Assembly: GCF_000337555.1 (NCBI RefSeq)
Contig: NZ_AOIO01000028.1
Span: forward strand, 1-59,969
Length of the DNA stretch: 59,969 nucleotides
Direction of reading: 5' to 3'
DNA from: Natrialba asiatica DSM 12278
GTDB taxonomy: Archaea; Halobacteriota; Halobacteria; Halobacteriales; Natrialbaceae
Under the pieces are notes generated by a model. The model did no database searches and had not been told where the DNA came from. It saw only the letters and a program-made list of their open reading frames with translations. Numbering within the stretch: position 1 is the first letter of the stretch; every line of letters begins with the position of its first letter. This document shows positions 1 to 59,969 of this stretch, piece by piece. The translations under genes and the position numbers were made by a program.

Positions 1-393
1 CTCGACGCGGCGACCCCGGGCGTCGTCGAGGGCATCGGCGGGCTGCGAGTTCCGCTGGCGGACGGCCGCGACGTGCTCGATCTGGTCGCCGATCTCGGCG
101 TGCCCGCGGTTGTCGTCGCCCGATCGGGATTGGGGACGCTGAACCACACCGCGCTGTCGGCGTCGGCGCTTCGCCGTCGCGGCGTCGACGTAATCGGAAT
201 CGTCCTGAACCGGTACGACGGCGCGTCGCTCGCGGAGCGGACGAATCCCGACGCGCTCGCGGAGATGGTCGATTGCCCGATCCACACCCTGCCGTCACGT
301 TCCGTCGCGGAGCCGTCGGACGCCGTCTCGGCCGTCAGTGCCGCGCTTCCGCGATCGATCTTCGACGATATTCTCCCCGCGGAGCGCGTGTAA
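1..393 (+). CDS. bioD: dethiobiotin synthetase, C-terminal part (cut by window start)
   Basis: Open reading frame enters at base 1 and ends with TAA at 391-393; about 130 residues are visible. The text matches the C-terminal half of BioD, the ATP-dependent enzyme that closes the ureido ring of dethiobiotin: the stretch VVVARSGLGTLNHTALSA is the family's T-x-NH core (GTLNH), followed by GVVLNRY-type (GIVLNRYDG) and the late P-S-R segment. The P-loop half lies outside the window. Neighbouring biotin genes would be upstream and cannot be seen. The call rests on family motifs; CobQ/BioD-like relatives are a less likely alternative. Confidence 0.85.
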   Translation, partial: LDAATPGVVEGIGGLRVPLADGRDVLDLVADLGVPAVVVARSGLGTLNHTALSASALRRRGVDVIGIVLNRYDGASLAERTNPDALAEMVDCPIHTLPSRSVAEPSDAVSAVSAALPRSIFDDILPAERV

Positions 394-471
394 CCGCGAG
401 TTCACCTTTCGGAGCCGTTGCACGCTGACCCGCGACGGGTTGCGGACGGAGACGGCCGGCGAGAACCGATA

Positions 472-478
472 CTATATC
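472..478 (+). promoter_or_regulatory. TATA-like box of menB
   Basis: CTATATC lies with its centre about 29 bases before the menB ATG at 504, the spacing expected for a leaderless haloarchaeal transcript starting at or just before the ATG. Inferred from spacing only. Confidence 0.5.
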
Positions 479-503
479 AGGACTCGCCCCCCACACTCGG
501 GCG

Positions 504-1406
504 ATGGTTTCGGAACTCTTCGACGAGGACCGCTGGGAGCCGATCGACGAGTTCGACTTCCGCGACCTTACCTATCATCGAGCGGTCGACTCCGGGACGG
601 TGCGGATCGCCTTCGACCGGCCCGACGTGCGAAACGCCTTCCGGCCGGGAACGGTGGACGAACTGTACGACGCGCTGGATCACGCCAAGCGCCAGACGGA
701 CGTGGGCTGCATCCTCCTGACGGGGAACGGGCCGTCCTCGAAGGACGGCGGCTGGGCGTTCTGCTCCGGGGGCGACCAGACGGTTCGCGGCGAGGACGGC
801 TACCAGTACACGGGCGAGGACGAGGAGAGCGAGGCCGCGCGCGCCTCGGAGCAGGGACGCCTGCACATTCTCGAGGTGCAGCGGCTCATCCGCCACATTC
901 CCAAGGTCGTCGTCTGCGTCGTGCCGGGCTGGGCCGTCGGCGGCGGGCACTCGCTGCACGTCGTCTGCGACCTCACGCTCGCGAGCGAGGAACACGCGAA
1001 GTTCCTCCAGACCGACCCCGACGTGGCGAGCTACGACGCCGGCTTCGGCTCGGCCTACCTGGCCAAGCAGATCGGCCAGAAGAAGGCCCGCGAGGTGTTC
1101 TTCCTCGGCAAAACGTACAGCGCCGAGGAGGCGGCGGAGATGGGCATGGTCAACGAGGCGGTGCCCCACGCTGAACTCGAGGAGACGGCCCTTGAGTGGG
1201 GCGAGCGCATCAACGCCAAGAGTCCGACGGCGATGCGGATGCTGAAGTACGCCTTTAACATGACCGACGACGGGATGGTCGGCCAGCAGGTGTTCGCCGG
1301 CGAGGCGACCCGGCTGGGGTACATGACCGACGAGGCCGCGGAGGGCAGAGACGCCTTCGTCGAGGGCCGCGAACCGGAGTTCGACGAGTTCCCCTGGCAC
1401 TACTGA
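504..1406 (+). CDS. menB: 1,4-dihydroxy-2-naphthoyl-CoA synthase (MenB)
   Basis: Crotonase-fold enzyme of 300 residues that cyclises o-succinylbenzoyl-CoA to 1,4-dihydroxy-2-naphthoyl-CoA in menaquinone synthesis. Visible MenB features: an N-terminal region ending in DRPDVRNAFRPGTVDEL, the oxyanion-hole segment WAFCSGGDQTVRG, the loop GYQYTG typical of MenB rather than general enoyl-CoA hydratases, the second oxyanion segment PGWAVGGGHSLH, and SYDAGFGSAYLAKQIGQKKA with the conserved Asp and the C-terminal EGREPEFDEFPW. Length is normal for the family. A TATA-like box 29 bases upstream supports the ATG at 504. menA, menC and menE follow further downstream on the same strand, but separated by two iron-related genes and an intergenic repeat, so menB is probably its own transcription unit. 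Confidence 0.96.
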   Translation: MVSELFDEDRWEPIDEFDFRDLTYHRAVDSGTVRIAFDRPDVRNAFRPGTVDELYDALDHAKRQTDVGCILLTGNGPSSKDGGWAFCSGGDQTVRGEDGYQYTGEDEESEAARASEQGRLHILEVQRLIRHIPKVVVCVVPGWAVGGGHSLHVVCDLTLASEEHAKFLQTDPDVASYDAGFGSAYLAKQIGQKKAREVFFLGKTYSAEEAAEMGMVNEAVPHAELEETALEWGERINAKSPTAMRMLKYAFNMTDDGMVGQQVFAGEATRLGYMTDEAAEGRDAFVEGREPEFDEFPWHY

Positions 1407-1407
1407 G

Positions 1408-1485
1408 ACGAACTGCTGGAAGTCAGTTCCGGCCCAGCCACGACTTGTCCTGCGGGTGCGCCGGCAAATCGGTACAGCAGACCGT
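1408..1485. repeat. dispersed intergenic repeat, copy A
   Basis: This 78-base stretch starts two bases after the menB stop. It aligns almost end to end with bases 39143-39218 at roughly 80 percent identity by eye, with one 2-base length difference in the middle. Shared blocks include AGTCAGTTCCGGC, TGCGCCG and CAAATCGGT. Neither copy is in a credible gene. Copy B can fold imperfectly (CGGCGCA against TGCGCCG; outer ends ACGG.CT against AG.CCGT); copy A keeps part of this (CCGGC against GCCGG). Function unknown; it behaves like a genome-wide interspersed element. Confidence 0.75.
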
Positions 1486-1595
1486 ACGAGTCGTAGCGGC
1501 GGCGGCAGCAGGCTGTCGCGAGTGCAGCACGGGCGGCTTTTTCGTAGCGGTAGTTCTCTCGAAAAGAGTAACGCTTTGGACCCTGCGCGACGGTA

Positions 1596-2945
1596 GTGGT
1601 GACTGTGACGCTCCCCGACCGGTCCGCCCTCTCCCGCCGGGCGTACGTGCGGGCGCTCGTCGCCGTCGGCGGCGGGGCCGCCCTCAGCGCCTGTCTCGAC
1701 GTGACTCGCGACGGAGACGACACCGATCCCGTCCCCTCCGGCACGGACGACCCCGACTCGCTCCCGGCGCGCCAGCACGCCTGGAACGAGTTCAGTTCGC
1801 GCGACGAGGACGGGAACGTGCAGTTGCCGGCCCATCACGCGCTGGTTCCGGTGTCGCTCGCGTCGGGTGCCGGCGATGCCGATGCTGATACCGAAGCCGG
1901 GGCTGCGGCCGAGAGTGACAGCGCGACCGCACCGAGCGAGGACGCCCGCCGGACGACCGAAACCGCGCTGCGGACGCTCGAGCGAGCCTACGAGTGGAGC
2001 CCCGAGGGGCTGGTCTTTACGCTCGGCTACACGCCCGCGTACTTCGACCGGTTCGAGGGCTCGCTGCCCGACTCGGTCGATCTACCGGCACCCGAAGCAC
2101 TGACGGCGCGCGAGGACCCCGCGTTCGACGAGTTCGACGCGTTGCTCCACCTCGCGAGCGACCGGCCGGACGTCGTTCTCGCCGCCGAGGAGGGCCTGTT
2201 CGGCGACCGTGATGAACTCAACGGCACCGACCTCGAAACTGACCTCACCGGCGTCTTCGACCGCCACGACGACCGCCGTCGGACCGGCTTCGTCGGCGCG
2301 GGGCTTCCGGCGTCGAAGACGGACGTTCCGGGCGTCCCCGAGTCTGTTCCCGAGGACGCACCCTTCTTGATGGGCTTTCGCTCCGGCTTCGCCCGCACGC
2401 AGGCGAGCGAGGACCGCGTGACGATCGACGCCGGCCCGTTCGCCGGCGGGACGACCCAACACGTCTCCTCGATGGACATCCAACTCGACGTCTGGTTCGG
2501 TCAGGACAACCACCACCAGCGCGTCTCGAAACTGTTCAGCCCGACCCACGCCGCGGACGAACTCGTCGGCGAGGTCGGCGACGAACTCGCGGACACAAGC
2601 GGCGTGACCGACGACGGAATCGCATCGGCCGAAGCCGCCGCGCGCGAACACGGCGTCGTCGGCCACGCACAGAAGGCCGCTCAGGCGAGAGAAGACGGCA
2701 ACCCGCCGCTCCTGCGCCGCGATTTCAGCACCGTCGACGGCGACCGGCCGGGACAGCACTTCCTCGCGCTCCAGCGGGGAATCGGCGAGTTCGTACGCGT
2801 CCGCGAGGCGATGACCGGCGCGGACCTCGACGTCTCGTCGGCGAACAACGGCATCCTCCACTACCTGTTCGTCAACAGACGGGGGAACTACCTGCTGCCG
2901 CCGCGGTCGTTGCGGGCGCTGCCGCCGGCGGCGCCGAACTCGTGA
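1596..2945 (+). CDS. Tat-exported lipoprotein, DyP-peroxidase-like (haloarchaeal iron-associated family)
   Basis: 449 residues from a GTG start; GTGs at 1599 and 1605 are equally possible because no ATG or clear TATA fixes the start. Residues 14-15 are a twin arginine (SRRAYVRAL), followed by a hydrophobic core and the lipobox LSAC with Cys33, so export by Tat and lipid anchoring are predicted. The mature part has the layout of dye-decolorising peroxidases: a conserved middle with GFRSGFARTQ and a His-rich segment (DNHHQRVSKLFSP), then FLALQRGIGEFVRVREAM and a C-terminal RRGNYLLPPRS that resembles the DyP C-terminus. The canonical GxxDG motif was not seen, so peroxidase activity is uncertain. 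It is followed after 42 bases by a Tpd/P19-like iron lipoprotein, which suggests an EfeB-like role in iron uptake. Confidence 0.7.
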   Translation: MVTVTLPDRSALSRRAYVRALVAVGGGAALSACLDVTRDGDDTDPVPSGTDDPDSLPARQHAWNEFSSRDEDGNVQLPAHHALVPVSLASGAGDADADTEAGAAAESDSATAPSEDARRTTETALRTLERAYEWSPEGLVFTLGYTPAYFDRFEGSLPDSVDLPAPEALTAREDPAFDEFDALLHLASDRPDVVLAAEEGLFGDRDELNGTDLETDLTGVFDRHDDRRRTGFVGAGLPASKTDVPGVPESVPEDAPFLMGFRSGFARTQASEDRVTIDAGPFAGGTTQHVSSMDIQLDVWFGQDNHHQRVSKLFSPTHAADELVGEVGDELADTSGVTDDGIASAEAAAREHGVVGHAQKAAQAREDGNPPLLRRDFSTVDGDRPGQHFLALQRGIGEFVRVREAMTGADLDVSSANNGILHYLFVNRRGNYLLPPRSLRALPPAAPNS

Positions 2946-2987
2946 CGGCCCGCAAGACGCCCGTTCGATAGCGAAGACTCCCACACT

Positions 2988-4487
2988 ATGGCTCCCGACG
3001 ACCCGACCGCGGACGATTCAGCCGATAGCGCCGATCGAACGACAGCGACAGGCGCGGCCCCGGCCACGGACGCGACTACGACGGCCACCCGTCGGACGCT
3101 CCTTCGCCGAACCGGTGCGATATCGGGAGCGCTCGCGCTCGCGGGCTGTCTCGGCTTCGGCGGGGGCGGAGACGATAACGGAGAGGAGGACGGAAAGGAG
3201 TCGGACGGCGAGACGACCGACGCCGGTGGCGACTACGGCGGTCGACAACCGACGGTGACCGTCGAGGACCCGCCGAATGCGGTCTTCCTGCCGACCCACC
3301 GGGAGGCGATGCGAGTCGAAGAACCCGTGACGGCCGGCGAGTTCAGGTTCGTTCCGATGCTCTCGTATCCGCATCCGTTCTGGACGATCGCCGGCAGCGA
3401 CGACGCGGCGGTCGAGCGCGAAACGCCCGAGGTCGGCCGCGGCGTGCACATGATGATCACGGTTCAGGATCGAGAGACGGGACTCGTGGTGCCGGTCGAC
3501 GACGGCATTCAGTTTCGGGTTCGATCGGACGGCGAGCGGGTCGGCTCGCCGGTGTCGCCGTGGGCGATGCTCTCACAGGAGATGGGCTTTCACTTCGGGG
3601 ACAACGTGGGGTTGCCGGGAGACGGGACGTACGAAGTCGAGGTGACGATCCCGCCGCTTTCGGTCCGTCGCACCGGCGCGCTGGCGGGACGAGGCGAGGA
3701 GCGCGTCACGGGTACGTTCGAGTTCGAGTACGACGACGAGTTCAGACACCAGGTTATCGACGGAATCGACTATCTCGAGCGGAATCGGCGGGGGGAGCGG
3801 GGGGCGTTGGAGCCGATGGGAGCCGGTGCCGATGGCGGTGATGGGAGTGGTGAAAGTGACGGTGACGGAAACGCCGGACACGCAAGCGAGATGGATCACG
3901 CGCACGTGCCGTACGCGACCGTTCCCGCGGTCGATGCGTACGCGGGAACTCGGCTCGTTGGCGGCGCGTCCGCCGGCGGCGCACCTTCCGCCGGCGCGGA
4001 CGGCGAGGCGACTGCCGCCGACGAACTCCCGCGCAGCGACGATGCGCCGATCGTCGCCGTCCTGTTCGAGGCCGACGCCGACGAATCTGACCTGGCGCGC
4101 TTGGCCGGCGATGAGAACCGGGCCCAGAACCCCGCGCAGTACCTCCTCGTCTCCCCCAGAACTCCCTACAACCGGGTGCCGCTTCCCGACGCCGCGCTCA
4201 CCGCTTCCACCGAGCGCGACGGTGAACTCGTCGCGGAGTACGAACTCGAGCAGACGCTCGATAGCGAGTACGGACACCATTACGGCGTCGTGGTGTCGGG
4301 GACAGGATCGGATACGTCCGATTCGGAGTCGTCGTCGGCCATCCGTTCGGGCGACTCCGTAATCGTTTCCGTCGACTCGCCGCCCCAGGTTGCCAGACAT
4401 CAGGGCTACGAGACGGCGTTTCTGGAGATGGAAGCGGTGACGTTCGAGGTGCCAGACGGTGCTGAGGGCGGCGACACCGAAAATTAG
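2988..4487 (+). CDS. Tat-exported iron-binding lipoprotein, Tpd/P19-like
   Basis: 499 residues. A 34-residue acidic/Thr-rich N-terminus precedes twin Arg35-36 (TRRTLLRRTG), a short hydrophobic core and lipobox LAGC (Cys54), then a Gly/Asp/Glu-rich linker. The domain from about residue 90 to 265 (FRFVPMLSYPHPFWTIAG, GVHMMITVQDRETG, MGFHFGDNVGLPGDGTYEV) looks like the Tpd/P19 Fe2+ transport family, whose Met and His residues bind metal. A second domain (about 340-490, with DSEYGHHYGVVVSG and a His-rich linker EMDHAHVP before it) appears specific to haloarchaea. Directly downstream of the DyP-like lipoprotein; together they resemble periplasmic parts of an EfeOB-type iron system, but no FTR1-type permease is present in the window. 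Confidence 0.75.
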   Translation: MAPDDPTADDSADSADRTTATGAAPATDATTTATRRTLLRRTGAISGALALAGCLGFGGGGDDNGEEDGKESDGETTDAGGDYGGRQPTVTVEDPPNAVFLPTHREAMRVEEPVTAGEFRFVPMLSYPHPFWTIAGSDDAAVERETPEVGRGVHMMITVQDRETGLVVPVDDGIQFRVRSDGERVGSPVSPWAMLSQEMGFHFGDNVGLPGDGTYEVEVTIPPLSVRRTGALAGRGEERVTGTFEFEYDDEFRHQVIDGIDYLERNRRGERGALEPMGAGADGGDGSGESDGDGNAGHASEMDHAHVPYATVPAVDAYAGTRLVGGASAGGAPSAGADGEATAADELPRSDDAPIVAVLFEADADESDLARLAGDENRAQNPAQYLLVSPRTPYNRVPLPDAALTASTERDGELVAEYELEQTLDSEYGHHYGVVVSGTGSDTSDSESSSAIRSGDSVIVSVDSPPQVARHQGYETAFLEMEAVTFEVPDGAEGGDTEN

Positions 4488-4577
4488 TCGATTAGCGTCG
4501 ACGGTAGCCGTGCTGACAGGGCACATGTTCGGCTGCAATGCCAACGTTGACACTCTCTCGAGTCGGACACTCGACCC

Positions 4578-5519
4578 ATGAGCACGGCTGAGGTCGAACT
4601 GTCACGTCCGAAGGCGTGGCTACTGGCTGCACGCCCGCAGACCCTGCCCGCGGCCGCGGCACCGGTCATCGTCGGCTCGGGCGTTGCGGCCGCCGAGGGC
4701 GTCTTCGAACTGCTGCCGGCGCTGTTTGCGTTCGTCGGTGCTGCACTGATTCAGATCGGGACGAACTTCGCGAACGACTACTACGACGCGATCAACGGTG
4801 CGGACACCGAGGATCGGGACGGGTTCACCCGCGTCACGCAGGCGGGACTCATCCCGGCCCGGCAGGTCAAACTCGCGACGATTATCACGTTCGCGCTCGC
4901 AATCCTTTCCGGCACCTATCTGGTCTACGTCGGCGGCGTGCCGATCCTCGTCGTCGGTCTCGTGAGCGTCTTCTGCGGCTGGGCGTACACCGGCGGCCCC
5001 TATCCGCTCGGCTACCACGGGCTCGGCGATCTCTTCGTCTTCGTCTTCTTCGGCGTCGTCGCCGTCGTCGGTACGTTCTACGTGCAGGCTGCCGCTGCCG
5101 CCGTCGAACCGCTCACAACGACGCTTCCCGAGGGAACCGTCACTCGCGAGGCGATTCTCGCGAGCCTTCCCGTCGCTGCCCTCTCGACGGCGATCATCGT
5201 CGTCAACAACGTCCGCGACTTAGAAACCGACGCGGAGACGGGTAAACGCACGCTCGCCGTCCGACTCGGCTATCGCGGCAGCCGCATCGAGTTCACCGCG
5301 CTGCTCGCGCTGGCGTACCTCGTTCCGGTGTGGCTCTGGCTCGGCGAGGGGCTCGGAGCGAGCGCGTTGCTGCCGCTCGTTTCGCTGCCCTACGCGGCGT
5401 CGATCGCGCGGACGCTCTGGACTAGAACCGACGGCGAGGCGCTCAATCCCGCGCTCGAGGCGACCGGAAAGCTCCTCGCGCTGTACGCGGCGTTGTTCGC
5501 CGGGGGACTGGTGATCTAA
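4578..5519 (+). CDS. menA: 1,4-dihydroxy-2-naphthoate polyprenyltransferase (MenA)
   Basis: Integral membrane prenyltransferase of the UbiA superfamily, 313 residues with about eight to nine hydrophobic segments. It joins a polyprenyl chain to 1,4-dihydroxy-2-naphthoate, the membrane step of menaquinone synthesis. The first aspartate-rich motif is [20 protein letters not shown] (the MenA-type N-D-x2-D-x4-G-x-D) and the second is [20 protein letters not shown]. The start [21 protein letters not shown] is typical of MenA. ATG at 4578 follows a gap of 90 bases after the iron lipoprotein gene. It ends two bases before the GTG of menC, so menA-menC-menE look like one operon. Confidence 0.95.
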
Positions 5520-5521
5520 CC

Positions 5522-6607
5522 GTGGGGGCGAACGCCGACTGCGATCTCGAACTCGCGTATCGGCGGTTCTCGCTCGCGCTGACGTCGCCGCTCGAAACTG
5601 CGGCCGGCTCGATCGACGCCCGCGAGGGGTTTCTGGTTCGGATTGTCGACGGCACCGACACTGCCTCCCCGACCGCCGGCTACGGAGAGGCGACACCGCT
5701 TCCCGGCTGGACGGAGCCGATCGAGGATTGCGAGGCGGCGCTCGACCGCGCCGAGCGGGCACTCGCAGGTGGGGGACCGGAAGACGCACTCGAGGCTGTC
5801 GCGGGAAACGGCGCGGCCCGACACGGCGTGTCGCTCGCGCTCGCGGATCTGCAGGCGACCCGCCAGGCGACGCCGCTGTACCGGTATATCGGTCAGGGAC
5901 CGATGATCGGCCGCGTTCCGGCGAACGCGACGATCGGCGACGGACCGCCGGACGAAACCGCCCATCAGGCAGCAGCCGCGGTCCAGCGCGGCTTCGACTG
6001 TTGCAAACTCAAAGCCGGCCGTCGGTCGGTCGAGGCCGACATCGACCGCGTCCGGCGAACGCGTGAGGTCGTCGGTCCGGATGTCGAACTCCGGGTCGAC
6101 GCGAACGAAGCCTGGACGTTCGAGGAGGCGGCCCGAGCGCTCGATGCGGTCGCCGATCTGGGCGTCTCGATTCTCGAACAGCCGCTTCCGGCCGGCGCGC
6201 TCGCGGGACACGCCGACCTCCGCGAACGAGCGGCCGGAACCGTCTCGATCGCGCTCGATGAAGGCGTACTCGAACACGGCGTCGACGCCATCTGCGAGGC
6301 CCAGGCTGCCGACGCAGCCATCTTGAAGCCGATGGCACTCGGCGGGATCGATATCGCACGGAAGATCGCAGCCTGGTTTGCCGAACTCGGCGTGACACCG
6401 CTGGTGACGACGACGATCGACGGCGTCGTCGCACGAACGGGTGCCGTCCATCTCGCGGCTGCGATCCCTAACGTTCCGGCCTGCGGACTCGCAACCGGCG
6501 AGTTGCTCGCCGAGGACCTCGGCCGCGACCCCGTCCTCTTCGAGAGCGGTGCCGCCGTCGTCCCGCAGGCAAAGGGCCTCGGCGTCGAAGGGGTGTGGCA
6601 GGAATGA
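5522..6607 (+). CDS. menC: o-succinylbenzoate synthase (MenC)
   Basis: Enolase-superfamily dehydratase, 361 residues from GTG at 5522, making o-succinylbenzoate from SHCHC. The barrel motifs are visible in order: CCKLKAGR with the K-x-K catalytic pair, VDANEAW (first metal ligand Asp), ILEQPL (Glu ligand), ALDEGV (Asp ligand) and ILKPMALGG with the second catalytic Lys. The N-terminal capping domain carries GEATPLPGWTE. The GTG start lies two bases after the menA stop, and the TGA stop overlaps the likely ATG of menE (ATGA at 6604-6607), indicating translational coupling. Confidence 0.95.
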   Translation: MGANADCDLELAYRRFSLALTSPLETAAGSIDAREGFLVRIVDGTDTASPTAGYGEATPLPGWTEPIEDCEAALDRAERALAGGGPEDALEAVAGNGAARHGVSLALADLQATRQATPLYRYIGQGPMIGRVPANATIGDGPPDETAHQAAAAVQRGFDCCKLKAGRRSVEADIDRVRRTREVVGPDVELRVDANEAWTFEEAARALDAVADLGVSILEQPLPAGALAGHADLRERAAGTVSIALDEGVLEHGVDAICEAQAADAAILKPMALGGIDIARKIAAWFAELGVTPLVTTTIDGVVARTGAVHLAAAIPNVPACGLATGELLAEDLGRDPVLFESGAAVVPQAKGLGVEGVWQE

Positions 6608-8187
6608 CTCCCGCGTCCCTCGAGTGGCCGACGCAGGACCTCCTCGCCCACCGCGCGGCGGCGACGCCACAGCGCCGGGCGCTGATCGACATCGAAACCG
6701 AAACCGCGTGGACCTTCGCCGAGTTCACCCGGCGGGTGGATCGAACGGCCGCCGCACTCGAGACAACCGTCGGTCGCGGCGACGGCGGTCACATTGGCGT
6801 CCTCACGGACACCCGCCCCGCCTTCGCGACCCTCTTTTTCGCCGCGATGCGACGCGGCGCGACCGTCGCCCCGCTGAACGTCCGCGAAACCGCGTCCGAA
6901 CTGGCCGCCAAAGCCGACCGGCTCGACCTCGACGCGCTCGTCTGCGAGCGCGAGACGGCATCGACCGCGAGCGAACTCGTCGACGAACGGACGCCGATCC
7001 TGTCCGTTGACGACCCGACGACCGACGGCGTGACGGCGCTGTCGGCTGGCCATATCTCTCCCGACTCGGACGAGTCGACCGCAGGCGAGCCGGAGGTCGA
7101 GGTCGAACCGGCTCCACTCGACCGCGAGGACGTGCAACTGCTCATGTTCACGTCCGGAACCTCCGGCGAACCGAAGATCGTCCAGTTGACGGTCGGCAAT
7201 CTGGTCGCTAGCGCGACCGCCTCGGCGTTTCGGCTGGGCGTCGATCCCGCCGACCGGTGGCTCTGCTGTCTCCCGATGTACCACATGGGTGGAATCGCGC
7301 CCGTGATCCGGTCGACGCTGTACGGAACGACGGCCGTCGTCCAGCGAACGTTCGACGACCGCGCGACGGCCCGCGCGATGGACGAGTTCGGGATCACCGG
7401 CGTCTCGCTGGTGCCAACGATGTGTAAGCGGTTGCTCGACGCCGGCTGGGAGCCGCCCGAATCGCTCCGGTTCGTCCTCCTCGGCGGCGCGCCGGCCTCG
7501 ACGGAGTTCATCGAGCGCTGTCGCGAGGCGAGCGTGCCGGTCTATCCGACCTACGGGATGACCGAGACGGCCTCCCAGATCACGACCGCGACGCCGACGG
7601 AGGCGACGGCCCACGAGGGGACCGTCGGCCAGCCGCTCGTCGTCACCGACGTGTCGGTCGTGGGCGAGACCGGCGATCCCGTTCCGACCGGCGAGCCGGG
7701 TGAACTCGTCGTTTCCGGGCCGACGGTGACGCCGGGCTATCTCGACGCGGCGCGCACGGCGGACGCCTTCTGCGACCGGGGATTACGGACGGGGGATGTC
7801 GGGTACCGGGACGATGAGGGACGGCTGTGGATTCTCAATCGGCGCAGCGACCGCATCATCACGGGCGGCGAGAACGTCGACCCCGGCGAGGTGATCGACG
7901 TCCTGCTCGCCCATCCGCGGATCGAGGCAGCCGCCGTCGTCGGCCTCGAAGACGAGGAGTGGGGCGAGCGGGTGGGTGCGCTCGTCGTGCCGGCCGAAGG
8001 GACAGCATCGCTCGCGGTCGAGTCGGTCCGGAACCACTGTGACGACCGCCTCGCCGGCTTCAAGCGCCCGAAGACGATCGGTGTCGTCGACGAACTTCCG
8101 CGAACGCATTCGGGGACCGTCGACCGGGACGCGACTCGGGATCGGTTGCTCGAGGTCGGCGTCGACGTGACGGAGCCATCCCGGTAG
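6604..8187 (+). CDS. menE: o-succinylbenzoate-CoA ligase (MenE)
   Basis: Acyl-adenylate forming enzyme (ANL superfamily), 527 residues from ATG 6604; a GTG at 6595 would add three residues, but the ATGA overlap with the menC stop favours 6604. It activates o-succinylbenzoate with ATP and CoA, feeding MenB. Motifs: P-loop LLMFTSGTSGEPKIV, YGMTETASQI (A5), the hinge GYRDDEGRLWILNRRSDR, the ITGGENVDPGEV segment and a C-terminal RTHSGTVDRDA with the usual lysine position replaced by other residues near the end. A perfect 6-base stem (8239-8244 with 8250-8255) lies about 50 bases after the stop and may be a 3' end structure. Last gene of the menA-C-E operon. Confidence 0.93.
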   Translation: MTPASLEWPTQDLLAHRAAATPQRRALIDIETETAWTFAEFTRRVDRTAAALETTVGRGDGGHIGVLTDTRPAFATLFFAAMRRGATVAPLNVRETASELAAKADRLDLDALVCERETASTASELVDERTPILSVDDPTTDGVTALSAGHISPDSDESTAGEPEVEVEPAPLDREDVQLLMFTSGTSGEPKIVQLTVGNLVASATASAFRLGVDPADRWLCCLPMYHMGGIAPVIRSTLYGTTAVVQRTFDDRATARAMDEFGITGVSLVPTMCKRLLDAGWEPPESLRFVLLGGAPASTEFIERCREASVPVYPTYGMTETASQITTATPTEATAHEGTVGQPLVVTDVSVVGETGDPVPTGEPGELVVSGPTVTPGYLDAARTADAFCDRGLRTGDVGYRDDEGRLWILNRRSDRIITGGENVDPGEVIDVLLAHPRIEAAAVVGLEDEEWGERVGALVVPAEGTASLAVESVRNHCDDRLAGFKRPKTIGVVDELPRTHSGTVDRDATRDRLLEVGVDVTEPSR

Positions 8188-8357
8188 TCCCTGGCCGGTG
8201 TCGTCGGTCCGCTCTCGGGCCCGTTAGTGCATTCCGCGTCGGAGGGTGACTCCGAACCGGGCCGCATACAGGGCTATCCTGCACGGAATTCCGTCGAGGA
8301 ACGTCAGCGGACATAACACGCGGTTAGTATTTACAGCTGGGAGTCATACACGAGCGT

Positions 8358-8513
8358 ATGCCGCACGGTCAAGACATCGAAGACGACACCTCAGAAATGA
8401 CGTCGGAGTACGAGTGTCTTCAGTGCGGGCGCATAGTCGAGGCCGAGACGAACCCCGGCGAGTGCGAGGAGTGTGGCGGCGACTTCCAGAACCGGGCAAA
8501 ATCGATCGAGTAA
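8358..8513 (+). CDS. rubrerythrin-like zinc-ribbon microprotein (51 aa)
   Basis: A 51-residue acidic protein with two CxxC knuckles: YECLQCGR and CEECGGDF, separated by a short linker, as in rubredoxin/rubrerythrin-type zinc ribbons found as stand-alone proteins in haloarchaea. A TATA-like sequence (TTAGTATTTACAG, 8324-8336) sits about 28 bases before the ATG, supporting a leaderless transcript and this start. Function unknown; probably binds zinc or iron and acts as a small regulatory or structural partner. Confidence 0.8.
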   Translation: MPHGQDIEDDTSEMTSEYECLQCGRIVEAETNPGECEECGGDFQNRAKSIE

Positions 8514-8605
8514 CGAATTCTAGTCGCCTCCGATACTCCTCCCGCGTACTCCGAGCGTGCAGCAGCGGACCCGGAGTTAAGACGCTCGACCTCCTCCCTC
8601 GAAAC

Positions 8606-9499
8606 GTGTGTACACTGACGCTCGCCTGGCAGGTCTTCGACGACGCACCGGTCGCCGTCGCCGCGAACCGTGACGAAGCTCTCGACCGCGACTCGCGTCC
8701 GCCCGAGCTATACGGCGAGGACCCGCTCGTCGTCGCCCCGCGGGACGCCGATGCCGGCGGCACCTGGCTCGGCTACAACGAGTTCGGCGTCGCCGCCGGC
8801 ATCACGAACAAGTGGACCGACGCCGACCTCGCCGGCGACCGCTCGCGGGGGCTTCTCGTCGCGGACGTCCTCGAGGCGCGCTCCGTCTCGGACGCAACCG
8901 CGATCGTCGAGGCGCGCTCCGTCTCGGACGCAACCGCGATCGTCGAGGACGCGACGGCCGCCGACGAGTACGAGGGCTTCTCGCTCGTCATCGCCGACGC
9001 GGCCACGGCCGTCTGCTACCAGTGGGACGGCGACCTCTCCGTCACCGAGTTCGACCCGGGCGTTCACGTCGTGGTTAACGTCGCCGTCGACGACGACGTC
9101 GATCTGCCGTCGAGTCGACCCGATGTCGGACGAACGCAGGCCGACAATGCACGGCGCGTTCGCGCTGCACTCGCCGCCGACGCGGACGAATCCGTCACCG
9201 AGTGGCTCACCCGCGCCGGCACCGTCCTCGGCGATCACGAGTTCGGCGTCTGCGTTCACGGGGACGGGTACGGGACGCGGTCGTCCTCGCTGCTGGCGGT
9301 CGGGCCGGGGTCAGCAGCGCCGGAGCGGCCGCCCGAAGCGACCTATCGGTTCGCCGATGGGCCGCCCTGCGAAACGCCGTACAGACCGGTCGAACTCGGG
9401 CGGGAAGACGACGGGAATGACGGCGATACGGAGCGAGTCGCCGCGCTCACAGCGGCGCCCGCGTCAGCGTTCGGAACGACGACTCATCGAAACGAATGA
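8606..9499 (+). CDS. NRDE-family (TANGO2-like) protein
   Basis: 297 residues from GTG 8606. The N-terminus MCTLTLAWQVF followed by VAANRDEALDRDS is the diagnostic NRDE motif with the N-terminal Cys2 expected of Ntn-hydrolase-like TANGO2 proteins; later GGTWLGYNEFGVAAGITN is also typical. This fixes the start even though the reading frame is open to 8246. The enzyme activity of the family is not settled. Odd feature: the segment EARSVSDATAIV is present twice in tandem, encoded by an exact 36-base duplication at 8873-8944, which keeps the frame. It starts about 90 bases after the zinc-ribbon gene. Confidence 0.88.
   Translation: MCTLTLAWQVFDDAPVAVAANRDEALDRDSRPPELYGEDPLVVAPRDADAGGTWLGYNEFGVAAGITNKWTDADLAGDRSRGLLVADVLEARSVSDATAIVEARSVSDATAIVEDATAADEYEGFSLVIADAATAVCYQWDGDLSVTEFDPGVHVVVNVAVDDDVDLPSSRPDVGRTQADNARRVRAALAADADESVTEWLTRAGTVLGDHEFGVCVHGDGYGTRSSSLLAVGPGSAAPERPPEATYRFADGPPCETPYRPVELGREDDGNDGDTERVAALTAAPASAFGTTTHRNE
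8873..8944 (+). repeat. exact 36-base in-frame tandem duplication inside the NRDE gene
   Basis: Bases 8873-8908 and 8909-8944 are identical. Each encodes EARSVSDATAIV. The absence of any third-position differences indicates a recent duplication. It adds one 12-residue turn in what would be a helical region before DATAADEYEGFSLVIAD. Confidence 0.97.
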
Positions 9500-9520
9500 C
9501 ACTGGCGTCGAAGGGCACAT

Positions 9521-9527
9521 TTAAGCG
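9521..9527 (+). promoter_or_regulatory. TATA-like box ahead of the short ORF and HTH gene
   Basis: The sequence ATTTAAG is centred about 26 bases before the ATG at 9550. That puts the expected transcription start at the ATG of the 18-codon ORF rather than at the regulator's own GTG. Confidence 0.55.
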
Positions 9528-9549
9528 GCTCCCTGCCTCTCATACGCAC

Positions 9550-9606
9550 ATGGACGCACACCTGCCTGTCGCGACGAGCACGGATACGAAGTGGTGGTCG
9601 CCGTGA
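9550..9606 (+). CDS. 18-residue upstream ORF coupled to the HTH regulator
   Basis: ATG 9550 opens an 18-codon frame (MDAHLPVATSTDTKWWSP) ending in TGA at 9604-9606, overlapping the GTG of the next gene by two bases (GTGA). The TATA-like box 26 bases upstream predicts a leaderless mRNA starting exactly here. It may be a leader peptide that loads ribosomes onto the regulator, or the true N-terminus if a one-base frameshift (biological or sequencing) joins the frames. The paired Trp near the end are notable but no attenuator structure was seen. Confidence 0.4.
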   Translation: MDAHLPVATSTDTKWWSP

Positions 9607-9953
9607 GCGTCTCTGCAGCCGAAGCAGAACTCTCCGAGGACGAATACGCCGGTCTGGAACTCGTTCGCGAAACCGGCGGTATCCACCAAAGCGACTTCTG
9701 GAAGGAACTCGACGTCTCCTCGCGCAAGGGCAGTCGGATCGTCGAGTCGCTCGTCGAATACGAACTCGTCGACCGGGAGGACACGGTCTACAACGGGCAC
9801 AACACCTACTACATCACGCCGACCGCTCGCGATCTGGATTTCACGCTCCTGATGGCCGGGGACATGCTCTCGCCGTTCATCGGTGAGGAGGAGGTCGATC
9901 CCAACAGCGATGCGTTCTCGCAGTGGATCATGAACCTCGCGTACGAGGAATAG
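9603..9953 (+). CDS. winged-helix transcriptional regulator (MarR-like)
   Basis: About 116 residues from GTG 9603 (a GTG at 9591 is an alternative). The segment AGLELVRETGGIHQSDFWKELDVSSRKGSRIVESLVE is a helix-turn-helix with recognition helix RKGSRIVESL, followed by the wing VDREDTVYNGHNTYYITPTA. The acidic C-terminal third (DMLSPFIGEEEVDP, QWIMNLAYEE) may mediate dimerisation. It is a conserved type of small DNA-binding protein in haloarchaea; the target is unknown. It is convergent with gatA, whose end lies 108 bases downstream. Confidence 0.7.
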   Translation: MSVSAAEAELSEDEYAGLELVRETGGIHQSDFWKELDVSSRKGSRIVESLVEYELVDREDTVYNGHNTYYITPTARDLDFTLLMAGDMLSPFIGEEEVDPNSDAFSQWIMNLAYEE

Positions 9954-10061
9954 ATCGAATAGAGCGGCCGCCGCTTCGATTTTACGGAACGGCCGATCGG
10001 GTGCGTGAGACGCCAAATTGACAACGAAAAGCTCCGGCCCCGGCTCACCTCCGTTGCTCGA

Positions 10062-11351
10062 TTATTCGAGCGCGCTTGCGGCCCGGATGAGCCGTTCCTC
10101 GCCGAAGGACGGGCCGACGAGTTGCAGGCCGACGGGGAGGCCGTCGACATCGCTTTCGCCGGCCGGAACCGAAATCGCGGGCAGATCCGCGAGGTTCACG
10201 GGAACGGTATTCGCGTCTGCAAGATACATCTGCAGCGGGTCATCCAGGCTTTCGCCCTGTTCGAACGGCGTGACCGGCATCGTCGGCGAGGCGAGCACGT
10301 CGGCTTCGGAAAGCGCCTCGTCGAAGTCCTGTTTGACCCACGCACGGGCGTCCTGCGCTTTTTTGTAGTACTTGTCGTGGTAGCCGGCCGAGAGCGCGTA
10401 CGTCCCGAGGAGAATTCGGCGCTTGACCTCGTCGCCGAAGCCCTCCCTGCGGACCGCCGAGAAGGTCTCGTTCCAGTTGCCGTCGGCGTCGGTGGCGGGT
10501 CCGTACCGAACGCCGTCGAAACGGGCGAGATTGGACGAGGCTTCGGACATCGCGATCACGTAGTAGGCCTCGACGGCGTGCTCGACGGACGGTAGCGAGA
10601 CTTCGTGATACTCCGCGCCCTGGGCCTCGAGTTCAGCGATGGCGTCCCAGAAGGTGTCGACGACGCCGTCGTCCGCGCCCTCGACCAGTTCGGTGGGGAC
10701 GCCGATCGTAAGGCCGTCGACGTCGCCGGTTGCGGCGTCGGCGTAGCGTTCGCCCTCGAGTTCGGCTTCTCGAGTCGTCGCGTCTCGTTCGTCCGGTCCT
10801 GCGATGACGTCGAGCAGCGCGGCGGCGTCTTCGACGGTCTCGCCGAAGGGGCCGATCTGCTCTAGGCTGTTGCCGTAGGCGACGAGGCCGTAGCGCGAGA
10901 CGAGGCCGTAAGTCGGCTTGATCCCGACGACGCCGCAGAACGCGGCCGGACAGCGGATCGAGCCGCCCGTATCGGAGCCGAGCGCGAGTTCGGCTTCGCC
11001 GGCGGCGACGGCGGCGGCTGAGCCGCCGGAGGAGCCGCCGGGAACGTGGCCCGGCGCGGCGGGGTTGTCGGTCGGACCGAAGGCCGAGGTCTCGGTGGTC
11101 GTACCCATGCCGAACTCGTCCATGTTGGTCTTGCCGACGATGGTCGCGCCGGCGTCTTTGAGCCGGGAAACGACCGTGGCGTCGTAGGGCGGGACGTAGT
11201 CCTCGAGCATTGCCGACCCGCAGGTCGTCCTGACGCCCTCGGTTGAGATGTTGTCTTTGATGGCGACCGTGCGGCCGGCGAGCGGGCCGTCTGCGTCGGT
11301 GTCGGTATCGCCGTCGATTCGCTCGTCAGTGATGAAGATGGTATCAGCCAT
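10062..11351 (-). CDS. gatA: Asp-tRNA(Asn)/Glu-tRNA(Gln) amidotransferase subunit A
   Basis: 429-residue amidase-signature enzyme that releases ammonia from glutamine for GatCAB. Catalytic triad elements are visible: Lys in VAIKDNISTEGVRTTCGS, the serine-rich GGSSGGSAAAVAAGEA, and GSDTGGSIRCPAAFCGVVG with cis-Ser and nucleophile Ser. C-terminal PTMPVTPFEQGE and LADLPAISVPAG are also family-typical. Twelve bases separate it from gatC upstream on the same strand, so gatC-gatA form an operon; gatB is not in the window. It is convergent with the HTH gene. Confidence 0.96.
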   Translation of the reverse strand: MADTIFITDERIDGDTDTDADGPLAGRTVAIKDNISTEGVRTTCGSAMLEDYVPPYDATVVSRLKDAGATIVGKTNMDEFGMGTTTETSAFGPTDNPAAPGHVPGGSSGGSAAAVAAGEAELALGSDTGGSIRCPAAFCGVVGIKPTYGLVSRYGLVAYGNSLEQIGPFGETVEDAAALLDVIAGPDERDATTREAELEGERYADAATGDVDGLTIGVPTELVEGADDGVVDTFWDAIAELEAQGAEYHEVSLPSVEHAVEAYYVIAMSEASSNLARFDGVRYGPATDADGNWNETFSAVRREGFGDEVKRRILLGTYALSAGYHDKYYKKAQDARAWVKQDFDEALSEADVLASPTMPVTPFEQGESLDDPLQMYLADANTVPVNLADLPAISVPAGESDVDGLPVGLQLVGPSFGEERLIRAASALE

Positions 11352-11363
11352 TGGGAGCGTCGA

Positions 11364-11648
11364 TCAGGAGACGTTCGGCCCCTTGAAGAAGCCGTCCTCG
11401 GTCTCGGGTGCGTTCTGGAGTGCCGCCTCGCGGTCTAAGGAGTCACGTTCCTCGTCGGGGCGCATGACGTTCGTGAGGTCGGCCTCGCGCTCGACTTCCG
11501 GAACCTCGTCTAAGGTCTCGAAGTACTCGAGGATGTCCGCGAACTGGCCGGTAAACGCCTCGACCTCGTCGGCTTCGAGATCGACGCGAGCCAGGTCCGC
11601 AACGTGGCGGACAGCCTCGGGATCGACGGTGTCGGCGTCGTCGCTCAT
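11364..11648 (-). CDS. gatC: Asp-tRNA(Asn)/Glu-tRNA(Gln) amidotransferase subunit C
   Basis: 94 residues from ATG at 11648; a longer open frame to 11735 has non-coding-looking sequence. The motif VRHVADLARVDLEADEVEAF and the central FADILEYFETLDEVP are GatC hallmarks, with the C-terminal LTNVMRPDEER and GFFKGPNV that contacts GatA. GatC stabilises GatA in the heterotrimer. First gene of the gatCA operon; divergent from TFB across a 239-base region that holds promoters for both. Confidence 0.95.
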   Translation of the reverse strand: MSDDADTVDPEAVRHVADLARVDLEADEVEAFTGQFADILEYFETLDEVPEVEREADLTNVMRPDEERDSLDREAALQNAPETEDGFFKGPNVS

Positions 11649-11813
11649 ACGTGTCCGAACCGCCCTGCAGGGAGTAAGCGTTTCGATTACAACTGTCGCG
11701 GCCGCCGGTGCAGTCGAGTTCACTACGCCTGCCATCGCGCGGTTCGGATATCATAGATCGTAGCGAACGAATTACTCGCTCGGACGCGCGTTCACTACCT
11801 GTACGATCACAGT

Positions 11814-11820
11814 CTTTAAG
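11814..11820 (+). promoter_or_regulatory. TATA-like box of the TFB gene
   Basis: CTTTAAG at 11814-11820 is a good haloarchaeal TATA-like element. It predicts a start near 11842-11845 and a 5' untranslated leader of about 45 bases before ATG 11888. A second weaker AT stretch (TTATAC, 11833-11838) is also possible. Confidence 0.45.
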
Positions 11821-11887
11821 TTTCCGACAGCCGTTATACTGGCTACGAGAGAGCGTTTTCAGCGACGGTTCGATCGGATTCATTACA

Positions 11888-12913
11888 ATGACTGATTCCA
11901 GCATTCGAACTCGCAGCGACGAGCGGCGTCAGACCGAGCGAGTGGGCTCCGGTGAACGGACGAGTCAGCCGGCAGAACGCGAGCAGGACGAACAAGAACA
12001 AGAACAGGAATACGAGCACGAACAGTGTCCGGAGTGCGGTGGTCGCCTCGTCTCCGACGCCGAGCACGCCGAAACCGTCTGTACGGACTGCGGACTCGTC
12101 GTTCAGGAAGGAGAGATCGACCGCGGCCCGGAGTGGCGGGCGTTCGATGCCGCAGAGAAGGACGAAAAGTCTCGCGTCGGTGCCCCGACGACGAACATGA
12201 TGCACGATCAGGGGCTCTCGACCAACATCGGCTGGCAGGACAAGGACGCCTACGGCCGCTCGCTATCGAACCGCCAGCGCCAGAAGATGCAGCGGCTGCG
12301 AACCTGGAACGAGCGCTTTCGCACCCGCGACTCCAAGGAGCGCAACCTCAAACAGGCGCTCGGCGAAATCGACCGCATGGCAAGCGCGCTCGGTCTTCCC
12401 GAGAACGTTCGGGAGACGGCGTCGGTCATCTACCGACGCGCACTCGAAGAGGACTTGCTCCCCGGTCGCTCGATCGAGGGCGTCTCGACCGCGTCACTGT
12501 ACGCCTCGGCTCGGCAGGCCGGGACCCCGCGAAGCCTCGACGAAATCGCCGGCGTCAGCCGCGTCGAGAAGGACGAGATCGCCCGCACCTACCGCTACGT
12601 CATTCGCGAACTCGGGCTCGAGGTCCAGCCCGCCGATCCGGTGAGCTACGTCCCCCGGTTCGCGAGCGATCTCGAACTCTCCGACGAGACCGAACGCCGC
12701 GCCAGGACCCTTCTCGAGACGGCGAAGGAGTCGGGTATCCACAGCGGCAAGTCGCCGGTCGGTCTCGCCGCCGCAGCCGTCTACGCCGGCGCGCTGTTGA
12801 CCAACGAGAAAGTAACTCAGAACGACGTCAGCGAGGTCGCGAGCATCTCCGAAGTGACGATCCGCAACCGCTATCACGAGTTGCTGGAGGTCGACGGCGG
12901 CGCGCCGGCGTAG
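11888..12913 (+). CDS. tfb: transcription initiation factor TFB
   Basis: 341 residues from ATG 11888. After a Gln/Glu-rich N-terminal tail, the zinc ribbon is CPECGGRL...CTDCGLVV, then the B-finger/linker (GPEWRAFDAAEKDEKSRVG) and two cyclin-like repeats: IDRMASALGLPENVRETASV and the second beginning with PRFASDLELSDET. TFB binds the BRE and TATA-bound TBP and recruits RNA polymerase. Haloarchaea have several TFB paralogues with different targets; which one this is cannot be told from sequence alone. Divergent from gatCA. Confidence 0.96.
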   Translation: MTDSSIRTRSDERRQTERVGSGERTSQPAEREQDEQEQEQEYEHEQCPECGGRLVSDAEHAETVCTDCGLVVQEGEIDRGPEWRAFDAAEKDEKSRVGAPTTNMMHDQGLSTNIGWQDKDAYGRSLSNRQRQKMQRLRTWNERFRTRDSKERNLKQALGEIDRMASALGLPENVRETASVIYRRALEEDLLPGRSIEGVSTASLYASARQAGTPRSLDEIAGVSRVEKDEIARTYRYVIRELGLEVQPADPVSYVPRFASDLELSDETERRARTLLETAKESGIHSGKSPVGLAAAAVYAGALLTNEKVTQNDVSEVASISEVTIRNRYHELLEVDGGAPA

Positions 12914-13048
12914 GGGCTCGCCGATTCCCGTCGTCAAGCCGTTCAATGTGTTATTTACCGGTCGCCATCGCGGGCCCACGACGACCGTTGCGAGTTCGGG
13001 ACGCGCTAATAAGTGCATACTCAAGCGGGTTGTCGTGCTGGTGCAGGT

Positions 13049-13174
13049 ATGGAGTGCGATAACTGCCGGGCGAACGACGTTGCATACACCCTTACGACGC
13101 ACGTCGCCGGGGCGGCGGACGAACAGGTCGACTTACACTTCTGTTCGACGGAGTGTCTGCGCGTCTGGACGTAG
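13049..13174 (+). CDS. small zinc-finger protein (41 aa)
   Basis: A 41-residue protein with a CDNC pair at the start, then HFCSTECLRVW at the end: a C-x2-C...C-x3-C arrangement resembling treble-clef or MYM/TRASH-type zinc knuckles seen in small haloarchaeal proteins. A TATA-like TAATAAG (13007-13013) lies about 40 bases upstream. Too short for the usual gene length limit; the reading frame, charge and Cys spacing support it being real. Function unknown. Confidence 0.65.
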   Translation: MECDNCRANDVAYTLTTHVAGAADEQVDLHFCSTECLRVWT

Positions 13175-13269
13175 CGCTGGTGGCGGCTATTCAGCGTGGT
13201 CGCGCCGCAGTCTACGCGACGAGTTCGTGTTGGCTGACATTCAACTAGTCCCGCGTGAATGCTCTCCGT

Positions 13270-14193
13270 ATGGCACGCACCGACAGTCCCCCGCCCGCGA
13301 CCGACGCGTCGGCCCTCCCGTCAGTCGCCGTCGAATCGACGACGCGCGACCTTCCGAACGTTCGCTTGCACGCCGTCGTCGGTGGAAACCCGGACGGGCC
13401 GCTCGTCGTCCTGTTACACGGTTTTCCCGAGTTCTGGTACGGCTGGCGACACCAACTCGAGGCGCTGCTGGATGCGGGCTACCGGGTCGTCGTTCCCGAC
13501 CAGCGCGGGTACAATCGCAGCGAGAAACCGACCGACGTCGGCGCGTACCGGCTGCGATACCTGACGCGGGATATCGTCGATCTCATCCGCGCCGAGGGCC
13601 GCGAGGCGGCGTCCGTCGTCGGCCACGACTGGGGCGGAATCGTCGCGTGGGACCTCGCGACGCGCTACCCCGACGTCGTCGACCGGCTCGTCGCCGTCAA
13701 CGCGCCGCATCCGGCCGCGTTCCAGCGCGTCCTTCGCTCGACGCCCGAGCAGGCGGGGCGAAGCTGGTACGCGTTCGCGTTCCAACTCCCCTGGATCCCC
13801 GAACGGTTCCTCGAAGCCGGCGAGTTCAGTCCGCTCGAACGGATGCTTCGAGGCACTGCCCCGCCGGGGACGTTCTCGGCGTCGGAACTGGCACGCTACC
13901 GTCGCGCCTGGAGCCAGACCGGTGCACTCACAGGCATGCTCAACTGGTATCGTGCGAGCGGCCGCTACCCGCCGATCCGAGCGCGCGTCGGGACTCGGGA
14001 CGCCCTCGTCGACGCGCCGACCCTCGTCGTCTGGGGCGACGGCGATGTCGCGCTGGTTCCTGAACTCGCCCACGAGAGCGTCGGCGTGTGCGCACAGGGG
14101 AGACTCAAGCTCTATTCCGGAACCAGTCACTGGGTTCTCCAGGAGGAACCTGCGAGACTCACTGCGGACGTTCGGTCGCACCTCCCGCTGTGA
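13270..14193 (+). CDS. alpha/beta hydrolase, epoxide hydrolase-like
   Basis: 307 residues from ATG 13270 (a GTG at 13255 adds five residues). Motifs of the epoxide hydrolase/haloalkane dehalogenase group: oxyanion segment HGFPEFWYGWRHQLE, PDQRGYNRSEKP, nucleophile elbow VGHDWGGIVAW with Asp as nucleophile, a cap region rich in Trp and Pro, acid-loop VVWGDGDVALVPE, and catalytic His in SGTSHWVLQEEP. Asp in the elbow favours an epoxide or C-halogen substrate over an ester. No signal peptide. It stands between unrelated genes, so the substrate is open. Confidence 0.85.
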   Translation: MARTDSPPPATDASALPSVAVESTTRDLPNVRLHAVVGGNPDGPLVVLLHGFPEFWYGWRHQLEALLDAGYRVVVPDQRGYNRSEKPTDVGAYRLRYLTRDIVDLIRAEGREAASVVGHDWGGIVAWDLATRYPDVVDRLVAVNAPHPAAFQRVLRSTPEQAGRSWYAFAFQLPWIPERFLEAGEFSPLERMLRGTAPPGTFSASELARYRRAWSQTGALTGMLNWYRASGRYPPIRARVGTRDALVDAPTLVVWGDGDVALVPELAHESVGVCAQGRLKLYSGTSHWVLQEEPARLTADVRSHLPL

Positions 14194-14318
14194 CTCCACG
14201 ACCGCGACATCGGTGCTGAACGCCGTTCGACTGCCCGTCTCGAGCGACGATTCCCACGGAATAGGAACGCACCGAACCTATTCGTTCGTCTCCTTCCAAC
14301 CATCGTGTACCGATTGCC

Positions 14319-14987
14319 ATGGCGCAGGCGACACTCACCCTCACGTTGCCAGACCACGTCTGGATTCAGCAGGTATCGGCGGCGCATCCGAATACCACGT
14401 TTCGAGTTCTTGCCGCCGTTCCCGACGCGGAGACGGGGTTCGCACTCGTCCGTCTCTCCGGCCCATCGGTCGAGCACGCGCTGCAGGACATGAACTCCCA
14501 CCCGCAGCTCACCGAACTCACGCTCACCCAGCGCAGCGATGGCGAGGCAACCGTCCACTTCGAAACGACCGAGCCACTGCTGTTGTTCTCGTCTCGCGAC
14601 GCCGGCATGCCCATCGAACTCCCCGTCGCGATCCAGGACGGCCGCGCCACCGTCACGGTCACCGGCTCGCGCGACCGGCTCGCTGAACTCGCCGAACGGT
14701 TCGACCACCTCGGGCTCCAGTACCAGATCGACACCGTCAGCGAACAACTCCACGAGAGTCAACTCCTCTCGGACCGCCAGCTCGAAGTCCTCGTCACCGC
14801 CGTCAGGGAGGGTTACTACGACACGCCCCGGCGGTGCTCGCTGACGGATCTGGCCGACCACCTCGGTATCGCCAAGTCGACCTGCAGCGAGACGCTCCAC
14901 CGCGCCGAGGAAGCGATCATCAAACGGTTCGTGGACCAGATCCCCGAGACGACGGCCGACGAGTCACTCGAAGAGCAGTTCGCCTGA
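14319..14987 (+). CDS. HTH_10 (bacterio-opsin activator type) transcriptional regulator
   Basis: 222 residues. The C-terminal part (about 145-210) is the HTH_10 domain: LLSDRQLEVLVTAVREGYYD, then LTDLADHLGIAKSTCSETLH and a terminal amphipathic helix RAEEAIIKRFV. Residues 1-140 form the sensor-like region usual for this family (LTLPDHVWIQQVSAAHPNT start). Such proteins often regulate the adjacent redox or membrane operon in haloarchaea. The iron-sulfur/NrfD operon begins 236 bases downstream on the same strand, making it a reasonable target candidate, by position only. Confidence 0.88.
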   Translation: MAQATLTLTLPDHVWIQQVSAAHPNTTFRVLAAVPDAETGFALVRLSGPSVEHALQDMNSHPQLTELTLTQRSDGEATVHFETTEPLLLFSSRDAGMPIELPVAIQDGRATVTVTGSRDRLAELAERFDHLGLQYQIDTVSEQLHESQLLSDRQLEVLVTAVREGYYDTPRRCSLTDLADHLGIAKSTCSETLHRAEEAIIKRFVDQIPETTADESLEEQFA

Positions 14988-15047
14988 AACTGACGGATGG
15001 GATTTGTCCGACGAGAGAGGAGTTCGCGCGTCCGTTCTCCGTACTGA

Positions 15048-15054
15048 CTTATAT
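15048..15054 (+). promoter_or_regulatory. TATA-like box of the iron-sulfur/NrfD operon
   Basis: CTTATAT is followed by the short palindrome CGAATATGTTCG (15058-15069). The predicted start near 15078 leaves a leader of about 145 bases. That leader holds a 23-codon frame at 15148-15219 (TAA ends four bases before ATG 15224). The palindrome overlapping the promoter could be an operator. Confidence 0.4.
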
Positions 15055-15223
15055 GTGCGAATATGTTCGCCCCAATTCTCACGACGTGGAAATCGGCTCG
15101 ACGGTTCATCGGGCTCAAGTTGTGAGTGCGCTGTAGAGGAACCGCAAATGAACGTATTCAAGTGGGTGCCGTTGCGTACTCACGTCATGACTGGAACCGC
15201 ATGTCAAGAGGTGTTCTAAGCAG

Positions 15224-16861
15224 ATGAGTACGGACGATGAATCGTTCCACCCGCTCGGCCAAGAGTGGGAGGATGAACTCGAGACGATGCTCGACGATAC
15301 CGAGTACGATAGCGACCTCGGTATGGAGATGGCCAAGGACGCGATGCGCGTCACCAAGGGCGAGCTGTCGGAAGCCGACTTCCACGAGAAATATCACGAG
15401 GACGTGATGGATGAGTTCGGCGTCGACGACCGCCCGACGGAGGAAGCTTACGAGGAAGCCAAGAAGAACGCCGGCGGCTTCGCCGAGATGCTCAAGAGCT
15501 TCGACGGCGACGGCGACGAGAGTCGCCGCGACGTGATGAAGAAGATGGGCGTCGGCGCGGCGGCCGTCGGTCTCGGTGCCTGGGGGACCGCTGAAGGCGG
15601 TCAGCCGAACGTCGCCGACGAGTCGGGAGGACACTCAAGCGAAGCCCACCGGGAAGGCGACACCCAGTGGGGCATGGCGATCGACCTCGAACGCTGTGAC
15701 GGCTGTCTCTCCTGTGTCGTGGCATGCGGCGAGGAGAACAACCTCGACCAGGGCGTCAACTGGATGTACGTCCTCGACTACGAGGACGCCGGTGCGGACA
15801 CGAGCCGCAACCGTCTCGTCCGGCCGTGTCAGCACTGTACCGACGCGCCGTGTGAGAAGGTCTGTCCGACGACGGCCCGCCACACGCGGGACAAGGACGG
15901 CCTCGTGCTGACCGACTACGACGTCTGTATCGGCTGCCGGTACTGTCAGGTCGCCTGTCCCTACGGGGTCAACTACTTCCAGTGGGACGAACCGGACGTC
16001 TCCACCGAGGAGATCGCAGAGGCGAACGATGGCGAAGGCGATATGATGGTCGACGATCGCGGTCGATGGGTCGACAGTCGCTCGCCGCGCGGAACGATGA
16101 GCAAGTGTACCATGTGCCCGTCCCGCCAGGACGGGTTCAGTGGCGAGGAGAAGGTCGGTACCTCCGCCTGCGAGGACGCCTGTCCGCCGGACGCGATCCA
16201 GTTCGGCAACATGCGCGACGAGAACAGCGACCCGCAGCGGTACATCGAGAACCCGAGCCGCGGTCGCGCGCTCCGCGATCTCGGTGATAAGGAGACGACG
16301 GCACCGTCGCTTAACGCCATCGAGGAAGATATCGCGGATGCCGACGCCGATCTCGCCTCCGTTCTCGAAGCCTCCGAAGACCTCGACGAGGAGACGCTCC
16401 GGACGATGAAGGCCATCGAGATCGTCACCGAGGACTTCGGCGAGGGCGATGCCGACTCCGTCGACTACGAGGTGCACATCAGCGACATCTTCGATCTCCT
16501 CGAAGAACACGGGCTCGACCTCGACAGTCAGGAGGTCCTCGTTGAACTCGATCTCGCCGACGAACCCGACGAGGGTGAGGAGTTCGACGGTGCAGACGAA
16601 GGCGATGCCCAGGACGCAATCGACGACTACGACGGGCGTCCGTCCTCGAGTTTCAAGCTGCTCGAAGACGTTGGGACCAACCCGAACGTCGTGTACTTCG
16701 GGAACGAACCCGGTCCGAACGCCGAGCAGGTCGAGGGCCCAAGCGCCTATGCAGACATATCATACGAGCGCGCCGACGGATCCGAGCCGAACCTCGTCGA
16801 CAACCGCAAGGAGGAAGTCCTCGACGAGGGCACCGTCGGTGACGCCGGGGTGAGTTTATGA
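15224..16861 (+). CDS. 4Fe-4S electron-transfer protein (PsrB/DmsB-like) with N-terminal extension and internal Tat motif
   Basis: 545 residues. Residues 1-98 are an acidic helical domain. A twin-arginine stretch then follows at residues 101-102 (ESRRDVMKKMGVGAAAVGL), so the Tat-like signal is internal. Four cysteine groups fit four 4Fe-4S clusters: C158/161/164/168, C202/205/210/214, C235/238/241/245, and C295/298 with C316/320, as in PsrB/DmsB/NrfC. Residues 330-545 are a long acidic extension. It would pass electrons between a quinol-linked NrfD subunit, encoded by the next gene (overlap of four bases, ATGA), and a catalytic subunit. No molybdopterin oxidoreductase is present in the window. 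Confidence 0.88.
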   Translation: MSTDDESFHPLGQEWEDELETMLDDTEYDSDLGMEMAKDAMRVTKGELSEADFHEKYHEDVMDEFGVDDRPTEEAYEEAKKNAGGFAEMLKSFDGDGDESRRDVMKKMGVGAAAVGLGAWGTAEGGQPNVADESGGHSSEAHREGDTQWGMAIDLERCDGCLSCVVACGEENNLDQGVNWMYVLDYEDAGADTSRNRLVRPCQHCTDAPCEKVCPTTARHTRDKDGLVLTDYDVCIGCRYCQVACPYGVNYFQWDEPDVSTEEIAEANDGEGDMMVDDRGRWVDSRSPRGTMSKCTMCPSRQDGFSGEEKVGTSACEDACPPDAIQFGNMRDENSDPQRYIENPSRGRALRDLGDKETTAPSLNAIEEDIADADADLASVLEASEDLDEETLRTMKAIEIVTEDFGEGDADSVDYEVHISDIFDLLEEHGLDLDSQEVLVELDLADEPDEGEEFDGADEGDAQDAIDDYDGRPSSSFKLLEDVGTNPNVVYFGNEPGPNAEQVEGPSAYADISYERADGSEPNLVDNRKEEVLDEGTVGDAGVSL

Positions 16862-18231
16862 GCACCAAGACGCCATCCAAGGCGGATATTCTTCGCCCCA
16901 TCGGGACGTTCTCGAAGAAGTACCTCGCGGTCTACAGCATTGCAGCACTGGGACTCATCGCCTTCCTCATCGCCTGGGCCTACCAGCTCCAGAAGGGCCT
17001 GATCGTCACCGGCCTCGGCGACTGGGGTACCGGTGGCGGTGCGACCTGGGGACTGTACATCGGCGCGTTCATCTGGTGGGTCGGCGTCGCACACGGCGGG
17101 ATCATCCTGTCTGCGTCCGTTCGACTCCTCGGGATGGACCGGTATATGCCGGTCGCTCGTATCGCGGAGATGACGACGATCGGTGGTCTCTCGGCCGCCG
17201 GATTCTACATTCTGGTCCACATGGGCCGTCCGGACCGGATGGTCACAAGCGTTCTCGGCCACTTCCACATCACGGTTAACAACTCGCCGCTGGTGTGGGA
17301 CGTGACCGTCATTACGGCCTACTTCGTGCTGTCGGCGACCTACCTCGGTCTGACGATACGGTACGACGTCAACCGGTTGCGCGACGATCTGCCGGATAAA
17401 TTCGAGCCGATCTACAAGATTATCACGTTCGGCTACTCCGAGAAGGAAGACGAAATCATCCAGCGGATGGTCTGGTGGCTCGCGGCGGCTGTCATCATCA
17501 TGGCTCCGCTCTTGCTCCACGGCGGCGTCATCCCGTGGCTGTTCTCGCTGCTGCCGGCGATGCCCGCCTGGACTGGTGGCATTCAGGGGCCGATGTTCCT
17601 GAGTATCGCGCTGATGTCTGCGATCAGCGGCGTGATGATCATCTCGTATACGTTCCGACGCGTTTACAACTGGGAGCACATCATCACGGACGACATCTTC
17701 CGCGGCCTGCTCCTGTGGCTCGGATTCTTCACCCTGTTGTTCCTGTGGTTCCAGCTGCAGTCGGTCCTCAACGGCGTCTTCCTCGGCCCGCTCAACACGG
17801 CACACGCGGCCGAGGGGAAGATGGCCCACCCGGCCTATCAAGTCGCGATGACGATGATCTTCCTGACGCTCGTGTACATCTTCCTGCAGGCAATCCGTCC
17901 CGCCCTGTTCAGTAAGACGCGAGCGCTCATCGCCAGCTGTGCGATCCTGGCCGGGACGCTGACCGAGAAGATCCTGTTCGTCGTCGAAGGGTTCTTCCAC
18001 CCGACGTTCGACATCTACAGCGCAACGCCCGGCACGTACTTCCCGAGCCTGATCGAGATCCTGTCGCTCGTCGGAACGGTCTCTCTCGTCGCGCTCCTGT
18101 TCCTCAACCTCGCGAAGCTCGTCCCCGTGGTCGAGCTCCACGCGATCGAACACCTGACCGGCGGGCACGACCACGAGCATGGTCACGAAGAGACAACTAA
18201 AACCGAGACCGAACCGGAGGTGAAAGCATGA
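16858..18231 (+). CDS. NrfD/PsrC-family quinol-interacting membrane subunit
   Basis: 457 residues with about nine to ten hydrophobic helices, starting with YLAVYSIAALGLIAFLIAWA. The segment WGLYIGAFIWWVGVAHGGI and the later HPAYQVAMTMIFL, LTEKILFVVEGFFHPTF are typical of the NrfD/PsrC family, which exchanges electrons with menaquinone at the membrane. The C-terminus is His/Glu-rich (GGHDHEHGHEE) and could bind metal. ATG overlaps the previous stop (ATGA) and its own stop overlaps the next ATG, so the three genes are translationally coupled. Confidence 0.92.
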   Translation: MSTKTPSKADILRPIGTFSKKYLAVYSIAALGLIAFLIAWAYQLQKGLIVTGLGDWGTGGGATWGLYIGAFIWWVGVAHGGIILSASVRLLGMDRYMPVARIAEMTTIGGLSAAGFYILVHMGRPDRMVTSVLGHFHITVNNSPLVWDVTVITAYFVLSATYLGLTIRYDVNRLRDDLPDKFEPIYKIITFGYSEKEDEIIQRMVWWLAAAVIIMAPLLLHGGVIPWLFSLLPAMPAWTGGIQGPMFLSIALMSAISGVMIISYTFRRVYNWEHIITDDIFRGLLLWLGFFTLLFLWFQLQSVLNGVFLGPLNTAHAAEGKMAHPAYQVAMTMIFLTLVYIFLQAIRPALFSKTRALIASCAILAGTLTEKILFVVEGFFHPTFDIYSATPGTYFPSLIEILSLVGTVSLVALLFLNLAKLVPVVELHAIEHLTGGHDHEHGHEETTKTETEPEVKA

Positions 18232-18542
18232 GCCTCATCCCAACACTGATGACCGCCCTCTCGACCGTTCTGTACCACAACTACGACGGTACCGAGGGCT
18301 TCACCGGCTTCGCCAACGAAGGGACCTGGGTCATCTTCGCCATCATCCTGGTTCCCGTCTACATCATGCTCATCGCCTGGTTCGTCGGGAAGCCGCGCGA
18401 TACGAAGACCGGACTGCTCGGCGTGACCTACCTCGTCGGGTTGACCACATCGATGTGGGTCGGAATGTTCTTCGTTACCATGCTGATCGGCATCCTCTTC
18501 TACGGCGGTATGCCCGAACCGATCACCGCTCCCGGCCCGTAA
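18228..18542 (+). CDS. small two-helix membrane protein of the iron-sulfur/NrfD operon
   Basis: 104 residues with two clear transmembrane helices: TWVIFAIILVPVYIMLIAWF and SMWVGMFFVTMLIGILFYGG, joined by a short charged loop. It overlaps the NrfD gene by four bases (ATGA), so it is almost certainly a partner of the complex, for example an accessory or assembly subunit. I do not recognise the family by name. Confidence 0.8.
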   Translation: MSLIPTLMTALSTVLYHNYDGTEGFTGFANEGTWVIFAIILVPVYIMLIAWFVGKPRDTKTGLLGVTYLVGLTTSMWVGMFFVTMLIGILFYGGMPEPITAPGP

Positions 18543-18888
18543 CGGAGCCCGTTCACCGACGAGTTCGGTTCAGTTCGGTTTTCGGTTTTTCTCCGTCGAT
18601 ACGCACGCGAGTTCGTCTCGAGTGGAACTCGGAGCGATCATCGTCGATCATCGTCCGTCGACCGTCCAGTCCGGTCGCTTGGGTATCGTAACTGTTCCCT
18701 TCTGTCTCGTTCTGTTTCGTTCAACCGTTTGTCTCCGCAGTTTCCGGGTTCCAGTTTCCGGGTTCGGGTCCCGAATGTATTCGATGATCGGCACGCGATG
18801 GGGCTCCGTACACCGATCGATGGGTCACCCTGAACCATCACACGTATCCCGCTCGACGCCCTCCAATTGACTAACAGACACAGACAGC
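18543..18888. other. intergenic region, 346 bases
   Basis: No gene found. It contains the T-rich end signal at 18576-18592, a 13-base direct repeat (CAGTTTCCGGGTT at 18738-18750 and 18752-18764), and presumably the promoter of the Mrp gene. A longer open frame at 18622-18870 has no protein-like composition. Confidence 0.6.
18576..18592 (+). terminator. T-rich terminator candidate
   Basis: Two T tracts (TTTT and TTTTT) within CGGTTTTCGGTTTTTC lie about 35 bases after the last operon stop codon. Haloarchaeal termination usually uses such T-rich runs without a strong stem. Confidence 0.4.
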
Positions 18889-19980
18889 ATGAGTATCACA
18901 GAACACGAACTCAAGATCAAACTCGAGGGGATCGAAGACCCGGACATCGGCGAGGACATCATTTCGCTGGGACTCGTCAACGACGTTCGGATCGAGGACG
19001 AAACGGCCCGTATCTCGCTCGCGTTTAACGCGCCGTACGCGCCCTCCGAGATGGAACTGGGGAACCAGATCCGCGAAATCTGTGACGAGGCCGGGCTTGA
19101 GGTGGACCTGCGGGCCCACGTCGGCGAGGAACACGGCTTCGACGACGAGGTGCTCCCCCGCGTCCGCAACGTCATCGCGGTCGCCTCCGGGAAGGGGGGC
19201 GTCGGAAAGACGACGGTCGCGGCGAACCTCGCGGCCGGCCTCGAAAAGCGCGGTGCGATGGTCGGGATTCTCGACGCCGACATTCACGGGCCGAACATTC
19301 CGAAGATTCTGCCGGTCGAGAGCGAACCCGGCGTCACGCCGAGCGAGGACATCGTGCCGCCTCGTTCCGACGGCGTGCGCGTCATCAGTATGGGCTTCAT
19401 GACGGAGGAAGACGACGATCCGGCGATCCTTCGCGGCCCGATGGTCAACAAGTTCATGATGAAGTTCCTGGAGGGCGTCGAATGGGGTCGCCTCGACTAC
19501 CTCATCGTCGACCTGCCACCGGGGACCGGCGATGCGACGCTCAATCTCCTCCAGTCGATGCCGGTGACGGGATCGGTCGTCGTCACGACGCCCCAGGAGA
19601 TGGCCCTGGAGGACACTCGAAAGGGAATTCAGATGTTCAACAAGCACGACACGTCCGTCCTGGGCGTCGTCGAAAACATGAGTTCGTTCGTCTGCCCGAG
19701 CTGTGGCGACCAGCACGGCCTGTTCGGCACCGACGGCGCGAACTCGATCGTCGAGAAGTACGACGTGCCGCTGATCGGTCAGATCCCGATCCATCCCGAC
19801 TTCGGCGCGGAGGGCAGCGAAGGCGCGCTCGTCAAGGACGACGAGAGCCCGGTTCAGGAATCCGTCGAGGAAGTCGTCGGCGAAATCGCAAACCGGATCG
19901 GCGAGACGAATCGCCGGACCGTCAACGAGCACACTTCTGACGAACCCGACGACCGGTTGCCGACCGAAGTCGAAGACTGA
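18889..19980 (+). CDS. Mrp/NBP35-family iron-sulfur carrier ATPase
   Basis: 363 residues. Residues 1-85 are a MIP18/DUF59 domain (GIEDPDIGEDIISLGLVNDV). The P-loop ATPase domain begins with ASGKGGVGKTTVAANLA (Walker A about 100-109), followed by ILDADIHGPNIPKIL and DYLIVDLPPGTGD. The CPSC pair at residues 269-272 would hold a bridging 4Fe-4S cluster in the dimer. The family delivers Fe-S clusters to apoproteins. Located just after the iron-sulfur redox operon but separated by 346 bases, so it has its own transcript; a general housekeeping role is likely. Confidence 0.94.
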   Translation: MSITEHELKIKLEGIEDPDIGEDIISLGLVNDVRIEDETARISLAFNAPYAPSEMELGNQIREICDEAGLEVDLRAHVGEEHGFDDEVLPRVRNVIAVASGKGGVGKTTVAANLAAGLEKRGAMVGILDADIHGPNIPKILPVESEPGVTPSEDIVPPRSDGVRVISMGFMTEEDDDPAILRGPMVNKFMMKFLEGVEWGRLDYLIVDLPPGTGDATLNLLQSMPVTGSVVVTTPQEMALEDTRKGIQMFNKHDTSVLGVVENMSSFVCPSCGDQHGLFGTDGANSIVEKYDVPLIGQIPIHPDFGAEGSEGALVKDDESPVQESVEEVVGEIANRIGETNRRTVNEHTSDEPDDRLPTEVED

Positions 19981-20039
19981 CGGCGGTGTCGCTCCGTCCG
20001 TGGCGCTTTATCTTCCTCGAGTACGAACCACTCGGGTAC

Positions 20040-20375
20040 ATGTCCACCCCACTCGACAGTTACGACGACGCCGTCGCCGACCTCGATCCGGAACCGGGCG
20101 ACCTCGAAACGGCCGAACTCGTCGTCAGCGACGACGCGCTCGTCAAGGCATTCGCACTCGGGCCCGGCGCTGAACTCGATGCGCACGAACACGGGACGAG
20201 TACGAACGTCTTTCACGTTCTCGAGGGAACGGTAACGGTCTTGCAAGGTACCGAGCAGGAATCGATCGAAGCGCCGGGTGTCGTCCACCACGAACGGGGC
20301 GTCGCTCACGGCGCGAAAAACGAAACCGACGAGACGGTGGTCTTCACCGCGAGTCTGTGTCCGATGCCGTCCTGA
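20040..20375 (+). CDS. cupin-domain protein (111 aa)
   Basis: 111 residues from ATG 20040; the frame is open further upstream but a TATA-like CTTTATC (20007-20013) about 30 bases ahead supports the ATG. The cupin motifs are GAELDAHEHGTSTNVFHVLEG and VHHERGVAHGAKN: a first motif with two His and a Glu-like position, and a second with His, forming a metal-binding barrel. Single-domain cupins of this sort are small enzymes or metal sensors; no substrate can be inferred. It is followed convergently by the asparagine-synthase-like gene, 21 bases away. Confidence 0.85.
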   Translation: MSTPLDSYDDAVADLDPEPGDLETAELVVSDDALVKAFALGPGAELDAHEHGTSTNVFHVLEGTVTVLQGTEQESIEAPGVVHHERGVAHGAKNETDETVVFTASLCPMPS

Positions 20376-20396
20376 CCCGAACGGACAAGAGCCGCT

Positions 20397-21506
20397 CTAG
20401 TCGTCCAGCAGCGACTCGACGTACGTCGTCACGTGGTCGTCCATCCGGCGTTTGTACCCCGCCTGCCGGGCTAGCCGATCGAGTTCACGAGCGACGAGGC
20501 TGCCGTACTGGACCGCCTTCTTGTCTCTGTCCGCCACAGCGTCGGGCAGATAATTCGCCGCGACCGCCCGGAATCCGCGCTTTCGCGTCTCCTCGTCCGC
20601 GAGGAGTTCGTCGGGGAGCCAAAGTGCCGCACTGACCACGTCGTCGTGGAGCAAGGGCGCGACGGGTTCGAGCCCGGTCGCCTCGATGGCGCGAACGTCT
20701 CGCGGAAGCTGATCGGGGAGGCTCAGAATCTGTTCGCGGACGGCCCCGCGAGTCGTCTCGGCCGCGACGCGGTGGTCGAGTCTGACCACCTTCTCGTAGC
20801 CGCCGAAGAGTTCGTCCGCGCCCTGGCCGACTGCCAGCGCGTCGAAGCCGTCGGCGGCGACGCGCTCGCCGACCAGATACAGGGGAAGTGCGATCTGGAC
20901 GTCCATCGCGTTCGTGCGGCCGGTGGCGCGTGCGACCGCGGGGACCGCACGTTCGAGGTCGGCCGGGTCGAGTTCGACGACGGTTAGGTCGCGGTCCATC
21001 GCGTCCGCGGCGCTGCGGGCGGCGGCGATGTCGTGGCTGTCGGGGAAGCCGACGACGTACAGCGGGGCGTCGAGGAGTTCGGCGACGAGCGCGGAGTCGA
21101 CGCCGCCGGAGAAGGCGACGGCGATGTCCGCGTTCGGTGCGGGTGGGGCGCTGAACTCGTCGGCCGCGGATCGGACGGCGGCGTCGAGTTCGTCGAGCGC
21201 GCGAGCGCGGTCGGCGATCGGGTCGGGATCGGGAAGCGTCCAGCGCCGTTCGGGCGTCGAATCGTCGGGACCGGCGACGGCACCGGCGGGGAACTGGACG
21301 GGGTCGTCGAGTTCGGACGGGTCGAAGGCCCACGCGTCAGTCGGGTCACGGTCGGCCTCGACGAACAGCGGGACGCGCCCGAGTGTGTCGCGGACGAGTT
21401 CGCCGTCGAGTTCGCCGGCGAAGCCGGCGGTGCCGGGGAGCGGGTCGCCGGCGTCGAGCGCCGCGCGAACTGTTTCGGGGGCGGTACCGCGGAGTCGTCG
21501 TGTCAT
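20397..21506 (-). CDS. asparagine-synthase-like ATP-pyrophosphatase without glutaminase nucleophile
   Basis: 369 residues. The synthetase domain has the PP-loop VAFSGGVDSALVAEL (Ser/Gly/Asp at 133-138), then the DVQIALPLYLVGERV helix, AVGQGADELFGGYEKVVR (the AsnB GADE motif) and a C-terminal ADRDKKAVQYGS. The first 95 residues keep only the second half of the Ntn glutaminase domain (TAGFAGELDG, LGRVPLFVEA, FPAGAV) and lack the N-terminal Cys2 nucleophile, so it cannot hydrolyse glutamine. It would adenylate an acid and use ammonia or another amine. ATG overlaps the stop of the upstream PHP gene (ATGA), so both act together. Confidence 0.85.
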   Translation of the reverse strand: MTRRLRGTAPETVRAALDAGDPLPGTAGFAGELDGELVRDTLGRVPLFVEADRDPTDAWAFDPSELDDPVQFPAGAVAGPDDSTPERRWTLPDPDPIADRARALDELDAAVRSAADEFSAPPAPNADIAVAFSGGVDSALVAELLDAPLYVVGFPDSHDIAAARSAADAMDRDLTVVELDPADLERAVPAVARATGRTNAMDVQIALPLYLVGERVAADGFDALAVGQGADELFGGYEKVVRLDHRVAAETTRGAVREQILSLPDQLPRDVRAIEATGLEPVAPLLHDDVVSAALWLPDELLADEETRKRGFRAVAANYLPDAVADRDKKAVQYGSLVARELDRLARQAGYKRRMDDHVTTYVESLLDD

Positions 21507-22189
21507 TGGAACAGTCCCATGACGCTGTTTCGGACGCGGCGGGAGACGCCGCCGGCGGCCTGACGGAAACTGATTCGCCAGGGCGTTCGTTTGCCTTCGA
21601 CGGTGGTTCGGCCGGCCGCGATGGCGTCGAGGATGGCGTCGACGGACCGCTCGTCGGCGTCGACGCGGGTGACGGCCTGACCGACCATCTCGCTGATGTG
21701 AGCGTCGCTACCGGCGGTCATCGGTAGGTTTCGGGAGGCGGCGTAGCGCTCGGCCTGACGATTGGCGCGACCGGTCAGGAGCCGCGAGTTGTAGACCTCG
21801 ATGGCGTCGCCCATCGCGAGTTCGTCGCGGGAGATGCGGGCCATGACGCCGTGGCGGGATTCCTGGAAAGGGTGGGGAATCACGGCGAGGCCGCCCTGGT
21901 CGTGGATCTCATCGAGCGTGGTTTCGTAGGAGAGTCCGGGCGGGACGGCTTCTTCCAGGCCGAACCCCAGGATGTGGCCGGCTTTGCTCGAGATTTCCAT
22001 CGCCGGGATGCCGATCAGTCCGTACGCGGGGGCGCGGTCGGCGGCCTCGAGACTCGCGTCGATCTCGTCGTGGTCCGTCACGGCGATCGCGTCGAGGCCG
22101 ACGGCTTCGGCCTGTTCCAAGATGAGTTCGACCGGGTCCCGGCCGTCGTACGACAGCGCCGAGTGGGCGTGAAGTTCGACCGACAGCAC
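21503..22189 (-). CDS. PHP-domain metal-dependent phosphoesterase
   Basis: 228 residues from a GTG at 22189, chosen because the PHP fold begins immediately (VELHAHSALSYDGRDP); the frame runs upstream to 22273 without family sequence. Metal-binding motifs in order: HAHSALSYDG, AVTDHDEID, AMEISSKAGH, VIPHPFQ and TAGSDAHI. These match the TrpH/YciV-like group that cleaves nucleotide or small phosphate esters. Its stop overlaps the start of the asparagine-synthase-like gene. It is divergent from purL, sharing a 135-base intergenic region. Confidence 0.88.
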   Translation of the reverse strand: MLSVELHAHSALSYDGRDPVELILEQAEAVGLDAIAVTDHDEIDASLEAADRAPAYGLIGIPAMEISSKAGHILGFGLEEAVPPGLSYETTLDEIHDQGGLAVIPHPFQESRHGVMARISRDELAMGDAIEVYNSRLLTGRANRQAERYAASRNLPMTAGSDAHISEMVGQAVTRVDADERSVDAILDAIAAGRTTVEGKRTPWRISFRQAAGGVSRRVRNSVMGLFQ

Positions 22190-22266
22190 GCCCGTACGTT
22201 TATCTCGCCTGATGAAAAGCGCCTCGGTCCGCCGGGCGGTTCGGAATTCGCTGGCACACGCACGAG

Positions 22267-22284
22267 TATCCACGATTGTGGATA
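22267..22284. promoter_or_regulatory. perfect palindrome upstream of the purL TATA box
   Basis: TATCCAC, four bases (GATT), then GTGGATA: an uninterrupted 7+7 inverted repeat. The downstream AT box (ATTTACT, 22294-22300) is about 28 bases before the purL ATG, so the palindrome sits about ten bases upstream of the TATA box, over the BRE region. This is where an archaeal repressor or activator would act. Confidence 0.6.
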
Positions 22285-22324
22285 TAGAAACCCATTTACT
22301 CCCCGACTTTCATCATCTAGGTGA

Positions 22325-24535
22325 ATGAGCCTTGCCGATTCGGATCGCGAACTCGTCGTCGAGGAGTTGGAGCGAGAGCCAACCCGTGCGGAGGCGGCGC
22401 TGTTCGAGAACCTCTGGAGCGAACACTGCGCGTACCGCTCCTCGAGACCGTTGTTGTCGGCGTTCGAGAGCGAGGGCGAGCAGGTCGTCATCGGACCGGG
22501 TGACGACGCGGCCGTCGTTGCCCTGCCCGAGCGGGACGACGGTGCGGGAGACGGCACGAACGAGGGGCCGGGCGCAACCGAGAGCGGAGACGGGTCGCGG
22601 ACCTACATCACGATGGGAATCGAGAGCCACAACCATCCCTCCTACGTCGACCCGTTCGACGGCGCGGCGACCGGCGTCGGCGGTATCGTCCGGGACACCC
22701 TCTCGATGGGCGCCTATCCGATCGCGCTCGCGGACTCGCTTTACTTCGGCGAGTTCGGGCGCGAGCACTCGCGGTACCTGCTCGAGGGCGTCGTCGAGGG
22801 GATCAGCCACTACGGCAACTGCATCGGCGTCCCGACGGTCGCCGGCAGCGTCGATTTCCACGCCGACTACGAGGGCAATCCGCTGGTGAACGTCGCCTGC
22901 GTCGGCCTGACGAACGAGGAGCGACTGGTCACCGCCGAAGCCCAGGAGCCGGGCAACAAACTCGTTCTCGTCGGCAACGCGACCGGCCGCGACGGCCTCG
23001 GCGGCGCGAGCTTCGCCAGCGAAGACCTGGCGGAGGACGCCGAAACCGAAGACCGCCCCGCGGTCCAGGTCGGCGACCCCTACGCCGAGAAACTCCTTAT
23101 CGAGGCCAGCGAGCAACTCGTCGACGAGGGCCTGATCGAGTCCGCCCGCGACCTCGGTGCCGCCGGCCTCGGCGGTGCCTCCAGTGAACTCGTCGCCAAA
23201 GGTGGCCTCGGTGCGGAAATCGAACTCGAACGCGTCCACCAGCGCGAGCCGAACATGTCGGCGCTGGAGATATTGCTCGCCGAGTCTCAAGAACGGATGT
23301 GCTACGAGGTCGACCCCGAGAACGTCGATCGCGTCCGCGAGATCGCGGAGCGCTTCGACCTCGGTTGCTCGGTCATCGGCGAGGTCACCGGGGAGAACTA
23401 CACCTGCACCTTCGAGGGCGAGACGGTCGTCGACGTCGACGCCTACTTCCTCGGCGAGGGTGCGCCGATGAACGACCTCGAGACCGAGGACTCGGCCGAA
23501 CCCGAGACCGACCTGCCCGACGTCGACCTCGAAAACGCCTTCGAGGCGGTCGTCTCGAGTCCGAGCACGGCCTCGAAACGGTGGGTCTACCGCCAGTACG
23601 ACCACGAAGTCGGCGTTCGGACGAGCGTCGGTCCGGGCGACGACGCCGCCATAATCGCGATCCGGGAAGCAAACACCGGCCTCGCCATCTCGTCCGGCGC
23701 GGCACCGAACTGGACCGCCGCCGCGCCCTACGAGGGCGCACGCGCAGTCGCACTCGAGAACGCGACGAACATCGCGGCCACGGGCGCGAAGCCGCTCGCC
23801 GCCGTCGACTGCCTCAACGGCGGCAACCCAGAGAAAGCCGACGTTTACGGCGCGTTCACCGGCATCGTCGACGGTCTCGCCGACATGTGTGCGACCCTTT
23901 CGACGCCCGTCGTCGGCGGCAACGTCTCGCTGTACAACGACTCCGTCGCCGGCCCCATCCCGCCCACGCCGACGCTCGCGATGGTCGGGACGAAAGCGGG
24001 CTACGATGCGCCGTCGCTGTCGGTCCGGGCCGACGACGAGAGCAAACTCCTCCTCGTCGGCGACCGCGCGCTCGACGGCGACGCCGACGAGTTCAGCCTC
24101 GGCGGCTCGGAGTACCTCGCGCAGTTCGGTGGCAGCGATCGGTTCCCCGCGCTGCCGAGCGAACCGGCCGAACTCGTCGCGACTCTAGCCGACGTTGCAG
24201 ACGACGAGGCGACGCTCGCGGTGCACGACGTGAGCCACGGCGGCCTCGCGGTCGCGCTCGCGGAGATGGTGACCGACGACGCCGGCCTCGACGTTTCGAT
24301 TCCAACGAGTGATCCGCTGGGTGCGCTCTTCCACGAACGGCCGGGTCGCGCGCTGATCCAGACCAACTCGCCCGCAGCGGTCCGGGAGGCGTTCGACGGC
24401 GTCGCCCCGGTCGTCTCCCTCGGCTTCGCGACCGACGACGGCACGCTCACCCTTTCCGTCGACGACGACCAGATCACGATCGCGGCGGACGAGATTCGGG
24501 AGCGACGCGCGACCATCGAGACCGAACTCGCGTAG
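22325..24535 (+). CDS. purL: phosphoribosylformylglycinamidine synthase II (PurL)
   Basis: 736 residues, normal for the small archaeal/Gram-positive-type PurL. It converts FGAR to FGAM with ATP and ammonia delivered from PurQ. Features: [18 protein letters not shown] (catalytic His region), [46 protein letters not shown], then the second half with GPGDDAAII, and [17 protein letters not shown] 60-base insertion (residues about 71-95) is a short acidic loop. purM begins 35 kb downstream at the window end and is not co-transcribed. Confidence 0.96.
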
Positions 24536-24641
24536 GGCGAGGGGGTCGTCTCGTTCCATCCCGATATGTTGATATATTTGTAGGGAGACTGCCCTGACGA
24601 ACCGGTCGTCACCGCGACGACACACCGGAGGACCCCGTTTC

Positions 24642-25301
24642 ATGGCTACCGATACCCCGACCGTCCTGATCGTCGAGGACGAGCCCGATCTCGCGACCCT
24701 CTACACCGTCTGGCTCGGCGACGAGTACGAGACGAGAACCGCATCCGACGGCACCGAGGCACTCGACGCGATCGACGCGGCCGTCGACATCGTCTTGCTC
24801 GACCGTCGGATGCCCACCCTCTCGGGCGATACCGTCCTCGAGACGATCTGCGAGCGCGACCTCGACTGTCGCGTCGCGATGGTTACCGCAGTCGAACCGG
24901 ACTTTGACATCGTCGGCATGGGCTTTGACGACTACCTCGTCAAACCCGTCTCGAAGGACGAACTCCTACAGGTCGTCGACCAACTCCTGTTGCGCTCGAC
25001 CTACGACGACCAGCTCCAGCAGTTCTTCTCGCTGGCCTCGAAGAAGGCCCACCTCGACGCTGAAAAGACCGATGCCGAACTGCTCGCCAGCCAGGAGTAC
25101 GCCGCACTCGAGGATCGCCTCGCCGTCTCCCGCGTCCGCATCGACGAGACGATGATCGCCCTCATCGACCAGGACGCCCACCGCCAACTCTGTCGCGAGT
25201 TCATGCGCGAGTCGACGGCTGAACTCGCACATGCACGGGGAGATGGCGAGCGCGGGGGCGAGGCGGAGACTGCAAGCGACGAGAACGGGAGTGGGAAATA
25301 G
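24642..25301 (+). CDS. HalX-domain response regulator
   Basis: 219 residues. Receiver domain 1-120: acidic pocket VEDEPDLATLY, phosphoacceptor Asp54 in VDIVLLDRRMPTLSG, and DDYLVKPVSKDEL with the conserved Lys. The C-terminal HalX helical region follows (LRSTYDDQLQQFFSLASKKA, LDAEKTDAELLAS), an archaeal output module of unknown mechanism. A TATA-like GATATATTTG sits about 70 bases upstream. It ends eight bases before the end of the opposite-strand sensor gene at 25310, so the two are tail to tail. Confidence 0.92.
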   Translation: MATDTPTVLIVEDEPDLATLYTVWLGDEYETRTASDGTEALDAIDAAVDIVLLDRRMPTLSGDTVLETICERDLDCRVAMVTAVEPDFDIVGMGFDDYLVKPVSKDELLQVVDQLLLRSTYDDQLQQFFSLASKKAHLDAEKTDAELLASQEYAALEDRLAVSRVRIDETMIALIDQDAHRQLCREFMRESTAELAHARGDGERGGEAETASDENGSGK

Positions 25302-25309
25302 GGTGCCGT

Positions 25310-27313
25310 CTACAGCGGTTCGAGCGTCGTTACGTCTCGCACTTCGATTCGAGTGCCGTTTGTCGCGTCCTCGACCGAGAGCGTCCAGTCGTGTGCATCG
25401 GCGATGGCACGAACCAGCGTGAGACCGAGACCGTCCATTCCTCGTTCGTCGTCGGCCGTCGGATCGAACGCGCGCTCGTCCAGCGTCGCGGGTCGTTCCG
25501 CGGCAGTATCGAGCAGGTAGAACCCGCGGGTCTGCCCGCGGCCCGTCTCGGTGCCGATGACGGCCTGCGCTTCCTCGCGTGTCGGCTGGTCGTCCTCGTC
25601 GATTCCGAGGAGACCGACGCTGACACGAACGGGAGTACACCGTCCATCGGTGTCTTCACTGCTGGCCCCAGCCTCGTCTCTCGTCTCGTTTGCGTCCTCA
25701 CTCTCCGAGACCTGTGCGCGGGCTGCAATGTCGTCGAACGCCGTTTCCAGCAGGTGGCCGAATCGCTCGGCGTCGGCTCGGAGCGCCGCCGCGTGCTCGA
25801 AGTCGAGGTCGAGCGCCGACTCGTCGAGCCGCGAGTTCGTCGCGGCGTCTCTGATGGCGCGTTCGAGGAGGATGCGGTTTCGCGGACCGACGGTGGTCGC
25901 GTTCCGGGCGAACTCGCGCACGTCGTCGACGAGGCGCTCGGTGCGGTCGAGCATCGTCGTGACCGAGTCCTCGGCGAGCGGGAACTCCCAGGAGTCGTTG
26001 CCGGTCCGCGCTCGCTCGTCCGCCAGGGCGTCGGCAACGGCATCGAGTTGGCGTTTCAGATCGGTCGAGAGAACCTCGGCGATGCCTTCGAGGCGTTCGG
26101 TCTGGCGTTCGAGTTCGGTCGTGCGGTCGCGAAGTAGTTGTTCGCGGTCGGCCCGGTCGAGGGCGGCGCGGATGTTCTCGACGAGCGTCGAGAGCAGTTC
26201 GACATCGGTGTCGTCGAATCGCTCGGGTTCGAGGGAGCCGGTCATCAGGACGCCGTGGGTGCCGATCGGGGCGATAACTTCGGACTGGATCGGCGAGTCG
26301 GGATTGTACAGGCCGTCGACCGTCGACAGGTCGTCGAATCGCTCGACGCTGCCGGATTCGAACACGTCCCAGATGAGCCCCTCGGGCGGGGTAAACCGAG
26401 GGAGCCCACCGAACTCTTCGTAGGCACCGGCGGTTCCGGCCACGGGGTCGAGATACCCCTGTTCGTCGTCGAGCAACCAGACGCCGCTGATCGGCAGATC
26501 GAGCAGGTCGCTGCCGGCGTGAACGGCGATCGAACAGATCTCCTCCGGATCGTCCGATTCGAGCAGCCACCGGGTGATCTCGTGGAGCGAGGCCGCGACG
26601 CGCTCGTACTCGTACTGATCGGTGACGTCGCGGACGATACCGGCGATCGTCGCCCGAGTGTCCTCGACGGGAACGAATCTGAACTCGCCCACTCGATTCG
26701 CTCCACTGGCGTCAGTAAACGGTGCCTCCACCCGGCGCGTCTCGGCCGTGCCGATGTCTACGTCGGTAATCGCGCGCCCGATCTCGACGGCGTCGTCGTC
26801 GTCGATTGCGGCTCGCTCCGGAATTATCTCGACGTGTTCACCGAGCAGATCCGTCCGCTCGACGCCGAGGAACCGTTCCATGGCCTCGTTGACCGAGATG
26901 ATCTCTCGGTCGCCGTTGAGCGTGACGACGCCGTCCGAAATAGCCTCGACGGCAGCCGCGTGCTGGGCGAGCGTCCGCTCCTGTTGTTTGCGTTCGGTCA
27001 CATCGCGCATGTACACCGAGAGCCCGGTTTCGGAGGGATAGGCCGTCGCCTCGAACCAGGTTTCGAGTCGCGCGTGATAGATGTCGAACGAGACCGGCGT
27101 CTGGGTATCCATGGCGCGATGAAACCCGTCCGGAAACTGCGTCTCGACGGTCTGGGGGAACTCGTCCCACATGACGCGTCCGATCAAATCCGCCCGCGAG
27201 CGTTCCAGCAGCGTCTCGGCTCGGTCGTTGAGGTAGGTGAACCGAAAGTCCGTATCGAGCGCGAAAAACGCGTCCGTGATACGGTCGACGACTGGCACAG
27301 ACCGCAGTGTCAC
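25310..27313 (-). CDS. PAS-PAS-GAF protein with degenerate histidine-kinase core
   Basis: 667 residues from GTG 27313. PAS domains at about 8-115 (FFALDTDFRFTYLNDRAE, ending VYMRDVTERKQQ) and 118-235, and a GAF domain at about 245-390. The remaining region aligns with a histidine kinase core but the H-box reads EVLSTDLKRQLDAVADAL (411-430) with Thr where the phosphoacceptor His should be, the N-box reads LLETAFDDIAAR without the Asn, and only the last G-box (DGLGLTLVRAIADAH) is well kept. No transmembrane segment. It is therefore probably a sensory or scaffold protein rather than an active kinase. Tail to tail with a HalX regulator. Confidence 0.8.
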   Translation of the reverse strand: MTLRSVPVVDRITDAFFALDTDFRFTYLNDRAETLLERSRADLIGRVMWDEFPQTVETQFPDGFHRAMDTQTPVSFDIYHARLETWFEATAYPSETGLSVYMRDVTERKQQERTLAQHAAAVEAISDGVVTLNGDREIISVNEAMERFLGVERTDLLGEHVEIIPERAAIDDDDAVEIGRAITDVDIGTAETRRVEAPFTDASGANRVGEFRFVPVEDTRATIAGIVRDVTDQYEYERVAASLHEITRWLLESDDPEEICSIAVHAGSDLLDLPISGVWLLDDEQGYLDPVAGTAGAYEEFGGLPRFTPPEGLIWDVFESGSVERFDDLSTVDGLYNPDSPIQSEVIAPIGTHGVLMTGSLEPERFDDTDVELLSTLVENIRAALDRADREQLLRDRTTELERQTERLEGIAEVLSTDLKRQLDAVADALADERARTGNDSWEFPLAEDSVTTMLDRTERLVDDVREFARNATTVGPRNRILLERAIRDAATNSRLDESALDLDFEHAAALRADAERFGHLLETAFDDIAARAQVSESEDANETRDEAGASSEDTDGRCTPVRVSVGLLGIDEDDQPTREEAQAVIGTETGRGQTRGFYLLDTAAERPATLDERAFDPTADDERGMDGLGLTLVRAIADAHDWTLSVEDATNGTRIEVRDVTTLEPL

Positions 27314-27455
27314 GGTCGCTCACCCATCGTCACCGCTACGTCCACGTCGGCCCCTCCCCCGAGGGAATCGACTCTCGTGATAGCCATTACCAGCTACTCT
27401 AGGGATACTTATCGAAGCCCGTATTTCAGTGTCGCGGCCGAGAGCGCAACACGGG

Positions 27456-28439
27456 TCACAGTGCAACCTTCGTGCCAACGTCGCGCGACACCGCCCGGTC
27501 GAAGATCGCCTCGGCGCTCGCCGCGTCGAGAACCGCCGACCCGACGCTCTCGACGACGAGGATTTCGTCGTCCGCCTCGCGCTCGCGACCACCCGCGATG
27601 ACGGCCCCGAACGGTTCGACCTCGCGGTCGGCGTGGTCTCGAAGGTCACCAGTCTCTACGGCTTCTTCGGGCACGTCTCCGAAGAGTCGGGCCGCACGGC
27701 CGATCGTCTCGTCGTCGAGTTCACGCGTCTCGGGCGTGTACGCGCCCACGGCGATCACGAGCGTTCCCGGCGCGAGTTCGTCGCCGGGGAACACCGGTTC
27801 CGAACTCGTCGTGGCGGTGACGACGACGGTCGCGTCCGCGACGGCATCGCGCGGGCTCGAAACCGGCTGTACGGGAACGTCCAGTTCGGCCTCGAGTTCG
27901 GCGGCGCAGTCGACCCGCGAGTCGCTGGGGGCGTAGATGCGGATCGACTCGAGGGCGTCGGTCGCGGCGGCGATGGCGCGGGTCTGCCAGCGGGCTTGCT
28001 TGCCGGCGCCGATGACGGCCAAATCGATGGGACCGTCGACGGCGAGTTCGCGGGCGGCGAGCCCGCCGATACAGCCGGTTCGGGCGTTGGTAATGCGGTT
28101 GCCGGCGAGGTAGCCGACCGGTTGTCCGGTTTCCGCGTCCGTCAGGGCGAGCTGTGCGGTGACGGTCGGGAGTCCGCGAGCGACGTTGTCCTCGCAGACG
28201 GCGACGAGTTTCGTCGCGACGTAGTCCGCACCGTGGACGTACGCCGGCATACAGAGTCCGGTGCCGGTCGGTTCCGCGGGCGCGTCGGGGTCGAGACCGA
28301 TCCCGAACGGATAGTGCGGTCGGTCGGGTCGTTCGACCGCGCCCGCGTGTTGCTTTTCGAACGCCTCGGCGACGACGGGTAGGAGCGCGTCGATATCGAG
28401 CACCGACGCGACGTTATCGGCAGAGAGTACGCGAACCAT
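27456..28439 (-). CDS. ornithine cyclodeaminase/mu-crystallin family NAD(P)-dependent oxidoreductase
   Basis: 327 residues, standard length. Key segments: RPDRPHYPFGIG, GADYVATKLVAVCEDN with the family Lys, the helix-strand ARTGCIGGLAARELA, and a Rossmann nucleotide site LAVIGAGKQARWQTRAIAA. The dinucleotide-binding loop is followed by IRIYAPSDSRV. Family members include ornithine cyclodeaminase, alanine dehydrogenase (Archaeoglobus) and ketimine reductase; sequence alone does not choose. Divergent from the FAD oxidoreductase, which might supply or use an imine or amino-acid substrate, as an inference from position. Confidence 0.85.
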   Translation of the reverse strand: MVRVLSADNVASVLDIDALLPVVAEAFEKQHAGAVERPDRPHYPFGIGLDPDAPAEPTGTGLCMPAYVHGADYVATKLVAVCEDNVARGLPTVTAQLALTDAETGQPVGYLAGNRITNARTGCIGGLAARELAVDGPIDLAVIGAGKQARWQTRAIAAATDALESIRIYAPSDSRVDCAAELEAELDVPVQPVSSPRDAVADATVVVTATTSSEPVFPGDELAPGTLVIAVGAYTPETRELDDETIGRAARLFGDVPEEAVETGDLRDHADREVEPFGAVIAGGREREADDEILVVESVGSAVLDAASAEAIFDRAVSRDVGTKVAL

Positions 28440-28576
28440 TGCGCTGTTCTACTCGACCGTTGGTCGGCGGCTACTTCAGTTTATGTCGCCGATCGGGCGG
28501 CTCGATTCTGAACGGCGGGAAAGATCGGTCGCAGCCGAACGCTTATTGATACCGTGGTGATAACCAACAACGTACA

Positions 28577-29770
28577 ATGAAGGGCGTCGTCATCGGCGGT
28601 GGGATCGTCGGCCTCTCGAGCGCACTCGAACTCGCCGAACGCGGTGTCGACGTGACCGTCTGTGAACAGGGATCGATCGGCACCGGGAGCACGGAACGAT
28701 CCGTCGGTGGCATCCGCGCACAGTTCTCGACGCCGATCAACGTCGAACTCTCCCGCGAGAGTATGCGCGTCTGGAACGAGTTCACGGAGCGGTTCGACGC
28801 CGAGATCGACTACCGGAAGACGGGGTATCTCTTCCTCGCCCGCAGCGAAGAAACGGCCGCGGCGTTCGAAGAGCGAGTCGCGATGCAAAACGACCGCGGG
28901 GTTCGGAGCGAGGTTCTCGATCCGGCCGAGGCGTGCGAAATCTGTTCCGGGATCGATCCCGACCAGTTCGTCGCGGCGACGTACTCGCCGACGGACGGGT
29001 TCGCCGACCCGCACCTGGCGCTGCAGGCGTACGCCCGGGCTGCGGCTGCTGCGGGTGTCGACGTTCGGACGCAGACGCCCGTTAGCGACGTGATTCGAGC
29101 CGGCGACCGCGACCGCGGCGACGGTACCGGCGGGGCGCGGGTAATGGGCGTCGAAACACCTGACGGACGCCTCGACGCGGACATCGTTGTCAACGCCGCG
29201 GGACCGTGGGCGAGCGACATCGCCGCGATGGCCGACGTCTTCTTGCCGATCACGCCCAAGCGCCGACAGATAGCCGTCGTTCAGCCGGAGACGCCGGTCC
29301 CCGAGACCGACCCGCTGACGGTCGACCTCGAGAGCGGCTCGTACTTCCGGCCGGACCGCGACGGCGACGCGCTCGTCGGCGGGCATTTCGCCGACAACGA
29401 TCCGGCGTCGGATCCGGACGGGTATCCGCGGTCCATGGACTTCGAGTGGTCGATCGACGCGCTCGAAGCCGCCGCCGAGTGGACGACCTACTTCGGCCCG
29501 GAATCCGCGGTCAAGCGCGGCTGGGCGGGTCTGTACGCCGTGACACCGGACGATACGGCCATCGTCGAGGAGACGATCCCCGGTTTCATCACGGCGGCCG
29601 GCTTCTCCGGGCACGGCTTCCAGCACGCCCCCGCGACCGGCCAACTCGTCGCCGAACTCGCCGTCGACGGCGAGGCGTCGCTACTCGGTATCGACGCGCT
29701 CTCGAGCGACCGCTTCGAGGGGACGGACGAGGAGAAGGCTGCCGGACGAACGGAACGCAATGTCGTCTGA
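28577..29770 (+). CDS. FAD-dependent amino-acid oxidoreductase (DAO/sarcosine oxidase beta-like)
   Basis: 397 residues. The N-terminus MKGVVIGGGIVGLSSALELA is the Rossmann FAD motif, followed by VCEQGSIGTGSTERSVGG (flavin region with Ser/Thr) and SVGGIRAQFSTP. The C-terminal GFSGHGFQHAPATGQLVAEL is the family signature. Related to the DAO superfamily of sarcosine, proline or glycine oxidases. Cytoplasmic; no signal. A TATA-like CTTATTG about 30 bases before the ATG supports the start. Next to an OCD-family reductase and a RibD-like reductase. Confidence 0.9.
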   Translation: MKGVVIGGGIVGLSSALELAERGVDVTVCEQGSIGTGSTERSVGGIRAQFSTPINVELSRESMRVWNEFTERFDAEIDYRKTGYLFLARSEETAAAFEERVAMQNDRGVRSEVLDPAEACEICSGIDPDQFVAATYSPTDGFADPHLALQAYARAAAAAGVDVRTQTPVSDVIRAGDRDRGDGTGGARVMGVETPDGRLDADIVVNAAGPWASDIAAMADVFLPITPKRRQIAVVQPETPVPETDPLTVDLESGSYFRPDRDGDALVGGHFADNDPASDPDGYPRSMDFEWSIDALEAAAEWTTYFGPESAVKRGWAGLYAVTPDDTAIVEETIPGFITAAGFSGHGFQHAPATGQLVAELAVDGEASLLGIDALSSDRFEGTDEEKAAGRTERNVV

Positions 29771-29809
29771 GTGCGGCCGTCGAGTAACGCGAATACTTCA
29801 ACTGAGACG

Positions 29810-30361
29810 ATGAGCGACCTGATCCTCTACATCGCGGCGAGCGTCGACGGCTTCATCGCGACGCCGGACGGCGGCGTCGAGTGGCTCGACGAGTTCCAAC
29901 AGGAGTCGGGCGGCGCGAATTCGGACGACGGCGGCTACGACGAGTTCTTCGCGAGCGTCGACTGTCTCGTCATGGGATCGCGGACCTACGAACAGGTGCT
30001 CGAATTCGGCGCGTGGCCCTACGAAGACCGGCCGACGTACGTTCTCACGAGTCGCGAGTTGCCCCTCGCCGACGACGCCGTGTCGCTGGTCGACGAGGAG
30101 CCGGGTGAACTCGTCGCCGACCTCCGAGCGAACCACGACAGAATCTGGCTGGTCGGCGGTGGCGCACTCGCCCGGTCGATGCTGCGTGCGAACTGCGTGG
30201 ACGAACTTCGATTGCACCTCGTTCCAGTGATGCTCGGCAGCGGGATTTCGCTGTTCGGAACGGACGAGCCGCGACGCGACCTGGAGTTACTCGAGACGAC
30301 GACCCGCGGGGGCGGCCTCGTCGAACTCCGGTACCGAATCGAGTCGGCGACCGGGCGCTGA
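29810..30361 (+). CDS. dihydrofolate-reductase-fold protein (RibD C-terminal family)
   Basis: 183 residues from ATG 29810. It begins with LILYIAASVDGFIATPDGGV, the conserved start of the RibD C-terminal/DHFR-like family, then ASVDCLVMGSRTYEQVLEFG and the NADPH-binding RIWLVGGGALARSMLRANCV. Such proteins reduce pterin or flavin precursors, or serve unknown substrates. It follows the FAD oxidoreductase by 39 bases and may be co-transcribed. The stop codon overlaps the left inverted repeat of the element at 30360. Confidence 0.87.
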   Translation: MSDLILYIAASVDGFIATPDGGVEWLDEFQQESGGANSDDGGYDEFFASVDCLVMGSRTYEQVLEFGAWPYEDRPTYVLTSRELPLADDAVSLVDEEPGELVADLRANHDRIWLVGGGALARSMLRANCVDELRLHLVPVMLGSGISLFGTDEPRRDLELLETTTRGGGLVELRYRIESATGR

Positions 30362-30501
30362 CTCCGGTCGTGTCGCTTTCTATAGTAACAACTGCAACTA
30401 GTCACACCAATCGCATGATGGCTATGCGACCGTGTGTATCTTGACTCGCAGTGAGGGTGTTATAGAACAGGTTTCATACTCGCTATTCGGCTACCGGAGT
30501 C
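30360..30501. repeat. 142-base element bounded by 9-base perfect inverted repeats, with an internal hairpin
   Basis: GACTCCGGT (30360-30368) and ACCGGAGTC (30493-30501) are exact inverse complements. Between them is no ORF. The interior holds a strong stem: CACAC (30403-30407), TCGCAT (30411-30416), loop GATGGCT, ATGCGA (30424-30429), GTGTG (30432-30436). A TATA-like TATAGTA (30380-30386) would start a transcript near 30408 at the stem. Looks like a small mobile or structural element; neither copy number nor target duplication can be judged here. Confidence 0.5.
30403..30436 (+). ncRNA. candidate structured RNA hairpin inside the inverted-repeat element
   Basis: Five plus six base pairs separated by a small asymmetric internal loop (3 against 2 bases) and closed by a 7-base loop. 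It lies just downstream of a TATA-like element. Transcription is inferred only; the other strand would fold equally well. Confidence 0.3.
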
Positions 30502-30536
30502 CGATACGAACAGGCGCTAGAATAGACGAGTAATAG

Positions 30537-30761
30537 TCACAGCCGATCTCCGTAGGCTGAATCAAAGCGAGTGTACACTGCCGCAAATGCGATGAAGACG
30601 CCGATTGCTCCGACAGCGACACCAATCCAGTCTCCGTATGGAACGCCATATTCTAACAGGCCGATACCGAGTCGTTCCCCAACAACTGCCATCGCCATGA
30701 TAACGCCGAATCCGAGGAGAAATCGCACAGCGAAATTTCGCTCTACGAAGTTCTGTTCCAT
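30537..30761 (-). CDS. small membrane protein (74 aa), two helices
   Basis: 74 residues. Two hydrophobic segments: AVRFLLGFGVIMAMAVVGER and GDWIGVAVGAIGVFIAFAAV, with a short charged N-terminus (MEQNFVERN) and an acidic tail (YTRFDSAYGDRL). No known family recognised. It has lower GC than its neighbours and is divergent from another tiny membrane protein, with a 137-base AT-rich gap carrying promoters for both. Confidence 0.6.
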   Translation of the reverse strand: MEQNFVERNFAVRFLLGFGVIMAMAVVGERLGIGLLEYGVPYGDWIGVAVGAIGVFIAFAAVYTRFDSAYGDRL

Positions 30762-30898
30762 ATTTAATGCTTCTCGTGAAACATCATAGGTTTTCCTTTG
30801 CTATTCAGTGCATCGGTCTATGCTTTTATGGCGTCCTTTTGCAGCGGTTACTAGAGGGTACCAGCATCCTTTTCTCGTCCGTCTCGAAACAGGGCGCT

Positions 30899-31117
30899 AT
30901 GGGCCTTCAAGATCACTTTGAATCCGATATTCGCTTTTATTACGCGATCGGAATATTCATCATTCTGGTCTATCTCGGTGGCATCGCCGCGGCGGCGGTT
31001 CTGGAACTCGCCGTTATCGATAGACGACTGATTCCGCTCACCGTCGGCTTCTTTCTGTTCATGTTCGTCTACTTCATCGCGATCAGCGTCCAACGGCTCG
31101 AACCGGACGAGGCGTAA
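30899..31117 (+). CDS. small membrane protein (72 aa), two helices
   Basis: 72 residues from ATG 30899; the frame is open from 30767 but the upstream part is AT-rich and not protein-like, and a T-rich TATA-like CCTTTTC (30867-30873) is about 29 bases ahead. Helices: FYYAIGIFIILVYLGGIAAA and LIPLTVGFFLFMFVYFIAIS, with a charged tail (VQRLEPDEA). Unknown function; possibly a pair with the divergent 74-residue protein, judged only from size, topology and location. Confidence 0.6.
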   Translation: MGLQDHFESDIRFYYAIGIFIILVYLGGIAAAAVLELAVIDRRLIPLTVGFFLFMFVYFIAISVQRLEPDEA

Positions 31118-31331
31118 CCGTCGTTCCAGTGGGCGATGAGAGAGAATACGGGTCGAAATCGCGTCTACTCGTACTGCGAGTTCACCGTTACAGATTCGGG
31201 TCGCCCAGCCACTCGCGTCGCGATTCCGGGCCGAGTGCATCGACGGGTGCGAGTGTGGTGGGTTCGATGTGGTTGTGGTGGTTGTGATTCTGGTAATCGT
31301 CTCGAACACCCGCCGGCAACTCGGCTGTCCG

Positions 31332-31368
31332 CCGCGACGCGAGTTCAGTTCGTGAACTCGTTTCGCGG
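31332..31368. terminator. long near-perfect hairpin after the zinc-ribbon gene
   Basis: CCGCGA, two bases, CGAGTTCA, loop GTTCG, TGAACTCG, two bases, TCGCGG: 14 pairs with one 2-by-2 internal loop. It begins four bases after the stop of the minus-strand gene at 31373, so it would end or stabilise that mRNA. No T-run follows on either strand, so a stem for 3' end protection is as likely as a terminator. Confidence 0.5.
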
Positions 31369-31372
31369 TGGC

Positions 31373-31639
31373 TCAGTCCGGCCCGGATCGGTCGGGGGCG
31401 GGGTCGGTGTCGGAGCCTAAGTCTGAGTCTGAATTGGGGGTGCGATCGGGGTCCGGCGGGGCGACGCGACAGCCGCAGGGACCGGCGATGGCCTCGCCGG
31501 GGCCGATCATGGTTTTCTGTGCGATTGGCGTCCCACAGCGGGGACAGCGCGGCGGTTCGAACGGCTCGGAACGGCTGGGATGGTCGGCGTCGTTCGCACT
31601 GCTGTCGGTATCGCTGTCAGTGCCAGCGTCGTCACTCAT
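31373..31639 (-). CDS. zinc-ribbon protein with acidic Ser/Asp tails (88 aa)
   Basis: 88 residues from ATG 31639. The core PPRCPRCGTPIAQKTMIGPG with a later GPCGCRVAPP gives a C-x2-C...C-x-C arrangement, compatible with a zinc ribbon. The flanks are Asp/Ser-rich and low-complexity (GTDSDTDSSANDADHP; NSDSDLGSDTDPAPD), common in haloarchaeal small proteins. The longer open frame to 31702 adds Arg-rich non-coding sequence. Function unknown. Confidence 0.65.
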   Translation of the reverse strand: MSDDAGTDSDTDSSANDADHPSRSEPFEPPRCPRCGTPIAQKTMIGPGEAIAGPCGCRVAPPDPDRTPNSDSDLGSDTDPAPDRSGPD

Positions 31640-31717
31640 CCCAACTGCCACCCGTTGTACCCGCAATCGCGCGGGAGAAGCTCGCTGCTGGTCGAATCGC
31701 ACGATACATCAGTCGTG

Positions 31718-31839
31718 CGGGATGTTTATATCCCGTGAGAATGTACGCAAACATGGCTACAACCGCTAGGGTTGGAAGCCACGTCTCGGATGCTCCTACA
31801 TCCGGGACACTTTCGTGTCCGGTGTGGCTTCCGTTCTAA
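31718..31839 (+). ncRNA. structured element: palindromic promoter plus three-way-junction RNA
   Basis: A palindrome CGGGAT-GTTTAT-ATCCCG (31718-31735) contains a strong TATA box (GTTTATA, 31724-31730). About 25 bases on is ATG 31753. The following sequence folds into a perfect three-way junction: P1 GGAAGCCAC (31774-31782) with GTGGCTTCC (31824-31832), P2 CGGATG (31787-31792) with CATCCG (31799-31804), P3 GGACAC (31805-31810) with GTGTCC (31815-31820) and a TTTC loop. A 28-codon frame (31753-31839) overlaps it. Possible origin is the fused ends of an IS200/IS605-type element or a free-standing regulatory RNA; both are hypotheses. Confidence 0.5.
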
Positions 31840-31903
31840 TTTGTAACCTATTGTGACTTATATCTACCGCTGAGTGTCGGGAAGGAGTGTCACCAGTCGC
31901 GGC

Positions 31904-33142
31904 TCAGAAGAACTCGCCGAGGTACACCGCCGTCTTCGGCACGAGTTCGGCGAGCGTCGACACGGGTTCCCGGTCCGTCGCCTCAAGGCGGTTCGTCCGC
32001 GCGAGTTCGGTCGCGGAGCGGGTGCCGACGGCGAGTTCGGAGAGCGCGGCGACGTCGAGAGCGATGTCGACCGTCGCGTCAGTGGACGGGGATTCGCGCA
32101 CCAGTTCACAGTCGCCGCGGCCGTCGGCCACCGTCAGCTCGAACAGCCCGTCGTTCCAATCCGCGAGCGGGTCCGTCACCGAGAGCGTGAGCGCGGCTTC
32201 TGAACTCGTCGGGTAGGAAAGCGACGACAGCACCTCCGCAACGTCGACGATCCGAACCATCGGCCCGTTCGTTACCGTCGTCTCGACCGCGTCGGGTTCG
32301 CGGACCGTCTCGCGGAACGGGGCGTCGGTCGGCAGCCGAAGCCGCACGCGCTCGACCTGCGAATCGTGCGTGTGGCAGAACGACAGCAGCGCTAGGAACG
32401 CCTCGTGGTCCGCGGCGACGAGTTCCGAAACGGTCATCGTCCAGTCGCCTCGGTCCCCGTCGATCGTGTGGACGAGATAGCCGGCGACGCGGCCGTCGCG
32501 CTCGAAGGCGTAGACGTAGGGATCGACGTCGTGACCGGCGAAGGTGCGGTGTCGCCACCAGTCCTCGTCGCGGTCGAGTGCGAGTTCGTACCGTTCGGCG
32601 TGGCGCTCGTAGACCGGCACGAGTTCGCCGAACGCGTCGGCCTCGACCGGACGGAACGATCCCGTCGACGCCACGTCCACCGCCGCCGTCGCGAACGAGC
32701 ACACCTCGGGATCGAACTCGTGGGTGACGATCCGGTTGCTCGTCTCCCAGCCGTACTTGTGGTAGAAGTCGTAGGAAAAGGGCCACAGGACGGAAAACCG
32801 ACGGTCCCGCTCGCGGTACTCGGCGAGCGAGTTCGCGAGCAGTTCGCGGACGTACCCCTGACGGCGGAACTCGGGCGGCGTCGCGACGGAGGCGAGGCCG
32901 GCGATCGGATGCGTCTCGCCGCGGACGGTGGCGTCGAGCCAGTAGTGCCGACAGACGCTCCGCGGATCGTCATCGGCGGCGTCCGCGCTCTCGTAGATCC
33001 CGCGGCGCGCGCCGCGCAGCGCACGCGGCGTGTCGTGCTCGTCCGGTTCGTACGGCGGGACGCCCGCATCCGGTCTGAACGCGTAGCTCCTGAACTCGTG
33101 AAAGACGGCTCGCTGATCCGAAAGAGGGCGGTAATCGACCAT
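31904..33142 (-). CDS. Eis-like GNAT N-acetyltransferase with SCP2-like tail
   Basis: 412 residues. The first GNAT domain has HPIAGLASVATPPEFRRQGY (acetyl-CoA loop with R-x-x-G-Y) and LWPFSYDFYHKYGWETSN; a second GNAT-like region lies in the middle (ERDGRVAGYLVHTIDGDRGD, ELVAADHEAFLALLSF). The C-terminal part (about 300-412; LSVTDPLADWNDGLFELTVADG) resembles a sterol-carrier-type domain and ends in a family-typical aromatic EFF carboxyl end. This three-part layout is that of Eis enzymes, which acetylate amines. Substrate unknown here. Confidence 0.88.
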   Translation of the reverse strand: MVDYRPLSDQRAVFHEFRSYAFRPDAGVPPYEPDEHDTPRALRGARRGIYESADAADDDPRSVCRHYWLDATVRGETHPIAGLASVATPPEFRRQGYVRELLANSLAEYRERDRRFSVLWPFSYDFYHKYGWETSNRIVTHEFDPEVCSFATAAVDVASTGSFRPVEADAFGELVPVYERHAERYELALDRDEDWWRHRTFAGHDVDPYVYAFERDGRVAGYLVHTIDGDRGDWTMTVSELVAADHEAFLALLSFCHTHDSQVERVRLRLPTDAPFRETVREPDAVETTVTNGPMVRIVDVAEVLSSLSYPTSSEAALTLSVTDPLADWNDGLFELTVADGRGDCELVRESPSTDATVDIALDVAALSELAVGTRSATELARTNRLEATDREPVSTLAELVPKTAVYLGEFF

Positions 33143-33221
33143 ACGAACGCAAGCGACGGCGACCGGGAAGAACGTTCCTGTAGTGTGTGGGTGCGTGGCT
33201 CGCCCCGTCTCGATCCGTCGG

Positions 33222-34379
33222 TTAGACGTGTTCGTCGACGAACGCCTCGATCCGGTTCAGCGCCTTGCGGAGGTCACCCAGCCCGGTCGCGTAGGACACC
33301 CGGAGGTGGCCCTCGCCGCCCGCGCCGAAGACGTCGCCGGGCACGACTGCGACGCCCTGCTCGCGGAGCACGTCCTCGGCGAACTCTTCCGCGGTCCAGC
33401 CCTCGGGAACCTCCGGGAAGCAGTAGAACGCGCCTTCGGCCTCGAAGACGTCCAGGCCGATCTCGCGAAAGCGCGAGAGGACGAACTGGCGGCGGCGGTC
33501 GTACTGATCGACCATCTCGACCACGTCGTTCGCACAGGAGTCGAGCGCCGCGATCGCCGCGTGCTGGGCCGTCGTCGGCGCTGAGAGCATCGTGTACTGG
33601 TGGATCTTGTTCATCGCGTTGATCGCCGCCGACGGGCCGAGCGCGTAGCCCAGTCGCAGGCCGGTCATCGCGTGGGCCTTCGAGAACCCGTTGAAGACGA
33701 TGGTGCGCTCGCGCATCCCCTCGAGCGTCGCGATCGAGGTGTGTTCCCCGTCGTAGGTCAGTTCGGCGTAGATCTCGTCCGAAAGCACCGTCAGGTCGTG
33801 CTCGCGGGCGAATTCCGCGATCGGTTCGAGTTCGGCCTCGCTCATGATGGCCCCGGTCGGGTTGTTGGGATAACAGAGGACGAGCAGGTCCGCGTCGGCG
33901 GCCCCGGCCACCTCGAGTCCCTCCGCCGTGAGCTTGAACTCGTCGGCCTCTCTAGTGGGGACCGACAGCACCTCGCCGCCGGCGAAGATCACGCCGGGTT
34001 CGTAGGAGATGTACGACGGTTGGGCGATCGCGACCGTGTCGCCGGGATCGACGAGCGCGCGGAAGGCGAGGTCGACGGCCTCGCTGGCACCCGCGGTGGC
34101 GATGATCTCTTCGGCGGGGTCGTAGCCCAGCTCGAAGCGGTCCGCGACGTAGTCGGAAATCTTCTCCCGGAGTTCGCGTTTGCCCCGATTTGCGGTGTAG
34201 GAGGTCTTCCCCGCCTCTAACGAGGCGATCGCGGCGTCGCGGGCCGCCCAGGGCGTCGCGAAGTCGGGTTCGCCGACGCCGAGCGAGATCACGTCGTCCC
34301 GTTCCTCGGCGATTTCGAAGAACCGCCGGATACCGGAGGGCGGGACCGTCTGCACGCGGTCTGAGAGTTCGATGGGCAT
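33222..34379 (-). CDS. PLP-dependent aminotransferase, class I/II
   Basis: 385 residues. It has GVGEPDFATPWAARDA, the PLP-phosphate contacts AGASEAVDLAF, PNNPTGAIMSEAEL, the aspartate LSDEIYAELTYDG, and the Schiff-base Lys in VFNGFSKAHAMTGLRLGY. The C-terminal EGWTAEEFAEDVLREQGVAV and RVSYATG (Arg for the substrate carboxylate) are typical for aspartate/aromatic aminotransferases. It lies nine bases after an Lrp-type regulator on the same strand, so amino-acid-responsive control by that regulator is a reasonable inference. Confidence 0.93.
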   Translation of the reverse strand: MPIELSDRVQTVPPSGIRRFFEIAEERDDVISLGVGEPDFATPWAARDAAIASLEAGKTSYTANRGKRELREKISDYVADRFELGYDPAEEIIATAGASEAVDLAFRALVDPGDTVAIAQPSYISYEPGVIFAGGEVLSVPTREADEFKLTAEGLEVAGAADADLLVLCYPNNPTGAIMSEAELEPIAEFAREHDLTVLSDEIYAELTYDGEHTSIATLEGMRERTIVFNGFSKAHAMTGLRLGYALGPSAAINAMNKIHQYTMLSAPTTAQHAAIAALDSCANDVVEMVDQYDRRRQFVLSRFREIGLDVFEAEGAFYCFPEVPEGWTAEEFAEDVLREQGVAVVPGDVFGAGGEGHLRVSYATGLGDLRKALNRIEAFVDEHV

Positions 34380-34388
34380 AGAAATGGG

Positions 34389-34874
34389 TTAGGGTGAGAA
34401 CGAGAGTCGGTCGTCGTCCTCGCCGTCGCCGAACTCGATCCCGTGTTCCTTGTAGGAAGTCATCACGTAGTGGGTGACCGTCTGGGTGATCTCGGGGACG
34501 GGCGCGACCTGTTCGCTGATGAACTGCGACACTTCGCGGATGGAGTCGCCCTCGACTTCCATGTCGAAGTCGTAGTCGCCGCTGACGAGTCGGAGGGCTT
34601 TGACCTCCGGGAATCGAGCGAGGCGCTCCGCAATGTCGTCGTAACCGGTTTCGCGGTCGAGGCGGACGTTCAACTCGACTTCGGCCCGGACGCGTTCGGT
34701 TTCGAGTTCGTCCCAGTCGACGACGGCCTGGTAGCCGCGGACGACGCCTGCTGCCTCTAGATCGTCGATTACTGCGGCGACCTCGTCCTCCTCGAGGTCG
34801 GTCATTCGCGCGATGTCGGCCGTCGAATAGCGCGCGTTCTCACGAAGCAACTCGAGCACCTCGCGTTCGCTCAT
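34389..34874 (-). CDS. Lrp/AsnC-family transcriptional regulator
   Basis: 161 residues from ATG 34874 (the longer frame to 35099 has no family sequence). N-terminal winged helix: EREVLELLRENARYSTADIARMTDLEEDEV, then the RAM domain (VEGDSIREVSQFISEQVAPV, TQTVTHYVMTSYKEHG). Lrp proteins form octamers, sense amino acids and often control adjacent amino-acid genes. Nine bases separate its stop from the aminotransferase start, so both are likely one transcript that may be autoregulated. Acidic C-terminal tail (DGEDDDRLS). Confidence 0.92.
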   Translation of the reverse strand: MSEREVLELLRENARYSTADIARMTDLEEDEVAAVIDDLEAAGVVRGYQAVVDWDELETERVRAEVELNVRLDRETGYDDIAERLARFPEVKALRLVSGDYDFDMEVEGDSIREVSQFISEQVAPVPEITQTVTHYVMTSYKEHGIEFGDGEDDDRLSFSP

Positions 34875-34974
34875 ACCACTGCGAAGCGCGACCGCGAGTA
34901 AAAACGTTGTTCTTTGTCGTTTTTCGTTATAGTGTTCGCGGCGGGCGAAGACCGCGAACTGCGGCCGCAGCCGA

Positions 34975-35628
34975 TTACCGATAATTCTTGAACAACAGCG
35001 CCCGCACGTCGTCTTTCGTCTGTACGTCTTCCGTCGACCCGTCGGGAAGGGTGACGGTGTAGCGATAATCCGATGAGGACGATTCCTCCCACTTGTCATC
35101 GTGGGTTTCGAGGAGGCTCATCATCTCGTCTAACATCTCGTCGTCGTCGGCGTCGCCGTCGCCGTCACCGTCCTCGCTCTCGTCGGCCTCATCGGTTCCG
35201 TCCTCGCTCTCGTCGGCCTCATCGGTTCCGTCCTCGCTCTCGGCGTCCGCTTCGTCCGTCTCGCTACTCCCACTGCTACTACTCTCACCACTATCGCCAG
35301 TCTCGTCAGCACCGTCGCTCTCATCCGCATCGTCATTCTCGTCACCGTCGAGTTCACCCGACTCGTCGTAGGAAATTTCCTCGAGCGCGTGGGGATCGGT
35401 CTCGCCGTCGATCGCCGCGCCGACGGACGCCGCCACGTCATCGGTCGCCGAAAATTCGGCGTCGATGTCGATCGCGTCCGCGACTTCCTCGTCGATGTTG
35501 TCGATCAGGAACTGCAACGCGTCCCGCTCGCGAACGAACCCGTACCGGCCGACAACGTCTCGAGAGATTTCCTCGCGGAGTCGTTGGATGAACTCGTACT
35601 GTTCGTCGGTAACTTCGAGCGTTTGCAT
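34975..35628 (-). CDS. acidic low-complexity protein (217 aa) with folded ends
   Basis: 217 residues from ATG 35628; a TATA-like ACATATTTG (35655-35663) about 30 bases upstream supports this over 35724. The N-terminal part (1-70, EVTDEQYEFIQRLREEISRD, FLIDNIDEEVADAID) and the C-terminal part (YRYTVTLPDGSTEDVQTKDD, LLFKNYR) look folded; the middle is almost only Asp, Glu, Ser and Gly, including the repeat GTDEADESED. The repeat comes from an exact 30-base tandem repeat. Function not recognised. Confidence 0.7.
   Translation of the reverse strand: MQTLEVTDEQYEFIQRLREEISRDVVGRYGFVRERDALQFLIDNIDEEVADAIDIDAEFSATDDVAASVGAAIDGETDPHALEEISYDESGELDGDENDDADESDGADETGDSGESSSSGSSETDEADAESEDGTDEADESEDGTDEADESEDGDGDGDADDDEMLDEMMSLLETHDDKWEESSSSDYRYTVTLPDGSTEDVQTKDDVRALLFKNYR
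35168..35242. repeat. 30-base exact tandem repeat, about 2.4 copies
   Basis: Bases 35171-35200 and 35201-35230 are identical, and 35231-35240 repeats the first ten bases again. It lies inside the acidic gene and encodes the GTDEADESED unit. The identity implies recent slippage or recombination. Confidence 0.95.
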
Positions 35629-35803
35629 ACCCCATCGATGCGGCGGCGGGTACAAATATGTAGGTTGTCGTGTTAGCCCCGCATTCCTGACTGTCTCACC
35701 TCCCGAGCGCTTTCGTACGCTCACATCCGATCAATCAGCGTCTCATTCACAGCAGTTGGCGTATTGCGAGGGATATATGATCGCCTATCGGGAAGACAGC
35801 CAC

Positions 35804-36397
35804 ATGGCCAAAGAATCCGACACCCAACTCGAAGCCGGTGACGCCGCCCCCGCGTTCGAACTCGAGGGAGCGGACGGCGAGACGTACACACCCGACTCGT
35901 TCGCCGACAACGAGGCGCTGCTCGTCGTCTTCACCTGCAATCACTGTCCGTACGCGCAGGCGAAATTCGACCTGTTGAACGACCTCGCCGCCGAATACGA
36001 CGAGGTCGCCGTCGTCGGCATCAACCCCAACGACGAGGTGGCGTATCCGGACGATTCCTTCGAACGCATGCAGGAACTCGTCGACGACGGAACGATCCGA
36101 TACGACGCCTACCTCCGCGACGAGTCCCAGGATGTCGCCGCGGCCTACGGTGCAGCCTGCACGCCGGATCCGTTCCTCTTCCGTCGGACCGACGACGACG
36201 GCAGCGACAGCAGCAGTGACGGCACCACCGCATTCAGTCTCGCCTATCAGGGTCGACTCGACGACGCCCTGAACCCGGACGAGGAGCCGACGCGCTTTCA
36301 CATCCGCGAAGCCATCGACTCTGTCCTCGCCGGCGAGGAGGTCGAACTCGAGTGGCAGCCCTCTCGCGGTTGTTCGATCAAGTGGGCGGACGAGTAG
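35804..36397 (+). CDS. thioredoxin-fold peroxiredoxin-like protein
   Basis: 197 residues from ATG 35804; a TATA-like GATATATG (35772-35779) about 28 bases upstream supports this over longer frames. The fold begins with DAAPAFELEGADGETYTPDS and the redox motif is VVFTCNHCPYAQAKFD, a C-N-H-C-P-Y site as in the TlpA/peroxiredoxin-like AhpC/TSA group found in many archaea and Bacteroidetes. GINPNDEVAYPDDSFERM follows and a C-terminal SRGCSIKWAD contains a third Cys that could be the resolving residue. Cytosolic; convergent with the blue-copper lipoprotein gene. Confidence 0.88.
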   Translation: MAKESDTQLEAGDAAPAFELEGADGETYTPDSFADNEALLVVFTCNHCPYAQAKFDLLNDLAAEYDEVAVVGINPNDEVAYPDDSFERMQELVDDGTIRYDAYLRDESQDVAAAYGAACTPDPFLFRRTDDDGSDSSSDGTTAFSLAYQGRLDDALNPDEEPTRFHIREAIDSVLAGEEVELEWQPSRGCSIKWADE

Positions 36398-36418
36398 CTG
36401 AGAAATGGTTCCGCAGTA

Positions 36419-36970
36419 CTAGTCGCTCTCAATCCGAACGTCACCTTGCATGGTGTCGTGTGGCTTACACCGATAGGTGGTGATCTCCTCGCTCGCCGTG
36501 ACACCGTCTAACGTCTGCGTTTCGCCCCGTTTTTGCATCAGATCGGTTCCGTAGTCGTCATCGACGAGTTCGCCGTTTTCGTTCCAGAGTTCGATATTGT
36601 GCGGGCGCCCGTCACCGTTGGTCCAGGTGAACGCGTATTCCCGGCCTGCAAAGAGAACGAGCGTCGGGTTGGTCTCTCCGGCGATCGGATCGGGGGCGAC
36701 GCCCTCCCAGCCGTTCATGACGCCGCGGAGTTCGATCGTCTCGACGTCCCTCCATGCATCGGGATCGATGTCCCGGTCGGTTTCGTTCTCACCTTCGGCA
36801 TCCGCATCGCCGTCGGTCGTCCCGTTCGCGCCGCCGTTCTGGGTTTCGGTCTCGTTTTCGGTTCCGTTCCCGTCGTCGGCCCCGCTCAGACAGCCCGCAG
36901 CGAGGACGGTTCCCGCCGTCGCGCCCACGGTCCGCAGCACGGTCCGCCGGCGCTGATTTCGATCGCTCAT
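36419..36970 (-). CDS. halocyanin-like blue copper lipoprotein
   Basis: 183 residues. An Arg-rich Tat start (NQRRRTVLRTVGATAG) with lipobox LAAGC, then a Thr/Gly/Glu-rich linker and a cupredoxin domain. Copper ligands are visible: His in RPHNIELWNENGE, then Cys, His and Met in TYRCKPHDTMQG. Membrane-anchored blue copper proteins carry electrons between respiratory complexes in haloarchaea. The convergent peroxiredoxin-like gene ends 21 bases before. No oxidase genes are nearby. Confidence 0.88.
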   Translation of the reverse strand: MSDRNQRRRTVLRTVGATAGTVLAAGCLSGADDGNGTENETETQNGGANGTTDGDADAEGENETDRDIDPDAWRDVETIELRGVMNGWEGVAPDPIAGETNPTLVLFAGREYAFTWTNGDGRPHNIELWNENGELVDDDYGTDLMQKRGETQTLDGVTASEEITTYRCKPHDTMQGDVRIESD

Positions 36971-37065
36971 CGTGTCGTCTCCGAGTATCCGCCCTAGCTA
37001 GTTGAAGCGCCGTGGACGTTCTCACTCGCTGAAACGTCACCGACACGGAGCCCGTCGCCGCGAAC

Positions 37066-38172
37066 TTACTGTACCGCCCGGCGATACTGAATCGGCCACG
37101 CCGATTCGCCCTCCTCGTCGAGTTCATCCGCGGCCCGCAGGCCGAAGTACGGATCGCGAAGGAACTCGCGGCCGACGAGGACGAGGTCGGCGCGCCCGTT
37201 CCGAACCAGGGCGTCCGCCTGTTCGGGTTCGGTGATGCCGCCGACGGTGCCGACGGCCAACTCTGCGCCGTCGTCGACTCGTTCGGCCAGCGGGACCTGG
37301 AAGTTCGGCCCGCCATCGATTCGCTCGTCGGGATGGAGGCCGCCGGAGCTGACGTCCAGCAGGTCGATACCGATCTCGGCGAGTGCAGCCGCGAGCCGGG
37401 CGGACTGCTCGGCATCCCACGACTCGCGGTCGTCGAGCCAGTCGGTTCCCGAGATGCGGACGAAGACCGGCTTGTCGTCCGGCCAAACCTCGCGGACGGC
37501 GGCCGCGACTTCGCGGACGAACCGCGTTCGGTTTTCGAAGCTGCCGCCGTAGTCGTCCTCGCGGTGGTTCGTCACCGGCGAGAGGAACTCGTGGAGCAGG
37601 TAGCCGTGTGCGGCGTGGACTTCGGCGATTTCGAAGCCGGCGTCGAGCGCTCGTTCTGCAGCATCGCGGTAGGCGTCGATGACGTCCTGGATGTCTTCGA
37701 CGGTCGCCTTTCGCATCGCCGGCCGATCACCGGGGAAAGAAGGGTAGGCGTCGGGCGACGGCGAGAGCACTTCCCAGCCGCCGTCACCGGGCTGGAGCGG
37801 CAGGTTGCCCTCCCAGGGTTTCGCCTTGCTCGCCTTCTGCCCGGCGTGGGCGAGTTGAATCGCCGGGACGGACCCCTGCTCGCGGATGAACTCGGTGATC
37901 GGCTCGAGTTCGGCGGCGTGTTCGTCCGTCCAGATACCGAGGTCGTGGGGGGTGATCCGCCCGCGCGGTTCGACGGCGGTAGCCTCGGTCATGACGATGC
38001 CCGCGCCGCCGACGGCGCGGCTGCCGAGGTGGACGCGGTGCCATTCGGTCGGGAGGCCGTCGGTCTCGCAGGAGTACTGACACATCGGCGAGACGGCGAT
38101 CCGGTTCGGGATGTCGAGTTCGCGAAGCGAAAGCGACGATCGCAAATCGGCATCGGAGTCGGTGGTTGCCAT
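37066..38172 (-). CDS. old yellow enzyme (NADH:flavin oxidoreductase, YqjM-like)
   Basis: 368 residues from ATG 38172. TIM-barrel FMN enzyme: NRIAVSPMCQYSCETDGL (FMN/active-site Cys region), HLGSRAVGGAGIVMTEATAV, substrate-binding pair HAAHGYLLHEFLSP, and NHREDDYGGSFENRTRF. Family members reduce activated C=C bonds with NAD(P)H. The Cys and Tyr are as in the YqjM class. Divergent from btpA over a 130-base gap; the gap contains a TATA-like ATTTATC for btpA. Substrate unknown. Confidence 0.93.
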   Translation of the reverse strand: MATTDSDADLRSSLSLRELDIPNRIAVSPMCQYSCETDGLPTEWHRVHLGSRAVGGAGIVMTEATAVEPRGRITPHDLGIWTDEHAAELEPITEFIREQGSVPAIQLAHAGQKASKAKPWEGNLPLQPGDGGWEVLSPSPDAYPSFPGDRPAMRKATVEDIQDVIDAYRDAAERALDAGFEIAEVHAAHGYLLHEFLSPVTNHREDDYGGSFENRTRFVREVAAAVREVWPDDKPVFVRISGTDWLDDRESWDAEQSARLAAALAEIGIDLLDVSSGGLHPDERIDGGPNFQVPLAERVDDGAELAVGTVGGITEPEQADALVRNGRADLVLVGREFLRDPYFGLRAADELDEEGESAWPIQYRRAVQ

Positions 38173-38302
38173 CGACGGGTCTAGCGATGGCGCGAAGAAA
38201 ACGCCCGGGGACGGCGATGGCCTTGCCGACTCGCGATCACGTCGGCATGGCGCACGCCTGAGAGTGCCCCTCATTTATCGGTCCCGCGACGGAGTCTTCA
38301 AC

Positions 38303-39133
38303 ATGGCACCACGGATTTCGCTTTCGGACCGGTTCGACAGCGACCGACCGGTGATCGGAATGCTCCACCTTCCCGCGCTCCCCGGTGCTCCTGACTCGAG
38401 CGGAGATCGGGATGCGATCCGAGAACGCGCACTCGAAGACGCAAGACGGCTCGAATCGGGCGGCGTCGACGCGATTCTCGTCGAGAACTTCGGCGACGCG
38501 CCGTTCTATCCCGCGGACGTGCCCGCTCACGTCGTCGCCGATATGACCGCGCTGGCGTCGGCCGTTCGGCGCGCGGTCGACGTGACGCTCGGAATCAACG
38601 TCCTCAGGAACGACGCCGACTCGGCGCTCTCTATTGCGGCCGCAGTCGACGCCGACTTTATTCGCGTCAACGTCCACGTCGGCACGGCCGCGACCGACCA
38701 GGGAGTTCTCGAGGGACAGGCGCACGATACCGCCCGACTCCGCGACCGAATCGCACCCGCCGTGGCGATTCTCGCGGATGTACACGTCAAACACGCCACA
38801 CCCGTCGGCACGCCCTCTCTCGAGCGAGTCGCACGCGAAACCGTCGACCGCGGCAAGGCCGACGGCGTCATCGTCTCCGGATCGGGAACCGGTTCCAAGA
38901 CCGATCGCGGCGACATCGAACGCGCCGCCACCGAACTCGCGGCACAGGATAGCCACGCTCGGCCACCGGTCTTCGTCGGCAGCGGCGTCACCGAAGACAC
39001 CGTCGCCACGTACTTCGATGCCGGCGCGGACGGCGTTATCGTCGGCACGGCGCTCAAGGAAGACGGAGAAACGACCAACCCCGTGTCGACGGACCGTGTC
39101 GAGGCGGTCGTCGCAGCGGCGCGCGACCCCTAA
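38303..39133 (+). CDS. btpA: BtpA/SgcQ-family TIM-barrel protein
   Basis: 276 residues from ATG 38303, supported by ATTTATC (38274-38280) about 26 bases upstream. BtpA features: PVIGMLHLPALPGAP at the start, VDAILVENFGDAPFYP, LGINVLRNDA, IRVNVHVGTAATDQG, and a C-terminal FVGSGVTEDTVATYFDAGAD with VIVGTALKEDGE. The family was named for photosystem I biogenesis in cyanobacteria, but archaeal members must have another, unknown sugar- or nucleotide-like role. The dispersed repeat copy B follows 10 bases after the stop. Confidence 0.9.
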   Translation: MAPRISLSDRFDSDRPVIGMLHLPALPGAPDSSGDRDAIRERALEDARRLESGGVDAILVENFGDAPFYPADVPAHVVADMTALASAVRRAVDVTLGINVLRNDADSALSIAAAVDADFIRVNVHVGTAATDQGVLEGQAHDTARLRDRIAPAVAILADVHVKHATPVGTPSLERVARETVDRGKADGVIVSGSGTGSKTDRGDIERAATELAAQDSHARPPVFVGSGVTEDTVATYFDAGADGVIVGTALKEDGETTNPVSTDRVEAVVAAARDP

Positions 39134-39142
39134 CTCGCTCAT

Positions 39143-39218
39143 ACGGACTGCCGTCAGTCAGTTCCGGCGCAACCGCAACCGTCTGCGAGTGCGCCGACAA
39201 ATCGGTTCAGTAGACCGT
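39143..39218. repeat. dispersed intergenic repeat, copy B
   Basis: Second copy of the element described at 1408-1485. It fills almost the whole 86-base gap between the btpA stop and the stop of the convergent TctA-type gene. Internal pairing: CGGCGCA (39165-39171) against TGCGCCG (39190-39196), and ends ACGGACT against AGACCGT with one mismatch. Confidence 0.75.
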
Positions 39219-39219
39219 C

Positions 39220-40461
39220 TTAGAAGCCGCCCAACAACGGGCCGATCAACACGCCCATCAGGTGAACTCGGCGGGCGCGCAACCGGACCGGGACCAGTCC
39301 GATCACGGTAGCGACGACGAATATAGCGATGCCGAGCGGCCCCGTGAACAGATACGAGAGCACGAGCAGCAATCCCAGGACGGCCGTCGAAATCTTCCAG
39401 TACGCAACGCGGCCGACGAGTTCGAGATACGTCTCGCCGACGACGATCACGAGGACGAACCCGATCAGCCCGGCGAGGACGACGGCCACGAGGAGGATCG
39501 GCAGTTCGAGCGGCGCGTTCACGTTCTCGAAGGCGACCATGACGCCAGTGCGTGGCTGGCCGATGGCGACCAGTGCGAACAACGCGAAAATCGTATTCGC
39601 GGTGTCGACGCCGCTCGTCGCGACGATATAGCCGCGATCGCCGGCGTTTCCGGGAACGAAGACGAGCACTGCAACGGCGGCGATAGCGGCCGAGATTCCC
39701 GGTATGTAGCCGACGACCGCACCCGCCAGCGCACCGGCGAGGGCCGTCGCACCGACGAGTCGACGAGACATCGCAATCTCGCCGTCGTGCTGCGGTGGAA
39801 CGCCCGACCCGGCGAGTGCATCGATCAACACCGGCGCTCCGAAGAGGCCGGCAAACAGCGGTGCGAGGGTCCCGCCCGCCTCGAGCGGTGCATCCGGCGA
39901 GAGGTCGAGCGTCAACAGTCCCAGGCCCGCCGCGAGCGAAAACGAGAGCAGGCCGGCGAGGCGAGCCCGCCAGGTAAACTCCGAGGCAACGAGCGCGACG
40001 ACGACCATGGCCAGCACGAGCGACAGGTTCGCTCGAACCGTCGGATACACCGCCGTCATCACTCGCGTGACCGGAATCGCGAGCGGCACCGCAACGAGGA
40101 CGGCGAGCACGCTCCCGAGCGCCGACAGCCGGATCGCCTCGTATCCGCGTCCGTCACGCACCATTCGATGTCCCGGCAGCGCTGTCACCGCCATTTCAGC
40201 ATCCGGCACGCCGAGTGCCATCGCCGGAACGACGTTGAGAAAAGTATGGACGACGCCGGCCGCAAGCATCGCACAGCCGACGAACAACGCCGGTCCAGGG
40301 ACCGAGACCGCGACGCCGGCAAGCAGGAGTGCGAAATTGTTCGCGTGGAGACCGGGAATCAGTCCGCTCAGACTGCCCAGGCCTGCCCCCGCGACCGTCC
40401 ACGCGAGCAGTTGCAGGGTCAGGGTTGGGTTCGTGACGAACTCGACCGGGGCAACAGCCAT
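39220..40461 (-). CDS. TctA-family permease (tripartite tricarboxylate transporter type)
   Basis: 413 residues with about twelve hydrophobic helices. The diagnostic region LIPGLHANNFALLLAG and a second, matching GYIPGISAAIAAVAVLVF show the two inverted TctA halves. It resembles the archaeal stand-alone TctA group that lacks the periplasmic binding partner. No TctB or TctC gene lies nearby, so the substrate is unknown and it may act alone. A 90-base gap separates it from the downstream HAD gene on the same strand. Confidence 0.85.
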   Translation of the reverse strand: MAVAPVEFVTNPTLTLQLLAWTVAGAGLGSLSGLIPGLHANNFALLLAGVAVSVPGPALFVGCAMLAAGVVHTFLNVVPAMALGVPDAEMAVTALPGHRMVRDGRGYEAIRLSALGSVLAVLVAVPLAIPVTRVMTAVYPTVRANLSLVLAMVVVALVASEFTWRARLAGLLSFSLAAGLGLLTLDLSPDAPLEAGGTLAPLFAGLFGAPVLIDALAGSGVPPQHDGEIAMSRRLVGATALAGALAGAVVGYIPGISAAIAAVAVLVFVPGNAGDRGYIVATSGVDTANTIFALFALVAIGQPRTGVMVAFENVNAPLELPILLVAVVLAGLIGFVLVIVVGETYLELVGRVAYWKISTAVLGLLLVLSYLFTGPLGIAIFVVATVIGLVPVRLRARRVHLMGVLIGPLLGGF

Positions 40462-40551
40462 CGCTTCATCTGGCTGCGCCTTCTGATTTAAACTCGCGCC
40501 CGCGGCGCGCGCTCTCGCCGATTCGCTTCCGCTCGGCTCGTCCCGACCCGC

Positions 40552-41241
40552 CTACGCCTGCGATGCGAACGGCCCCTCGAGCGCCGCGGGAAGCGAATCG
40601 TCGTCGAGCAACTCACCGACGCTCGAAACGATGCCGTCCGCAGCGGCGGCGTCCTCGGCGGCGACCGAGCCGCCGTCGACGTACACGGTCCGAAAGCCGG
40701 CCTCGCGAACCCCGACGATGTCCTCGTCGTAGCTGTCGCCGACGTAGACGAACTCGTCCGCATCGAGGCGCGCTTTCGCGAGTTCAAAGAGTTCGCGGTC
40801 GGGTTTGCGCACGCCGTGGCTGTTCGAGACGAGGACTTCGTCGACCCGGTCGTCGAGCCCGTGGAACTCGAGTTTCGCTCGCTGCTGCTCGCCGTCGCCG
40901 TTGGTGATGATGCCGGTCGGATTCGTCGCGGCGACAGTATCGAGGACGCGTTTCGCATCCGCCGTCACGACCGTCGCGTCGACTTCGATGTCGCAGTAGT
41001 TGGCGGCGAGCGCGGCCGGCGTCGCGTCGAGGTCGATCTCCTCTGTGACGGTTTCGAACCCGCGACGGTAGGGGTCGGGTTCGCAACGATCGAGCGCGGT
41101 GAGCAGGCGCTCGACGTAGGCTTCGTACGCTGCGTCGGTCGGCGTTCCGTGGGGGGAGACGGCCCGTCGAAACAGCGACTCGAACGACTCGTCGTACGTA
41201 CAGAGCGTCCCGTCGAGATCGAAGTACACGGCGGTTGTCAC
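40552..41241 (-). CDS. HAD-superfamily hydrolase
   Basis: 229 residues. Motif I is VYFDLDGTLCTYDESF (nucleophile and acid Asp), motif II ITNGDGEQQ, motif III Lys in HGVRKPDRELF, and motif IV FVYVGDSYDEDIVG. A helical cap lies between motifs I and II. The family dephosphorylates small metabolites (phosphoglycolate type). It follows the rpl12 end after about 93 bases on the same strand but is not clearly co-transcribed with it. Confidence 0.9.
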   Translation of the reverse strand: MTTAVYFDLDGTLCTYDESFESLFRRAVSPHGTPTDAAYEAYVERLLTALDRCEPDPYRRGFETVTEEIDLDATPAALAANYCDIEVDATVVTADAKRVLDTVAATNPTGIITNGDGEQQRAKLEFHGLDDRVDEVLVSNSHGVRKPDRELFELAKARLDADEFVYVGDSYDEDIVGVREAGFRTVYVDGGSVAAEDAAAADGIVSSVGELLDDDSLPAALEGPFASQA

Positions 41242-41334
41242 GAGTACGCAGTTACGCGAGACCGAGAAGTAACTGTCGGCGATGGGCGTCGAAAGAAATC
41301 GGAATTGACCGTGTCGTCGCGATAGCGAGCCGAC

Positions 41335-41679
41335 TTAGCCGAAGAGTTCGCCGAGGCCTTCGCCGTCTGCGTCGTCGTCCTCGTCGTCTTCGTCCGTGGT
41401 GTCCGGGACGTCGCTGGTTTCTTCTGCTGCTTCTTCCTCGCCCTCGTCAGCAGCCTCGTCGGCTGCGGCGGCACCGCCTGCAGCGCCACCGGCGGCGGGA
41501 ACGGCGGCGGCCTCGGAGACGGCGTCGTCGATGTCGACGTCTTCGAGTGCGGCGACGAGCGCCTTGACGCGGGATTCTTCGACGTCGACGCCGGCGGCGT
41601 CGAGCACGTCGGTGAGGTTGTCTTCGTTGATCTCTTCGTCCGATTCGTTCAGGATGAGTGCAGCGTAAACGTATTCCAT
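41335..41679 (-). CDS. rpl12: 50S ribosomal protein P1 (L12)
   Basis: 114 residues: [20 protein letters not shown] and [20 protein letters not shown], an Ala/Gly-rich hinge, and the acidic C-terminus ending GEGLGELFG that is shared with P0. Stalk protein recruiting elongation factors to the ribosome. Thirty bases after rplP0, so last gene of the rpl1-rplP0-rpl12 operon. Confidence 0.97.
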
Positions 41680-41709
41680 TGGTGTATCCTCCAGTTGCGT
41701 TGATGTTGA

Positions 41710-42756
41710 TTAGCCGAACATTGCGCCGAGTCCTTCCGCGCCGTCACCGTCGTCTTCGTCGTCATCGTCGGTGTCGGCGTCGTCGGTCTCGGCGTCCTGG
41801 TCGTCTGCCGATTCGTCTTCGCCCTCGGCCTCGTCTGCGCTCCCGGCCGCGTCTGCGGCGGGTGCGGAGACGCCCTGTAGTTCCTCGGGCAGGGCCTCCT
41901 CGTCGTCAATCTGGGCGGCGAGCGCACGGAGTTGTGCGTCGGCCTTGCTGACGAGGTCGGGCATGAGGTCTTCGTCCTCGATGGCGGCCTGCAGGCCGAG
42001 GCTCTTGGCCTCGCCCGTGGCCTTGGCGATGAGCGTCGGTGCCGTCGTCGCGGTCGGGAACGGTGCGTTAAGCGAGAGGTTCCGGGCGCGAGCGGCGGCC
42101 GTCTGCACGTCGCTTTCGTAGGCCTCGATGTCGATGTCGAGGTCTTCGGGGTCGAAGAGCACGCCCTCGGCGACGACTGCGCGAAGGTCGAGCCCGACTT
42201 CCTTGGGCTCGATGCCGAGTTCGTTGAGGACGTTCGCCAGATCCGCAGAGACTTCCCCGCCGGCCTCTAAGACCGTCGAGTCCTCCATGACCTGGATCGA
42301 ACCGTCCTCGATGCGTGCGTTCGCGCCGATGCTCTGGAGTTCACCGACGAACGGCCCCGGGTCGACACCGGTGTCACCCTCGGGGATGACGATGTCGTTC
42401 GGAGCAACTTCGCCCTCGTTGATCGGGGCGGGCGTCTTCGAGGCCTCGAGTTCCTTGTAGAGGGCGAACGGATTGTCGTTCGTTCCGATCAGGCCGACCT
42501 GGCCCTCGACGTCGTCGACGAGATCGTCGAGACCAGCGGTTTCGAGCGCACGGACCTGCAGCGTGTTGCGGCTGACGCGCAACTCTGCGGTGCCGTGGAG
42601 ATCACGGCGCATGTCCTGGAGCTGCTTCGAGGGAATGCCGGCGATGCCGACGATGCCGACGCTCTCGTAGTTCTCGATGAGTGCTTCGAGGTCGGCGACT
42701 TCCTCTTGCTTCCACTGGGGAAGGTTCTCCGTTTTGCGATCTGCCTGGGCGCTCAT
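41710..42756 (-). CDS. rplP0: 50S ribosomal protein P0 (L10)
   Basis: 348 residues. It contains [36 protein letters not shown], the [13 protein letters not shown] segment and a C-terminal acidic tail ending in AEGLGAMFG, matching the P1 tail. It anchors the P1 dimers to the 23S rRNA GTPase centre. It overlaps nothing but begins one base after the rpl1 stop region, so the operon is tight. Confidence 0.97.
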
Positions 42757-42757
42757 A

Positions 42758-43390
42758 TTAGGCCACCTCCACGGATGGGCCCATGGTCGTCTTTATGTAG
42801 ACGGCATCGATGTTCTGGGGCCCCTTCTCGAGGTCGGCGTGCAGACGGCGCAGGATGACGTCGATGTTGTCGGCGATGTCTTCGGCATCCATATCTTCGG
42901 CGCCGACGAGCGTGTGGAACGTTCGCCGGTCGCCGGAGCGAAGCTGCACGGTGTTCTTGAGTCGGTTGACGGTCTCGACGACGTCGTCGTCGGGCGAGAG
43001 CGGGTCCGGCATTTTCCCTCGCGGACCGAGGATGGTACCGAGATGCCGGGCGATATCTTGCATCATCGCCTCTTCGGCGATGAAGAAGTCGGTCTCGTCC
43101 GCCATATCTTTGGCGTCGTCGTCGTCCAGATCCGCGACGTCGTCGACCGAAAGGACCTCGTCCGCGGCCTCTTCGGCGCGGACACCGGTCTCTCCTTCGG
43201 CAATAACGACGATACGCGTCTCCTGTCCGGTGCCGGACGGGAGGACGACGGACTCGTCAACACGATTCGACGGTTCGTTCAGGTCAAGGTCGCGCAGATT
43301 TATCGCGAGGTCGACCGTCTCGGTAAAGTTCCGATCGGGCGCGTCCTCGAGTGCGCGATCCACTGCGGTTTCGATATCCGAATCTGCCAT
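42758..43390 (-). CDS. rpl1: 50S ribosomal protein L1
   Basis: 210 residues: [40 protein letters not shown], the middle with [16 protein letters not shown], and C-terminal [15 protein letters not shown]. First gene of the rpl1-rplP0-rpl12 operon. The leader carries two hairpins (43401-43450) that could be its own feedback site, since L1 represses its operon in many archaea. A strong purine-rich GGAGGTGA lies four bases before the ATG. Confidence 0.97.
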
Positions 43391-43400
43391 CGTTCACCTC

Positions 43401-43450
43401 CGTAGTACGCAGGAGTGCTCCTACGGGTCAGTGAAACAGGCAATGCCTGT
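43401..43450 (-). promoter_or_regulatory. structured leader of rpl1-rplP0-rpl12
   Basis: Reading the minus strand, stem ACAGGC-ATT-GCCTGT (43436-43450) precedes the stem-loop CGTAG...CTACG with inner GAG/CTC and an asymmetric loop (43401-43425). The ATG is ten bases later, after GGAGGTGA. A helix with an asymmetric loop is the general form of L1 feedback sites; a match to the rRNA L1 site was not established here. Confidence 0.5.
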
Positions 43451-43474
43451 CTCTGTTGAGAGAAGTGCCATGTC

Positions 43475-43484
43475 GAACTTAAAC
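43475..43484 (-). promoter_or_regulatory. TATA-like box of the rpl1 operon
   Basis: On the minus strand this reads GTTTAAGTTC. It predicts transcription start near 43454, giving a leader of about 63 bases that contains both hairpins. Confidence 0.5.
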
Positions 43485-43614
43485 CCGTCGAACTGGAGTC
43501 CCGACCGGTTCAGTGTTCGACTCTCGGTCTCCGAAGAGTATGCACCGACCAGAAGTTCTATGAAGAGAGACAGTGATGAATTCGAATATGTGGCCAGCAG
43601 ATTTATACGTGGGG

Positions 43615-44199
43615 ATGAGCGGATCCGAATCCGAGTCCGCGGTCATCGAGGTGCTCACGTCGGGGGCAGCGGTTGAGGCGTATCGGTCGCTCGGGTCGCT
43701 CGGGCGGGTTGGGTTTCAGTTCGCCGCGACGGTCGTTCTCGCGTTGGTCGTCCTGGGGTTGATTCAGGGATACGGCACGCGGACCGTCGAAACGGCGCGG
43801 CGAAGTCCCGTAATTTCGATCTGTATCGGCCTTCCGAGCGGGCTGGTCCTCGCCGGACTCGCAAGTACCGGCTATGTTCTCGTCGGACAGAGCATCGGGA
43901 TCTTCTTTGGCATTCCACTGGTTCTTCTCGGCGGAACGACCCTCCCGGTACTCCTGGTGCTCGGATTCGTTGCTGTCGGGCGGACAGCGATGGCCCGACT
44001 CGGTCGAGACCGGCTCGGCTCCGGGATTCTTGCCGGGGGAGTCCTCTGTGGAGTCGCAGGATTCTCGGTAGGGGTCACCGTCCTCCTCGCCGTCCTGGTT
44101 GCCTCGCTCGGTATCGGCGCGTTCGTTCGCGTGCTGATGAGTGCAGGCGGCACGACTGCTCCGGATGAGCGCACCGTTCCGCCCGCGAACAAGATTTGA
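43615..44199 (+). CDS. hypothetical membrane protein between rpl1 and rpl11
   Basis: About 194 residues from ATG 43615 (an upstream ATG at 43573 gives 208). Four to five hydrophobic helices: VGFQFAATVVLALVVLGLIQ, SPVISICIGLPSGLVLAGLA, IGIFFGIPLVLLGGTTLPVL, and FSVGVTVLLAVLVASLGIGA. A TATA-like ATTTATAC at 43601 is only 14 bases before 43615, so the start is not settled. The opposite orientation to the ribosomal genes and lack of a family match make its role unknown; it may be related to the polymer-forming or integral membrane groups seen in haloarchaea. Confidence 0.65.
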   Translation: MSGSESESAVIEVLTSGAAVEAYRSLGSLGRVGFQFAATVVLALVVLGLIQGYGTRTVETARRSPVISICIGLPSGLVLAGLASTGYVLVGQSIGIFFGIPLVLLGGTTLPVLLVLGFVAVGRTAMARLGRDRLGSGILAGGVLCGVAGFSVGVTVLLAVLVASLGIGAFVRVLMSAGGTTAPDERTVPPANKI

Positions 44200-44220
44200 G
44201 AAATCGATTGCCGCCTCTTC

Positions 44221-44239
44221 TCAGACACCTGTGTTCTGA
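44221..44239 (+). terminator. candidate 3' hairpin after the membrane gene
   Basis: TCAGACAC, CT, GTGTTCTGA: eight pairs with one bulged T. It begins 21 bases after the stop. No long T-run follows, so evidence is limited. Confidence 0.35.
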
Positions 44240-44408
44240 ATATCCCTCATTTACCGCCTCTACGGCGCTATTTCAACGGTTTACATCCGCGACGTGGGTG
44301 GCCGTGACAGACGACTCTCGGCGCTCGATATCGACGAGCGAAAAATGAACTGACTCGTGACCACGGCCCGCCATCACGCGCCGTTACTAGCGGTCGGTCA
44401 TATCCCGA

Positions 44409-44882
44409 TTAGGCGAGTGCGTCGTCGTACTCGCCGTCGTCGACTTTCGCTTTGAACTCGCGGGCGTCGACGCCTTCGATGGTGACGCCCATCGAGGCGC
44501 AGGTGCCGACGACTTCCTTTGCAGCGTTTTTCGTATCGTACGCGAGCAGGTCGGGGTGTTTCTGCTCGGCGATCGTCTTTACCTGGTCGATCGAGAGGTC
44601 CGCGACGAAGTCCTCCTGGGGTTCGCCGCTACCTGTCTCGAAGCCAGCCTCGTCCTTGACGAGTGCCGCCGTCGGTGGGACACCAACGTCAATTTCGAAG
44701 GAGCCGTCGTCCTCGTAGTCGACGGTGACGGGCACTTCCGTGCCGTCGAACGCTTCCGTCTGGTCGTTGATATCCTGTACGACCGCCTGCACGTCGACGG
44801 GGGTCGGTCCGAGCTCGGGACCGAGCGGTGGGCCAGGGTTAGCCTGGCCACCCGGAACGAGCACTTCGATGGTTCCAGCCAT
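44409..44882 (-). CDS. rpl11: 50S ribosomal protein L11
   Basis: 157 residues from ATG 44882. N-terminal MAGTIEVLVPGGQANPGPPL is invariant in L11, with GPTPVDVQAVVQDINDQT and the C-terminal rRNA-binding domain (YDTKNAAKEVVGTCASMGVT). Upstream frame to 45008 is rejected because of this start. It binds the GTPase-associated rRNA next to P0/P1. Separated from rpl1 by a 1-kb gap holding an opposite-strand gene. Confidence 0.97.
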   Translation of the reverse strand: MAGTIEVLVPGGQANPGPPLGPELGPTPVDVQAVVQDINDQTEAFDGTEVPVTVDYEDDGSFEIDVGVPPTAALVKDEAGFETGSGEPQEDFVADLSIDQVKTIAEQKHPDLLAYDTKNAAKEVVGTCASMGVTIEGVDAREFKAKVDDGEYDDALA

Positions 44883-44988
44883 ACCCGTCACAACCCGTGC
44901 GCGAGTTTTAAGGGTTGCTTTTTCGGGCAGTCCTCGCCTGTGACGGTCTGACGCACGACTCGCAGCGAACCGCGGGCACGCGACGGTG

Positions 44989-45291
44989 CTACTCGACGCT
45001 CTCCGCACGCCACGCCGCGAACGACTCGAGTACGTCTATCTCGTCGAAGCACTCGATGCACGGCACGTCGTAGGGATGTTCCGCCCGGACGCGAGCGACG
45101 AGTTCGTCGGAGGCGTCGTCGGTGGTCTTCGCGAGGAGGATGGCCTCCTCATCGCGGTGTACGTCGCCGTCCCAGCGGTACGTCGAGGTCGTCGAGAGGC
45201 GGTTGACACAGGCAGCGAGGCGCTCATCGACGAGCATCTCGGCGAGTTCAGTGGCCGATTCGGGCGGCGCGGTGATGTAGACGGTTGGCAT
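44989..45291 (-). CDS. cutA: divalent-cation tolerance protein CutA
   Basis: 100 residues from ATG 45291; MPTVYITAPPESATELAEML followed by RLAACVNRLSTTSTYRWDGD and EHPYDVPCIECF are CutA hallmarks. The TATA-like TTTGTA (45313-45318, minus strand) about 25 bases upstream fits a leaderless mRNA. CutA forms a trimer and binds copper or other ions; role in metal tolerance is a family assignment. Confidence 0.95.
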   Translation of the reverse strand: MPTVYITAPPESATELAEMLVDERLAACVNRLSTTSTYRWDGDVHRDEEAILLAKTTDDASDELVARVRAEHPYDVPCIECFDEIDVLESFAAWRAESVE

Positions 45292-45483
45292 CGGGCGTTC
45301 TGTACGGCGTCGGGATACAAAGATGAAGCCGGAGACGGTCGGGTCGGTGCGAGAGCGACCGACGCGCATCGTGGGCGCGGCCGTTCGAGTGAACTCGAGC
45401 GGAATAGCGTCCTTGGAGGACTCGATTGCTGCCGGCTGTCGGGCGTCAGCGATCGGCTATCGCCTTCCGCAGCCGTTCTCCCG

Positions 45484-45672
45484 TTACTCGTCTGTCGCAA
45501 CCGGGTTGAAGTTCCCGTTGATGTCCCACTCGTGGAGACAGTGCGGGCTGCCGACCTGTTTTGTGCCGCTCTCGCGGGCGATTTGCCAGGCTTCGAGGTC
45601 GTCGTCCCAGTGCTCAGCGCGCCCGCACGACTCACAGACTCGTGCGGTTGGTTTCCGCAACTGTGCGCTCAT
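45484..45672 (-). CDS. HEWD-family zinc protein (62 aa)
   Basis: 62 residues from ATG 45672. It contains a CESCGR pair (VCESCGRAEHWDDDLEAWQI) and a C-terminal HCLHEWDINGNFNPV, the HEWD motif of a haloarchaeal small-protein family; Cys and His positions could form a zinc site. A minus-strand AT box near 45696-45705 is about 28 bases upstream, consistent with a leaderless mRNA. Function unknown. Confidence 0.8.
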   Translation of the reverse strand: MSAQLRKPTARVCESCGRAEHWDDDLEAWQIARESGTKQVGSPHCLHEWDINGNFNPVATDE

Positions 45673-45819
45673 TACCGGTGATGCGAACTGGACGCACATA
45701 ACAGTATGGCTGTGCGGCAATGTCTGCCGTCGACGCTCGTGAACTCGACGCCGGCTTTCGAAACCGATCGTCACGTTCAGGACTCGATCCGAACCCGACA
45801 CCGATCGAACGTTCGACGC

Positions 45820-47337
45820 TCAGTAGACGGCGTCGACGATGTCGTCGCGAAGGTCGTCGAACTGGGCGAGATACTCCTGTCGTTCAGCACGGAGTTCGGC
45901 GATCGCTTCGTCGTAGTCTTCGACGTGATCGGGGACGTAGTAGTCCTCGATATCGAGTTCTGGAACGGACTCGGGGACGGTGAGACCGGTTCGGTCGTCG
46001 TCGGTCCACTCGATCGTGCCGCGGGCGGCTTCGGTGAGAATCGTGACCGATTCGGTGACGCCGATGTCCTGGGATTGCTCACCGAGGTAGCCGGTGTTGA
46101 TAACGTAACAGTCGACATCGAGGATGTCGATCAGGTCGTGGAAGATGTTGCCTTCCTCGCCCTCGGAGCCGATGATGAACGGGTTCGTTCCGACGACGCG
46201 GATCGACTCGCCGGCCCGCGAGGGATCGCCGGCGCTGGTTTCGATCGATTCGCCGAGCATGAACGCGGCGGCAGCCTGGTCGTTGCGGAGCTTCGCCACG
46301 GGGGGCATCAACGGGTTTCGGGTGATGAAAAAGACCTGGTCGATGTCGTCCAGGTCGATCTCGTCGTCCGCGCTCTCGAGTTCGTCGCGGCGGACGACCG
46401 CGCGCGAGTTCGTCGTGTATCGGTCCTCCTCGAAGTGGACGGTGCCGTCGTCGTCGACGGCGACGTTCTCGAGAATGGCGGAGTCGTCGGTGGCGGCGCG
46501 GTAGAGGCCGGGCTGTTCGTCCTCGTCGAGACCGATGGTTTTGATGAAGAGGCCGGTGGCCTCGCTACCGGCGACCGAGCCGTCGGGAAGGAGCGCACAG
46601 ACGTCGTCCTGGCGCATCGAGGCGTCTTCGGGGTCGTCGAGCCAGCAGCCGTGGGAGGTAAGCGTCGACTTGCCGGTCGCGGAGAGGCCCATGAACGCCT
46701 GGCCGACGTTCTGGAGGTCGCCGTCTTCGTCGCGGACGCGGACGTGCTTGCTCCCGGCGTGAAGGCCGAGCCCGCCCTGTTGCTTGATCCGGAACATGAA
46801 CAACCGGAGGAACGACTTCTTGGCTTCGCCGATGTAGTCGGTTCCGAGCACGGCGGTAAAGCCGGTCTCGGGAAGGACGCGGATCGCTCGCTCCTCGTAG
46901 TCCGGCAGGTGGACGGTGTACAGGTCGGGCTCGCGGCCATCGGACGGTTCGAATAGGTTTGCCCAGCCCAGCGCGAGGCGGGCGTGTTCGACGGGCACGA
47001 ACAGTCGGCAACAGAAGGTCGCTTCCGGGTGTCGCCCCATCAGCCGGTCGACACAGACCAGTTCGCGCTCACCCGCGAGTTCGACCGCGTCCTCGACGAG
47101 CGCGTCGTCGGCCGCGGTGAACTCGTGGTCGACGGCGTTTTTCGTCCGGTCTGCGCTCCGCGAGCGGATGTCGCTGACGAAGGACGGCGATCCGAACTCG
47201 GTGGTCGTCTCTTGGTGGGAGGCGAGGTCGCGAAGTTCGGTGAGCGATGGATTGTGCCGAACATTCGACGCTGTTACTGGGTCGGGAAGCTGTTGATCCA
47301 GCGGACGGGGTTCCGTCCCGGTTTCGGACATATACAT
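45820..47337 (-). CDS. pckA: phosphoenolpyruvate carboxykinase (ATP)
   Basis: 505 residues from ATG 47337 (a second ATG is at 47331). P-loop and catalytic segment AFMGLSATGKSTLTSHGCWL with the kinase-1a motif, DDPEDASMRQDD (metal binding), FRIKQQGGLGLHAGSKHVRV, FIGTNPF-type RVVGTNPFIIGSEGEE and the NAVDHEFTAADDALV start. It interconverts oxaloacetate and PEP with ATP, the gluconeogenic entry. The TATA-like box at 47358-47363 lies 24 bases from 47337, favouring that start. The intergenic gap upstream is AT-rich. Confidence 0.93.
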   Translation of the reverse strand: MYMSETGTEPRPLDQQLPDPVTASNVRHNPSLTELRDLASHQETTTEFGSPSFVSDIRSRSADRTKNAVDHEFTAADDALVEDAVELAGERELVCVDRLMGRHPEATFCCRLFVPVEHARLALGWANLFEPSDGREPDLYTVHLPDYEERAIRVLPETGFTAVLGTDYIGEAKKSFLRLFMFRIKQQGGLGLHAGSKHVRVRDEDGDLQNVGQAFMGLSATGKSTLTSHGCWLDDPEDASMRQDDVCALLPDGSVAGSEATGLFIKTIGLDEDEQPGLYRAATDDSAILENVAVDDDGTVHFEEDRYTTNSRAVVRRDELESADDEIDLDDIDQVFFITRNPLMPPVAKLRNDQAAAAFMLGESIETSAGDPSRAGESIRVVGTNPFIIGSEGEEGNIFHDLIDILDVDCYVINTGYLGEQSQDIGVTESVTILTEAARGTIEWTDDDRTGLTVPESVPELDIEDYYVPDHVEDYDEAIAELRAERQEYLAQFDDLRDDIVDAVY

Positions 47338-47357
47338 AACCCACCATCATCCTGATG

Positions 47358-47363
47358 TATAAA
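47358..47363 (-). promoter_or_regulatory. TATA-like box of pckA
   Basis: On the minus strand it reads TTTATA within CGTTTATACATC, 24 bases before ATG 47337, the spacing of a leaderless transcript. Confidence 0.6.
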
Positions 47364-47499
47364 CGTGGAGGATTTTGCGCTGAGTGTGTCATGACTTCCC
47401 GAACCGGAATTCAATGTTTGGCGTCTCATACATCTCTACGTCCGATATATAGTCGCTTCCTTCTCAGCGGTATTATTATCTGAATACAGAGGTGTTCCG

Positions 47500-47628
47500 A
47501 TGAGAACTCACATCAGAAATAATTCTAACTCCGAGGGAAAGACGTACCGTTGTTTCTCGATCCGCTGTGTTCGCCCCGGCAGTAATCCGTGCGTTCTGTC
47601 CTGTGCTACGTTGACAACTACCAACTGA
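47500..47628 (+). CDS. possible 42-residue cysteine-containing protein
   Basis: ATG 47500 opens a 42-codon frame with Cys18, Cys23, Cys31 and Cys35 (RCFSIRC, NPCVLSC), a spacing that could bind metal. A TATA-like TATTATTA (47471-47478) is centred about 26 bases upstream, the leaderless distance. No acidic bias typical of haloarchaeal proteins, so it could equally be a chance frame. Confidence 0.3.
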   Translation: MRTHIRNNSNSEGKTYRCFSIRCVRPGSNPCVLSCATLTTTN

Positions 47629-47673
47629 AACTAATGGGCATACATAAACAATAGTAACTCGTTACTACGCGCG

Positions 47674-48546
47674 ATGGCCTCCCTGGATCGAATCCGTATT
47701 CACCCGATCAAGTCCCTCGATGCAGTGACGCTCCGAACAGCCACAATTCAGACCGGGGGTGGGTTGGCATGGGATCGGCGCTACGCGATCGTCGAGCGAA
47801 ACGGTGAGAATGAGCCCCTCGACGACACGCCACCGATTTCGAGTTCAGATCTCCCTCTGCAGGCGAGTGATACCTACGTCAACGGCAAGCGCGAACCGGC
47901 GGTTCACGGACTGCGCGCCGAGTACGATCTCGAGCGCGAGACGGTGACGCTCTCGGAGACCGGCGACCCGACTGCAGACGGCGATACGTTTCACCTCGAA
48001 CTCGACCGGGACTGTCTCGCCTCGTGGTTCTCCGAGTACCTCGGCTATCCCGTTGACCTCGTTCGTAACGAGGCGGGCGGATTTCCGGACGATACCGACG
48101 CGTCCGGCCCGACCGTGATCGCCGGGGAGACGCTCGAGACCGTGGCGTCGTGGTACGACGACATCGGTTCGCCGGAACTGTGTCGGCGGCTTCGACCGAA
48201 CCTCGTAGTCGAGGGCGTTCCGGCGTTCTGGGAGGATCGTCTCTACGGCCCTCCCGGACAGGGAGTTTCGTTCACTATCGGAGCAGCCGCGTTCCAGGGG
48301 ATCAACCCGTGCCAGCGGTGTGTGGTTCCGACGCGAAACCCCGACACCGGCGAGCAGACCGACGGTTTTCGGGAAACCTTCGTCGAACGCCGCCGGGAGA
48401 CGTTGCCGGACTGGGCGAGCGAGGAGTGGTTCGATCACTACTTCCGGTTGATGGTCAACACGAATGTCCCCGAGTCGTCGTGGGGAACAGCGATTGAGAC
48501 CGGGGACGCGGTTTCGGTCGGTAAGCGACAGCGCGTCCCGCAGTAA
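47674..48546 (+). CDS. MOSC-domain protein with N-terminal beta-barrel domain
   Basis: 290 residues. N-terminal MOSC_N barrel: IRIHPIKSLDAVTLRTATIQ and GGLAWDRRYAIV. The MOSC core ends with FQGINPCQRCVVPTRNPDTG, containing the conserved Cys, and GTAIETGDAVSVGKRQRV. Such proteins handle molybdenum-cofactor sulfur or reduce N-hydroxylated compounds (YcbX/mARC-like). An AT-rich element about 25 bases upstream supports ATG 47674. It is 81 bases before the actin-like gene on the same strand. Confidence 0.9.
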   Translation: MASLDRIRIHPIKSLDAVTLRTATIQTGGGLAWDRRYAIVERNGENEPLDDTPPISSSDLPLQASDTYVNGKREPAVHGLRAEYDLERETVTLSETGDPTADGDTFHLELDRDCLASWFSEYLGYPVDLVRNEAGGFPDDTDASGPTVIAGETLETVASWYDDIGSPELCRRLRPNLVVEGVPAFWEDRLYGPPGQGVSFTIGAAAFQGINPCQRCVVPTRNPDTGEQTDGFRETFVERRRETLPDWASEEWFDHYFRLMVNTNVPESSWGTAIETGDAVSVGKRQRVPQ

Positions 48547-48627
48547 CTCCGTCAACAGCCCCGCGCCCGTTTTCACATCTGGTACTCGGGGGCAAAGTAC
48601 CAAGAGTAACCCCTGGGTTGTCGTCGC

Positions 48628-51441
48628 ATGGACTACGGTCTCGATATCGGTGCGGACGCGATTCGGCTGGCGAACGGCCAGCCTTCGTCACCGTCCGTCG
48701 CGTCGACGCCCGCGCTCGTGCTCGCGGCCTCGTCGCTCGAAGCGACGCCGCCGGCGAACGATACTGAACTCGTCGAAACCGCTGACGCGGCGTATCACGT
48801 CGGTTCGGACGCCCTCGCAGCGGCGGAGACGGAAGACGCCGAACCCGCGTCGCTGTTCCGGAACGGCGTGCTCCCGCCCGACCCTCACGGCGACGCGGCG
48901 TTTGCCGCACTCGTTGAGAGCGTCTTCGCCGAGCAGGAGACCCAGGGGCAGGCACAGGCACAGTCGGCCGAAACCGGCGGTCGGCTCTGTTACACGACGC
49001 CGGGAACGCTCGTTGACGCCGACGCACCGACTGATTCCCACCGAGAGACCGTTGCTTCGACGATCGAAACCGCCGCGAATCGCCGCGGAAACGGGAATGG
49101 GAACGGGGACGGAGACGGGAACGAGTTCAGCGTCAGTGTGACGCCGATCAGCCGGGGCTTTGCGGTCGTCTACGACCAGTTCGCTGCGGACAACTACACC
49201 GGACTCGGCATCTGTCTGGGACCGCAGACGACGAGCGTCGCGCTGGCGTACTACGGCGTCCCGGTCCTCGCGTTCGCCGTTCCGCGCGGCACCGACTGGA
49301 TCGTCGACCGGGCGGCCGATGAAACCGAACATGCACCCGAACGGGTCCGCAGCGTGCTCGAAACGTTCGAACTCGACCCCGACGCGGACCCCGGCCCGGT
49401 CGAGCGCGCACTCGCAACGGCGTTCGACGACCTCGTCGGTGAACTCGGCGATGCGCTCGGTGTGCGGGCGACCGAGGCCGACCTTCAGCGGGGCGTCGCC
49501 GTGCCGATCGCAGTCGCAGGATCGGGTGCCGTCGAGGGGCTCGAGTTCCTGTTGGGCGGTCGATTCGATGCGGCGGGACTGCCGCTATCGATCCGCGGCG
49601 TGCGACTCGCCGACGATCCCGAGGCGAGCGCGACGCGCGGCGCACTCGCAGCCGCTGCGGACGATGTCGAGCCCTACGAGGACGTGACGTGGGGCGATGC
49701 GCCGAAGGACGGGCCATCGGGCGAGACGCCGGAAAGCGAGCGTGCAGCGCCGACGGCACAGGCCGATGACGCGACGCTGTCGTTCGACGACCCGGCTCCC
49801 GATAACGACGCCGTCGGAGATGTCGCAGACGACGCTATCGACACCCTGTTCGACCGACTCGCGAACCGGGACGACGAGATTCAGGGCCTCACGGACGACC
49901 TAGACCGACTCGAAGCCACCGTCGAAACCGTCAGCGATCGAACGGCTGACACCACCGACCTCGATGCCGTCGAAACCGAACTCGAGCGCGTCCGGGAGCG
50001 CGTCGACGACCTCGAAGCCGCGAGTAACGATCACGCCGAGGCGGACACCGTCGCCACCCTCGACTCGACGCTCGCGACGCTCTCGGAGCACGTTGCGGAC
50101 CGCGAAGACGAAATTGATACCGCGCTCGAAACCGCCGAAACGCGGGTGGACGGCGTCGCCGGTCGGCTCGAAGAACAGGCGACCCGACTCGACGCCGTTT
50201 CCGGACGGGTCGAGGAACTCTCGACCCGTGCCGACTCGCGAATCGACGATGCCGACGCTGCGCGCGATGCGCTCGCCACGGACCTCGATGCGGTCGAAGA
50301 GCAACTCGCGGAGACGACGGCGGCGCTCGAAACGGATCGTGATACCCTCGAGACGCTCGAAGCGACGGTCGACCGACTCGAAACGGACACAGCGACGAGG
50401 ACGGCTCTCGACGACCTCGGAGCCCGCGTCGACGAGTGCAGAACCGACCTCGACGACCACCTGAAGCGAGTCGACGACCTGGACGAGACTCTCGAGACAA
50501 CGACGATGGCCCTCGACGCAGTCGAGACCAGGACCGACGACATCGCGGCCGATACCGACCGCCTCGCCGACGAGTTCAACGCGCTTGCCGATCGCTGTCC
50601 TGAGGGTGACCTCGCAACCCGCAGCGCGGTTACGGCGCTCGAAGACGAACTCGAATCCGTTCGGACGACCCTCGAAGAACTCGAGGACCGCGTCAACGCG
50701 GTCGAAGCCGACAGCGAAACCGGAGACGCGACCTTCGAGGACCGGCTCGCGACCCTGGCCGACCGACTCGACGCGATCGACGAGCGAGTGGCCGACTCCG
50801 GTGACCGCCTCGAATCCGTCGCCGCTAACGCGGATTCCGTCGAAGCGGACGTGACGGGCGTTACCGGTGACGTAGACGACATTGAGAGCGAACTCGCCAC
50901 CGTTGTGGCCGACGTTGCCTCCCTCGACGATGACGTAACGACGCTCGACGAGCGGACAACCGCTCTCGAGGACTCCGAAACGGCGCTCGACGACTCCGAA
51001 ACCGCACTCGACGAGTTCAGCCGTGAACTCGAGACGCTCTCGGCTGCCGTCGAGTCCACCCCCGACGCCGCAACGGTCGACGACCTCGCTGCTGAGACGG
51101 ACCGGGTAGCCGCCGATATCGACTCGGTCCGCGAAACTGTCTCGGCCGTCGACTCCGAGCAGACCGCAGTCGAGGAGCGACTCGACGACCTGGACGAGAC
51201 CCTCGCGGATACCGTGAGCCAAGACGAGTTCGCCGCGCTTCGTTCGGAACTCGAGGACCGCGAGGAACGGGCGTCGTCGCCGAGTGAACTCGGCGGCCCG
51301 CTGCTCGCCGGTGGCGGCGGCGCTGGTGTCGTCGCCGGCGCGCTCGTCGCACTCGCGGTACCCGGAACGGGCGGGGTCGGTGTCGCCGCAGCCGCGATCG
51401 GTGCCGTGTTGCTCGCGGCTGCTGTCGCGGTGGCTCGATAG
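48628..51441 (+). CDS. actin-like ATPase fused to long coiled coil with C-terminal hydrophobic tail
   Basis: 937 residues in three parts. (1) Residues 1-345 resemble the actin/Hsp70/MreB fold: phosphate-1 strand YGLDIGADAIRLA, phosphate-2 loop GICLGPQTTSVALAYYG (194-210) followed by FAVPRGTDWIVDRAADE, and an adenosine-type VPIAVAGSGAVEGLEFLLGG (292-311). (2) Residues about 400-885 are an almost continuous heptad coiled coil, rich in D, E, L, T, with many DLD/ETLE units. (3) Residues 890-937 form two Gly/Ala-rich hydrophobic stretches, a hairpin membrane anchor or amphipathic tail. An acidic linker (345-400) joins 1 and 2. Haloarchaeal actin-like proteins (salactin/volactin) exist, but I cannot show orthology. 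Possible role: a membrane-tethered cytomotive or scaffold filament. The start ATG is 81 bases after the MOSC gene. Confidence 0.7.
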   Translation: MDYGLDIGADAIRLANGQPSSPSVASTPALVLAASSLEATPPANDTELVETADAAYHVGSDALAAAETEDAEPASLFRNGVLPPDPHGDAAFAALVESVFAEQETQGQAQAQSAETGGRLCYTTPGTLVDADAPTDSHRETVASTIETAANRRGNGNGNGDGDGNEFSVSVTPISRGFAVVYDQFAADNYTGLGICLGPQTTSVALAYYGVPVLAFAVPRGTDWIVDRAADETEHAPERVRSVLETFELDPDADPGPVERALATAFDDLVGELGDALGVRATEADLQRGVAVPIAVAGSGAVEGLEFLLGGRFDAAGLPLSIRGVRLADDPEASATRGALAAAADDVEPYEDVTWGDAPKDGPSGETPESERAAPTAQADDATLSFDDPAPDNDAVGDVADDAIDTLFDRLANRDDEIQGLTDDLDRLEATVETVSDRTADTTDLDAVETELERVRERVDDLEAASNDHAEADTVATLDSTLATLSEHVADREDEIDTALETAETRVDGVAGRLEEQATRLDAVSGRVEELSTRADSRIDDADAARDALATDLDAVEEQLAETTAALETDRDTLETLEATVDRLETDTATRTALDDLGARVDECRTDLDDHLKRVDDLDETLETTTMALDAVETRTDDIAADTDRLADEFNALADRCPEGDLATRSAVTALEDELESVRTTLEELEDRVNAVEADSETGDATFEDRLATLADRLDAIDERVADSGDRLESVAANADSVEADVTGVTGDVDDIESELATVVADVASLDDDVTTLDERTTALEDSETALDDSETALDEFSRELETLSAAVESTPDAATVDDLAAETDRVAADIDSVRETVSAVDSEQTAVEERLDDLDETLADTVSQDEFAALRSELEDREERASSPSELGGPLLAGGGGAGVVAGALVALAVPGTGGVGVAAAAIGAVLLAAAVAVAR

Positions 51442-51477
51442 GACGACCCCGTTCCGGCCGCGGGTGGTCGCTTCCTC

Positions 51478-51867
51478 TCAGCTTCGAGCCGTCGTTTCGT
51501 CCTCGACGATCGAATCGTCCGCGACGTTCGGCGCGCCGATCGCGAGCACGCGGCTCTCCTCGACGGCCTCGAGTTGCCGCCAGGACTCGGGCGGGACGAC
51601 CATGAACTCGTGTTCCGTGAGCGTGACGACGTCGCGTTCGGTCTCCCGTTCGACCGTCACATCGACGGTTCCCTCGAGAACGACGTACAGTTCCTCCTGC
51701 TCGTCTTGCCGGTGGTAGGTGCTTTCCTCGCCGCGGTCGTAGTGCCAGACGCTCGGACGGGTCTGCTCGGGTTGCAGGTCGAGTCCGACGGGGAGCAGCG
51801 TCGGTTCGAGTTCGTCCAGCTCGCGCGACTCGACGGTATCGAGGGACGCAACCGAGTATAACGACAT
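51478..51867 (-). CDS. cupin-domain protein (129 aa)
   Basis: 129 residues from ATG 51867 (the frame stays open far upstream but that is shadow of the MFS gene). Cupin motifs: SVWHYDRGEESTYHRQDEQE and LYVVLEGTVDVTVER, then FMVVPPESWRQLEA. Metal-binding His and Glu are present in the first motif, His is missing in the second. Function unknown. Convergent with the actin-like gene, whose stop is 36 bases away. Confidence 0.8.
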   Translation of the reverse strand: MSLYSVASLDTVESRELDELEPTLLPVGLDLQPEQTRPSVWHYDRGEESTYHRQDEQEELYVVLEGTVDVTVERETERDVVTLTEHEFMVVPPESWRQLEAVEESRVLAIGAPNVADDSIVEDETTARS

Positions 51868-51923
51868 GGACGATGGTTCGACGACCGGTGGCAAAAAACC
51901 GCGGCAGGGACGAGACGGTCTAC

Positions 51924-52055
51924 TCAGTCGTGGATCAGTTCGACGTTTCGCATCTCGCCCCCGCACTGTCGACAGGTACTGACGAGCGCGTCGGCGACCG
52001 CTTCCCGGCGGCCGCACTGGACGCACTCGAACTCGACCGGTTCGACGAGTGTCAT
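51924..52055 (-). CDS. zinc-ribbon microprotein (43 aa)
   Basis: 43 residues from ATG 52055 with two CxxC knuckles, ECVQCGRREAV and CRQCGGEMRNVE. This is a rubredoxin/rubrerythrin-type zinc ribbon like the one at 8358. The reverse strand carries no competing gene. Followed by the cupin gene after 56 bases and preceded by the MFS gene end after 24 bases. Confidence 0.75.
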   Translation of the reverse strand: MTLVEPVEFECVQCGRREAVADALVSTCRQCGGEMRNVELIHD

Positions 52056-52079
52056 ACCACTCGTAGGGATTGGGGTGTG

Positions 52080-53324
52080 TTAACTCTTTTCGTGATATGG
52101 CGGTCGGTCGGTATGCCAGAGAACGATAGCAAGACCCGTCGCGACGGTAACGGAGGCGGTCAGCAGCCAGAACGCCGGCTGGAAGCCGACGGCGTCCGAA
52201 ATTACGCCGACGATCGCCGGTGCGATCGCACCGGCCCCCATTAGCAGCGTTCGGACGACGCCGAGCCCTCCGCCGGCCACGTCGTCCGGAATCGCCGACA
52301 TCAGATACGCGCCCCTGACGGGCCGAAACCCGTGCGAGCCGATGCCTGCAGCGATGAGCGCGCCGCCAAGCACGATCGGACCGGCGGTGTTCGTCAGCGA
52401 GACGAACGCGATCAGTGCAACCGACGCGAGACCAAGGGTTGCGGTAATAAGCGGCAGTCGACCGACCCGATCGCTCAGATCGCCGGTCACCAACTGCACC
52501 AGACTCGCCAGAAAGAGCCCGCTGAAGAGGACGTTCGCCGTCCCGTCGGTCAACCCGGCTTCCGTCGTCAGGTACTGCGGCGCGAACGAGACCAGGCCGT
52601 TGTACGTGAACGAGAACAGCACGGTCAACAGTGCGAAGGCCGCAAACCGCGGGTCGCGAAAGAGCGACGCGTACTGCCTGAACTCGTCGAGACTGACGCC
52701 GTTGGTCGTGCCGCCGTCCGCCATTTCGTCCGGGATGCGCCGTGGAACGCGGGTCCAGAAGAGCACGGTCAGAACGAGTCCACAGAGCCCGGCACTCAGG
52801 AAGACCAGCCGCCAGCTTGCCCCGAGCACGAACGGCACGCCTGCAACGAGGACGACGGCCCAGGGCGCGACGACACCGGCGAACGCACCGAACGTATCCA
52901 AAACCCCGAGTGCGCGGCCGGTTCGTGCCGGATACGCTCGCGAGAGCAGTCGGACGGCGACGGTCTTGTGCGCGCCAGTTCCCGCGCCCATAACGAGCAT
53001 CACGCCGACGAGGACGAGAAACGACGAGTCGACGACGAGGGCGAGCGAGGAAACCGCGGCGACGAACACCCCGGTCGTGATGACCGTCACCGAGCCGAGG
53101 CGATCGGCGAGCACGCCCGACGGAAACTGCATCGCCGCGTACACCAGCATAAATCCGGAAAACGCCATCCCTAGGGCGGCGTTCGAGACATTGTAGGCGT
53201 CCTGAAACGAGCCGAAAAGCGGCGGGAAAACGTATCGCAGAAACTTCGCCAGAAACCAGATTCCGGCGGTCAGCAACAGCGCATCGAAGTGGGCGACTCG
53301 TCGTGCCGCTGTCGTGACCGACAT
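52080..53324 (-). CDS. MFS transporter
   Basis: 414 residues, about twelve hydrophobic helices. The loop 2-3 MFS signature is GVLADRLGSVTVITTG (G-x3-D-R-x-G) and the second half repeats it as GDLSDRVGRLPLITATLG. Likely a small-molecule/drug efflux or nutrient carrier; the substrate cannot be inferred. Divergent from the zinc protein at 53523; the 198-base gap contains an AT-rich perfect inverted repeat at 53437-53465 that may control both. Confidence 0.9.
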   Translation of the reverse strand: MSVTTAARRVAHFDALLLTAGIWFLAKFLRYVFPPLFGSFQDAYNVSNAALGMAFSGFMLVYAAMQFPSGVLADRLGSVTVITTGVFVAAVSSLALVVDSSFLVLVGVMLVMGAGTGAHKTVAVRLLSRAYPARTGRALGVLDTFGAFAGVVAPWAVVLVAGVPFVLGASWRLVFLSAGLCGLVLTVLFWTRVPRRIPDEMADGGTTNGVSLDEFRQYASLFRDPRFAAFALLTVLFSFTYNGLVSFAPQYLTTEAGLTDGTANVLFSGLFLASLVQLVTGDLSDRVGRLPLITATLGLASVALIAFVSLTNTAGPIVLGGALIAAGIGSHGFRPVRGAYLMSAIPDDVAGGGLGVVRTLLMGAGAIAPAIVGVISDAVGFQPAFWLLTASVTVATGLAIVLWHTDRPPYHEKS

Positions 53325-53436
53325 TCGGTTCTCGTTTCCTGTAGGACGCCCGCCGGACGAGAAGCCACCGATCCCGGCAGATCTCTTGGCAACTACCGCG
53401 ACCCGCGGGTGCCGTCACTGCCGACTCGCGACTCGA

Positions 53437-53465
53437 AATAATATGTGTGTATATCACATATTATT
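53437..53465. promoter_or_regulatory. 29-base AT-rich perfect inverted repeat in a divergent promoter region
   Basis: AATAATATGTG, seven-base spacer (TGTATAT), CACATATTATT: an exact 11+11 palindrome. It lies 113 bases before the MFS start and 58 bases before the zinc-protein ATG (its own TATA, TCATATAC, is at 53489-53496). Strong candidate operator for a dimeric regulator. Confidence 0.6.
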
Positions 53466-53522
53466 GTATCCCGTCCTAGCAGGCAGTATTCATATACTGG
53501 TCCGTTGTACGCGTTCCAACTC

Positions 53523-53702
53523 ATGGCAGTGACTACGACCGACTGGTCCGATCCCGTTTCGTGCCCGTTCTGTGGCGACGATCTCGCCTCGCCGGGCGCT
53601 GGCTTTGTCGACCACATCCACGAGAACGAAGCCTGCGAGGACGAGTTCACGTTCTGGCGCGAGAACGTAAGCGGCGATGTGGCGGGAGAGTGGTCGGGCT
53701 AA
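53523..53702 (+). CDS. small zinc-finger protein (59 aa)
   Basis: 59 residues from ATG 53523. CPFCGDDL followed by GFVDHIHENEACEDEF: Cys/Cys with a His-x4-Cys-like arrangement typical of a C2H2-like small zinc protein in haloarchaea. A TATA-like TCATATAC about 30 bases upstream supports this start. Function unknown. Confidence 0.75.
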   Translation: MAVTTTDWSDPVSCPFCGDDLASPGAGFVDHIHENEACEDEFTFWRENVSGDVAGEWSG

Positions 53703-53736
53703 GCCGAGACTAAACCGACTACAATCCACCGAGCCG

Positions 53737-54204
53737 TCAATCGAAATCCGGCAGGTCCTCCGGCGGTTCGTACGCCGCCTCCCAGTCGATATACTCCTCT
53801 TTTAAGATCACCGAGACGACCTGTCCGAACTCGGTCAACGCGGCGTTGATCGCCGAGACGGTGCCCCAGGTATCGAGTTCGGGATGGTACTCCCGCGCCT
53901 GCCAGTCCTCCGGAATGCCGGGCGCGTGGTAGCCGACCCGGTCGGCGAAGTCGTCCCAGAAGAAGTCGAACTCCGCGAAGAGATCGAGGTCGCGAGCGAT
54001 ACCGAACTCGCGTTGATCGAGGTTTGTGTCCGTTCGCCACTCCTCGAAGGCGTCCTCCCAGGCACCGTTCTCGAGGAACTCCTGGAGTTCTTCGCGGCGG
54101 TAGTCGATCTCCTCGGAGCCGCCGCTGATCGTCGCATCTTCGTACTCGTTGGGATCGACGAAATCGAGCGTCGGCGGTTCTGGGGTGTCGACCGCGAGTG
54201 TCAT
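53737..54204 (-). CDS. conserved acidic protein of unknown function (155 aa)
   Basis: 155 residues. Many aromatic and acidic residues (EWRTDTNLDQREFGIARDLD, FAEFDFFWDDFADRVGYHAP) and no hydrophobic helix. I recognise no domain; the C-terminal segment WGTVSAINAALTEFGQVVSV may be a helical dimer motif. TATA-like GTATTTA (54226-54232, minus strand) 27 bases upstream supports the start. Confidence 0.7.
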   Translation of the reverse strand: MTLAVDTPEPPTLDFVDPNEYEDATISGGSEEIDYRREELQEFLENGAWEDAFEEWRTDTNLDQREFGIARDLDLFAEFDFFWDDFADRVGYHAPGIPEDWQAREYHPELDTWGTVSAINAALTEFGQVVSVILKEEYIDWEAAYEPPEDLPDFD

Positions 54205-54346
54205 ACGTCACGCTCGGACTGCCGAGAGGTAAATACCATCGGTCGTTCGACGGGTTCGGCGGGTTCGACGTTCGTTCGGCGAGTCGGTCGGAAGACCGTT
54301 CGGCGGTTTCCCCCACAGTTATTCGGCTCGCCCGAAACAGTTTCGT

Positions 54347-54796
54347 ATGGGCAATCGTAGTGGGCGCGGCGCTGAGCGCGCCCCCGAAACCGGAAGCCGA
54401 GGCTACGGCTACAGCCTCCCGGAAATCTTTGCAATTACGTTCGTCCTTGCGGACGTAATCGTCATCGCGGTGGCGCTGTTCGCCGGTCCCCTGTATGCGG
54501 TCGTTCTCACGGTGTTGCTCGTCGCCAGTGCGTTACTCGTCTGGTTTCTCGCGCGACAGGCGTCCAAACAGGAGCGCGAGGCCGAGATCAGTCGTTCCGC
54601 CGACCGCGAGACGAGCGAGGACGCTGACTCGCCCACCGGAACCGACCCGGTGACGACGCTCCAGCGCCGGTACGCCGAGGGCGAACTGACGGAAGCCGAG
54701 TTCGAGCGCCGACTCGACCGCGTTCTCGACGCGAACGAGCGCGCGGCCGACGCGGACGTCGATACTGCCGATCTCGAACTCGAGCGGTCGTCGTGA
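54347..54796 (+). CDS. SHOCT-domain membrane protein (149 aa)
   Basis: 149 residues. Two adjacent hydrophobic helices (FAITFVLADVIVIAVALFAG and VVLTVLLVASALLVWFLARQ), then a charged linker and a C-terminal SHOCT motif LQRRYAEGELTEAEFERRLD. SHOCT proteins are common short oligomerisation domains at the end of membrane proteins. Start at 54347 has a TATA-like AGTTATTC about 28 bases upstream. Role unknown. Confidence 0.85.
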   Translation: MGNRSGRGAERAPETGSRGYGYSLPEIFAITFVLADVIVIAVALFAGPLYAVVLTVLLVASALLVWFLARQASKQEREAEISRSADRETSEDADSPTGTDPVTTLQRRYAEGELTEAEFERRLDRVLDANERAADADVDTADLELERSS

Positions 54797-54879
54797 CAGG
54801 CGTACGACGGCGCACCGTTTCGAACGACGACACGTAGAACTCCGCTAATATTTATGAGTGGGTGACACGAATCGCGAGT

Positions 54880-55323
54880 ATGGAACGGCTGCGGATCGCC
54901 CATACGATCCGAACGAGTTCGTACGCGCTCGCACTCTTCCTGGTGGGTGTGATTCCAGGGAGTATCGTCCTCGGGTCGATAGTGGGATTCTTCGGCTGGT
55001 CGCTCGCTGGCCTCCCGATCGATGGCGAGACGGCGACGATCATCGTGTTCGTCGTGGTGCCAGCGTTGCTTCCGCTGTCGTTGGTCGCCCGGGCAGTAGT
55101 CGGCGGGAGCGCCGCTGAGCAGGTGTTTGGGGCGCTGTCGGTGCCGTGTCTTTGCGTCCCTCTGTGGGCTGGCTACAGTAGTGTCGCTGCGTCCGGAATC
55201 GTCGGCCTCGGCGGGATAATCTCGTTCGGCGCGGGCGTCTTCCTCGCCCTCATCGTGCTCGCCGACGCCGTCATCGAGTGGCGGCTGGCGGGACCTGGCG
55301 CGACGGTGCAGCGTTCCGGGTGA
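54880..55323 (+). CDS. hypothetical four-helix membrane protein (147 aa)
   Basis: 147 residues from ATG 54880 (GTG at 54862 possible but a TATA-like TAATATTTA at 54846-54854 about 29 bases upstream favours the ATG). Four hydrophobic helices: ALALFLVGVIPGSIVLGSIV, ATIIVFVVVPALLPLSLVAR, a middle segment with SVPCLCVPLWAGYSSVA, and GIISFGAGVFLALIVLADAV. No known family. Between a SHOCT protein and an S66-type protein, no operon. Confidence 0.65.
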   Translation: MERLRIAHTIRTSSYALALFLVGVIPGSIVLGSIVGFFGWSLAGLPIDGETATIIVFVVVPALLPLSLVARAVVGGSAAEQVFGALSVPCLCVPLWAGYSSVAASGIVGLGGIISFGAGVFLALIVLADAVIEWRLAGPGATVQRSG

Positions 55324-55385
55324 CCAGTGTGGACGCGGGACAAGGGTGCGGTATCATTATACAATTCTGCTGAGCAGTGGTCGCT

Positions 55386-56438
55386 ATGTCATCGTTTGCA
55401 ACCCCACCGCCGCTCGAACGCGGTGACGAGATTGCGGTGATCGCCCCGTCGTCGAACCCGACGACTGAGTTCAGCGAGGTCTACGAACTCGGTCTCGAAC
55501 GCCTCCGCGAGGTGTTCGACCTCGAACCGGTCGAGTTCCCGACGGTATCCCACGACGACGAGTTCCTGTTGGAGCACCCGGACGTCCGTGCACGGGACAT
55601 CATGAACGCGTTCGAAGACCCGGATATCAGCGGCGTCATCGCCGTGATCGGCGGAAACGACCAGATTCGAGTTCTCGAACACCTCGATCCCGACGTTCTC
55701 CGGGAGAACCCGACGCGGTTCTACGGCTACAGCGATAACACGAACCTCGCGCTCTACCTCTGGAACCTCGGCATCGTCTCTTACTACGGCCCGACCGTGA
55801 TGGCTGAACTCGCGATGGACGGCCGCATGTTCGAGCACACCGTCGAGTTCACCGAGCGCGCGTTCTTCGAGGAGTCGTTCGGCGAGATCCGCCCCGCCGG
55901 AGTGTTCACGGACGAACCCGGCGACTGGGCGACGCCCGAGCTGCTCGACGAACCCCGCGAGACCGAGCCGAACCCGGGCTGGCGGTGGGCCGGCGGTGAC
56001 GAGCGCGCCGCGGGGCGACTCTGGGGTGGCTGTCTCGAAATCCTCGACCAACAGTTTCTCGCGGGACGATACCTGCCGGACGAGACCGAACTCGACGGAA
56101 CGATCCTCGCACTCGAAACCTCCGAGGAGTTGCCCAAATCATCCTGGGTTGCGGGCGTCCTTCGGGCGCTAGGCGAGCGCGGACTGCTCGAACGGTTCGA
56201 CGGCGTTCTCGTCGGGCGACCGCCGGCGCGGTCGCATCTCGATGATCGGCCGGCAGAGCGCCGCACGCAGTACCGCAACCAGCAGCGGACGGTGATTACG
56301 GAGGCCGTCGATCGGTACAATCCCACCGCACCGATCGTCTTCAACGTCGACTTCGGGCACACCTGGCCGACGACGCCGATTCCGATCGGTGCGCGCGTTG
56401 AACTCGATCCGGGGACCGAGACGGTTCGGTTCTCGTGA
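55386..56438 (+). CDS. S66-family (LD-carboxypeptidase/MccF-like) protein, nucleophile replaced
   Basis: 350 residues from ATG 55386, with TATA-like CATTATAC (55355-55362) 27 bases upstream. It has the S66 layout: DEIAVIAPSSNPTTEF, GGNDQIRVLEHLDPDVL, GYSDNTNLALYLWNLGIVSY, LWGGCLEILDQQFL with the Glu and FGHTWPTTPIPIGARVELD with the His. The expected Ser nucleophile position (GG.DS.R/N) reads N-D-Q, i.e. Gln93. Haloarchaea have no peptidoglycan, so a different substrate or no peptidase activity is likely. It may act on a nucleotide-peptide or related amide, as an inference. Confidence 0.85.
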   Translation: MSSFATPPPLERGDEIAVIAPSSNPTTEFSEVYELGLERLREVFDLEPVEFPTVSHDDEFLLEHPDVRARDIMNAFEDPDISGVIAVIGGNDQIRVLEHLDPDVLRENPTRFYGYSDNTNLALYLWNLGIVSYYGPTVMAELAMDGRMFEHTVEFTERAFFEESFGEIRPAGVFTDEPGDWATPELLDEPRETEPNPGWRWAGGDERAAGRLWGGCLEILDQQFLAGRYLPDETELDGTILALETSEELPKSSWVAGVLRALGERGLLERFDGVLVGRPPARSHLDDRPAERRTQYRNQQRTVITEAVDRYNPTAPIVFNVDFGHTWPTTPIPIGARVELDPGTETVRFS

Positions 56439-56542
56439 GGTTTGCAAGGGCCTCTCGAGCAATACCGAGATTTCGAGTTCCGGTGACCGCAGAACCGCAA
56501 CCGAGTTCAGTATGAAAGAGAGCTGGCTTCGGTTTGGTGCCG

Positions 56543-57001
56543 TCAGTCCCGGTTCCGATACTCGCGCTGTTCGTTCGCAAGCGCCCGTTCGCGTCGCCGC
56601 GCTCCCTCGTCAGTACTGACCGTGAGTTCGGGAACCGTTGTCGGCTCGTTGTCGTCGTCGATCGCGACGTAGACGAAGTACGACTCGGTCGTTTTCTCGC
56701 GCTCGCCGGTTCGGGGGTCCTCGCGTTCGGTGATCAGGCGAACGCGGACGCTCGATTCGCCCGCATCGTAGACGTAAGCCGTGATGTGTGCCGTGTCGCC
56801 GACGGCGATCGGACGTTCGAAGTTCATCTGGTTGACGCGGGCGGTGACGCAGGTCTCGCCCGAGAACCGCATGGCCGACATCGCGCCGACCTCGTCCATC
56901 CACTTCATGACGTTCCCGCCGTGGGCCGAGTCGAGCATGTTGGCGTGGTTCGGCTGTACCATCTCCCGGTTCTCGACGAGCGTCTCCATCAGATCGGTCA
57001 T
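56543..57001 (-). CDS. hotdog-fold acyl-CoA thioesterase
   Basis: 152 residues from ATG 57001 (a longer frame reaches into the TraB gene's opposite strand and is a shadow). MVQPNHANMLDSAHGGNVMK and WMDEVGAMSAMRFSGETCVT match the acyl-CoA thioesterase II-like/BFIT/YciA group, with Asn-His-Ala-Asn near the active Asp. The C-terminal part is acidic/basic (EGARRRERALANEQREYRNR). It hydrolyses acyl-CoA esters; divergent from the TraB gene, 114 bases away. Confidence 0.92.
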   Translation of the reverse strand: MTDLMETLVENREMVQPNHANMLDSAHGGNVMKWMDEVGAMSAMRFSGETCVTARVNQMNFERPIAVGDTAHITAYVYDAGESSVRVRLITEREDPRTGEREKTTESYFVYVAIDDDNEPTTVPELTVSTDEGARRRERALANEQREYRNRD

Positions 57002-57115
57002 TGCCCGCAGTTTCCCCACGACGACAATCAGTCTTGCCGTCGCCGTACACGGCTGGGACGCGCTACCATCGCGCAGTTCGATACTGGTAAAAGTCGTGGC
57101 CGAGTTGATCCGGTA

Positions 57116-58906
57116 ATGAGTAATGCAGGCGACGCCGACGCGCCGGACCCCCCCGATCCCGTCGCGGCCGGCGAGACGGATACGTCGCAGGACGGTTCCG
57201 TCACCGTTCTCGGAACTGCCCACGTCTCGCAGGCGAGCGTCGACGACGTTCGCGACGCCGTCGCAGAAGAGCAACCCGACGTAGTCGCCGTCGAACTCGA
57301 CGAAGGCCGATACAATCAGATGCAAGGCGGCGCTCCCGACGACATCGAATCCCAGGACCTCCTCTCGGGGAACACGGTCTTTCAGTTCCTGGCGTACTGG
57401 ATGCTCTCGTACGTCCAATCACGGCTCGGCGATCAGTTCGACATCGAACCCGGTGCCGACATGCGCGCCGCGATCGATGCGGCCGAACGCAACGGTAGCG
57501 GCGTCTCGCTCGTCGACCGGGACATTCAGGTGACGATCCAGCGATTCTGGAACGGCCTCTCGTTTACGGAGAAACTGAAGATGGTCGGCGGTCTCGCCCT
57601 CGGCATCACCGATCCCCGAACGATCGGTCTCACCTTCGGGGCCGTCATCGGTCTCCTCACCGGCCTCCTCTTTGCCGTCTTTATCGCCCCGATGGTCGGT
57701 CTCGGTGACTTCTTCTTGCTCGGGATCACCGAATCGGCGGCGCTTCAGACCGTCGGTGCGCTCGGTCTCGGAACGATCGCCGGTGCGTTCGTCGGCCTCC
57801 TCTTTCTCCCCTCGATCAGGGCGGCTGACCGCTACGGCGGCGAGTTCATAAACGGCGTTTCGGCTCGCACGCTCGTCGGCATCGCAATCGGGGTCGGCGG
57901 GTCGTTGGCGCTCGTCGAGACGGGGACGTTCGTCGGCCCGATCTCGGCGACGCTGTTCGAGAACGCCGGTAGCTACTCGCTTCGTAGCGTGATCGGCGCG
58001 CTCACCGGGCTCGGCGTCGGTATCTCCGCCGGGGCTCTCCTCGGGATCCTCTTCGGCCTGCTTAGCGGCGATGTCGAGGAGGTAGACGAGATCGATATCG
58101 AGGAGATGACCGACGGCGACGTCGTCTCCGCGATGATGGAGGAGTTCCGCCAGTTCAGTCCGCGCGGGGCGAACGCGCTGATCGACGAACGAGACGCCTA
58201 CATCGCACACAACCTGCAGACGCTGCGCGAACACGGGTACGACGTGCTGGCGGTGGTCGGTGCCGGCCACAGAGCCGGCATCGAGCGATACCTCGAGCAT
58301 CCGGACGAACTCCCGCCCATGGAGTCGATAACTGGTACGGCCTCGAGTCGACGCTTCTCGCCGTTGAAGATACTCGGCTACCTGGCTATGGTCAGCTTCG
58401 TCGGATTTTTCTTCCTGCTGATGATGGCCGGCGTGCAAGATACGTTCCTGCTCCAGCTGTTTGCGGCGTGGTTCCTGTTCAACGGCATCTTCGCGTTCAC
58501 GCTCGCCCGGCTCGCCGGCGCACGTTGGACCAGCGCCGGCGTCGGCGGCTGTGTCGCCTGGCTGACCAGCATCAATCCGCTGCTCGCGCCGGGCTGGTTC
58601 GCCGGCTACGTCGAACTCAAACATCGTCCGGTCAACGTTCGCGACATCCAGACGCTGAACGAAATCGTCGGCGACGCGGACCGTCCGATCTCCGAGGCGA
58701 TCGACGACATGTTCAACGTGCCGCTGTTCCGACTGATCATGATCGTCGCGCTGACGAACATCGGCAGCCTGATCGCGACCATCCTGTTCCCGTTCGTCGT
58801 CCTCGAATGGCTGGCCCCGGGTATCGGCGGCGTCGACGCCCTCCTCGCTGAACTACTTCACGGAGCCGAAAATAGCCTCGAACTCCTCCGAGGGTTGCTC
58901 ACATGA
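57116..58906 (+). CDS. TraB/PrgY-family membrane protein
   Basis: 596 residues from ATG 57116. TraB motifs: VTVLGTAHVSQASVDDV, VVAVELDEGRYNQM and the later DVLAVVGAGHRAGIERYL (His and Gly pair). Between the second and third motifs a membrane insert with four to five helices (GLTFGAVIGLLTGLLFAVFI to VGISAGALLGILFGLLSG) separates the fold, and the C-terminus has further helices. TraB/PrgY inhibits or degrades peptide pheromones; a metalloprotease-like function has been suggested for the family. Its TGA overlaps the ATG of the M50 protease (ATGA), so they act as a pair. Confidence 0.9.
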   Translation: MSNAGDADAPDPPDPVAAGETDTSQDGSVTVLGTAHVSQASVDDVRDAVAEEQPDVVAVELDEGRYNQMQGGAPDDIESQDLLSGNTVFQFLAYWMLSYVQSRLGDQFDIEPGADMRAAIDAAERNGSGVSLVDRDIQVTIQRFWNGLSFTEKLKMVGGLALGITDPRTIGLTFGAVIGLLTGLLFAVFIAPMVGLGDFFLLGITESAALQTVGALGLGTIAGAFVGLLFLPSIRAADRYGGEFINGVSARTLVGIAIGVGGSLALVETGTFVGPISATLFENAGSYSLRSVIGALTGLGVGISAGALLGILFGLLSGDVEEVDEIDIEEMTDGDVVSAMMEEFRQFSPRGANALIDERDAYIAHNLQTLREHGYDVLAVVGAGHRAGIERYLEHPDELPPMESITGTASSRRFSPLKILGYLAMVSFVGFFFLLMMAGVQDTFLLQLFAAWFLFNGIFAFTLARLAGARWTSAGVGGCVAWLTSINPLLAPGWFAGYVELKHRPVNVRDIQTLNEIVGDADRPISEAIDDMFNVPLFRLIMIVALTNIGSLIATILFPFVVLEWLAPGIGGVDALLAELLHGAENSLELLRGLLT

Positions 58907-59532
58907 GCGTCCAAACCGGTCGTCAGTCCGAACCCGAACTCTCCTTTAGCGACAAGGAACTGCTCGACCTGGCGCTGGCCTGGATCACGCTCAGCGTCGC
59001 GTTCGCGCTCATGCTCGCCCCGATCCACCGCGGGGCCACCATGGGAAGTTTCATCCTAATGGTCGGACTGAGCTTCGTCACCGTCGGCGTCGCCTTCCTG
59101 CTTCACGAACTCGCACACAAGGTCGTCGCCATCGAACATGGCCAGATTGCGGAATTTCGCGCCGACTACCAGATGCTTTTCATGGCGATCATGAGCGCCC
59201 TGATCGGCTTTCTCTTCGCTGCACCCGGGGCCGTCTACCATCGCGGCCGGATCACGAAGCGCGAGAACGCGATGATCTCGCTCGCGGGCCCGATCACGAA
59301 CCTCCTGCTCGCATTGTTGTTCCTGCCGCTGATGATCTTCCCCAATCTTCTCGGGACGATCGGTCAGATGGGCGTCTGGATCAACCTCTTCCTGGCCGCG
59401 TTCAACATGATTCCGTTCGGCCCGCTCGACGGCAAGTCAATTTACAACTGGAACAAGGGCGTCTTCGCACTCGTCTTCATCCCGAGCATTCTGCTCGCGG
59501 GCTACGTCGTGTTGTTCGTCGGACTGTTCTGA
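58903..59532 (+). CDS. M50-family (site-2 protease-like) membrane metalloprotease
   Basis: 209 residues. Zinc motif HELAHK at residues 68-73 inside a hydrophobic helix (VGVAFLLHELAHKVVAIEHG), and the second motif NMIPFGPLDGKSIYNWNKG with Asp. About six hydrophobic helices. It would cut within the membrane. It overlaps the TraB gene by four bases, implying coupled expression and possibly a joint proteolytic pathway, although no substrate gene is visible. Confidence 0.9.
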   Translation: MSVQTGRQSEPELSFSDKELLDLALAWITLSVAFALMLAPIHRGATMGSFILMVGLSFVTVGVAFLLHELAHKVVAIEHGQIAEFRADYQMLFMAIMSALIGFLFAAPGAVYHRGRITKRENAMISLAGPITNLLLALLFLPLMIFPNLLGTIGQMGVWINLFLAAFNMIPFGPLDGKSIYNWNKGVFALVFIPSILLAGYVVLFVGLF

Positions 59533-59619
59533 TCCGCGACGGGCCTCGATTCGTCCTCTTTCCCGCTGTGGCCTCGATGGACCGGTGACCTTTTGCTCGC
59601 CCCGCGCGGTCGTTCCCAC

Positions 59620-59969
59620 ATGACGGAGTCCGCGGACGACGGGAACCAGCACGACGACGAGGAACGGCTCACCTACGCCGATACCGGCGTCGACATCGAG
59701 GCCAGCGAGGACGCGACCGCGGCCCTGCTCGAGGCCTTCGGCAGCGACCTCACGACCGAGTACGCCGGCCTGCTCGACATCGGCGACCGATACCTCGCCC
59801 TCGCCACCGACGGCGTCGGCACGAAACTCCTCGTCGCCGAGGCCGTCGGCGACGCTTCGACCATCGGCATCGACTGCATCGCGATGAACGCGAACGACCT
59901 CGTCGCCGCGGGCGTCGACCCCGTCGGCTTCGTCGATTACCTCGCGATCGACGACCCCGACGAAACGCT
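59620..59969 (+). CDS. purM: phosphoribosylformylglycinamidine cyclo-ligase, N-terminal part (cut by window end)
   Basis: The first 116 codons are visible from ATG 59620, open to the last base. [38 protein letters not shown] and [20 protein letters not shown] are PurM motifs (the ATP-binding GxG-T-K and the DCIAMN-D loop). It closes the imidazole ring of AIR after PurL. It begins 87 bases after the M50 protease gene. Confidence 0.95.

Follow-up and report, generated by a model that had tools for sequence, protein, structure and literature searches.

A structured RNA leader with two alternative helices at the start codon: a probable family of translational switches upstream of small zinc-binding proteins in haloarchaea

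The window analyzed here, the whole stretch of 59,969 nucleotides from Natrialba asiatica DSM 12278 (contig NZ_AOIO01000028.1), contains a cluster of hairpins at positions 31718-31839, which raises the question of what kind of element it represents, on which strand it is read and what it does. A sequence-only reading had placed a palindromic promoter on the plus strand and had taken the folded RNA behind it for either a free small RNA or the remnant of a mobile element. The hairpin cluster in this Natrialba DNA was instead found to form the start of a minus-strand mRNA consisting of a leader and two open reading frames, and it is well supported that the RNA is the 5' leader (ca. 78 nt) of this operon. 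We consider it probable that such leaders form a new family of RNA switches that act on translation, either in the manner of a riboswitch or through a bound protein, and that are located mostly before small zinc-binding proteins. The features referred to below are the following, with the evidence for each:

31857-31862, minus strand: TATA box of the operon, GCGGTAGATATAAGTCAC, about 27 nt 5' of the GGAAG end of the leader (conserved box in the copies).
31755-31832, minus strand: structured 5' leader of about 78 nt, candidate translational switch (fold z -5.4 and covariation).
31824-31832, minus strand: 5' strand of P1, GGAAGCCAC (G-U and mismatch pattern in 78 copies).
31805-31820, minus strand: P3 hairpin, GGACAC-GAAA-GUGUCC (perfect 6-bp helix in 53 of 78 copies).
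31787-31804, minus strand: P2 hairpin, CGGAUG/CAUCCG with a variable loop of 6-8 nt (99.4% of cells paired).
31774-31782, minus strand: 3' strand of P1, which is the shared middle strand, GUGGCUUCC (partner upstream in P1 or downstream in anti-P1).
31761-31773, minus strand: P4, a hairpin that evolves rapidly and separates the middle strand from the 3' strand of anti-P1 (alignment).
31755-31760, minus strand: 3' strand of anti-P1, GUAGCC here and usually GAAGCC, abutting the start codon (pairing counts).
31632-31754, minus strand: short basic ORF of 40 aa, MFAYILTGYKHPARLMYRAIRPAASFSRAIAGTTGGSWDE, including the stop codon (frame coupling and synonymous variation).
31718-31735, minus strand: P5, an RNA hairpin within the short ORF that encodes GYKHP (covariation).
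31373-31639, minus strand: ORF2, an acidic 88-aa zinc-ribbon protein, CPRCG...GP...PCGCRV (invariant residues and modelled core).

The folding energy was -40.7 for the plus strand, compared with -24.7 ± 3.2 in dinucleotide shuffles (z -5.0), and -38.6 for the minus-strand leader, compared with -21.6 ± 3.2 (z -5.4). Together with compensatory changes in the stems across about 100 loci these values confirm that the three-way junction is real, and with that many conserved loci a chance origin of the stems is excluded. The closing stem (31774-31782/31824-31832; 9 bp, 100%) and the two inner stems (31787-31792/31799-31804 and 31805-31810/31815-31820; 6 bp each) were recovered as originally described, and the covariation search in other haloarchaea that had been suggested as a check found compensatory changes in them. 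The 18-base palindrome held in its arms, CGGGAT/ATCCCG at 31718-31723/31730-31735, while its six central bases proved not to be palindromic.

The strand was determined using an alignment of 78 non-redundant copies, which also served for the covariation analysis. P1 contained 49 G-U pairs and 24 mismatches when read on the minus strand and 3 G-U pairs and 70 mismatches on the plus strand; the respective numbers for P5 were 43 and 35 (minus) and 12 and 66 (plus), and P3 was perfect in 53 of the 78 copies on the minus strand and in 35 on the plus strand. Nearly all of the ca. 100 copies have a CAGTAGATATAAGT-like TATA box on the minus strand, located 24-25 nt before GGAAG, and this fixed spacing suggests that transcription starts at or near 31832. 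The plus-strand start at the ATG at 31753 and the promoter function assigned to the palindrome are not compatible with this arrangement, as the conserved box and the putative start are on the other strand. In addition, the TTTATA of the palindrome is replaced by CTTTTTG or TTTTAAG in other genera where the flanking stem still pairs, for which reason an RNA hairpin is a better reading than a promoter. Taken together, the promoter, the G-U pattern and the lack of conservation of the palindrome's TATA give good support to the minus strand as the RNA-bearing strand. The outer part of an extended P2 forms standard pairs throughout on the plus reading alone; this conflict is minor and is explained if the respective minus-strand bases belong to P3 and the junction.

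For covariation the 21 pairs of P1, P2 and P5 on the minus-strand alignment were scored using five measures and 500 shuffles. Among the 78 copies 96.2% of the cells were paired, compared with 22.8-47.3% when the partners were slid, and changes on both sides occurred at 10 of the 21 pairs, compared with a shuffled mean of 3.9; P2 and P5 contributed three and two such pairs, respectively. On each of the five measures the alignment exceeded all 500 shuffles. The 28-codon frame on the plus strand had been judged secondary to the fold, and rightly so, since after the variable hairpin the copies continue in all three frames; a plus-strand gene was ruled out because the reading frame differs among copies.

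On the minus strand the RNA runs into coupled ORFs and is thereby the leader of a coding operon and not a free small RNA. In the Natrialbaceae copies the AUG directly adjoining the leader opens a short frame with a median length of 39 aa and a median pI of 11.3, the stop codon of which lies 4-14 nt inside ORF2 in 85 of 86 copies, mostly as ATGA; the other two frames end there in none of the 86. These counts refer to copies with a recognizable zinc partner and to the ORF2 start nearest to the stop codon, and the unfiltered listing gave the same pattern. In the window the start of ORF2 overlaps the stop codon of the short ORF by 8 nt. A conserved stop/start overlap of this kind, in 85 of 86 copies, characterizes a translationally coupled gene pair, and overlaps of the ATGA kind were reported to couple translation strictly in Haloferax (PMC6728339, PMC10666635). 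Codon variation was largely synonymous at the conserved residues Leu6, Arg14 and Arg18 of the short peptide (MI/FAYILPGYKRPAR...), which therefore appears to be under selection. Searches of Rfam, Pfam and NCBIfam gave no match for the basic peptide. In the Natrialbaceae genus g3 zinc-ribbon genes (L227-L230) are preceded by a basic ORF of 24-34 aa with the same 4-nt overlap and by a leader too divergent for our models; L230 also has longer in-frame alternatives to the basic ORF.

A second conserved block lies 3' of ORF2 (31217-31372, minus strand) in most Natrialba copies. It reads AACTCGGGTCGCGGCGG...CCGAGTTG ... GAACTCGGCCCGNAATCGCGAC and contains two AACTCGG strands, each of which can pair with a single CCGAGTT; it is possibly another structured element or a terminator, judging by these pairings.

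Searching with the DNA sequence identified ca. 16 dispersed copies in the Natrialba genome itself; of 61 relatives 23 had copies, and all of these belong to the Natrialbaceae. A first covariance model (R1), constructed in plus orientation including the promoter, detected copies in 78 of 125 Natrialbaceae genomes, several of which had at least 26 copies, 26 being the number scored per genome and hence a lower bound; in an evenly drawn sample of the phylum its matches were confined to the Natrialbaceae except for one weak match. R1 served to find copies, and its structure was superseded by the alignments A4 and A7. A second model (R2; threshold E ≤ 0.01), confined to the leader and in minus-strand orientation, matched 139 of 391 genomes of the class, 68 of them outside the Natrialbaceae with a best E-value of 1.7e-12, where most matches were single copies with modest E-values. 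The leader family spans at least eight haloarchaeal families. A search of a phage collection gave no match to the leader region or the SWIM protein described below.

Most copies in the window's genome have syntenic partners in the two sister species compared, Natrialba aegyptia and N. taiwanensis. For the unshared copies tested no empty sites were found in the window's genome, from which their flanks are missing. Between the genome's own loci recurrence was limited to zinc-protein ORFs and to frames that overlap the element, with no transposase among them. Some copies are located on plasmids (Natrialbaceae plasmid records) and some in short tandem arrays (G027). The family likely expanded by duplication; expansion by transposition is unproven. 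One such array (L121, G027:C1:1564000-1582000) holds four leader copies in about 4.5 kb, two of which are without a recognizable zinc-protein partner. Another locus (L120, G017:C1:2393000-2408000) has a pair of leaders at a distance of 1.1 kb, between which lie a RelE-like toxin gene and a ribbon-helix-helix antitoxin gene, and an upstream stretch without a zinc partner is duplicated. Copies without a recognizable partner comprise some of the g12 copies (L120/L134), some of the tandem copies in G027 (L121), L136 and L139.

The middle strand of the leader, GGCUUCC, has two possible partners: the upstream GGAAGCC, forming P1, or the GAAGCC right before the AUG, forming anti-P1. In the Natrialbaceae alignment anti-P1 was 87% paired, with loose outer pairs (20-23 of 78 copies unpaired at the last two positions) and changes on both sides in only 5 cells. 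Among 29 leaders from seven other families the match to the leader's own middle strand was 6.26 for P1, compared with 4.89 ± 0.18 in permuted sets, and 5.57 for anti-P1, compared with 4.57 ± 0.18; for each helix none of 200 permutations, which were not corrected for kinship, reached the observed value. A perfect anti-P1 helix of at least 5 bp ends at the AUG in 24 of these 29 leaders, and the helices reaching the start codon use at least 10 different pairs of strands, with matched sets such as GGCUUC/GAAGCC, GGGUUC/GAACCC, GGUCUUC/GAAGACC and GGUUUC/GAAACC. All three strands have changed together in the Natrialbaceae genus g8 (GAAACC/GGUUUC/GAAACC). The AUG itself could also pair, its three bases doing so in 62, 64 and 69 leaders, respectively, out of 69, all from Natrialbaceae but one. 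By modelled energy P1 was favored over the alternative state by a median of 3.7 kcal/mol and was predicted to be the more stable in 59 of 68 leaders, so that the AUG-burying state may need help to form. There was no evident Shine-Dalgarno sequence before the first AUG. A conserved and covarying leader structure upstream of coding genes is what is expected of a translational riboswitch; the leader appears riboswitch-like in its working, and we do not claim membership of that class.

Based on these observations we propose that the minus-strand leader is a two-state RNA switch acting on translation initiation. Transcription would be driven by the TATA box at 31857-31862. In the first state GGAAGCC and GGCUUCC (P1) would close the three-way junction with P3 and P2 and leave the AUG free; in the second the middle strand would pair with the GAAGCC before the AUG and, in the Natrialbaceae, with the AUG as well, so that the start codon would be buried. 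In this family the AUG opens a basic peptide of 30-80 aa, with a stop/start overlap to the gene of a small acidic zinc-ribbon protein, and both would be translated together by termination-reinitiation. In the leaders inspected from other families a gene follows directly, often one for another small zinc-binding protein (SWIM or other types). The arrangement of the three strands suggests a leader designed to leave the start codon either open or buried, and we infer that the two states regulate translation in the cell. Their balance would presumably depend on a ligand, on a protein, for which the encoded zinc protein is a candidate, or on a condition.

The ORF2-type proteins are acidic (median pI 4.3) with a median length of 71 aa, and in most copies ORF2 is a zinc ribbon of the pattern CPxCG...GP...PCGC with the invariant residues C32, C35, P54, C55, G56 and C57. 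In the structural model residues 31-60 form a core of three short strands with block-mean pLDDT values of 91-93. With two cysteine pairs and this modelled fold ORF2 qualifies as a zinc ribbon, for which metal binding is predicted. No Pfam or NCBIfam family scored above its cut-off for the zinc ribbon, and a Foldseek search against the PDB gave no significant match, the best being zinc-ribbon ribosomal chains of the eL43 type (E 0.32). A sequence profile search of the PDB returned, as its best match (E 0.0004), a designed zinc-finger array aligned over the disordered N-terminal part, which was taken as chance. Other partners with the same overlap are a CYRCD...CC zinc type (g12), a variant in G021 and a helical protein. 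The last of these (L038 and L020) is without zinc cysteines, LHE.L.EI...L..LE.QLPEPLSL...ADAYARVG, and takes the place of the zinc ribbon, with leader and short ORF unchanged in kind.

Outside the Natrialbaceae 30 leaders from 24 genomes mostly stand straight before a gene without a basic peptide. Many of the products are of a zinc-binding type (SWIM, other CxxC proteins or overlapping pairs), in one case with the SWIM zinc finger PF04434 above the curated Pfam cut-off, and some are without a recognized domain. The Haladaptatus plasmids NZ_CP085339.1 and NZ_CP085302.1 carry SWIM zinc-finger genes at 23-24 places each; R2 confirmed the leader before a single gene each of Haladaptatus (E 4e-7) and Halalkalicoccus (E 1.5e-4) and detected none before the tested genes of Haloferax, Halobellus, Haloprofundus or Halorussus. 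Several of the SWIM genes, in Haladaptatus as in other genera, have PIN/HTH or other genes of toxin-antitoxin-like type as neighbors. The CxxC...GP...CGC ribbon or a relative of it was also seen inside longer proteins of other haloarchaeal families (L246, L252, L253, L255, L256) with apparent winged-helix-type regions, the domains having been assigned by eye, a context hinting at a regulatory role.

How the balance of the two states would be set distinguishes variants of the switch reading. The leader could be autoregulatory, with the encoded zinc protein or the peptide binding the junction and repressing its own translation and no small-molecule ligand taking part, which is a variant of the switch reading and compatible with it; we hold this to be a real possibility that falls somewhat short of probable. 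It is consistent with the fixed position of the leader before many different small zinc-binding proteins, the opposite charge of peptide and protein (median pI 11.3 and 4.3, respectively) and the eL43-type fold match, which is non-significant (E 0.32). The partners are, however, unrelated (zinc ribbon, SWIM, CYRC...CC and helical types) while the leader core is constant, which one common signal fits better than many cognate proteins. The most far-reaching version of the switch reading would be an undescribed class of natural riboswitch found across the haloarchaea that hides the start codon and governs a large zinc-protein regulon, all loci responding to one signal such as a metal ion or a stress metabolite; we put this forward tentatively and with some doubt. 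If true, this regulon would have expanded to more than 20 loci in some genomes.

Further explanations were weighed against the switch reading. The pair of genes could resemble a toxin-antitoxin system or selfish element in which a toxic peptide is neutralized by the acidic zinc protein and kept low by the leader, as might be expected from the high and variable copy number, the carriage on plasmids, the tight coupling of genes of opposite charge and the VapBC/PIN/RelE-like genes near some copies. We regard this as unlikely, considering that the leaders of other families directly precede their gene without a basic peptide and that most of the genome's own copies are syntenic in the sister species and not obviously mobile. 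Equally improbable in our view is a constitutive mRNA element for stability, processing or ribosome recruitment, with the second helix as a by-product of repeated sequence. In its favor the P1 state is predicted to be the more stable in most copies; against it, the matching of all three strands stops precisely at the start codon in several families. The original model of a plus-strand small RNA, or of a MITE, IS200/IS605 or TnpB remnant with a palindromic promoter, accounts for a dispersed, multicopy element with palindromic stems and for the extended P2 pairing fully on the plus reading solely, yet is very improbable given that the covariation pattern and the conserved promoter, as well as the linkage to ORFs and their overlap, all belong to the minus strand, that the palindrome's TATA is not conserved, that no transposase or terminal repeats were seen in common between copies, that synteny with the two sister species holds for most of the genome's own copies, and that nearly every copy precedes a protein gene.

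The switch reading was finally compared with known systems. The leader shares with IS200/IS605 ends, MITEs and TnpB guide RNAs the nature of dispersed palindromic DNA and differs from them in being a cis leader of coding genes for which no hallmarks of transposition were seen. The coupled ORFs resemble the termination-reinitiation pairs of Haloferax in their ATGA (-4) overlap, from which tight coupling is expected, but here the first gene encodes a very short basic peptide and also an RNA hairpin (PMC6728339, PMC10666635). The haloarchaeal zinc-finger micro-proteins (HVO_2753-like, PF07754) are likewise small with CPxCG-type motifs, while ORF2 has the pattern CxxC...GP...PCGC and scores below the Pfam cut-off (PMC10716476).

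Ribosomal-protein autoregulatory leaders are structured leaders that control translation. They are like the present family in lying upstream of a small protein of nucleic-acid-binding type, and differ in that the downstream genes here are non-ribosomal, belong to several unrelated families and occur in many copies per genome. Candidates of the ribosomal kind are presented in PMC7247131.

In Rfam no family matched the element at the gathering score in the window or at 20 distant loci, the permissive threshold returned for the region only matches far below the gathering score, and no Rfam family or tRNA was detected anywhere in the window. No description of the leader family was found in the open-access literature searched, subscription journals being outside that search; the main text of a comparative-genomics survey of structured RNAs from 2010 does not mention haloarchaea (PMC2864571). 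A study of transcription start sites in Haloferax reported 72% of protein-coding transcripts to be leaderless and structured leaders not to be typical of haloarchaea (PMC4983044). The occurrence, in at least eight haloarchaeal families, of a leader in which two helices that compete at the start codon covary speaks against the latter view. Through this family many small zinc proteins that lack annotation are joined in a putative regulon with a shared regulatory handle, and it predicts a conserved family of basic micro-proteins in the Natrialbaceae.

With translational riboswitches that mask the start site, such as the natural bacterial classes, the leader has in common a structured 5' region and mutually exclusive helices, one of which would bury the start codon, and it differs from them in matching no Rfam class and in having no evident Shine-Dalgarno sequence before the first AUG. 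As of 2021 the sole experimentally determined natural riboswitch of archaea was the fluoride riboswitch of Thermococcus kodakarensis (PMC8241225). The synthetic theophylline switches of Haloferax volcanii likewise mask the start site; a designed AUG-masking switch works in Haloferax (PMC8241225), and the leader family described here would provide a direct test system for start-codon switching in haloarchaea.
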